From Halichondria panicea (taxonomy: Eukaryota; Porifera; Demospongiae; Suberitida; Halichondriidae), in the NCBI RefSeq assembly GCF_963675165.1, contig NC_087386.1, forward strand, positions 3,040,169 through 3,104,168: a DNA stretch of 64,000 nt, read 5' to 3'. Below the pieces are notes generated by a model. It was not told the origin of the DNA, made no database searches, and was given only the letters and a program-made list of their open reading frames with translations. A program made the position numbers and the translations under genes. Within the stretch, counting starts at the first letter, position 1. Each line of letters starts with the position of its first letter. This document shows positions 1 to 64,000 of this stretch, in pieces.

Positions 1-2620
1 CTAACGAAAGAAGGCATGGCTTTGCAATCAAGGCTTCCCAGAGACAGATCCAAAAGTCCCAAAGACTCCAATTTGGCCAGGTCCTTTGCGAACCTGATGT
101 TTAAGGGGAAATGCAAGGCGGCACTGGATCTCCTGTCCAATGAATAAAAAGGGGGCATCCTCAATCTGAAAGACCCAACTGACGCAAATGATCCTACCTC
201 ACAGACGGTCAAAGAGAGCCTGTTAAACAAACACCCGCAAGGCCAAGAGGCTCAACCCAACTGCATCCTTGAAGATGAGCCGCAGGTCCAACACCCCATC
301 TTATTTGGTCCCTTGATGCCAGTGCCATCCGTTCAGCAGCTATTAAAGTTTCGGGAGCGGCAGGGCCGTCAGGCCTTGATGCACACGAGTGGAGACGTCT
401 ATGTACCAGCCACAAAGAAGCTTCCAGAGATCTATGCAACTCCCTTGCAGCAGTGGCCAGAAGAATCTGCTCCTCCTACGTGGACCCTACACATATCAAG
501 CCACTACTTGCAAGCCGCCTTATTGCCCTTGACAAAAACCCTGGAGTGAGACCCATAGGTGACACAGCACGCAGGATAATCGCCAAAGCGGTCCTAACAA
601 TTATTTCCACTGATATTCAGGATGCAACAGGCTGTCGTCAACTGTGTGGAGGCCAAATCTCTGGTATTGAGGCAGCGGTACATGCAGCTAGATCAACCTT
701 CGAGTCAAGTGAGGCTGAAGCGATACTACTAGTTGATGCATCGAATGCCTTCAATGCTCTCAATCGCCAGGTAGCACTACAGAACATCAGACGCCTTTGC
801 CCACCTATCGCCACCATCCTCATTAACTCTTATAGAAACTCCACTGAGCTCTTTGTTGATGGAGAAGTTATCCTATCCCAAGAAGGTACTACACATGGAG
901 ACCCCCTGGCCATGCCTATGTACGGACTAGCAACTATCCCTATCATTAGAAAACTGGATGGACTCTGCAAACAGGTCTGGTATGCGGACGACTCTTCTGC
1001 AATAGGGACAATTGGGCAGTTACATGATTGGTGGAACAAATTAGCAGCAATAGGTCCTGCCTTTGGTTACTTCCCTAATCCGTCTAAAACCTGGCTTGTC
1101 ACAAAGTAAAACCACCATGACCGAGCCACCAACATTTTCGCTGGGTCTGGAGTCAACGCCACGCCACGCCAGAAGGCAGACCTTATCTAGGTGCAGCGAT
1201 TGGCTCCCGTGAATACATTGCTGAATACGTGAACACTAAGGTACAACTGTGGTCATCTAGTATCAATACCCTCAGCAACATAGCAAAGTCGCAACCACAT
1301 GCCGCCTACTCAGCCATTCCCATGGCCTCCTAAGTAAATGGACATACCTCAGCCGGGTCGTACCCAACTTGAGCCACCTATTAGTCCCACTGGATAACAC
1401 ACTTCGAACTAAACTGATACCAGCCATTACGGGAAGACCACCTCCAAACAGTGTTAAATGCGACCTATACGCTCTACCGGCTCGGCTCGGCGGACTAGCA
1501 ATATCTATCCCCTCCAAGCTAGCGGACAAGGAACTGCACCACTCTCTCACAGTCACCTCATCCCTCACTGACCACGTCCTAGCTCAAGACAATGAATATG
1601 GATATAACATAGTCCGTGACCAGCAACTGAAGAAAAGAGAGGTCAGGACAACAGGAACAGACAAGAAGAAGAAGCAGCCTCTATACATCAACAGCTACCG
1701 GACGGGCTCCAGAAGGCAGTGGAGCTATCCAAGACAAAAGGAGCCTCCACTTGGCTCACGGTTCTCCCACTATCGGAACATGGATTCACACTACACAAGT
1801 CGGCCTTCCAAGATGCCCTAGCACTACGCTATGGCTGGACCCCAACTCGCTTGCCCTCCAAATGTGACTGTGGCAAAAACTTCAATGTGGAGCATGCCCT
1901 CTCCTGTGCCAAAGGAGGGTTTCCTACGTTAAGGCATAATGAAATAAGAGATACCACAGCATCCCTTCTCACGGAAGTATGCAGTGAAGTGTGTGTAGAG
2001 CCCAACCTACAACCTGTGAGCGCGGACCAACTAAACGGGGCCTCAGCGAACAGCCAAGAAAACGCACGTTTGGATATATCGGCCAATGGTGTCTGGGGGG
2101 GAAGATTCCAAAAAACATACTTTGATGTGAGAGTGTTTAACCCCCTCGCCCCCTCCAACAGAAACCAGTCACATGCAGCAACATACAGAAAACACGAACT
2201 GGAAAAGAAACGGGCTTATCAGCAAAGAGTTGAACACTCCTCTTTCACACCGTTAGTTTTATCCGTTACAGGAGGCATGGGCGTAGAAGCATCACTCTTC
2301 TACAAACGCCTGAGCTCACTACTTGCCCAGAAATGGGACATCACCTACAATAAAACTCTATGCTGGCTAAGATGTCGCCTAACGTTCTCCCTCCTATACG
2401 CTCAGCCATCCAAGCAATTAGAGGCGCTATATCGTCGGTGGGACATGCAGCCAGGACACCCATTGAGATCGACCTGATCTCAGCAGAATCCCATCTCACA
2501 GGACAGTAAGTAATATTAACAATAATTATCTACTATTTTACACGTACCCTTGTCATACATGCCATTCCTATAATATAGTTATTTTTATCCCACTTGGGGC
2601 CTGAAAAAAAAAAAAAAAAA
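1..2620 (+). mobile_element. Decayed non-LTR-type retroelement, 5' truncated by window edge
   Basis: Reading starts in frame 1 at base 1, meets a TAA at about 142, and shifts to frame 3 near 310. The frame-3 stretch through 1109 is a reverse transcriptase: palm motif A with LLVDASNAFNALNR, motif B with EGTTHGDPLAMPMY, and motif C YADD. After a broken stretch (1110-1368) a frame-1 segment and then a frame-3 segment (1719-2477) carry a C-x-C-x8-H-x3-C zinc motif, then RHNEIRD, RLDIS and YFDVRV, which is the layout of a restriction-like endonuclease (RLE) as in R2/CRE/NeSL-type elements. An A17 run at 2604-2620 is taken as the 3' tail. At least two frameshifts and several stops make this copy dead. 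The RT call is firm; the RLE call and the clade are inference. Confidence 0.85.
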
Positions 2621-2852
2621 CTTAGCTTGAATCACCGTGATCTGTCGATCTATTTTGCAGTACTGCATGCATAGTTACTAGAATGAAGTCATAATTATAA
2701 TTGAAATGTGGGCAGGGCCATCTGATGCACATGCTTACTGCTGAGGAGAAGTGATGACCTTTTTGAGATAAAATTCAATGAAAGTCAACGCCTATGATCA
2801 CCAATTTGAGCCCTGCCCTTCCCATAATCCTGCATGGCTCTACACCACTGGT
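2621..2852 (+). repeat. Dispersed repeat, copy 1 of a local pair
   Basis: Begins CTTAGCTTGAATCAC directly after the A17 tail of the retroelement and ends near TACACCACTGG. It is clearly alignable with 3971-4190, sharing GCAGGGCCAT and GAGCCCTGCCCTTCC. There is no coding capacity. It may be the target into which the retroelement inserted, or a separate short element. Confidence 0.6.
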
Positions 2853-3031
2853 CATTATTCTACAACATTTTTGGGAGGGAAACTGAGTATTTTGGGGGGA
2901 AGGTTCACCTTACCCCCCCCCCCCCCGACTAGATGAAACCCTGCATGGATATCAAGGGTGTATTGGATTTGTACTACCCAAGGGAATACTTACAACTGCA
3001 TAAGGGTAAACAAATCCAATCACACACGCAA

Positions 3032-3192
3032 ATACAGAGGTTTTCAGGTAGGTTGAGGAATGCTTCAGAGTGTAAAGTTACTCATGCATAAGTTATAATT
3101 AAATTACTGCTGTACTGTGCTGTATGTATAACTTATGCATGAGTAACTTTACACTCTGAAGCATTCCCTCACCTACCTGAAAACCTCTGTAT
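3032..3192. repeat. Hairpin MITE-like inverted repeat
   Basis: Arms of about 66 bp (3032-3097 and 3127-3192) are almost perfect reverse complements, with a 29-bp spacer. The arms contain ACTCATGCATAAGTTATA and its complement. Size and symmetry fit a short non-autonomous DNA element. An (AT)n run follows at about 3213-3232. Confidence 0.8.
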
Positions 3193-3682
3193 CTATATAT
3201 GGTATACAGGTATATATATATATATATATATAATTTATATAGCTTGTTGATTAGAAGCAATTACAAGCTATTATCCAATTAACCCATTTACAACTGAGTA
3301 GTAGCCAACACTCTTTGATCTGTGCGGTGCACGCACTGTATACGTATCACATATATATATATACTATAATATAATATTATAGCTATCAATATCAAATCCC
3401 ATGCATCCCTGAAAAGTACCCTAGAGTATATGAACCCCTGAAGAGTACATGGGATTTGTACCCTAGAATATCCTGAGAGTTTCAATGGATATTCCTTAGT
3501 GTCAGAGCACATAATGGTACAAGTATATCTATGGTCTTTGGGAACAGACTCATTAACAAAGTACGAGTGTTGCAAGCTGCACCTCTCGGCATATTTGCTT
3601 CGCTCAAAAAGTATAAGAATGTTTAGAGAAGAGGTAATTTGTATAATGTTATGCATTAATTTGCTGACAATGAATGTGTTAT

Positions 3683-3791
3683 TAGTCTCGTTCTCAGACC
3701 GATTTGTCTCTAAAATAACGCTAGGTGAGCAAATCATAGTTGTCGACCTATAGTGTTATTTTAGAGACAACTAGGCCTGGTAACAAGGCTA
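3683..3791. repeat. Short inverted-repeat element of the TAGYCTCGA family
   Basis: The left end TAGTCTCGTTCTCAGACCG and the right end AGGCCTGGTAACAAGGCTA are diverged versions of the TIR seen intact at 53293-54395. An inner arm pair with TCTCTAAAATAACGCTAGGT (to about 3725) and its complement (3746-3769) makes a hairpin. No clear 9-bp target duplication is visible at this copy. Confidence 0.55.
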
Positions 3792-3970
3792 GGAGAAACA
3801 GAAGTCTATATCTACTGGCCTGATAATGGATAGAAGCGTGTAATATAGATGCTATTTATTGTGCAAATGATGCTACGAAGGTTCTGAAGAGCCTTCACCA
3901 GTGGTGTAGGCAGACAGAGGGGGGCTGACGAGGCTAGAGCCCCCCCCCCTTTGTGCTCCTTAAACTCCAA

Positions 3971-4190
3971 CTTAGCTTGAATCACTGTGTCTGTCAATGT
4001 ATTCTATACTGTGCTATATGCATATATACAGTTACTACATAATGCATTTGAAATGAAGGCAGGGCCATGTAATACACACACTGAGTGCTGAGTAACCTTT
4101 TTTTAAGTAAAATCCAGCGCCTGTATGCTCTGGTTTTGCTCAACCGATTTGAGCCCTGCCCTTCCAAAAATCCCGGCTACGCCACTGTTC
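3971..4190 (+). repeat. Dispersed repeat, copy 2 of a local pair
   Basis: Second copy of the repeat at 2621-2852 in the same orientation, with several small indels. It ends GGCTACGCCACTG. The C-run and AT-rich stretch between the copies (3193-3970) holds no gene I can support. Confidence 0.6.
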
Positions 4191-4194
4191 ACCG

Positions 4195-4335
4195 TAAGTA
4201 AAAGTAGCAGAAAAAATCTTCAGTTTGCAAATCCACAAATCAAAATCCAAGAGAATGTGGCTATAGAAGCTGTTAGTTTTCGTCGCATGCAACCGTTGAG
4301 TATTCCTCGTGCGGCTATGCCTCGAGGCATAATAG
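4195..4335 (-). repeat. Fragment of the GCCTCGAGGC dispersed element
   Basis: Carries CAAATCCACAAATCAAAATC, GTTAGTTTTCGTCGCATGC and GCCTCGAGGCATAATA, all shared with 26215-26560, 32285-32860 and 54590-55168. It is a truncated copy. From 4336 to 4877 I see only AT-rich flank downstream of the membrane-protein pseudogene. Confidence 0.6.
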
Positions 4336-4877
4336 AGGGAGCTGCAGCACACACGACAAGAATACAATTTACTTGGCTAATAGTGGCAGCTAGCACAGTC
4401 CTATTGCTATTAAATAAAAGAACAAATGTCATTTTAATTCAAGTCCACACTGCAACTGCAGATCTGAGCACTTGAAACATGAGCTTGAACGACAGAGCTC
4501 CTGATAATCTGCAACACTCAAGTGCCTTTGACACCTTTATCTAGTGCAACATCCCATGCATAGCCGACGCCATGATACTGTGGATGCAATTAGTGCATGC
4601 AGCTAGAACGGCATACGGTTAGAGGTGGAGAATTAAGCTTATTGTGAGCGTGCGCAATAAGGTATAAAGACTCCAATATTTCACATATAGAAGTTGGTAA
4701 AGCAAATATTGTGTCTGTCCATGACAAACACAACATTTCAACGCTGAGGACTAGGTAGGGACTCGCTTCGCTCGCCCCAGCAATTAAAGTTGCAAACAAT
4801 AGTCATAGAATTATAACTGTAGCTAGTGCATTGCGTATAAAAGTTTACGGGTATATACCTTAGCTAATTGAGACAGT

Positions 4878-7800
4878 TCATATTTTATTGTTTATGTGGC
4901 CGATTTCTGTGTGTGTAACAACTGGACGACGGATGACTCTTGGAGAGGGAGGGGCTGGTCTGTAGTCCTCTGTGGTGAGGGGGACTAGTTCATCCATGTA
5001 GGATAGTCTCAACTGTTCCGGTCTCGTGGCTGGTATGATGATGGGAGGAGTGATGTAACGATCAGTGTCAGCTTCTTCTACGGCTCCATCAGTGTAAGGT
5101 AGTTCCACCGGGTCTCTTTGTTCATAGTTGTCTACTACTTCAAGTAATTCATCGTCATCATTTTCATCGGCGATCTGCCCATACATTTCTTGGCCATTGT
5201 TATCTTGTCGAAGTCTCATGTCTGCTCCGAAGTTCCTTATGGTGTCCTCTATTTTTAGCCATGTATTACTCTTTTTGAGTACGAATTTGTAGAAATGGTA
5301 AGAGAGTGTTATCACAAATAAGGTGAATGATATAGCCATTGAAGTATTGGCTAGTGCTGCCGACCGATATTTTTTTGTCTCTTTGACATAGGAGCCAAAT
5401 GCAAGAGTAGCAACATTATAGAGAGTTTCGAGGGAATCACAAAAAGTATTTTTATACAAACGATTATTCAGTAAATTCCAGACAATTAGTCCGACTGATA
5501 GAATCTCTGATGATAACACAGGGAGAGACGTGTCTGGAGCCATGGCACCAACTAAATTATGAGCGATCAGAGCAAAGAGGAGCAGTCCCACCCAGTACTG
5601 ATGCTTGGGAGTGAATAGAGCATGGTATGCGTCCATGAAGCCGATGTACTTGGTGTTCTTGGTCCATATCATAACCTTGGAACAGCGTAAAAACCATTGT
5701 CCAAAAAAGAGCAGCACAGTAAATAATCCACCAGCAATGCATGAGGATTATGAAAGCTGCAACAAACTGAGGGATGGGATTAAGAGTGAAGTATTGCACA
5801 TTGCCGTCGTACAACCAAACTATATAATTTGTATCGTCAAGATATAAGACTCTGTGTTGCAGTGCAGCAATGATAAACCGTAAGAATTTGGACTAAGAGA
5901 GCAGGATGAGTGTGCCTAGGGCAGCGACTGGGTTCCTGTTGGAGAGGAGCCTCGCAAATGAGCTAAAGTACTTACTCAAAATGATTAGCAAGAACATCAG
6001 AAGGAACAAGTAAGCAGGAAAAACTAGATGAAGGAGCACTTTTGCTTGAGAGTTCATTCCATCGTAAAAACACGTCTCAATTCCCAAGTCGAGATTCACC
6101 CATGATATAAAAACTGATAACAAGTTGTTCAAACTTGGAGGGAAAATTACTCTATTAGCAGCTACTATGTTCGCATAGAAAATGAGGCCATGCATATTCC
6201 CAGTTGCTATAGTAATGTTGAGCACCAAAATTAACACAACTAGCAAAATGTCTGCCAGTGCAAATAGAGTAATAAGAAGAAGGTAAATATCAGAGCATCG
6301 TTCACACCTTGATGTAGTGAACACAAGACTGAGTCCTGGTTCACATTTACCACACAAAACACCACTTCGATTGTAGGCACACTGTTCGTCAGGGCTGCTT
6401 TCTAGCTTTATGGTCCCATTTTCATCAGAGCAGTTTTTTATCTGATATTCTTGTTGCAAGACTGGATCACAGTCACACCTGCACTCAGTATCGGATCGAA
6501 TTGGTTTGAGCCCAATAAGGCATGTGCAGGGTAGAAAAGAAATATTGATAAGTTGTCTTGAAATTCCCAAATTGATGCATCGACCAATAGCATAGAGTTC
6601 CACTTGAGCAGAGCTGTCTTGTGAGAATACATTGTACTCTAATTCTGTGCACTGATTACCAACTGTTTGTTGTGTCTGTCCTTCTTTGAGACGACTAACT
6701 CCACTCTCAGTGACAACAGAACTGTGAATTATGGCATCCATTGGATTTCCTACTTGGTCAACAGCCATAACACCGATTTTAAAAGCGTGTCCCTTTTTTG
6801 TAGATATGTTACCTTTATTACAAAGGATTACTTTACATAGTCCAATCCTTTTGAACATTTATACTCTGCATTTATATTTGATGTACACCTGTCCAACAGA
6901 CCTCCGTAGATGTTTGCTCTTGACTGGGTAGCTTTATTGTTATTCATGAATGTGTTGAAATAGTTTGGAGTAAAGATCATAATTAATACAGTTGAATTGT
7001 TTGAATGAAGCAGTCAGCACCGATGGTTTGAGTCGTATCAGATTCTGTGGCCTCTCCTCCACACGCACTCCTCTGTGTGTCATCTGCCATAAATATCCCC
7101 CCTCCGTACTGAGCCGAATTGTTTTTAATCATTAACTTGACATATAATTGTTGATGTTGCTCTTCACGGTCTTTTTTAAATAGATACGGTTTCGAACTTT
7201 GCTGTATATACACACCACCTCCATTAGTGGTTGCTGTGTTTGAGTCAATGTTAACGTATGATCGAGTCAGTTCAATGGTTGTAGCTACTGCATAAATACC
7301 TCCACCATTCTCAGCAATGTTGTCAACAATCTCACTTTGCTTATGTGAAGTGTTAAATACAACTCTGCTTGAAAAAGCATAAATCCCTCCACCATCCTGG
7401 TGTGCTGTGTTGTGATTGATCTCTATTGGCTCGGTTACAATGAGTGTACTCTCTCTTAGAAATATCCCTCCTCCAGAGGTAGCCATGTTGTTGGTGATGA
7501 TCACTCCTTTTGTGTTAATGTATATTTGACTCTGGACAACACTGATAGCTCCACCAAACCCACGTACCACAATTGTTGCTGAGTGTTGAAGGTCCATTAA
7601 ACTCCACTTGACTGCTGAAAGCATAAATAGGGCCTCCATGCGTAGAACTTATCGTGTTATTAGTAATGTTAGTGTTGTTCAAGATCAAGGCAGACTGAGA
7701 AATATAAATCACTCCATCATGGCCAGCACTGTTGTTGGTTAGCATACTGTTAAAGATGGACGTATTGCACAATAAAACATAAATCACGCCATCATGGTCA

Positions 7801-9720
7801 GCTCTATTGTTTGTCAGTGTGCTGTTGAATATGGACAGACTGCCAGAGTCAACACCAATTGCTCCACCACTGTTAACTCTATTATTTGTTAGCGTATACT
7901 GTCAGAGATGGACACACTGCTTGAGTAAACATAAATCGCTCCATCACCATAGTTAGCACTCTTGTTCATCAGCTCACAGACAGATATGGACACATTACTG
8001 GTTGGGTAAACATTAACCGCTCCACCATCCATGTCAGCTTTGTTATTTGTCAGCTCACAGACAGAGATGGACACATTACTGCCTGAGTCAACAATAATCG
8101 CTCCACCATAATTAGCACTGTTGTTTGTCAGCTCACAGTTGGAGATGGACACACTGGTATTATGAATATAAATTACTCCACCAGCATTTTCACCTGTGTT
8201 ATTTATCACCTCACAGTTGGAGATGGACAAATTGCCCGAGCCAATACTAATCGCTCCACCAGCAAGGTCAGCTTTGTTATTTGTCAGCTGACAGTTGGAG
8301 ATGGATCCATTGCCTAAATCAACAACAATCGCTCCTCCATAGTCAGCTCTGTTATTTGTAAGCATACTGTTGGAGATGGACACACTGCCTGAGCCAACAT
8401 AAATCGCTCTACCACTATGGTCAGCACTGTTGTTCATCAGCTCACAGAAGGAGATGGACACACTACTGGTTGAGTAAACATTAACCGCTCCACCATCCAT
8501 GTTAGCTTTGTTGTTTGTCAGCTCACAGACAGAGATGGACACATTACTACCTGAGTCAACATTAATCGCTCCACCATAATTAGCACTGTTATTTGTCAGC
8601 TCACAGTTGGAGATGGACACACTGGTATTATGAACATAAATTACTCCACCAAAATTTTCAGCTGTGTTGTTTATCAGCTCACAGTTGGAGATGGACAAAC
8701 TGCCCGAGCCAACAATAATTGCTCCACCTCCAACGTCAGCTTTGTTATTCGTCAGCTCACAGCTGGAGATAGACCCACTGCCTGAACTAACTCCACCATA
8801 GTCAGCTTTGTTATTTGTCAGCATACTGTTGGAGATAGACACACTGCCTCGGTCAACATAAATCGCTCCACCACTATGGTCAGCACGGTTGTTTGTCAGC
8901 TCACAGACAGTGATGGACACTTTACTGCCTGAGCCAACAATAATTGCTCCACCATCATAATCAGCTTTGTTGTTTGTGTGTTTGTGAAGGTACACCTAGT
9001 GATCACTACAAAACCAGATACCACTTCTACTGCTCCTCCGCTCACAGCACTGTTGTAGTTGAACTCCGTGTTGTTGATCAGTGCGTTATTTAATTCAATG
9101 TCAACTGCACCTCTGACATTTCTAGTGAACTCGCTATTTGTTATGTACACATCATCAGCCTTAATGTACAGTGCCTGACCAGTATTGTTCATGAATAGAG
9201 TGCTCTCAATTTTTACAGTTTGAGTATTAGAGATCTTAACTATGTAAATTTCCATATTTTTCAAAGAGTTTATAAAGTAACAGTCGTTGATATAGACAGT
9301 GCATGTGCGCACTGTCAATGATCAAACCTCTATTTGAAATTTCTAGTCCAACTTTTGCTCCAATGAAATCAAAGTGTTCAATACTCAATTTGGTAATACT
9401 AACAAAACTTATCTCACCATTTCCATAGAATCTAACTACAGCTGTACGTTTGTTTTGGCCGGTGATATGCACATGTGAGAAGTTACGAATCAATAACTGC
9501 TCAGTTAATACATACTCACCGGGTAGAAAGCTCAAGGTGAGATTGTCGCCACCAGATATCAAGTTTATTTGAACAAGCTGCTCGAGAGTAAAACAAGTTC
9601 CATTTCGATAGTCATGACACAAGTTGGTACAATGTGATAGTGCTCACTCCTGGTAACAGCAGCTAGGGACAGTAGCAGCACTAACCAACTGAGAATATTT
9701 CTAGACAACGTATCTGAGGT
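4878..9720 (-). pseudogene. Broken beta-helix ectodomain, multi-pass membrane protein
   Basis: Read on the minus strand: a hydrophobic signal-like segment (about 9640-9705, LVLLLSLAAV), then many short repeats of the type ISNCELTNNxANYGGAI (8995 to about 7000; Asn-ladder right-handed beta-helix, like polymorphic-membrane-protein repeats), a Cys-rich region with CAYNRSGVLCGKCEPGLSL (about 6370), and at least six hydrophobic helices from about 6310 to 5270, then an acidic tail ending at 4878. The frame changes at about 9620, 9310, 8985, 7890, 7570, 6990, 6860 and 5740, and an in-frame TAG sits at 5893-5895 in an otherwise continuous helix region. The 8985 lesion looks like an 8-bp insertion and the 7890 one a 2-bp insertion. 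No ATG is in frame before the signal segment. The neighbouring multi-exon genes are intact, so decay is likelier than poor sequence. No function can be assigned; the family is seen as large uncharacterised receptors. Confidence 0.82.
7889..8995 (-). repeat. 26-codon repeats nested in a 468-bp higher-order duplication
   Basis: This open stretch encodes about fourteen units of about 26 residues. The repeat order recurs with an offset of 468 bp (for example ACACTGGTAT at 8151 and 8619), equal to six units of 78 bp, so a six-coil block was duplicated in frame. It shows how the beta-helix lengthened before the gene broke. Confidence 0.8.
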
Positions 9721-10353
9721 GCATATGATGAGGATTTTTGGTATGTTAAATGATTAATACTCTCCTGTAATTCTGTTTAGACACATGCCCTATATGCATA
9801 ATATCAACTCACTGTTTGTAAACGAATCTTGCATGGTTACACCAAAGATCAAAGGCTTCAGTTGTAGCGTACTACACTGATCTATTTGACCACAGCCTTT
9901 ATACCGTAGGGGTATAAACAGCCATCAGCAGTGCTGCGTATCCCACTCCCACACACATTCCATTCCAGAGCTTTCCTCACATAACACTTGTAGTTGTATA
10001 AACTGTGAAGTAGGCTAACTAACCACCCCGTGAGTGTATTCATACACTCATAAATGCACTCTTGTTTATCAACAGACACTCTTATGAGGTCAAGAATTTT
10101 TTGCCGTCCGTAAGTGTATTCATTGATACTATGACAACTAGGTCAAAGGCGTATAAAGAGAAGAGGGCATGTAACTCGCACTATTCTCAGACTCACCATA
10201 CTTCATACCGTAGCTATTTTTATAACTGCCTACAAAAAAACGCCCACGCGTAACCTTTGATCGCATGTGATAAGTTCGAGGAATAAATTAGAATCTGCTG
10301 CATGCACTAGCTAGCTCGATTATTGCAGCACTCAGCATTGATAAACCAGCAGT
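9721..10353. other. Intergenic, no gene seen
   Basis: Lies upstream of the minus-strand pseudogene. Only short chance reading frames occur. GGCGTATAAAGAGAAGAGGG near 10148 resembles one arm of the hairpin at 22753-22944. Confidence 0.5.
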
Positions 10354-10598
10354 TAGTCTCGAGTCCAGGCTGCGCTTTAGAAAAGAACACCTGGTCAAGT
10401 TCGTGTGTGAAACTTGTAGAAGTCCAGGAATTTATCGGACCGGTGCACATGATGTGCACGCCCACGCCCAGCTATGAATATACTTATTGATTACACGATC
10501 CTATTTCTGTAGTTGTGATTCATAATTACATTCGTGGACTTTTGTACGAGTTTCACCCCAGACGTTCTTTTCTAAAGCGCGGTCTGGACCCGAGACTA
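10354..10598. mobile_element. MITE with 9-bp target duplication, TAGYCTCGA family
   Basis: The left end TAGTCTCGAGTCCAGGCTGC and the right end (complement TAGTCTCGGGTCCAGACCGC) are inverted repeats of about 60 bp that both include CGCTTTAGAAAAGAAC. The flanks are ACCAGCAGT (10345-10353) and ACCACCAGT (10599-10607), a 9-bp duplication with one difference. Long TIRs plus 9-bp duplications fit Mutator-like (or Merlin-like) transposition. It sits directly before the ATG of the pseudogene at 10608. Confidence 0.75.
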
Positions 10599-10607
10599 AC
10601 CACCAGT

Positions 10608-11343
10608 ATGGCTTGTACGCAGAATAAAAGGCAGAGGCAAAGCATCCAACATTATATTCTGACAATGCTTTTAGTCTCTATATCAATGGAGAGTTTAAGT
10701 TAGGACCCAATTGACACATTCCCCCACGAAGCCCTCAATGTGTCCTTTGAGGTCGAAATAGGCAAAGACATAACTTTTGCAATTGCGGCTCAAGACTGGG
10801 CTAACGACACCACCAGACTAGAATAATTATGACAATTAATCGTTGCATGAGAGACGGTGGCCTGCGTGCAATGTTTAGCAATGGAGTTGTAACAAACTCA
10901 AACTGGGTCTGTTACACCCACCACTTTGGGCTCGTTAACTAGAAGGACTGTTTTGCCGATCAAATGGTACGATCTCAAGAGTTGAATTTTATACCAGAAT
11001 GCAAGGCTCCAGGAACTCCAATGCTGCTACAGCTGTGAAACAGAAATACCTGCAAGTTGGGCTGAGCCAGGATTTTATGTGCTGGGAGTATGCTACTGAG
11101 TTCGATGTCTCTTTCACAGGATGGGGTTTACCACCTCCAGGTTGTTCCGAGCCAGGTGCTTATGTTAGCACTATGCTTGATTCAAATAAAAATACAATAA
11201 TTTGCCCCCAGAATTTGGACTGGGGGGAATCCGAGTTTATCTGGAGGCCAGCACTCAATCTTGACAACCATATATTCTGTCGCTACACCCTCAAACTCGA
11301 ATCTAGGTCATCCATTGAAGGCTATGTCAAGTGTGGCAGTTAG
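10608..11343 (+). pseudogene. Broken gene for an unrecognised, probably secreted protein
   Basis: The ATG at 10608 opens a 31-codon stretch with a hydrophobic segment (HYILTMLLVSIS) that could be a signal anchor, then an in-frame TAG, then DPIDTFPHEALNVSFEVEIG through NDTTRL. A second frame covers about 10841-11030 (RCMRDGGLRAMFSNGVV, NWVCYTHHFG) with another TAG. A third frame runs 10999-11343 (LSQDFMCWEYATEFDVSF, CSEPGAYVS, NLDWGESEFIW) and ends in TAG. The pieces read as one protein across two or three lesions with no splice signals needed, so it was intronless or processed. Cys and Trp content suggests an extracellular fold. I do not recognise the family. Confidence 0.55.
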
Positions 11344-12250
11344 TTTGCTGACCAACTATCTTTTTTGAACAGAAACACGTAATACAACGTAGAAGTTAGT
11401 GTGACGTTATCTTATGTTTTGTGAGATCTATATATAGACTGGTCTGGTGACCAGTCCTCGTGTTCTATGGCAGTTAAGTTATTAATGTCTACTTGAGTAG
11501 CTTGAGATAGCTTACAAACGTTACAGTTAGGACCTTAATTAACAATCTAATCTATAAATGTAGCTGCTTATGCGTGGCGGGAGCGATCTCAATTGCTTGG
11601 CTTTTTATATAAATATATGATCGATGTGTATAATTATTGTCACAATTTTGTTTTTTGTGAGATTAGCTTTTTCCAATGTTCAGACTAGCCAGTTAGTCTA
11701 GAAATTGAACATGGTGTGCATGATTTCACAACACATGCAATGTTTCACTTGTTGCCTCATTGTTCTGTAATAATTACGAAACAGTGCTAGTGCACCGTCA
11801 TTGTCGTAGCTATATAACACATTTCCACCCACTTGTGTGTGAAATTCTAAGTTAAAAAGAAATAACTATAACGTTACAGGAAAATTTGGCGATATTACCG
11901 AAGGTCGCCAAACTACAATATTAAAAGCTAAGCGCCAGACTCACTCACGTCATTGACGTAAATTATATAGTAGCCCCACGCCTGAGACACAAAATTAAAA
12001 ACTGCCAATTCTTACAAATGGATGGTTTATTCATGTTCTCGCTATAATTAACACAATCAAGACAATTTATGTGTATATGCATCAGCATGATATACAGTGG
12101 TTTGAAGTAATTTAACTGCACTAGCTTGTGAAATAACAGATTTATTGTTTATTGCCTAATAGATCGCATCCAATAACATGCCACAATGGTCAAGCAATGC
12201 ATAAATATAATTATTATACCAGTGACAATTTTACTTACTGTTTACATGAA
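11344..12250. other. Intergenic, no gene seen
   Basis: AT-rich sequence with no supported reading frame. Short inverted motifs occur but no bounded element was found. Confidence 0.5.
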
Positions 12251-12664
12251 TACCGTATAGCGGGAATGTATATTTCGAGCCAGTACCGCGAAAATTTATA
12301 TCTTATTGAATAGTAGGCATGTTCAGTATTATTGACCACACCTATCGACAATAAGAGGAAAGAAAAAGGAATCTAGAGACAAGGACGCCGGTATAGCCAG
12401 CTAGCTTGCTCTACGTCTACTGTATCCCCTGACCATAACTTGCACAGCAAACGTTCTACTAGAGGTGGAGGACATACTGCCTCACCGATTCATAGAGGCT
12501 AGGCCTGGATTCGAGGCTAACGGTGTGGAGGCACAGTTGCAAGTTGATGTGCGCCTGCGCCAAAAGGCTGAAACTAAGACCACGAAAATAAACTCCGCGA
12601 AATCCTTTGTAGAGGTCCATCCACGAAAATTTATACCCTCGAAATATATACCCGCTATACGGTA
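12251..12664. repeat. MITE, TACCGTATAGCG family, 414 bp
   Basis: The left end TACCGTATAGCGGGAATGTA and the right end (complement TACCGTATAGCGGGTATATA) are inverted repeats of about 40 bp, both followed by TTTCGAG and CGAAAATTTATA. The ends start TA, consistent with TA target duplications. The reading frames inside are incidental. Confidence 0.75.
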
Positions 12665-13510
12665 GTCACTAGTCACACTCTGCTGAAGAGTCGATGGCCT
12701 GGGCATGCCATCTGACCTTAAACATAGTTTAATATTCATGCATTGCTTGTGACTGGCAGCTGAAATACTAGTCTCCTTGTGGTGAACCATGTATCCTCTA
12801 TACTATTCTATGGTACCAGGAGTAGATCAAATGTTGTATAGCTATAGATACATGTAGATCTAGCTAGTATCATCGTTAATCAGTTTGTAAAGATAGCACA
12901 CGCATTTGCACCACCTCCACTCTTTCCACTATGCACATGCATTACACTCTTTATCAAAGGCATGCGAATGTCTAAACAATTATTATGCTAGACCTACCAT
13001 TCCCATGCAGTATAAAAAGGATGACTAGCCCTAAATGGCCACGTACTGTCTTTGGATGTCCTGATCATGCAGTCTATACTTTCAGGATGCCAAGATGTTC
13101 AAGGGGGAGAAGGGGGAAGATTGAGGTCATCCCAATATTTGCGCTGGTGTTACACTGACTAACACTAACAATTGCATGTTTTGCTGCATTTACAAGCAGC
13201 CAATCTTGAAGGCGATTAGCCTTGATTGTTCAAAATTTATTCTACATCTACATTGAACTAACTTCTATTCTATTTGCCATGCATTTCTTCTTCTTAAACT
13301 GTTCAACGGTAACTCTTTTTACAGTTAGGACCATATATTTCAGTGGGGAAGAGTGAAATAATTTGTCTGGGGCAGACCAAATTCGGGGCGGACTAAATCT
13401 TTCGTGACAGGCCACGCCCATCTACAACTTTGGCTTGTTACACAGCCTCAAATGAACCGCGGAGTAAAGCGGATGTTAACTACCTTCGTTTTTAATCCCT
13501 CCTTTTCCTA
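12665..13510. other. Intergenic, no gene seen
   Basis: No supported reading frame, and no bounded repeat found. Confidence 0.45.
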
Positions 13511-14397
13511 TGGGAGGTGATTCCGCCAAAATTAGCAGTTGCAAAAATAGACTAGGTGATGCCGTGTTTTTTTTTACGGAGGTGCGTTTATAAAAAATAG
13601 GTGCTGTTTTTTTACAGAGGTGCGTTTTAAAAAATTAAGGTGGTGCAATTTTTGATTAACAGAGGTGCATTTTGCAGGGAGGTACATTTTTCAGTGAGGT
13701 GTATTTTTCAGAGAGGTGCACTTTTCAGAGAGGTTTTGTAGCCATGTGTTTTGTAGAGAGGTGCATTTTATAGGGTGCAGAGCACACTAGCTTCGTTCCC
13801 AGGCCGATTTTTTTCTAAGAAACGGAAAGGGGGACAAAGGTCTGGTGATTTTCAACAACAAATTGAAGTTGTTGTCGTCCAACTCTGCCAGACATGGGTG
13901 TGTCTAATGTTACGTCCCAATTATCTTGAAGAGCATTTTAAGTAACCAGCAGCTGCCTCCTTATCTTCTTCACTCAATGTACTTATACTGCTCTGTGTGA
14001 CAAATTCCCTGTATATACACCAACTCTTAAGCCAGAAAGCGAGACTCTAACATGCAGTACTTGCATTTCAGAAATCACTCTGTCCAGCGCTTGTCATACT
14101 ATACTTCACTCAAACTCAGAGAGACAATTTTTGCAAAATCATGTGTCATGTGACCAAATCACATGACCATCATTATGAGTAGAGTTGACTGAAAAAAGCT
14201 GCAAAACGTACTCTCCGAAAATGCACCTCTGCACTTCACCGAAAAACGCACCCTCTCTGAAAAATGCACCTCTCTAAAAAACGCACCTCACTGAAAAACA
14301 CACCCTCTTTGAAAAATGCACTTCTCTAAAAAAATTACACCACCTATTTTTAAAACACACCTCTGAACATAATTATTTTGGCGGTAATCACCTCCCA
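13511..14397. mobile_element. Non-autonomous element with inverted arrays of short tandem repeats
   Basis: The ends are TGGGAGGTGATTCCGCCAAA (13511) and, complemented, TGGGAGGTGATTACCGCCAA (ending 14397). Inside the left end, about 13560-13775 is a run of irregular units around TTTTCAGAGAGGTGCA. Inside the right end, about 14205-14370 holds the same units in reverse complement. The centre (about 13780-14200) is single copy and contains TTCCCAGGCCGATTTT, a remnant resembling the TAGYCTCGA family. There is no coding capacity. Confidence 0.7.
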
Positions 14398-14454
14398 TAT
14401 TTTCCTGGCTCGTATATACGGTGTGTCTTGCTTCGATCCCAGGCCGCAACTATA

Positions 14455-14935
14455 TCATCATCATGCCTAGTTCTGTTTACTTGGAATATGCCATTGCAGC
14501 CTCCTTCAGAAGAGTGCATGGGTAGCAAAACCTATCCATGGAGTGTTGCTCTACTTAGACTCCCAATGACAAACAGTTAATTTATCTTGCAACAGTGATG
14601 GCTTTGCAACAGTGACGTCTTGCAAGTCTAGCTCTACTTAGTAGTTAGCTCTGCACTATAGAACACTAGCTACAAGAGTGAGAAGAGGAGCTGCAAGCCT
14701 CTAATGTAAACCATTCATTAGACTTTGGACTTGAGCATCTTTTTTTAGCAACGTCCATGCTCATCACCCACTCGGCTTTGTGATTCTGCCCAGATGCTTC
14801 TGCCTAGCCTGCATGGTGCTATGCAGCTGAGCAAAATTAATGCATCAGATATCATGTGTGTATTAGCAATAGCTAGTAGCTTTAATTTGGCACATCTCCA
14901 CGTCACCGAGGCATCAGACCCGCGGTGCTCTAATT
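14455..14935 (+). repeat. Partial copy of the ATGCCTCGG dispersed element
   Basis: Shares GTTTACTTGGAATATGCC, TTAGCTCTGCACTA, GAGTGAGAAGAGGAGCTGCA and the end CACCGAGGCATCAG with 38653-39215 and 41431-41962. The 5' end of the element is missing. Confidence 0.65.
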
Positions 14936-15160
14936 CATTGTAATCAAGTAGTATTAATTGTGATGTGTCATCACTGTTATACTTGTTTTGTCAATTATTA
15001 GTATAACGTACCTGTCTCCTTTGTGCACAATTGTTAGTTAAGTAGCGTGTTTGAGTGAACTAAGTCAAGACACGACAGTTCCTTCGTACGTACATATACA
15101 TGTATTTTTGTGTGTAATAATACAATGTTTACTGTATTAATTTAATTACTCTCATTATTA

Positions 15161-15343
15161 CAGTGGAACCCCTCTATAATGGACACCTTTGGGGAACAAT
15201 GTTTTGGCCTTTATATAGGGGTGGCCTTTAATTGTTGAGAGGTTGTCTTATACACAAACTGTTCATTTGGGACCTGGGTGCCTGGCCGTTATATAGCAGC
15301 TGGCCTTTTTTGGAGGTGGTTGTTGTTAACAGAGGTTCCACTG
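15161..15343. repeat. Pogo/Tigger-like MITE with TA target duplication
   Basis: The left end CAGTGGAACCCCTCTATAAT and the right end (complement CAGTGGAACCTCTGTTAACA) are terminal inverted repeats, flanked on both sides by TA (15159-15160 and 15344-15345). It is 183 bp long. CAGTGGAACC ends with TA duplication are typical of pogo/Tigger-type elements; the superfamily assignment rests on that alone. Confidence 0.7.
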
Positions 15344-15394
15344 TACTACCCTGCTGCATATATTAATTAAAAATGCATGCACTTGTGCAGTTTT

Positions 15395-15480
15395 GATCCC
15401 AGGCCAATCCGTCTCCAATTGAACGCTAGGTCACCTCCTAGCGTTCAATTGGAGACGGATCGGCCTGGGATCGAAGGCTA
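15395..15480. repeat. Near-perfect hairpin, TAGYCTCGA family
   Basis: Two 36-bp arms (15395-15430 and 15437-15472) differ at one base and are separated by only TCACCT. The outer part reads GGCCTGGGATCGAAGGCTA on the right, the same terminus as at 54395. It lies 75 bp before the acetyltransferase ATG. Confidence 0.8.
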
Positions 15481-15555
15481 GAGCCGCCCCCATATCACAG
15501 ACAACTTTATTATGAGGTCAAAGTTCATGAACATAATTATTCCTGTGAATGCAAA

Positions 15556-16479
15556 ATGGAGCTCGAAGTTGCTCAAGTTGTATCCAAAGTAACGGTGCAC
15601 GACTTTGTCCTGGACTACTGTGACAGAATGGAGTGGGCTCCAGGAAAGATGGATGACAGTCTCTACTGGGCAGTTGGTCAGGGAGCAGGAATTTATGTGG
15701 GCACACTAAATGAACAGCCCATTACCGGTGTGGCCATATTTCAGCACAATGAGAGCTATGCCTTTATTGGTTTGTATTTCTGTGAGGAGCAACATCGAGG
15801 CAAAAGCTATGGGCTCAAAACCTGGAGAGTGGCTAGAGCATCTTTGAATCCTGACATCAATCTGGTTTTGGATGCAGTACCTTCTGCAGTTTCGTTATAT
15901 GAAAGAGAAGGCTTCAAAAGAGCATGGACATCTAGTTTCTATGCTCTCTCGACCAAAACTATTGTTCAAGAATATTCGAAGCATCCGGCTATTTTGCTGC
16001 GTAAAAGGGAAGTTTGTACTGTGCCTGCTAACACTGTTGATTTTCAGAAACTGAAATCTTACGTTGAAAATGTGATTGGTATTGCATTTGCTCGATCTGA
16101 CTTTCTTAATCTGTGGATAACCTTACCATCGCACACAGCTCTAGCTGCCCTGAATGAGAGCCAAGACGTTGTAGGTTTTGGTGTGATTAGAGAAACAATC
16201 ACACTTGACAAAAATGGCTATCGTCTCGGACCGCTTCTTGCCGACAGTGGTGACATTGCTCGAATTTTACTCTACACATTAGCCAAGGATGTGTGTCCTA
16301 AACAGAAATTTATTATTGCTGCTCCTGCTGAGATCAACCCCGAAGCCAATAGAATAGTGACAGAACTAAATACAGATTGTGTGGAAGAGGGTGTAAACAT
16401 ACGTATGTATACCAAAGCCGATCCACCAATTATAGCTGCCAAGTATTTTAGCGTGTTTTCAGGTAACATTGTTGGATGA
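15556..16479 (+). CDS. GNAT acetyltransferase, two-domain YitH/HolE-like, 307 aa
   Basis: Intact and intronless. Residues about 1-140 form a GNAT acetyl-CoA fold: the phosphate-binding loop appears as EEQHRGKSYGLKTW (RGxxxG), preceded by the strand YAFIGLYFC and followed by SAVSLYEREGFKRAW, the usual strand-helix signature near the GNAT C-terminus. Residues about 145-307 are a second domain with GYRLGPLLADSGDIA, the hallmark of the YitH/HolE acetyltransferase C-terminal domain. It probably transfers an acyl group to a small-molecule amine; the substrate is unknown. The ATG at 15556 is the first in frame. Neighbours are repeats, with no operon-like partner. Lack of introns next to intron-rich genes leaves open retroposition or transfer from bacteria, but related two-domain proteins also occur in animals. 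Confidence 0.85.
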   Translation: MELEVAQVVSKVTVHDFVLDYCDRMEWAPGKMDDSLYWAVGQGAGIYVGTLNEQPITGVAIFQHNESYAFIGLYFCEEQHRGKSYGLKTWRVARASLNPDINLVLDAVPSAVSLYEREGFKRAWTSSFYALSTKTIVQEYSKHPAILLRKREVCTVPANTVDFQKLKSYVENVIGIAFARSDFLNLWITLPSHTALAALNESQDVVGFGVIRETITLDKNGYRLGPLLADSGDIARILLYTLAKDVCPKQKFIIAAPAEINPEANRIVTELNTDCVEEGVNIRMYTKADPPIIAAKYFSVFSGNIVG

Positions 16480-17518
16480 AGAGTTTTAACCATTATAATT
16501 TTTGAGGGACTCTCACAAGGTCCTCACTACATGTACACTGTACCTTTTTGTAGTAATGTGCATAGTGTTTACTTTTAGTTGTGTTAATTAACTCATTTCC
16601 TGTGGTTAACTTAATTTACTTCCTGTATTGTACTTTTCTGTTATTGTGGTTTCTGTTTGTTAGTAGGTTCTTTCTGTATAGTTGTTCTTTGTTCCCTTTG
16701 TGCCTAGCTATAGGGGTCCGCTCCAGGCGGCTCTTTGTGTATGGGAGCCTCTGCTCCACTGCCTTTTGTCTTGTACATACTTATACCTTTGTTCTTGTGC
16801 AGTTGTTGAATACGATTTCACTAAACTCAAATGTACTTTTAAAACATTATTTTATTAGTTATACCTTATCATACTCATTGTCATGCTCCCCTTCCTCCCT
16901 TTGTTGGTTGTGCGAGCCTCTGGGGCCCCCGCTCTACATATTATTTACCTTTTTGCCTCACTTCACTTTACCTGTATTGTCAGTTGATGTTTTGCTTCTC
17001 GATCTAAAAATTTGGTTAAATTACGATGTTTGTCTGTAACTAGTTGTTGTTGCCTATATTGTCTGTCTGTAGCTAATTTGTCTAGCCTGTCTAGAATCCC
17101 TCTACACCAAGATATACATGTAATAGCTCAACACCACCTAAAACTGCAATGCTTGTTACCCACCGGCAGGTGGAGGAGACTAGGTAACTAAGCGGAGTTT
17201 TAGGGCAGGCCCATCTGTGTACATTCAATGTACATGTAAAAGCATCGCGTGAATTGCCCCGTTGCCAATCCCTTTCTCTTCTATCTATGGTTAGAGGTGG
17301 TGGATAATAATGATGTTCTCAATGACAGGAGCATTTTTCGGATCTGAGATATATTTAGCTTGGACAAAATGTCCAGCGTAGATTCAATCATAGATATAAG
17401 AGGGAGAGGGATGAGAATCACTACGTAAATAGCATTGACAATCCGCGTTTCGGTCAATGTTTTCTTCTTTATTTCCTCCAACCCATGCTTTTAGCTAGTA
17501 CTAGGCTATAAACTAGGA
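16480..17518. other. Intergenic, T-rich, no gene seen
   Basis: T-rich 3' flank of the acetyltransferase. A 152-codon plus-strand frame (16581-17039) has only low-complexity hydrophobic composition and is not supported. TCAATCATAGATATAAGAGG (about 17387) matches, inverted, sequence near 18300, so a diverged inverted repeat may span 17281-18345. Confidence 0.45.
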
Positions 17519-17573
17519 GGCGACCTAGCGTTCAATTAGAGACAGATCGGCCTGGGATCGAGGCTAGGCTATA
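17519..17573 (-). repeat. Single arm of the TAGYCTCGA-family hairpin
   Basis: ACCTAGCGTTCAATTAGAGA then GGCCTGGGATCGAGGCTA repeats the right arm of 15437-15480 with few changes. No left arm is present. The sequence from here to about 18300 is otherwise without a supported gene. Confidence 0.65.
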
Positions 17574-18315
17574 AACTAGCTACTGAGCTCCATGTATTAG
17601 CAATGGCTAGTGGAACAGTCACAACAAGGTAGCAGCAATAGTTAGTGAGACCCTCCAAGCAGTAAAAAGCAGCTTGGACAGCAAATTCTTGAGAGGAGCT
17701 CTGTCTGTACCGTTGAGTATTCCAGTACAGTCACAGACATGATAGAGAATTATGGAAATGTAGCAAAGTTCTGTCGTAAATTACTGTGCCGATACGATGA
17801 ACCAACTATCAATGAATACAAAGAGACATGTACCTACATTCAATCATTGATGTGACTTTCTAAATGGGTACCCAAAAAGTCTGCTTTTAAAAACCAGCTT
17901 ACTAAGACAAAAATGAACATTACTTACCAACCTAAAGCCAAGTGGCTTTGACTTTACTTGCATACAATGCCCAGCTACTTAAGAAAGAGGGAATCATTAA
18001 TATTTTGGGCTGTAGTCACAGCCTCTCCTTGTAGAAGGTACACAAAGCCACTAGATAGAGCCAAAACGATAATACAACACTCAAAAAACTGCCTTTGAAA
18101 GTTTTCAAGCTCTTGGTGAGATACGCAACGCTTCTATATGATGCACAGTAGGCGTGGATGCTCAGCACAGCAGGACTGGGAGCTGTGAATGATAGTAATA
18201 ACATTTCCCGCTGGGTTGGCGGGGTGTCTAGAGCCGTAACGCGGATCAACTTTTGGCATTACACAGAAGTGATTGTGCGCACGTGCTCCGTTTCCCATCC
18301 CTCTCCCTCTTATAT

Positions 18316-18660
18316 CTATGATTCAATACAGTGTTGGACACAATGGATGTTTCGTAGTAAAAGAATCCTCTGGCTGATTGTATCTTTGCTTCCAGAGAAT
18401 AGGAAGTTCAATTTCCGAATAAGAGTAGGAGTGGCGACATTAGGCCAGTGGAAAAATATCCTCCTAACGGATGTTCTTAAGTAGAAATTTGGTACGACAG
18501 CCAATTTCGTGCGCTGAAAACTTCCCAAGGCATTCAGGGGTGGAGTCCAACAGCCATGTCTCACAACCATACACATACAGTGAAATTGGAATTATGCAGG
18601 TCTCAAAGATGCTGCATGAATACAGAGGAATCTGAAAAAAGCAGTGCACCAAGCCTTCCC
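18316..18660 (-). mobile_element. LINE C-terminal fragment
   Basis: Minus-strand frames encode SIFETCIIPISLYVYGCETW, then LLDSTPECLGKFSAHEIGC, and, one frame over, FFHWPNVATPTLIRKLNFL. These match the usual tail of animal LINE reverse transcriptases (a ...LYGCETWLLDS... segment, then HWPSVA...RKLNFL). A frame change near 18480 shows decay. It ends about 190 bp before the signal peptide peptidase ATG. Confidence 0.65.
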
Positions 18661-18847
18661 TGGTGCAAAAAAATGCTGTAGGCTCTTTCAGCGCGAGTGT
18701 GGCTTGAGCGCGCATGCGCAATAGCCTGGCCCTAGGTATCAGTGTGATGCGCTTCTAATAGAGTGAAACGCGAGCCAGTTTCCAGTCGAGTCAGAGTGTT
18801 GAGCTAGAGCTAGAGCTAGAGGCGCTTGGCAGGATCAAAGACTCAAG

Positions 18848-21800
18848 ATGTCTACTGAATTGGAGGACAATGCGACACTACTGGAGGATATAGTAAGCAA
18901 TGAGACGAATATGACCGGCAGAGGTGCAGCAACACCTCAGGGAATTGCCTTGACCTATGCCAGCCTGTTCCTGATGGCTCTGGGCCCCATTGTACTCGGT
19001 GCCTTTCGCTCAGTACACTACCACTCAGGACTCAAGGTATGACTGTTGCAGTTCTCAATGATGATGGTGTTGTGTAGAGTATATCTATTATTCATGTACA
19101 TGTACGTATAATTATGTATGTAGAAGTACCATAATTATTATTAATTAAGTGGCTAGAAATCGAGCCAAGTAGACCGAGTTACCTCATATTAATTATAATT
19201 ATTAAGATGTGACCCTCTAAATATGAGACACCAGACCTTTAACATAATTTTTCAACCTCTGGCTTCGTAATTATTAAGAAGTGTCGCCTTAATTAGAGGA
19301 CTTGCGGTACTGTACATTAAACACTAAACATTAATGATGGGTTGTAGAAGTACTGTACATTTATTATGATTGTTAGTATGATATTTGTTGTGACAGAAAC
19401 GAGGTGAAGAAGCCAGTGACCGCATAGCCATGAGGGATGCAGCGACATTTCCATTGTACGCTAGTGCTGGATTGTTTGGACTGTATATTTTCTTCAAGGT
19501 GAATGTGGGAAGTGCATGTGTTATGAATATCCAATGACTCATACTTTCACTGTAATACATGTAATGTGAAAATCAGCCTATTTCCTTCTTGACTTCCACG
19601 TATTTATTCCAGGAAGGTACTTGTACAGTGGTGTGTGTACATGTACGTGATGTATTGACTAGTGTGATACTTCCTCACCACAATACATGTTCACTCCTTC
19701 TTCGTTGTCTCTACTCTGACAGTTTATTCCCCGTGAGTATGTTAGTCTGACCCTGCGCTCGTTCTTCCTCATACTGGGCATCAGTGGTCTGGCCAGAGCG
19801 TGCAGGTGGGTCAGCTGATACTTTGTATACAGGTGTACAATATCAAAATGTTTACCGGAATATTGTTCCGCAAACATAATATATTCTACCGTATTACTAG
19901 AATGTTTTGCGAGCATCAAACATTTGCGAATTTTGCGAGGATTGTTCAATTCGCAACAATAAAATCCGCAAAACCTAAATAATTACTAGTAAATACACAC
20001 GGTCCTTGCCAGAACGCAATAGTTAGATCGCAAAGGGTCAACTTTTCTGCTGATTTGGCTCATTCGCAAACGTTTTTCACCAGCAAATATTCTAGTAATA
20101 CGGTATATTACCCCACCCAGAACATGGAATAGTGTGTCCCCTTTTATAATATTTTGTTGCCTTCATTCATGTGTACTTTGTTACTTTTTGCATGAATTTG
20201 TTCTCGATTTTCAACTCATACATGATTTCTCTTCACTTTCACCATCTCTTTCATTTGGTAAATTAATCTTCACTTTGATGGTTTTGGTGGTCACATTTTC
20301 TCGTGGGTCTTAGTCTAGAGTCTTCATAACTTTGATATGTGCAATTGCATGCCTTCAATCAGTACTCCTGTTTCAATGTATGTATAATCATAATGATACA
20401 CTACTACCAACATGAGAAGCCGGGCCATGTCATAAGGTGCTTTGAGAATGAGAAGCTTCAAATCAAGCCACAACAACAACACTTTGTATCTTTTGCCCCC
20501 ATTGGACTGTTTTTTGTCTGATTTTTCGCTTGTTGTAGTGTCTAGGTACACGTAGGTCATTTTTTGTTCCTTAGTTTCATACACTATTAACAGTACGGCA
20601 TTTTGACCTTGTTTTCATCATCGAAGTTTGCACAAGCATTATCATAGTTATGTTGATGATTCACAGCACACGTCTATTTTAAGTTTCTTCGTGGTTAGAC
20701 GTTATACTTTTGTTGGGTCAAGGCAATCCAAGCAATCCAAGCAAAACACAATATTTTTATCTGGGACAATATTGGGGGACAGGATGTTCCATGACAGACC
20801 TAATGACAGACCTAATACATATACTGTATGTATATATAATCACATACATGTATGGTTTTTATGTGCCAGGCCCTGAGAATTATTCATGTACTGCTCTAAT
20901 TAACCCCCCCCCCCCACACACTGACAGTGCTCTGCTGGACCCATTCATCCCTGAGTTCATCACCTCTCGACTCACCAGCTACCACCTTCGTCTCACCGTC
21001 AAACCACCTAGAGGAGAACAAGGTCTGTAAACGTACATTACATGTAGCTAAGGGTGCAATCGTAACAGCATTGGCTGGAATGTGGATGATGGATGATGGA
21101 ATTTAATAGCTGGTGTTTGACTGCAATGGTATAATGTTTCGGTTTTCTGCAGAGGAGTCATCATTCCAGTTCCACACTGGAGACATCGTCATGGCAGTGG
21201 GGGCACTGATAGTCGGGATCACTTACTTTTTCACCAATGTGAGTTTAAATGTACATGTAGCAAACAATAACTAATTGATTCTCAAATGCCATCATACTGT
21301 CGAGTATCAGCCTTTTGGCTCATGCATGCATGCATGCAATAAGTGTTTGTGGATATAAATGTTTGCAGTACGCGAAAGTTATATACACTCGAAATAGATA
21401 CCGTAATCAGGGTGTGTACTGATCCAAATTAGACCTCCTGTAAACTGGACACAACTGTACCTTCCATATCACTCCCAACTATGTTCTTTTCTCTACTCAT
21501 TGCCACTACTTACACCCCCCCTCCCCCCACACACACACCTCAACTCCCCCAGCAATGGCTACTTAACAACATGTTTGGTCTTGCCTTCTCCCTGAATGCC
21601 ATTGAGCTCATCTCTCTGGACAGCATCAGTGTTGGCTGTCTCCTTCTGGGTGGACTCTTTGTCTACGACATCTTTTGGGTGAGTTAGGGATTCATTGTCT
21701 CTTGCATATTATTTTTGTGCACAATATTTATATTAATGTTGAGTGTCGATTCATGTTTCGTACAGCCATACATACAATCAGGTACGTGCACATCTACCTG

Positions 21801-23690
21801 TTTTGTTTTGTAAATCTGTGCTTTCACTCTCTCCAATATGTTACAATATGAATGAACTATTCCATTGTACATAGGTGTTTGGTACTGATGTCATGGTAAC
21901 CGTTGCCAAAGGATTAGACGCTCCCATCAAATGTGAGCTAACGATATATGCATCACTCCATTCACAATCTAGTGTTTCTCTGTTCACCTCTGTTATCGTC
22001 TTTCTCGCCACACACAGTGATGTTCCCCATGGACTTTCTTGAGAAGGGACTGGCTGCTCAAAACTTCGGAATGCTGGGTCTTGGAGACATTGTGGTACCA
22101 GGACTCTTTATCGCTCTGCTCTGTCGCTTTGACTATCAGTGAGTATAATTAAATTATCGGTTGTACCAGGTATGCACTCCTGATTGTACCGGTATGTGGT
22201 CTGACTGCATTGTTGCTTTTTGTCTGATTTGTAGGATAAATATAATGCCCTTGTCCGCTAGGCTGAGTGTTGTCTCAGACCTAGTCACATTGTGATAAAC
22301 AATCATCCCTCCTCTATTGTTGACAGTACTGCCTGGCACAATGATTGGCACACTACACAGTCATTGGAGTTCTAGTATTATCTGGCAATGCTATGACTTT
22401 TGAGTACTCTTTTGTTTGGCATATACATGTACTTATCAATTTTGTACTAGTACCGTACTTATTGAGATTATGCCCCACCCCCCCCCCCCCCGCTTTTGAG
22501 TGAAACTTACTAAAAAAAGTATATGTCCACCAGGAAGTGATGCAATCATGTCATGGTGAGAGTGGTCAGGCATGTTTGAAAAAGCGGTTTTTGTGCAATA
22601 CATGTGCGTAGCTGAATTACTATTGCCATTCTTTGTCCTCTAACCGAATTTCAAGCACTGGCATGCCCGAATAAACCTGGGTAGGCGTAAATTTCTATAG
22701 CTGCTGCGTAGTATACCATTTGGGTGGACGTAATTTCGATAGAGCACGGTACCAAGGGCGTATAAAAAGAGAGAGGGCATGCAACAGAGCTTGCAAGCAA
22801 AAACTAAAAGGGACGGTGGAAAAGTACAAAAATAAATAGATTTTTGTGTACAGTACATAGTATATCCGGTCTGTGGCTTTAGTTTTTGCTTGCACGTAGG
22901 ATTGATAGTCAGTTGTATGCCCTCTCTCTTTTTATACGCCCTTGACGGTACATGTGTATAGTTATAATAGTACTCTGTTTAAAAGTTAAAGGGTTTATGG
23001 CATGTAAACATCTGCTTCCTCTCCCTCAGGAATCACCCTAGCAAATGTCGTGTATACTTCTACACTGGGTTTGTGGCCTACATTATTGGCCTCGGCACCA
23101 CCATTGCTGTGATGCATGTGTTCAACGCTGCCCAACCAGCCCTCCTCTATCTAGTGCCCTCCTGTCTCGGCCTCCCGTTTCTGGTAGCTCTCATCAGAGG
23201 AGACCTGTCTGACCTACTCAAGTGAGTGATTTTGTACCCTGATAAACTGTACTACATGTGTGTATACTGCACCTTATTTATTGGCAGCAGTTTTTGAGAC
23301 TATTACGTATGTGCTTATTCTACGTATCTGTTTTACCTGTAAGAACGTACGTAGTACCGTATAGCGCGAAATTTTTGAAGCACTTATATTTCGTGGATTG
23401 GCCTCTAAAAGCACAATGTTTGCGGAATGACTGCTTACCGGAAGCCACGCCTTTAAATCTTTGCATGTTATAGCAGGTAAGAACAATTTTCGTGGACTTA
23501 ATTTTCGTGTAGAATTCTAATCCGCGAAAATTAAGCCCTCGAAAATTTTGCGCTATACGGTTTTATACGGAAATTTAGTTGTGCGACACAATGTTTCTTT
23601 CTATGCAGGTACAAGGATTATCCTGATAAGCCTGCAGAGGAGAAATCAAAGAATGAAGAGTCAAGCAAGGACTCCAAAAAGCATGAATAG
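18848..23690 (+). CDS. HM13: Signal peptide peptidase (minor histocompatibility antigen 13 orthologue)
   Basis: Ten exons chain in phase: 18848-19036, 19397-19498, 19723-19805, 20928-21022, 21153-21238, 21553-21678, 21875-21932, 22018-22138, 23030-23221, 23609-23690. They give 377 aa, the same length as the human protein as I recall it. This intramembrane aspartyl protease of the ER cuts signal peptides and tail anchors after signal peptidase. Catalytic motifs are visible: GGLFVYDIFW (YD, exon 6), FGMLGLGDIVVPG (GLGD, exon 8) and QPALLYLVP (PAL, exon 9). The N-terminus has glycosylation sequons (NAT, NET, NMT) before the first helix. The C-terminus ends SKKHE, a KKxx-type ER retrieval signal. 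Every intron uses GT-AG. The next gene starts 209 bp downstream. No defect is seen. Confidence 0.95.
19887..20105. repeat. MITE in SPP intron 3, TACCGTATTACTAG ends
   Basis: Left TACCGTATTACTAGAAT and right ATTCTAGTAATACGGTA are exact inverted ends; 219 bp. The internal sequence repeats TTTGCGA/TTCGCAA motifs. It belongs with the other elements that start TACCGTAT. Confidence 0.75.
22753..22944. repeat. Hairpin MITE in SPP intron 8
   Basis: Arms CAAGGGCGTATAAAAAGAGA (22753-22780 in full) and its complement (22917-22944) match exactly, and inner parts (GCTTGCAAGCAAAAACTAAA; TTTAGTTTTTGCTTGC) also pair. It is about 192 bp. A single related arm lies near 10148. Confidence 0.75.
23355..23562. 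repeat. MITE in SPP intron 9, TACCGTATAGCGC ends
   Basis: Left TACCGTATAGCGCGAAATTT and right AAATTTTGCGCTATACGGT are inverted ends, with further pairing of TTTCGTGGA/TCCGCGAAA. It is about 208 bp and most like 42075-42319. Confidence 0.75.
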
Positions 23691-23899
23691 TTAGCTCCTG
23701 AACACAGTTTAGGTTATTATAGAGCATTTTGGGTTAACCGCATTTTGTATCAACAAGTTATTCATTGAAATTTTCATGTCCGGGTGCAGATGTGCCCCGC
23801 CCACATTCCAATTAGAGTTAGGCAATTAGGTTTGTGAAGAACGTTTGTTTTTAAAATTAAAGTCACCATTGTCTATGGTTTTTTAGTACTAGTGGAGCT

Positions 23900-26800
23900 A
23901 TGGCATCAGGTACGTTGTTGCATTACTTACTGCGATCACTGTCATTGGCTATAGCCTGTAGCTAGTATAGAGATGGCTTATCTCACTTTACTGTTTACAA
24001 AACACTTTATAGGTACAAAAAAGTCTGTGGACTTCACCTTCCAGTGAGTTCAATCAAGCACTTCATTTATAGCAGTGGTGTGTGTCATTGTTATTCTAGT
24101 ATTATAGCATGACATTGTGTAATTCTGAGATTTAATACATGTACTTATTAAATACATGTACTACAATGGTAATTAATTAATGGTGCCGGTGGGACGGGAC
24201 GTACTTGTGATAAGCTAGTGTCATGCTTTCTGCGCATCGATACCTTCAGATACTCGTTGTGTATTTCCAACTATCCTCCTCAGTAACCTCTCTATCTCGA
24301 GTACAAGGTCTGGCTATGGTGTTCAGATCGAGGGCAACTCTCCCGTGGTGCTCTCCGACGTCTTGCGAGGGTCAGTGGCTGATCGTGCCGGGGTCATACC
24401 CGGAGACTACTTCCTTACTCTAAATGGGAGCAACATGCAAGAGTGTACTGAGGATGAGGTAGGGAGTGAACTACAAAGATTGTGCGGCTCTGCTTTCGAG
24501 ATACGGGTGGCTAGACCACACCCACTTCCCGTGACAGACATGGACAAGAGGAGAGCCCTTCTTTCTTTACAGAATAAGGTGAACACATAATTATTAGTGC
24601 ATTTTAAACGTGCGTGCACAGTGTTATGTAGTATGTAGTTAGTAACATTATTTTGTTTTCAAAGGGCAGTATCGGCATCAATAGCTGAAGATTGTCCTAC
24701 AGTACAGATACAGTTTAGTACTGTACAATAGTTAGTAAATTTAACATGCATGCTTAACTCTGTGTTGACTACACAGCAGTGCTTTACATCCCTGAGGTAT
24801 ATATCGTTATCAAAACATTCAATGTTGTTTTTATGACACCTTCTTTTCACATCAGCTTCGTACTGGAGACTTCGTCACTTGTGGATCTGAAGGCAGGTGT
24901 TACTGTGTGTCATAATTATGTTATTGTTCTTACCAGGTGTTCATAGAAACTAGAATGTTGAAGAATCCCTCCATACTAGGGCAGCAGCTTCCTTGTAGCT
25001 AGGAATGTCATTATTAATGGAGATATGGAAACATTGTATTGGCTCAGACACACACAGTGTAACTATAGACAGTGCCCTGAGCCAAAGTTCATTTTCCTGT
25101 TACCAAAGTAATAACCCTAGTACTGTGACTTGTGTGTACGAATAACGTGTATATAGTGACCCTAATTAGGCATACGTACATGTATGCGTTCAATTCTGTA
25201 TTCTCTACTCTGATACTTACACGTACCTTGTTTCTTTACACAGTGGATGATTACAGATCTCAGCTGAGTAATGCCCTAAGTGGGGTGGATGATATTCTTG
25301 GTAGCTTTGATCTCCCTCACGATCAGATGGTCCCTAGTTACGGTGTGTGGTACAGTAGTTCTTGTTTGTGTACACATAGTTATACAGTACTGTATACTGG
25401 TACGTTGTACATTCTGTGGACTCTAAAATTAATGTGCAGTGTACGTTGATTTCCATTGGAACAAATACCCTATCCTTTTTGGCTGACGCATATCGAATTT
25501 GGCAGATACACACTGTTAGAACTACTAGTGGCTACACATGTACACACACACACGCACGCACGCACACACACTGCGTACATATAAAATATACAATCAGGTG
25601 CCAATACAGTGCATGTTACTTCATGTATGTTGAAATCACCCAATATGCTTATGCTTATACTACGCTGTCTCAATGTTATTCAATTGAATAGTGTCACTTA
25701 ATTATATCAAAGTCCTCTCATTTATTTCCACCATTTTTTAACCTCTGTGCCGTCTATGCAGGGGGAACTGATCAGGAGGTGGAAATCCAGATGTATGACG
25801 CTGACAACCTCTCGTCTCCGCCCTCCAGCAGGGGGTCGGACACAGACCTCACTAGCTACGACCCTCTCTTGGATTTTTCTCGAGACGATGGGTTTGATCA
25901 CCAACCTGGAGTCAAGTCTGCGGGGGCTCAAATGAATAGTAGTGTTCAGAAAATGCAGAGAGAGATATCGGTGAGTACATAACTGTACTAATTGTCTGAT
26001 GACGTACTGTGTTTCACACAACTCTTTTCCAGTGCAGTATAATTGTGTATACATACATGTACATGCACATGTTAGTAGTTTCAAAGCAATGCTCGTTCTT
26101 GTAACAATCATCATTTTAGAGGTACATGTACAAAACCTAACCTGCCTTCCTAAAGCAAAATAATCCTTAATGTACAAAAGCTAGTATTGCCAATCGTAGT
26201 TAACAATCTACAGTTATGCCTCGAGACATAGCCGCACGAGAAATACAGTAAAGCTGACTGTGTGTGTGTGTGTGTATCTGTCTGTCTATTCCAACTGTAA
26301 CTGCACAACAATTGCTGAAAACTAACAGCTTCTATAGGTTAGTTCTAGCCACGTTCCCTTGGAATTTGATTGTGGATTTGTAAAACTAAAGTTTCTTTCT
26401 CGAGTTAATTATGAATGATCGAAGGCTGTTGCAGTTTCTTCAGAATCGTATCTCTTCACACACAGTTTCTAAAGTGCTAGCTATTTGTGTGCTACAAGAG
26501 TGAGAAAAGAGCTGCAAAGCTAGCTGTACACTAGCTGCCAGAAGCAGCATTGTGAACTTTAATCGCTCTGCAGATCCGCCCCTTTTTTACAAAATTTAGA
26601 ATTTATTATTCAATGGGAGGAAATGTACAATGTCATAATATCAAACTACTTCTAGCATCATACATCTATGTTTCTATCCTTTGAGTTAGCTTTTTAACTA
26701 GAGCATTGGAGTGCTAACCCTCGGCTGTTGACATGAATAATAAAGATCCATGGCAACCAAAAATAGTGTTACAATAATTAAATGCTGGCTATAAGCAGCA

Positions 26801-29312
26801 AGTAACAGAGAGCTTGAGGCATGCGAACTTGAGAACGGAGTTTTAGTAGGCAGGATAATTTTATAAAATTCTAGCTTTCTACTTTAGTGACCCTGTTCCA
26901 TTGTTCGTGGTACGGGATCACTTTAGCTGTAAATATGTACCTCGAATGAAGGCCTCGTGCAGCTAGATAACCACAGCCAACGTGCAAGTTAGCTTTATTT
27001 GACAACGAAACAACATCAAATCTGCCACTATTAACTCCATTAACGTGTTGTATGGAGGGAGCGTTATGGCATCCAGGTGAGCGATCACACACAAAAACAA
27101 CCAAGCGACTACTATAACACGTGGCACGGCCTTGGGTTAATAAATGCAAAACATGCCTCGAGGTATTAAGCACTCTGGTGCCTAGTGGGATAGTTGTACA
27201 TGTAGCACTAATGTGTGGGAATTTGTAACATTTTGTTTTCACATAAAATTATGATGTACTCTTGCTCTCTTTTAGAACATGAAGCATCTAATGAAAGACG
27301 TCTCCAACAAGAAAGAAAAGAAGAAAAACGCACGAGAGCAACAAACAGTGAGAACAGAAGCAGCCTTTAAACCCTCCCACCCCTCACACACTACTAAAAC
27401 AAGACAAACAGTCACAGCTGCTGCTAAACCTGACTTAAATGAAGAATTGGCTGAACTAGACGAGCTAGAAGAACAACTCAAGTGGGTAACCTCACCAGTC
27501 GGCTCAGGCAGTCATGTGACCTCGAATAATGACCGACGGCTAAGACAGGCTACCAAAAAAACTGAGAGGTCACCGCCACCCAGAAAAATTGACGATAGTG
27601 TATATACAACTACTCAAAAGCCCGAAAGAAGTTTATCACCATCATCAAGGCAACCTGATCGAAGTGTTTCCTCATCATCGAGACAGCTTGAGCGAAGCAC
27701 GTCTCCACCTAGTAATGCATCCAATAAGCAACCCAAAAAGCCAAAAAAGACCCCAGAAGATCGAGAAAAGTCACCACCTGTTAGGAAGCCCAAACGTGCG
27801 AAATCACCAACACCAAGAGAACCAACACCAAGAGAACCAGAACGTGGCACGTCACCCCCACCCACTCAACCAGACAGAGCTGTATCCCCTACTAGCAAGG
27901 CACCTGGTAGAATTGAACGATTCTTCAGAAGGTCAAAGTCTCCTCAATCACAACCGGAAAGAAGTGTTTCTCCACCAGCTGTTAAGGACAAGTTCAGTGC
28001 ACCACTTCGACCAAAAAATAAAGTAGTTGAGCAGTTGCCTGGCATGGAGGCATCTGGTTATGTGGAGGAGAGTCGTTCAAAGGGGGTGAATAAGATATAT
28101 TTTGGGCACCCAGCTTCTGATATTCCTGAGAAATCTTCGCCTAGTGTGGAGGATGCAACCTCTGGTCTCCCTGATAATAGTGAGTAGATTTTATCGTTTG
28201 CTTACATGTGGCAGTATATGTACTAGTCATGTTGTTACAATGTGTTACATGCTGTACATGTACGTATGAGTTTTAATGCTTTGTAAATGTACATGTAGTT
28301 CAAGATGCCCCTCTTTTATGCTCTATTCTGGTAGTTAGAGGTTCGATAATTGTGAATTATGTACAATCATTACATGATCATTGATGGGTACATATATCTG
28401 TACGGTCAATAATTATGATTGCTTGGTTGCCACTCTCGTATAGTTCACGGCTGGACTAGGGAGAACGTTGGACAATGGATCAAGCAGCTCAACATATCAC
28501 TGTATGCCCACTACTACCCTCTATTTTCAAAGCACCAAATTACTGGTGAGATAATTGTAATAATTATGCCTCGGTGCGCATGCGCAAGCAAAGTATACGG
28601 TAGTGTGTGTGTGTAGACTGCTACATCTGCTCAAGGATCAATGAAGTGCAAGTAAGAGTTTCTAAGGCTTTTAGTCATGTTTTCTTAGATTTTAATTCGT
28701 GGAATCGTGTACCGTATAGAGGGTATATTTTGAGGGTATAAATGTTCGTGGTTTTCGCGGATTAGGCATGAACCGCGACGCGAATTTAATATTCCATGCA
28801 CGCATGCTGCAAAAAAGGCGCTATTCCACGAAAATTAAATCCGCGAAAACCCTTCTAAAGGCACATCCGCGAAAATTTATACCCTCAAAATATACCTGCT
28901 ATACGGTATGTGGGAGACTCTGCTCTGTTCACTCATGTATTGACTCTCAACATGCAGGTCGAACTCTGTTGAGGCTAACAAGCTCCAAGCTCAAAGTCAT
29001 GGGAATCAACAACTCCGTCCACTGGTAAATTGTAACTTCTGCTTCGAACAAATTACTGATTAATCGTAGGAGCTAACAAATTATGTGCACTGTCAGCACA
29101 TTGATAATGCAGTGTGTTGTGTAATACCATACTACATAATGACCTGTTTGTTGTGTGTGATTCAACTCAGTCTGAAATATTTGTTTACTGTCCTCTCCAG
29201 TCGCATCCTGGCAACGGAAATTGGGAAGCTAAAGATTCGTCAAGAGCAGGTCGAATTGAGAGAGCTACAGTTTGACAGTGAAGACGAGACTGGAATAGTC
29301 TCTGTCGTGTAG
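23900..29312 (+). CDS. PDZ and SAM domain protein with Ser-Pro repeat linker, 610 aa
   Basis: Ten exons in phase: 23900-23909, 24013-24043, 24308-24578, 24856-24896, 25257-25342, 25762-25970, 27276-28179, 28444-28545, 28958-29024, 29201-29312. The PDZ (residues about 13-95) has SGYGVQIEGNSPVV as its carboxylate-loop region and DRAGVIPGDYFLTLNG. Exon 7 is a long low-complexity linker with recurring P-E/D-R-S-x-S-P units (residues about 310-480), which look like proline-directed phosphorylation sites. The SAM domain (residues about 518-580) has HGWTRENVGQWIKQLNI and GRTLLRLTSSKLKVMGI, then a short helical acidic tail. The order PDZ-linker-SAM recalls neurabin-type scaffolds, but no PP1-binding motif or long coiled coil is seen, so orthology is open. 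The first exon, only 10 bp (MASG), is the least certain. It was placed because it gives correct splice sites and phase. Confidence 0.85.
26215..26560 (+). repeat. GCCTCGAGGC-family element in PDZ-SAM intron 6
   Basis: Starts ATGCCTCGAGACATAGCC, has a (TG)n stretch, then AACTAACAGCTTCTATAGG and CTCGAGTTAATTATG. It is in the opposite orientation to 32285-32860 and 54590-55168, and diverged. From 26561 to 27275 the intron holds nothing I can name. Confidence 0.6.
28562..28700 (+). repeat. 5' part of the ATGCCTCGG dispersed element
   Basis: Carries TTATGCCTCGGTGCGCATGC, GTAGACTGCTACATCTGCTC and GTGCAAGTAAGAGTTTCTA, as at 38653 and 41431. The copy is truncated where the adjoining TACCGTATAG element begins. 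Confidence 0.7.
28710..28908. repeat. MITE in PDZ-SAM intron 8, TACCGTATAGAG ends
   Basis: Left TACCGTATAGAGGGTATATT and right AATATACCTGCTATACGGTA are inverted ends, with inner pairs GAGGGTATAAAT / ATTTATACCCTC. It is about 199 bp and most like the ends of 12251-12664. Confidence 0.8.
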
Positions 29313-29723
29313 CATTCTCCACAAACTTTTTATTTCACAGCATTCTATTATAGTGAACGTTTTAATTCTCTACTACGTGTAGTTTTGATTTTCATATGGA
29401 TCTATAGCAGTCAGGATTTCATTTTGTAATCAAACCCATTATAATATATATAATTTTTGTATAGTACATATTAATTAATTACAGAGAAGAATTGTCACTA
29501 AAGCATGCACACACCCACAAGTCTGGCATTTAGTAACGCCCACGGCTTCTGGTCATGAATATTGTTATACCTGTTAAAATTAATCGAAGTTGCATGCCAT
29601 CATAATCGATCAGCTTGGTCACCTGCACCATAGCTAGCTACTATAAATGTTTGGTCTTTAACCGAGCTACGGTAGCTAGCTATATAAGTATACGTGTGCA
29701 GAATAGCAACCTCTAGCTATATA

Positions 29724-49868
<20,145 letters not shown>

Positions 49869-50506
49869 GACAATGTTTTTAGCACATCCACCGAGACATT
49901 ATACAGGACTATCAACGACTTTTTTTTATGAGTAGGCTTTGTCACATGTTTTAATTATTTTGTGTTGAATGAATTTGTGTTGAATGATTTCTGTAATAAT
50001 AATATTATTTAAGAAACACACTCTCAATAATTATTAATGTTTGGAATTTGACCAATATTATTATAATTACCAGTTGACTGCGTGTGATATGGCGGTGGAC
50101 AGGGAAAACAGCTATGTGTAAATACGGATTAATTTTTTATGAATTCAGTGTCAAACGTAATTAGCGTTAGTAAAATTATTATTGCTTGCTATAACGAGGC
50201 ATAATTATTAGGAATGCATGCCTGGATGTTGGATCAGGCTGATAATAAATGTACGCGTTTATTTTATATGTACTTCTACACTTCATATTTCATGCATGCG
50301 TGTACACGACCAATTAAGCTGCACTATGAGTATAATAGATCATGCATGTAATCTGGTATTTGTTAACACATTGTTAGCAAAATAATGGGTTCAATTAGTA
50401 CATGTATATGTATGTGGATCCGATGATCACACATGTATAGGTATACGTACATAGTCATAACAGTGCTAGCAACACACACTAAATATAAACATCGAGCTGC
50501 AACATT
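49869..50506. other. Convergent intergenic region between P-Rex and the TRAF-like gene
   Basis: AT-rich, with an AATAAT-rich stretch near 49990-50040 that could hold the P-Rex polyadenylation signal. No gene is seen. Confidence 0.5.
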
Positions 50507-50676
50507 CAACTGAGACGTGATCCACTGCAAAAATGAGGTAATCCTTCCTTAAATAATTAGGGCTGAGACATCAGAGCTCAGTATCCGGCCGCCGGTAAAC
50601 ACGCAACTGAGACGTGATCCACTACAAAAATGAGACAATCATTCTTTAAATAATTGGGGCTGAGACATCGGAGCTC
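50507..50676 (-). repeat. Tandem duplication of the TRAF-like gene 3' end, 97-bp offset
   Basis: 50604-50676 (coding) and 50507-50579 (after the stop) match over about 73 bp with few changes, sharing CAACTGAGACGTGATCCACT and AAATAATT. In the distal copy the codon matching Arg in ELRC reads TGA. The present stop lies at 50578-50580, at the junction. Confidence 0.8.
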
Positions 50677-52182
50677 AAAGAATGAAGGCCAACCGTATCC
50701 ACCGGTAAGACTGTTTGTGTGCCTTCTGTTACCACAATCACCACAAGTATCATCGTAGACAATCCCTGTAGTCTCATTTCTCCCAGCAACTTGATCAGTG
50801 ATAGTAACAGTGACTTCACCTCGAAACGGCCATACAAGACGCTCATCATATTTTCCTTTAATGATGTACACATACAGTGACATGTGAGTTCCATCAATGC
50901 CATGAGGTTTAGCACTAAGTAACATCTTGTAACCTTCATTGGAGTAAAAAGGAGCAGAGTTCCATGTGTTTTTCTTGGCTTTTATTTGCTTAAAATTTCG
51001 CATTTTCAGTTCCACTGGTGGTATAGTAGAAGTGACCATAGGAGGTAACACTGGTGCACAGGGGGTGATAGATGGTTGCTTTCTTGCACACACGTCACCA
51101 GACTGAGGGTCAGAAACAGAAGCAGATCCTGATTGAGCGAAAAGTGTTACAACCTGATGATTAAGCGCTCGTACTTGTAACTGTACATTTTTGTACATCC
51201 TACTTGTATCAGCAAGGCTTTGTTTGAGGGACGTGTTTTCTTTTTTCAGTGCCGTCATCTTATTTCCGAAATTTCTCTTTAGAGAATTGATTTCTTTCTT
51301 CAATGTATCTAAGTCTGACCGGAGCTGTTTCTCTAAATGTTTACTATCAACCACTTTGCTAGTGAGACATAGATTAAGAGTGTGATTCTCAATTCTCAAT
51401 TCTTTAACCTCTTGTACAATTTCTCTGTGCGATATTGCTAGCAAAGACATATGTTCAACAATGCTCTCTCTCAGATGAGCCGGCATTTCTTTACGTGGAA
51501 ACAGAACCTTACATCCAGCGTAATTAAAATTACATTCAATAGGAGCAAGGTCACACTCATTAGATACATGTTGCTCAAGGTAATTTCGTTGAGGATTTTC
51601 CCCACATTCAAATGGGCAGGGAAGGGGGAACTTTGGGCAGAGGGGCCAGTGGTTCTCGGTGATATCGTCGAGGACAGAGGATTGGCCGCAATACTGACAG
51701 GTGTAGGGTTTTTTCGGGCACAGATTAGTCTCATGATTTTCAATGTCCTTTCGAGGGAATGAACAGTTACAGAATTTACAAGAGATATAAATAACTCCAC
51801 AACCTTCTAATCGAGCATCATTCACTGGTAATTTATTTAAATGCTCTGACAATTTTCCCATTTCATCGGCCCACAAACATCCTTCATCTTTATGAGGACA
51901 GTGGATACGAAGACCATTGATTGTGCGTTTGAGCTGCTTGTTGGGAAATATGATACGAAAATGTTGGTTACAGAGAGGACAAGGTTTTCCACTACTTTTG
52001 ATGGTATCGATACACTCTTTACAGAAACAGTTCCCACACTCACAGTCCAAGAGACAGGGGTTAGTGAGGAGTTGAAGGCAAATAGAGCATTCCAACTGAA
52101 TCTCTTGAGGAGGCTGTTTTACAAAGGAAACCTCAAAACCATCCTGGTGAATGACAGGCTTGAGAGGCTGCAAATCTGCCAT
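50578..52182 (-). CDS. TRAF-like RING, TRAF-zinc-finger and MATH protein, 534 aa
   Basis: Single open frame. A RING finger lies at residues about 32-73 (CSICLQLLTNPCLLDC, CGNCFCKECI, CPLCNQHF), followed by TRAF-type zinc fingers to about 240 (CPHKDEGCLW, CPKKPYTCQYC, CPFECGENPQRN, CNFNYAGC). A coiled coil spans about 250-345, then a linker and a C-terminal MATH domain from about 385 (NEGYKMLLSAKPHGIDGTHM, YIIKGKYDERLVWPFRGEVT, CLIFVVDHVSV). TRAF proteins trimerise through coil and MATH, bind cytoplasmic tails of receptors and use the RING for ubiquitin ligation. That role is inferred, and the receptor is unknown. The absence of introns points to retrocopy origin or a sponge TRAF expansion. 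The last residues (ACLPAAGY) arise from the local duplication and replace the natural end. Confidence 0.9.
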   Translation of the reverse strand: MADLQPLKPVIHQDGFEVSFVKQPPQEIQLECSICLQLLTNPCLLDCECGNCFCKECIDTIKSSGKPCPLCNQHFRIIFPNKQLKRTINGLRIHCPHKDEGCLWADEMGKLSEHLNKLPVNDARLEGCGVIYISCKFCNCSFPRKDIENHETNLCPKKPYTCQYCGQSSVLDDITENHWPLCPKFPLPCPFECGENPQRNYLEQHVSNECDLAPIECNFNYAGCKVLFPRKEMPAHLRESIVEHMSLLAISHREIVQEVKELRIENHTLNLCLTSKVVDSKHLEKQLRSDLDTLKKEINSLKRNFGNKMTALKKENTSLKQSLADTSRMYKNVQLQVRALNHQVVTLFAQSGSASVSDPQSGDVCARKQPSITPCAPVLPPMVTSTIPPVELKMRNFKQIKAKKNTWNSAPFYSNEGYKMLLSAKPHGIDGTHMSLYVYIIKGKYDERLVWPFRGEVTVTITDQVAGRNETTGIVYDDTCGDCGNRRHTNSLTGGYGWPSFFELRCLSPNYLKNDCLIFVVDHVSVACLPAAGY

Positions 52183-53292
52183 AGTTCACTCTGGTTCACT
52201 TCAGGATAGATCTAATGAAGGGCGTGGCATTCAACAGGAAGGCTTATAGCACTGCACACATTGCATAAAAACATTTGCACTGTGAAAGTAGTACGTTGGC
52301 CGGGAGAAGCACCAAAAAGCGTGGAAACTAGAGCAGGAGTCGGAGAGCCAGGTCAATCTGTCACACAACGTCAATTGTGCACATTTCAAAATCTTTATCA
52401 GCTCATTTGCAATGCCAATTTGTCGTACTGCAACAGAGTTAGTCTCGATCTGTTGGGAGCACGTAGCTTGTCTGCTGTCTCAAATCAAAAAGATTTGCTT
52501 GTGGGTACTTATGTTATTAGATCATCAATCTGTGCCATACAGCTAGTAGATCTATAGACTCAGAGAGGTTGCGCAGTTCTGTGCAACTTCACACACCTGA
52601 ATATTTCAATCCATGTTCCAATACCACAGTGACACACACATTGCACAATACTTACAGGACAAAGTATAGCTGAAGGTTTTGTCCATTGTTCTCTAGTGCG
52701 AGGGTCTGTCTAACTGCATGCCCCTATGAGCTGCATGCATGCTAACGATGAGTGTTTTTACGGCATGGTAAGGTTAGAACCACTATTTATAATTGTGTAA
52801 TGGAATCAGCAGCATGTGCGAAAATGGGCTAGAAACAAATCCATCATGCAGAAGAAGCAGTGGGTTGACAAGAACCTATACCGCAGTGTTAATTGATGTA
52901 ATTACTGCGGCAGGAGAAACGAATTGTATAGGCGTATAGCTAATTATAAAATGGTGCTTAAATGCATGCGCAATAAAAATTATATTCACATTTTGTATAA
53001 CAGCGCTGTATAATTACACATAACAGTCTACGATATAGATATAACGGACCGAGGCGAAAATCTGTAGAGTCTCACGAATATAGCTGAATCACTACAATAT
53101 AACTAGTGTTCAAGCTGGCGCTGTGCTAATGCCTCTCGCCATGATTTGCTTTCGCTCAAAAGTATAGAAGAGAAAGTATAGAAGAGGAAAAAGTGTATAA
53201 AATAATCTGTCTAAAACTGACTTGCAGTTGTATAATTATGGTATCATTGTTGTGTTTTGTGGCTGCTTATACCAGGACCTCAAGGATCTAGG
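52183..53292. other. Upstream flank of the TRAF-like gene, no further gene
   Basis: The first 100 bp or so should hold the TRAF promoter; no clear TATA box is seen. Near 53240-53292, GTGTTTTGTGGCTGCTTATA and ACCAGGACCTCAAGG resemble GCCTCGAGGC-family sequence at about 54650, so the following element may have landed in a copy of that family. Confidence 0.5.
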
Positions 53293-54395
53293 TAGCCTCG
53301 ATCCCAGGCCGAGTTTTCGCTTTTATAACGGTTAGGCGAACAACTGGGCCTGGTACTAGTTGTCTGCGCATGTGTCAAATTTTCATTGTATATTTGTGGT
53401 CGGCAAAAATATTTAATAAATCAATAATAGAAATTTGTACACAGAAAATGCACAGAGTGAGTACACAAAAGATGCACATAGGGAGCTGCTTCACAAAGGC
53501 CTGGGGAGTTGCCAGTTGTGCTGCAGCACAATTACAGTGACCCAGGGCAACTTCAGGATAATTGAATGCCTTCAAATTACGTTTCAAAAAGATTTAGCAG
53601 GCTGCTGGACTTCTCTGATTCTAGGCCCCAACTCGTAACTCATTGCTTGAGAAAACGTAGATTCTCTTGATGTCTCTGAGCTACCCAGCAACGCTCGAAT
53701 GAGCAGGTCATACTCCAGTCCTGTGTCTGTGAGTATAGGACAATATTAAAAGAAACCAAAGACGGTTAAACCCTTACCTCAAACTGTCCAGTCTCGTCCG
53801 TTAGTATAGCCAAGAGGAGCACTGTTGGGATAGCTGGATATTAGCCATTGCTCCTGTACAGAGAAGTAGATATTTTAAATACGTGTAGATCTATATATAC
53901 ATATTAAATTTCTCGGTTTTATAGTGTCATTGTCGACGAGCTGATGATGGCAGCACCAAGTTCTCTAGCTCACACTCTTCACTTGATCCACCATATTAAT
54001 TAATGATGAAACTATAGTCTACCTACATTCTTGCCAAACATGAACAAGACTTGACATGATAGCATAGCCGGCCATAGGGCCCACACAAAAATATCTGACC
54101 TTAACAAGCTTGACAAAGCTTTATACCTCTTCACTTGTTGTTCAGTCTTCAGAATAAGCTTCAGAGAAGAGAGAAGCTTCAGCTAAGAGCCATTCCAATC
54201 GATTCCAATAATGATAAAACGGGAACTGACTTCTAGTACACGATAGTACACGAATATAAATGTCACGAAAGTGAACGAGAATATCCATTCGTCAGAATCT
54301 GACGAACGACTGACGCATGCGCAGACAACTAGTACCAGGCCCAGTTGTTCGCCTAACCGTTATAAAAGCGAAAACTCGGCCTGGGATCGAGGCTA
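53293..54395. mobile_element. Non-autonomous element with 85-bp TIRs and perfect 9-bp target duplication
   Basis: Left TIR 53293-53377 and right TIR 54311-54395 are reverse complements with about one difference. Both begin TAGCCTCGATCCCAGGCCGA. The flanks GGATCTAGG (53284-53292) and GGATCTAGG (54396-54404) are identical 9-bp direct repeats. The 930-bp core has no transposase frame. Long TIRs with 9-bp duplication suggest a Mutator-like (or Merlin-like) enzyme. This is the best-preserved member of the TAGYCTCGA family, which also includes 3683-3791, 10354-10598, 15395-15480 and 17519-17573. Confidence 0.9.
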
Positions 54396-54589
54396 GGATC
54401 TAGGAAGCAACAAAGAAGAAGATTTTGTTTTCAATTAATTATAAGCGGAAGTGCATAATTATTTCATAAAGTTAGCTTATCTATATAAAGTCACTGAGAA
54501 GAAAAGACTTATTACATGCATCTATTGTTGTATTATGTGGCTTTAATACCAGGACCTCAAGAAAGAAGAAAATTGGATCTGTAGTTCAT

Positions 54590-55168
54590 GCAGTGTATAA
54601 TTATAATATTTAAGAAGAAAAGACTTGTGTACATGCATATTGTTATCTATAGTAGTGTTTTGTGGCTTACCAGGCCCTCAAGAAAAATATGATTCTGCCA
54701 GGAGGATCTGGATCTGGGGAATGAGCGCGCATGCGCATTACATCCATAGGAATAATTAAAGGGTGTGTCCAAAGAGATCAATTTCACAAATGGCTACTGC
54801 TAGCTAGCTGTTTTAACAGGTATTTTCTGAGTCTTGTAGCTAACAAAAAGCTAGCGCTTTAGTGCAAGGCTAACTCATATGTTGAATAGAAAGTTTGTGC
54901 GGACAGATGATGCTATGAAAGATTCTGAAGAGACTGCAACAGCCTTCAATGTGAGTCAAACTAGCCATAACTCGAGAAAGAAGCTTTAGTTTGCTAATCC
55001 ACGAATCAAAATCCAAGAGAACGTGGCTAGAAGCCTATAGAAGCTGTTAGTTTTCGTCGCATTGCAACCGTTGAGCAGTTACAGCTGGAACAGACACACA
55101 GACACACACACACACACACACAGTCAGCTTTACCGTATCCCTCATGCGGCTACGCCTCGAGGCATAAT
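54590..55168 (-). repeat. GCCTCGAGGC-family element, near-full copy
   Basis: Collinear with 32285-32860: GTGGCTTACCAGGCCCTC, GCGCATGCGCATTACATCC, CACAAATGGCTACT, GTTAGTTTTCGTCGCATTGC, an (AC)n tract and CAGTCAGCTTTACCGTATCC. It ends GCCTCGAGGCATAATTATA immediately before the minisatellite. Confidence 0.75.
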
Positions 55169-58008
55169 TATAGTAGTTCCATAGTTCCATGGTTCCACAG
55201 TTTCACAGTTCCGTGGTTCTTCCACAGTTCCATGGTTCCACGGTTCCACAGTTCTATGGTTCCACAGTTCCACGATTCGGTTCCACAGTTCCATGGTTCC
55301 ATGGTTCCACAGTTCCATAGTTCCATGGTTCCAAGCGTTCCAAGTGTTCCATGGTTCCATAGTTCCATCGTTCCATGGTTCCATAGTTCCAAGGTTCCAT
55401 AGTTCCAAGGTTCCATAGTTCCATGCTTCCATAGTTCCATGCTTCCATGGTTCCATAGTTCCATGGTTCCAAGCGTTCCATGCATGGTTCCATAGTTCCA
55501 AGCGTTCCATGGTTCCACAGTTCCATGGTTCCATGCTTCCATGGTTCCACAGTTCCATGGTTCCAAGCGTTCCATGCATGGTTCCAAGCGTTCCATGCAT
55601 GGTTCCATGGTTCCATAGTTCCATGGTTCCACAATTCCATGGTTCCAAGCGTTCCATGGTTCCACAGTTCCATAGTTCCATGGTTCCAAGCGTTCTAGTT
55701 CCAAGCGTTCCATGGTTCCATGGTTCCATAGTTCCAAGCGTTCCATGGTTCTATAGTTCCATAGTTCCATGGTTCCAAGCGTTCTAGTTCCAAGCGTTCC
55801 ATGGTTCCACAATTCCATGGTTCCAAGCGTTCCATGGTTCCACAGTTCCATAGTTCCATGGTTCCAAGCGTTCTAGTTCCAAGCGTTCCATAGTTCCAAG
55901 TGTTCCATGGTTCTATAGTTCCAAGCGTTCCATAGTTCCAAGCGTTCCATGGTTCCATCATTCCAAGCGTTCCATGGTTCCATAGTTCCAAGCGTTCCAT
56001 GGTTCCATAGTTCCAAGTGTTCCATGGTTCCATAGTTCCAAGTGTTCCATAGTTCCAAGCGTTCCATAGTTCCAAGCGTTCCATGGTTCCATAGTTCCAA
56101 GTGTTCCATGGTTCCACAGTTCCATGGTTCCATAGTTCCAAGTGTTCCATGGTTCCACAGTTCCATGGTTCCATAGTTCCAAGCGTTCCATGGTTCTACA
56201 GTAGTTCCATGGTTCCATGGTTCCACAGTTCCATGGTTCCATAGTTCCAAGCGTTCCATGGTTCCATCATTCCAAGCGTTCCATAGTTCCAAGCATTCTA
56301 TGGTTCCATGGTTCCAAGCGTTCCATGGTTCCATAGTTTCAAGCGTTCCATGGTTCCATGGTTCCATAGTTCCATGGTTCCATAGTTCCAAGCGTTCCAT
56401 TGTTCCATAGTTCCAAGCGTTCCATGGTTCCACAGTTCCATGGTTCCATAGTTCCAAGCGTTCCATGGTTCCACAGTTCCATGGTTCCATAGTTCCAAGC
56501 GTTCCATGGTTCCATATTTCCACAGTTCCATGGTTCCAAGCGTTCCATGGTTCCATCATTCCATGTTCCAAGCGTTCCATGGTTCCATGTCTCCAAGCGT
56601 TCCATTGTTCCATTGTTCCATGGTTCCAAGCGTTCCATGGTTCCATTGTTCCATGCGTTCCATGGTTCCTACTGTTCTAAGCGTTCCATAGTTTCATTGT
56701 TCCATTGTTCCATGGTTCTAAGCGTTCCATGGTTCCAGCGTTCCATGGTTCCTACTGTTCCATGGTTCGTACTGTTTCATGGTTCCAGTGTTCCATGGTT
56801 CCTGCTGTTCCATGGTTCCAGTGTTCCATTGTTCCATAGTTCAAAGCATTCCATTGTTCCTGATTGTTGAACACTTTTAAAGGAACAGTGGGAACCATGG
56901 AACGCTGGGAAAGAGGAACAGTATAGAAACCATGCACGGAACAGTAGGAACCATGGAACCATGGAAGAAAAGTGAAAAGTTGGACCCATAGAACAGTAGG
57001 AACCATGGAACACTTAGAACCATGGAATGCTTGGAACCATGGAACCATGAAACGCTTGGAACCATGGAACGCTTGGAACTATGGAACCATGGAATGCTTG
57101 GAACGCTTGGAACCATGAAACGCTTGGAACCATGGAACTATGGAACGCTTGGAACTATGGAACCATGGAACGCTTGTAACCATGAAACGCTTGGAACCAT
57201 GGAACTATGGAACCATGGAACGCTTGGAACTATGGAACGCTTGGAACCATGAACCATGGAACCGTGGAACTATGGAACCATGGAACTATGAAACCATGGA
57301 ACTATGAAACACTTGGAACTATGGAACCATGGAACGCTTAGAACCATGGAACTATGGAACCAGGGAACGCTTGGAACTATGGGGAACAATGGAATGCTTG
57401 GAACCATGGAACTATGGAACCATGGAACCATGGAACCATGGAACGCTTGGAACTATGGAACCATGGAACTATGGAACGCTTGGAACACTTGGAACTATGG
57501 AACCATGGAACGCTTGGAACTGTATGGAACCATGGAACTATGGAACCATGGAGCTATGGAACCATGAAACCATGGAACGCTTGGAACGCTTGGAACCATG
57601 GAACTATGGAATGCTTGGAACTATGGAACCATGGAACGCTTGGAACTATGGAACCATGGAACGCTTGGAACCATGGAGCTATGGAACTATGAAACCATGG
57701 AACGCTTGGAACGCTTGGAACCATGGAACTATGGAACCGTGGAACCATGGAATGCTTGGAACCATGGAACTGTGGAGCCATTGAACCATGGAACTTTGGA
57801 ACCATGGAACTATGGAACTGTGGAACCATGGAACTGTGGAACCATGGGACTGTGGAACCTTGGAACTGTGGAACCATGGAACTGTGGAACCATGAAACTA
57901 TGGAAACATGGAACCATGGAACTGTGGAACCATGGAACCGTGGAACTGTGGAACCATGGAACTGTGGAACCATGGAACTATGGAACTGTGGAACCATGAA
58001 ACTGTAGG
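55169..58008. repeat. 2.8-kb minisatellite that reverses strand at its centre
   Basis: From 55170 to about 56868 the sequence is built from short units GTTCCATG, GTTCCATA, GTTCCACA and GTTCCAAGC. From about 56880 to 58003 the same units run as reverse complement (GGAACCATG, GGAACTATG, GGAACGCTT). The switch is at about 56862-56884, in TGTTCCTGATTGTTGAACAC. Left arm about 1.7 kb, right arm about 1.1 kb. Units are roughly 8-9 bp in mixed order. Six-frame reading stays open on both strands only because the units lack stop codons. Confidence 0.95.
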
Positions 58009-58011
58009 AAT

Positions 58012-58600
58012 GAAAACACCGCAGGTGCTGATGCCTCGGTGGAGATGCCAAAGCTACATAACATAAAGCTACTTTTTAGCATGCAAACTCAAAGAGTGGG
58101 TAATGATCGACCATGAATGTTGTTAAAAACGATCGATGCCAAAAGTTCAAGTCTAAAATTAATGGCTGCCGTCTGCAGAGCCTTGCAGCTCTCTTCTCAC
58201 TCGTGCAGCTACCAATAGCTAGCGTTCTAGTGCAGAGCTAACTACTAAGTAGAGTAGCAACATTCGGTAAACAAGTTTGGCTACGTGCTCTTCTGAAAAG
58301 GCTGCAATGGCATTCCAAGTAAGCAAAACTAGGCATAACTCGAGAACGAAGCATTATTTTGCAAATCCACAATAAAAATCCAAGTAAACATGACTAGAAG
58401 CCTATAGAAACTCTTACTTGCACTTGATTCATCCTTGTCATTGAGCAGCTGTAGCAGTCTACACACACAGTTGGATAGCCACCGTACCTACTTGTACGTG
58501 TTTTAGTTAAATATGCATTTCGCATTACATCATAATATTGAACAGGAAGAAATTTGTTAGAAAGTTCTAGTTTCTGTACCTCGCTTGCGCATGTAGGAGA
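58012..58600 (-). repeat. ATGCCTCGG dispersed element, reverse copy
   Basis: Reads in reverse relative to 38653-39215: it starts ACCGCAGGTGCTGATGCCTC, includes GGTAATGATCGACCATGA and ends near CTCGCTTGCGCATG. Its end abuts the minisatellite. Confidence 0.75.
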
Positions 58601-58959
58601 AAGCCAGAAATCGGAAAACGCGGAAGTGAAAGGTAAATGAGTGGGCGTAGCAGGGCAATGCATTCCAAGGTTAACCCTTGATTTTGCACAGATGTAATGA
58701 GATATCCTCTTGCCTGATCACTCTACTAGTCTATGTAAGTAAGTAGAAAGCTGGCCAGCCTAGTTTTAAGTAGACTCTCCATTGTCTGCAGTATAGACTT
58801 GATATAATAGCTAGCTACTTGCACATGTCTGCAGTAGACTCTAGCTAGCTACATGCACAATGACTGAATTAATTATGTCTGTACACTGAGCTAGATTTAG
58901 TATGAATTTAACATTATCATTTTTAATTCAGCCAGTCACCTAACTCCTACTTATACTCC

Positions 58960-60545
58960 CCAATTTATTGTCCAGAGGTTATTTGGCTCTATACTGAAAC
59001 ACGCCGAGCCACTTTTCTGACTTTCTGAGAGCCATGATTATAGAACGGGAACTGGAATAATTATGTTCAATCCTGGTCTATATACAAGCAATTAAGTATA
59101 TCAGCCAATAAGTTATGTTGATATACTCAAGTTACTTTAATCAACTGGAACTTGCTGAGCAACTTTTCTGACTTTCCGAGAACAGTGGTTCGTTAACGAG
59201 AACCCTGAAAAATAATGTATTCAGTGCTGGTCTATAGACATGCATACAGATATCAGCTAGTATATGTTGATATATACTCTTCTGAGGTTATTTGAATCGA
59301 CTGGAACTTGCTGAGCAACTTTTCTGACTTTCCGAGAGCAGTGGTTCGTTAACGGGAACCCTGAAAAATAATATATTCAGTGCTGGTCTAGACATGCATG
59401 CAGATATCAGCCAGTACGTTGATATATATACTCAAGTTTACAATTCTGGGGTTACTTTAAGCGACTGGAACTTGCTAAGCAACTTTTCTGACTTTCCGAG
59501 AGCAGTGGTTCGTTAACGGGAATCCAGAAAAATAATCGACTGGAACTTGCAAAGCAACTTTTCTGACTTTCCGAGAGCAGTGGTTCGTTAACGGGAATCC
59601 AGAAAAATAACATATTCAGTGCTGGTCTAGACATGCATGCAGATATCAGCCAGTATGTTGATATAATTATACTCAAGTTTACAATTCTGAGGTTACTTTA
59701 ATCGACTGGAACTTGCTAAGCAACTTTTCTGACTTTCCGAGAGCAGTGGTTCGTTAACGAGAATCCAGAAAAATAACATATTCAGTGCTGGTCTATAGAC
59801 ATGCATGCAGATATATCAGCCAGTATGGTGATATATACTCAAGTTTACAATTCTGAGGTTACTTTAATCGACTGGAACTTGCTAAGCAACTTTTCTGACT
59901 TTCCGAGAGCAGTGGTTCATTAACGGGAATCCAGAAAAATAACATATTCAGTGCTGATCTATAGACATGCATGCAGATATCAGCCAGTATGTTGATATAT
60001 ACTCAAGTTTACAATTCTGAGGTTACTTTAATCGACTGGAACTTGCTAAGCAACTTTTCTGACTCTCCGAGAGCAGTGGTTCGTTAACGGGAATCCAGAA
60101 AAATAACATATTCAGTGCTTGTCTAGACATATGCAGATATATCAGCCAGTATGTTGATATATACTCAAGTTTACAATTCTGAGGTTACTTTAATCGACTG
60201 GAACTTGCTAAGCAACTTTTCTGACTTTCCGAGAGCTGTGCTTCGTAAGCGGAAACCCAGAAAATATATTTAGTGCTGGTCTTAGACAAGCAGGTAGCAG
60301 CCAATACGTTGATACACTCTTCTGAGGTTACTTTTAATCGACTGGGAACTTGCTGAGCAACTTTTCTGACTTTCCGAGAGCAGTGATTTGTAAACGGAAA
60401 CCCAGAAAATATATTCAGTGCTGGTCTTATAGACAAGCAGGTATCAGCCAATAATTATGTTGATAATACCTAAGTTTACAATTCTGAGGCTATACTTTAA
60501 TCGACTGCATGGAACTTCCTGGAGCAACTTTTCAGACTTTCCATG
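58960..60545. repeat. Satellite array, units of about 140-170 bp
   Basis: About ten to eleven copies of a unit holding TCGACTGGAACTTGCTAAGC, AACTTTTCTGACTTTCCGAG, AGCAGTGGTTCGTTAACGGG and a CAGTGCTGGTCTA region. Copies start near 59150, 59292, 59462, 59538, 59702, 59868, 60030, 60193, 60340 and 60495. One unit (about 59462-59537) is cut to about 76 bp, keeping only the conserved core. Divergence rises toward both edges. Confidence 0.9.
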
Positions 60546-61156
60546 TGTAGTGATTCAACTGTAATTCATAAAAAGCATTTCTCGGACAAGCAATGCAGGC
60601 AGTCAGTCCATCCATGCCTTCAGTTATTGTTACTTTACTCAACTAGAACGACTCTTGACGTTCCATGGGCAGTAATTCAAATGTTAATTACAATTTCACT
60701 AGATGCAAGATATTATTCACGTCTCAGTGCAAAGATAGCCTTTTGAGTAAGTTCGTGACAGAAGATTCAATCATGAGAAACTGTATTGAGTTCTGACTAT
60801 AGAGATTGAATCAAAGTGTACGGACTATACATAGACTCTATACTATAATTATAATTTCATTTTGCTGGGCTGATAGACTGGTGTGTACCTGGTTTGTTGC
60901 ATGACCATGCATGCATCTATATATAGTGTGTTGTCAGCAGCTAATTACTATAGATTTTGCTTGAATAGATGTATAGTACTGTGTATTGTCTTGATAATTT
61001 GATATAATATATATAGTGTGTGTCATGCATGGGTGTAAGACTAAATTCTATACCAGGATCCATGCAACACAGTATATACACAAACAATCCTCATTATAGT
61101 CAAGTCCTGGCAGTGTATATATACGTAGTCTTCACCAGTCCTATATACAATATAGG
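60546..61156. other. No gene seen
   Basis: AT-rich. The first 140 bp are decayed satellite (GACTCTTGACGTTCCATGGG). The rest has only short chance frames. Confidence 0.5.
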
Positions 61157-61986
61157 TACAGGGTTTTGCAGAGTTCTTGCAACATGAACTTTTAACCAGT
61201 CTGTGCATGCGTAGAGATCTGCCACCATGTGATCAGTAAAAATGGATTCTAAAGTAAAGTCCAGGACTTGTATCACTATGTAGCTAGCTGAGGCAAGTAG
61301 TAAAATCAAAAGTGGGCAGCCCAGAAGTCTATCTTGGGATGGTGTTGTCACTGTCATTGGTCCTACAAGGCTGAAACACTGCCATTCGATTGAAGTCTTT
61401 ATAAGGATACGGCCAACTTAATTAAAATGTGTACAAAAGAAGGCCGCAAGATATATTACATGTCCGACTACAAAACTAGGGTATTAAAGCTTCCTCTTCT
61501 ACCAAGTTCCTATTGGTTCGAACTCATGCATGGATGTATTGTTTTGACCACGATGTCAATCCCACTACAGTGAACTCTGCTACATTCTACAACATCCACG
61601 AGTTAGAGCTGGCACCACTGGTTGCAAGCTCGAAGTTTAATACACCAGGCTATGGCGACCTCTGCAAATTTTAACTCCTGCTGATGTATTAAACTCATGC
61701 TGCACTCACAAGATCACTATAATAAATTAATTTGGGGTTCAGACAAATTTGGGGTTCAGACACTTCCACGCTGGAGTACTCTGGCTCACCAATTACATAG
61801 TAATATCACATCACCCTCCACTGTTATAATTATGTGAAAAGAGAGTTTTGAGGCTGCCTTACTCATTTCCACACACACATGCACTGACCCTTAGCTAATA
61901 GTCTGCGGTGAGATCAAAGGCAGATCTCTGCGCATGTGCAGACCGATTAAAAGTTCATGTTGCAAGAACTCTGCAAAACCCTGTAT
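61157..61986. mobile_element. Inverted-repeat element of about 830 bp
   Basis: 61157-61222 and 61921-61986 are inverted repeats of about 66 bp containing CAGGGTTTTGCAGAGTTCTT and TGCAACATGAACTTTTAA. Around 61420-61460 a plus-strand reading with VQKKAARYIT is reminiscent of LINE reverse transcriptase tails but is too short and broken to call. The class is uncertain. Confidence 0.6.
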
Positions 61987-64000
61987 ATGGACGAGCATGC
62001 AGTGACAATGAAGTATATAGGCAGTGATGATGCTGCGATTGAAAGACAGTTATGAGAGAGAGTGAGGAAAACTCTCACTGGATAAATACAGGCGTATATA
62101 TAGATAAACTATATTGCAAGTAGATAATAATCGCTATAGTTAAGCTTGTAGATTGTACACCATCGTCTCTAGATATATATATGTCCTATATATAGCTGTA
62201 ATGCAGGTGATTCTGGTGCATCCAAGCACTTCCTGACACAGTAATTTATGTTGCTTACATTTTATAGAAGGCAAGCATGATTATATCTCTACCAAAGATT
62301 GGATAGCCCCAATAAAAAAGACTTACTACTGTCGTGGCCGTACCGTTACCATACCGTGACAATTAATCTGTCAGTATATGTAAAATGAATAATTATGTCA
62401 ATAATTTTTTTACACCATAATTATAATTAAATACACCAAGCCACAGGTGTTTCAACCATTGACGAAAAGTCTGTCAAAGAAAGAGATTCCATGAAGTGTT
62501 CTGGCATTAGCGAAGATGAGGTGCAAAAATAATTATATCAATAGTTCTCGACTCAACCAGAAAATCAAAGGAAGATTTGAGAATAAACCATCCAATGCAT
62601 TCAAGCAATCCTTTTATAGCATCAAGTTCATATAATGAGCATTATGCATGGACTATCCCTATCCCGTAGACATACAAAGCAAGATAATAATATATAATTA
62701 TATATACAACGTATACATACCAGACAGGCTTTAATATGGGGCTGTTAAATTGTTAATTGTGTCATTGAAACTTAATTATCCAACTGATAGCCTCCCTCAC
62801 ACGTATATAGGGCAATATTCTAGATTTATATATTTTAACAGATACACCAGAGAGGCCGGTATAGTGGATCAACCAATCCTTATTATATAACTATACTCCA
62901 ACCGCCACTTCTTGGTTTTATTCTCTCTCACAGCCAACTATATAGTTATAAGCCGCCTATTTGATCCACAAGTAACTTTTTTTTACAATTCAAGCTATAT
63001 AACTTCAGCAGTAGCTACTTCCACCCAATCATCTCCCTAAGCCTCCCAATATGTTAAAACTGCCTGTTTATATAGAACTAAAAACAGACAACATCAGCTA
63101 TTGTATATATACAGACATGCAACGGCCACAACAGCGTCCTTAACTGGTTCACCAAGGAATAAGACATAACGTTAAAAACTTGCATGGATTAAGGAAATAT
63201 ATACACTACTATCAAGCTATGCAAACTAGAGGAACTGCAATTACAAAACCAATCCCTGCATTATCCTAAAATTGATTATGACACACATGCACCTATAGCA
63301 CAAACTCTAGCAGCCAACCCCAAAAAGCTGTTCTCTAAATCCACTATACCTATGCCCTTGTAACAGATGTATCGTGAACTGCATGCATAAGAACTTACCA
63401 GAACTATAGCTATAGCGTTAACAATCTGTCTATAATGTTATGTGTTTGTCCATTACAATTATGTGTTTTATACTCAGCGGCATCATATTAGTGATGCCTG
63501 TCTGTCGGTCTCAACTAATTGCCAAGCCCTTCTTTCTTTTTATATCATCACCTCTAAATTGAATAATCAAAGAAGACAAGGGAATCTGTATACACGAACA
63601 AATTCTTCATTCCAAAGTCTAGTATAATTATATGCATGCATGATATGTATAATTATGTATGCCTATAATATATATCAGCAGAGAAAAACTATACCGATAT
63701 ACCTCTATACAAAAATGTGCACAAAGTAATATGACTCGCGCATGTGATGAAGTATACTGTAAACTTACTAGTAATCTCCTAGAAAATGTTAACCGTGACG
63801 TTTTTAGGGGTGCATGTACAATGACATCTGATTCTAGCTATATATTCGTTCGCGTTCAACGTTCAGAGCTGCTCACTGCACACTGATAGAAGACTATCTT
63901 TTCACAAAAATCATAAATAGAGACAATAGTCGGGTTGATCCTCTTCACTTCCACTCTTTACTCACTGCTAACAAATTCTGTGCGTTGCGTAATGTGTGCG
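61987..64000. other. AT-rich stretch with no supported gene
   Basis: Frames of 61-75 codons near 63442 and 63659 have no recognisable domain. No bounded repeat or RNA gene was seen. Confidence 0.5.

Follow-up and report, generated by a model that had tools for sequence, protein, structure and literature searches.

The minisatellite that changes strand at its centre in this part of the Halichondria panicea genome very probably belongs to a foldback-type family of DNA transposons, as a non-autonomous copy that has suffered damage. When intact, such a copy comprises an end sequence (TIR) of about 70 bp, an arm of GTTCC units, a short asymmetric centre, an inverted arm and an inverted TIR, with an 8-bp duplication outside. 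We consider the flip to have been inherited by transposition, because the centre is common to six loci and other copies have target duplications. The window, by which we mean the whole stretch of 64,000 nucleotides analysed, corresponds to G000:C10:3040169-3104168; searches of the sponge's own genome covered 131 Mb in 39 contigs, and the features described below are collected in the table.

The strand flip reported in the initial annotation is real: an array of GTTCC units passes through a short centre into its complement, and the turning point lies where it had been placed, close to position 56870. Tandem Repeats Finder describes the left array as period 8, GTTCCATG (55176-56842, 204.5 copies), and the right array as GGAACCAT (56999-58002, 121.6 copies); complement-strand units are present already from 56882, upstream of the start reported by the program. 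Compared with itself, the array yields 1800 inverted pairs in many registers, in agreement with the earlier description of two arms that can pair along almost any register. The right arm had also been called the exact complement of the left, which holds for the unit type and not base by base: among the 25 longest of the 1800 inverted pairs, the top one measures 238 nt at 71% and another 131 nt at 89%. A match of the array to a Nitrosomonas plasmid in the plasmid collection (78%, E 1e-7) was judged to be chance low complexity.

Table. Features of the window copy, related loci, target duplications and paired-gene regions
Feature	Location	Strand	Details
Left outer TIR remnant	53068..53102	+	Lacks the outermost 17 bp and 8 bp of its interior
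Foreign high-copy interspersed element	53103..55164	+	About 0.95 kb; inside left TIR
Nested insertion in the 53103-55164 element	53297..54394		1.1 kb
Inner left TIR (TAATTATAGTAGTTCC)	55165..55180	+	Continues the remnant ending at 53102
Left arm, GTTCC-unit minisatellite	55176..56860	+	About 185 units of 8-9 bp
Asymmetric centre TGATTGTTGAACACTTTTAAA	56861..56881	+	Meeting point of the arms; holds the word TTGTTGAACA, found in 6 loci
Right arm, left-arm units inverted	56882..58010	-	About 113 units
Second foreign high-copy element (AATGAAAGCACCGCAGG...)	58009..58470	+	Truncated; begins at the expected right outer end
Junction-spanning loci	C1:12105772, C5:6284996, C4:4148141, C17:1657604, C1:7640328		84-86%
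Two-arm loci (nine)	The five junction loci, C3:4760k, C13:2063k, C13:2046k, C5:6443k		C13:2046k is a duplicate
Target duplication GAAAAACT	C17:1654.9-1660.2k		8/8
Target duplication GGAAATTT	C1:4676.6-4690.6k		8/8
Target duplication AGGATCTC	C1:12104k		8/8, allowing a shortened left end with four end bases missing
Target duplications	C5:6281k, C5:6442k, C13:2062k, C4:5830k (short)		7/8 each
No clear target duplication	C14:2619k (short)		5/8
No clear target duplication	C4:4147k		1/8; end bases lost
Paired-gene regions	C1:4.68M, C17:4.10-4.11M, C10:4.08M, C1:5.24M		P-loop homologue within 10 kb of an ORF match

The same arrangement recurs elsewhere in the genome. With the junction (56700-57050) as query, 23 candidates were scored in the own genome and five other loci were found to span the junction at 84-86%; for C3:4760k and C13:2063k the match is 73%, a value that does not stand out from the 72% obtained when the array is compared with its own reverse. 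The word of the centre occurs in one orientation at four of its loci and in the other at two. Among the other loci examined it is absent from C13, C3, C5:6443k, C9 and a 14-kb copy, where the centre may have been lost or may never have been present. Strand tracks place a GTTCC arm before a GGAAC arm in the window and at the nine other loci of the table, and opposite-strand arms also lie at both ends of the 14-kb copy (C1:4676-4690k). The genome search for like arrays that the initial annotation had proposed thereby recovered the centre in five other loci and the inverted arm pair in ten, or nine if the duplicated locus is counted once.

Arms, ends included, range from 120 bp to about 3.7 kb, are unequal within a copy and vary between copies. 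The left arm of C5:6443k is only about 120 bp long, and at C9:3815k a lone left arm gives way to unrelated sequence. Because the window's centre or array served to find the loci, copies with one arm may be under-represented. The copies at C17 and C5:6281k lie on separate contigs and face opposite ways; their alignment extends over 3.9 kb at 86%. The C13 insertion is present twice, about 17 kb apart (C13:2062-2065k and C13:2045-2048k), with 370 of 370 bases of the left flank identical; the duplicate at C13:2045-2048k exceeds the other in length, and its arms are separated by a gap of 200 N.

Copies end in about 70 bp of unique TIR (GGTTGGTACTTGATATAAGACTCACGAATATAGCTGAATCAGCAATAAACTACAATATAATTATAGTAG), which starts GGTTGGTACTTGATATAAGACTCACG and is inverted at the opposite end; used as a query, the TIR gave 25 matches at 16 loci of the own genome. 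Such matching ends (GGTTGGTACTTGATATAAG...) are present in the better-preserved copies and lost from the window copy. A target duplication of 8 bp flanks seven of the nine copies with both ends readable, with eight of eight bases agreeing in three and seven of eight in four; the C13 element was counted once in this set, and the diverged right end of C4:5830k needed a separate anchor word. Read by fixed offset, agreement is 8/8 in two and 7/8 in four of the nine elements, the seventh reaching 8/8 after end correction. None of the 72 cross-pairs in the flank control, which included one misread flank (C1:12104k), reaches 7/8.

The target duplication of the window copy itself is unreadable because both of its outer ends are damaged. 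An ungapped TIR pattern has no match in the window, since 8 bp are missing inside the remnant; a gapped search found the left remnant as a 46-column match to TIR positions 18-63 (78%, one 8-base gap, E 1.9e-6) and, within the window, no right TIR downstream of the array. Beyond the foreign element, positions 55164-55180 give a 17-base exact TIR match, and the identical sequence precedes the array in other copies. Overlapped at TAA, the two sides of the split left TIR read CTACAATATAATTATAGTAG, matching uninterrupted copies; many of 26 other copies of the intruding element do not show the TAA, which makes it a doubtful target duplication of that element. The element, whose boundaries rest on 29 copies and on 26 of the 30 loci inspected, begins with AACTAGTG or CTAGTG, ends in CGAGGCA-TAA and is found at 96-99% in at least 39 other places of the genome, among 40 scored. 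Compared with other copies of the element, its nested insertion has about 14 bp common to both borders. On the opposite side, the right arm ends AAACTGTAGGAA where other copies go on CTACTATAATTATA, and the last AA may already belong to the second foreign element, which recurs at 89-94% in at least 39 other places and at 81% in one more.

In the initial annotation, the array had been taken to be bounded by a GCCTCGAGGC element on the left and a ATGCCTCGG element on the right. Both are real, high-copy elements, and neither belongs to the array: the GCCTCGAGGC element sits within the array element's own left end, between 53068-53102 and 55165-55180, and the ATGCCTCGG element starts at 58009, at the point of truncation of the right end. 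The idea of a single composite unit survives in part, in that the inverted array is one transposable unit, although not one delimited by these two elements.

Several other features lie in the same window. The open-frame start of a TRAF-like gene (zf-TRAF, MATH and a sub-threshold RING; 50578-52182, minus strand) is about 0.9 kb from the left remnant, and a tandem array of units of about 156-166 bp (also with 75-bp and 407-bp periods) occupies 59131-60542, to the right of the foldback element. Further to the left are an uninterrupted (TG)n of 371 bp with a 100% match (39931-40301) and, on the minus strand, a 156/78-bp tandem repeat (7889-8995) in an open frame that matches Chlamydia PMP repeats and a right-handed beta helix.

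Across the copies, unit types tend to follow one outside-to-inside order in both arms. ACAG units lie outward (mean position below 0.5) in 15 of the 16 arms that contain three or more, in eight of the 16 at an uncorrected p < 0.05. TACTG units are innermost in six of the seven arms that hold three or more; the left arm of the 14-kb copy departs from this. AAGCG units show an inward shift at p < 0.05 in no more than 7 of 15 arms, and two arms lean slightly the other way. Within the window the ACAG trend has p = 0.075 in the left arm and 0.0002 in the right, and AAGCG shows no trend. In this test the outer parts were missing for the right arm of C17 and both arms of C5:6281k, and the left arm of C5:6443k (5 units) was excluded. 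Left-right token alignments scored on average 1.40 times their shuffles (8 pairs) versus 1.23 and 1.21 between loci (64 each); these values do not clearly show homogenisation of the arms within a locus, or gene conversion from one arm to the other. In the 14-kb copy, ACAG and AAGCG units are missing from the left arm, so the arms of this copy may not be a recent parent of those in the short copies.

These observations bear on an unlikely alternative, in which a host satellite was inserted or expanded repeatedly and separately within an ordinary short inverted-repeat element (MITE). Array-less short copies with the family ends (C4:5830k, 105 bp; C14:2619k, 137 bp) speak for it, and Tetris and DAIBAM, described in Drosophila as a pair of array and MITE type, offer a precedent (PMC4079207). 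Separate expansions, however, would give neither a centre common to six loci nor a tendency in the order of unit types.

The central 951 nt of the array fold at -369 kcal/mol, compared with -127 (sd 6) for 20 dinucleotide shuffles (z = -40). A centre that folds 40 standard deviations better than shuffles would suit a hairpin-RNA locus, transcribed to long double-stranded RNA that silences the family and kept for small-RNA production, a reading that is compatible with a transposon copy. We regard it as improbable nonetheless, since the longest ungapped pairings are only 71-89% complementary, the window copy is interrupted at both ends, and no trait observed distinguishes it from the other copies.

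Even less credible is a head-to-head fusion by breakage at this site, which the initial annotation had offered as its second explanation. Here a one-direction minisatellite would have broken and been copied back, by foldback priming or break-induced replication, which leaves unequal inverted arms with a tiny spacer. As an event at the window locus it is contradicted by the asymmetric centre at six loci in two orientations and by the duplications around other copies; with the same centre at five further loci and a duplication of their own around seven of nine copies, no such event is needed, and fusion may rather be how the founder of the family arose. The least plausible reading, an artefact in which assembly wrongly joined a long array of one orientation head to head, can appeal to the difficulty of assembling palindromes and to the N gap between the arms of the C13 duplicate, but the window copy is free of N, its junction is common to the five other loci, and artefacts would not diverge yet retain their centre and ends.

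The family of foldback-type copies also includes the gene-bearing 14-kb member (C1:4676585-4690565). Both TIRs are present and the flanking 8-bp duplication is perfect; the left arm is of GTTCC type and the right arm of GGAAC type, and the middle of about 8.4 kb contains open frames. On its minus strand lies an open frame of 903 aa, a candidate transposase ORF, which would reach about 930 aa without stops when joined to a small first exon through a GT-AG intron that fits in phase. Pfam returned sub-threshold OTU-like matches (C65 E 0.002, OTU 0.11), one chance-level match and no transposase match for this ORF; a relative of the ORF has a sub-threshold match to an MSL2-type CXC (E 3.6e-5), and a 38% relative one to an ISL3 helix-turn-helix (E 0.0035). 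In NCBIfam, IS256 ranks top for the ORF, with E 0.01 and 14.9 bits against a cut-off of 150, followed by an unrelated oxidoreductase model at 0.015, and it is also top for the 38% relative (E 0.0063). Between these two proteins D, D, E and a D-x-x-H are conserved. Structure prediction of the first part of the ORF (518 aa, three sequences) gave a mean pLDDT of 36; against solved structures, comparison by sequence gave only a weak OTU match (E 0.29) and the profile gave no match. Homologues of the ORF account for 28 matches in the own genome, and no relatives were found in viral contigs or phage records. On these sequence comparisons, the assignment of the ORF as a transposase is weak.

The plus strand of the 14-kb copy carries exon-like frames with the P-loop word GPSETGKST, in a protein to which Pfam gives no family name. 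The own genome holds 15 places with homologues of the P-loop part, five of which fall in the four regions where such a homologue lies close to an ORF match. Six places with one identical score (C8:3140609, C9:2871005, C2:976440, C2:7741296, C7:119489 and C7:2260271) have no listed ORF match beside them; therefore the P-loop gene also travels in something else, and the six equal-score copies suggest a separate, recently spread element that carries a P-loop-related gene. Two copies of GCTGATTCAGC lie between the two genes of the 14-kb copy (L081 4687, 4757), and the TIRs hold its reverse complement, GCTGAATCAGC; this sequence may be a binding site.

Taken together, it is possible, if somewhat doubtful, that a new lineage of animal transposons is represented here, with the 14-kb copy as its autonomous member. 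Judging from sequence, the candidate transposase of this copy would combine three parts, a diverged IS256/Mutator-like catalytic one, an OTU-like deubiquitinase and one of CXC type for DNA binding, and would travel with a P-loop ATPase gene. The arms would then form an ordered platform of putative transposase-binding sites, with different jobs for the outer, middle and inner unit types.

We read the array family as a new foldback family, set apart from the known ones by their descriptions. Its copies combine a TIR with inverted arms of tandem repeats, vary in arm length, are dispersed with duplicated targets, and enclose a middle domain that ranges from the centre of about 21 bp in the window to the 8.4 kb of the 14-kb copy. 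Among titles and abstract starts in the literature, taken as the best matches of longer lists, there was no description of this family and none of a foldback element whose transposase has OTU and CXC parts. Ginger1 is, to our knowledge, not foldback-shaped, and its target duplication is 4 bp. It provides a case of an already known OTU-bearing transposase, described as one in which an OTU-like protease part can follow the catalytic part; the Ginger1 catalytic domain is Gypsy-integrase-like, unlike the family here (PMC2836005).

Other parallels come from elements with repetitive ends. The animal foldbacks (Drosophila FB, those of sea urchin and Chironomus, and Tetris of D. virilis), compared here by description, also have long TIRs with a unique outer part, a tandem-repeat part and an inner domain, around a variable middle; Tetris is reported with target duplications of 8-10 bp, against 8 bp here, and with units of about 220 bp instead of 8-9 bp (PMC4079207). 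Similarly, Tm1 of root-knot nematodes, a Mutator/Foldback element with a Phantom-like transposase, is described with composite inverted repeats of variable length and, like the family here, with MITE-like, hairpin-motif and transposase-bearing copies together (PMC3169594). Its duplications are given as 9 bp and its transposase as FLYWCH-MULE (PMC3169594), whereas the present family has duplications of 8 bp, gives no Pfam match to FLYWCH or MULE, and shows OTU-like and Cys-cluster parts. Galileo, a foldback-like element of the P superfamily in Drosophila, likewise has long, internally repetitive inverted repeats, and its tandem repeats are reported to bind the THAP domain of its transposase (PMC3573991, PMC3688188). 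That transposase is of P type (PMC3573991, PMC3688188), whereas Pfam at E up to 1 found no THAP or P-type transposase match in the ORF or its relatives. According to the Galileo authors, tandem repeats as transposase-binding sites are untested for Foldback and Phantom (PMC3688188).

An affinity of the family to Mutator is possible, its 8-bp target duplication falling within the 8-10 bp named as a feature of MULEs (PMC5225508). We do not file the family as Mutator because the IS256 hint is weak, nor as Phantom, which has FLYWCH before MULE, because the FLYWCH finger was not found; Pfam at E up to 1 gave neither a FLYWCH nor a MULE match for the ORF and its relatives.

In the mechanism that we propose, the transposase of the 14-kb relative would bind the ends and cut and paste copies, and the arm units would serve as many extra transposase-binding sites, by analogy with Galileo. 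Arms would grow and shrink through slippage or unequal exchange, and the mirrored layout would be old, copied along with the element and not formed at the window site. Palindromes of this kind are likely sites of breakage and rearrangement. With this reading, a strand-flipping minisatellite becomes a mobile element with defined ends, and foldback transposition explains how mirrored minisatellites can come to lie scattered across a genome. Long-armed, short and gene-bearing copies coexist in one family, and the family makes it testable whether arm repeats are transposase-binding sites.
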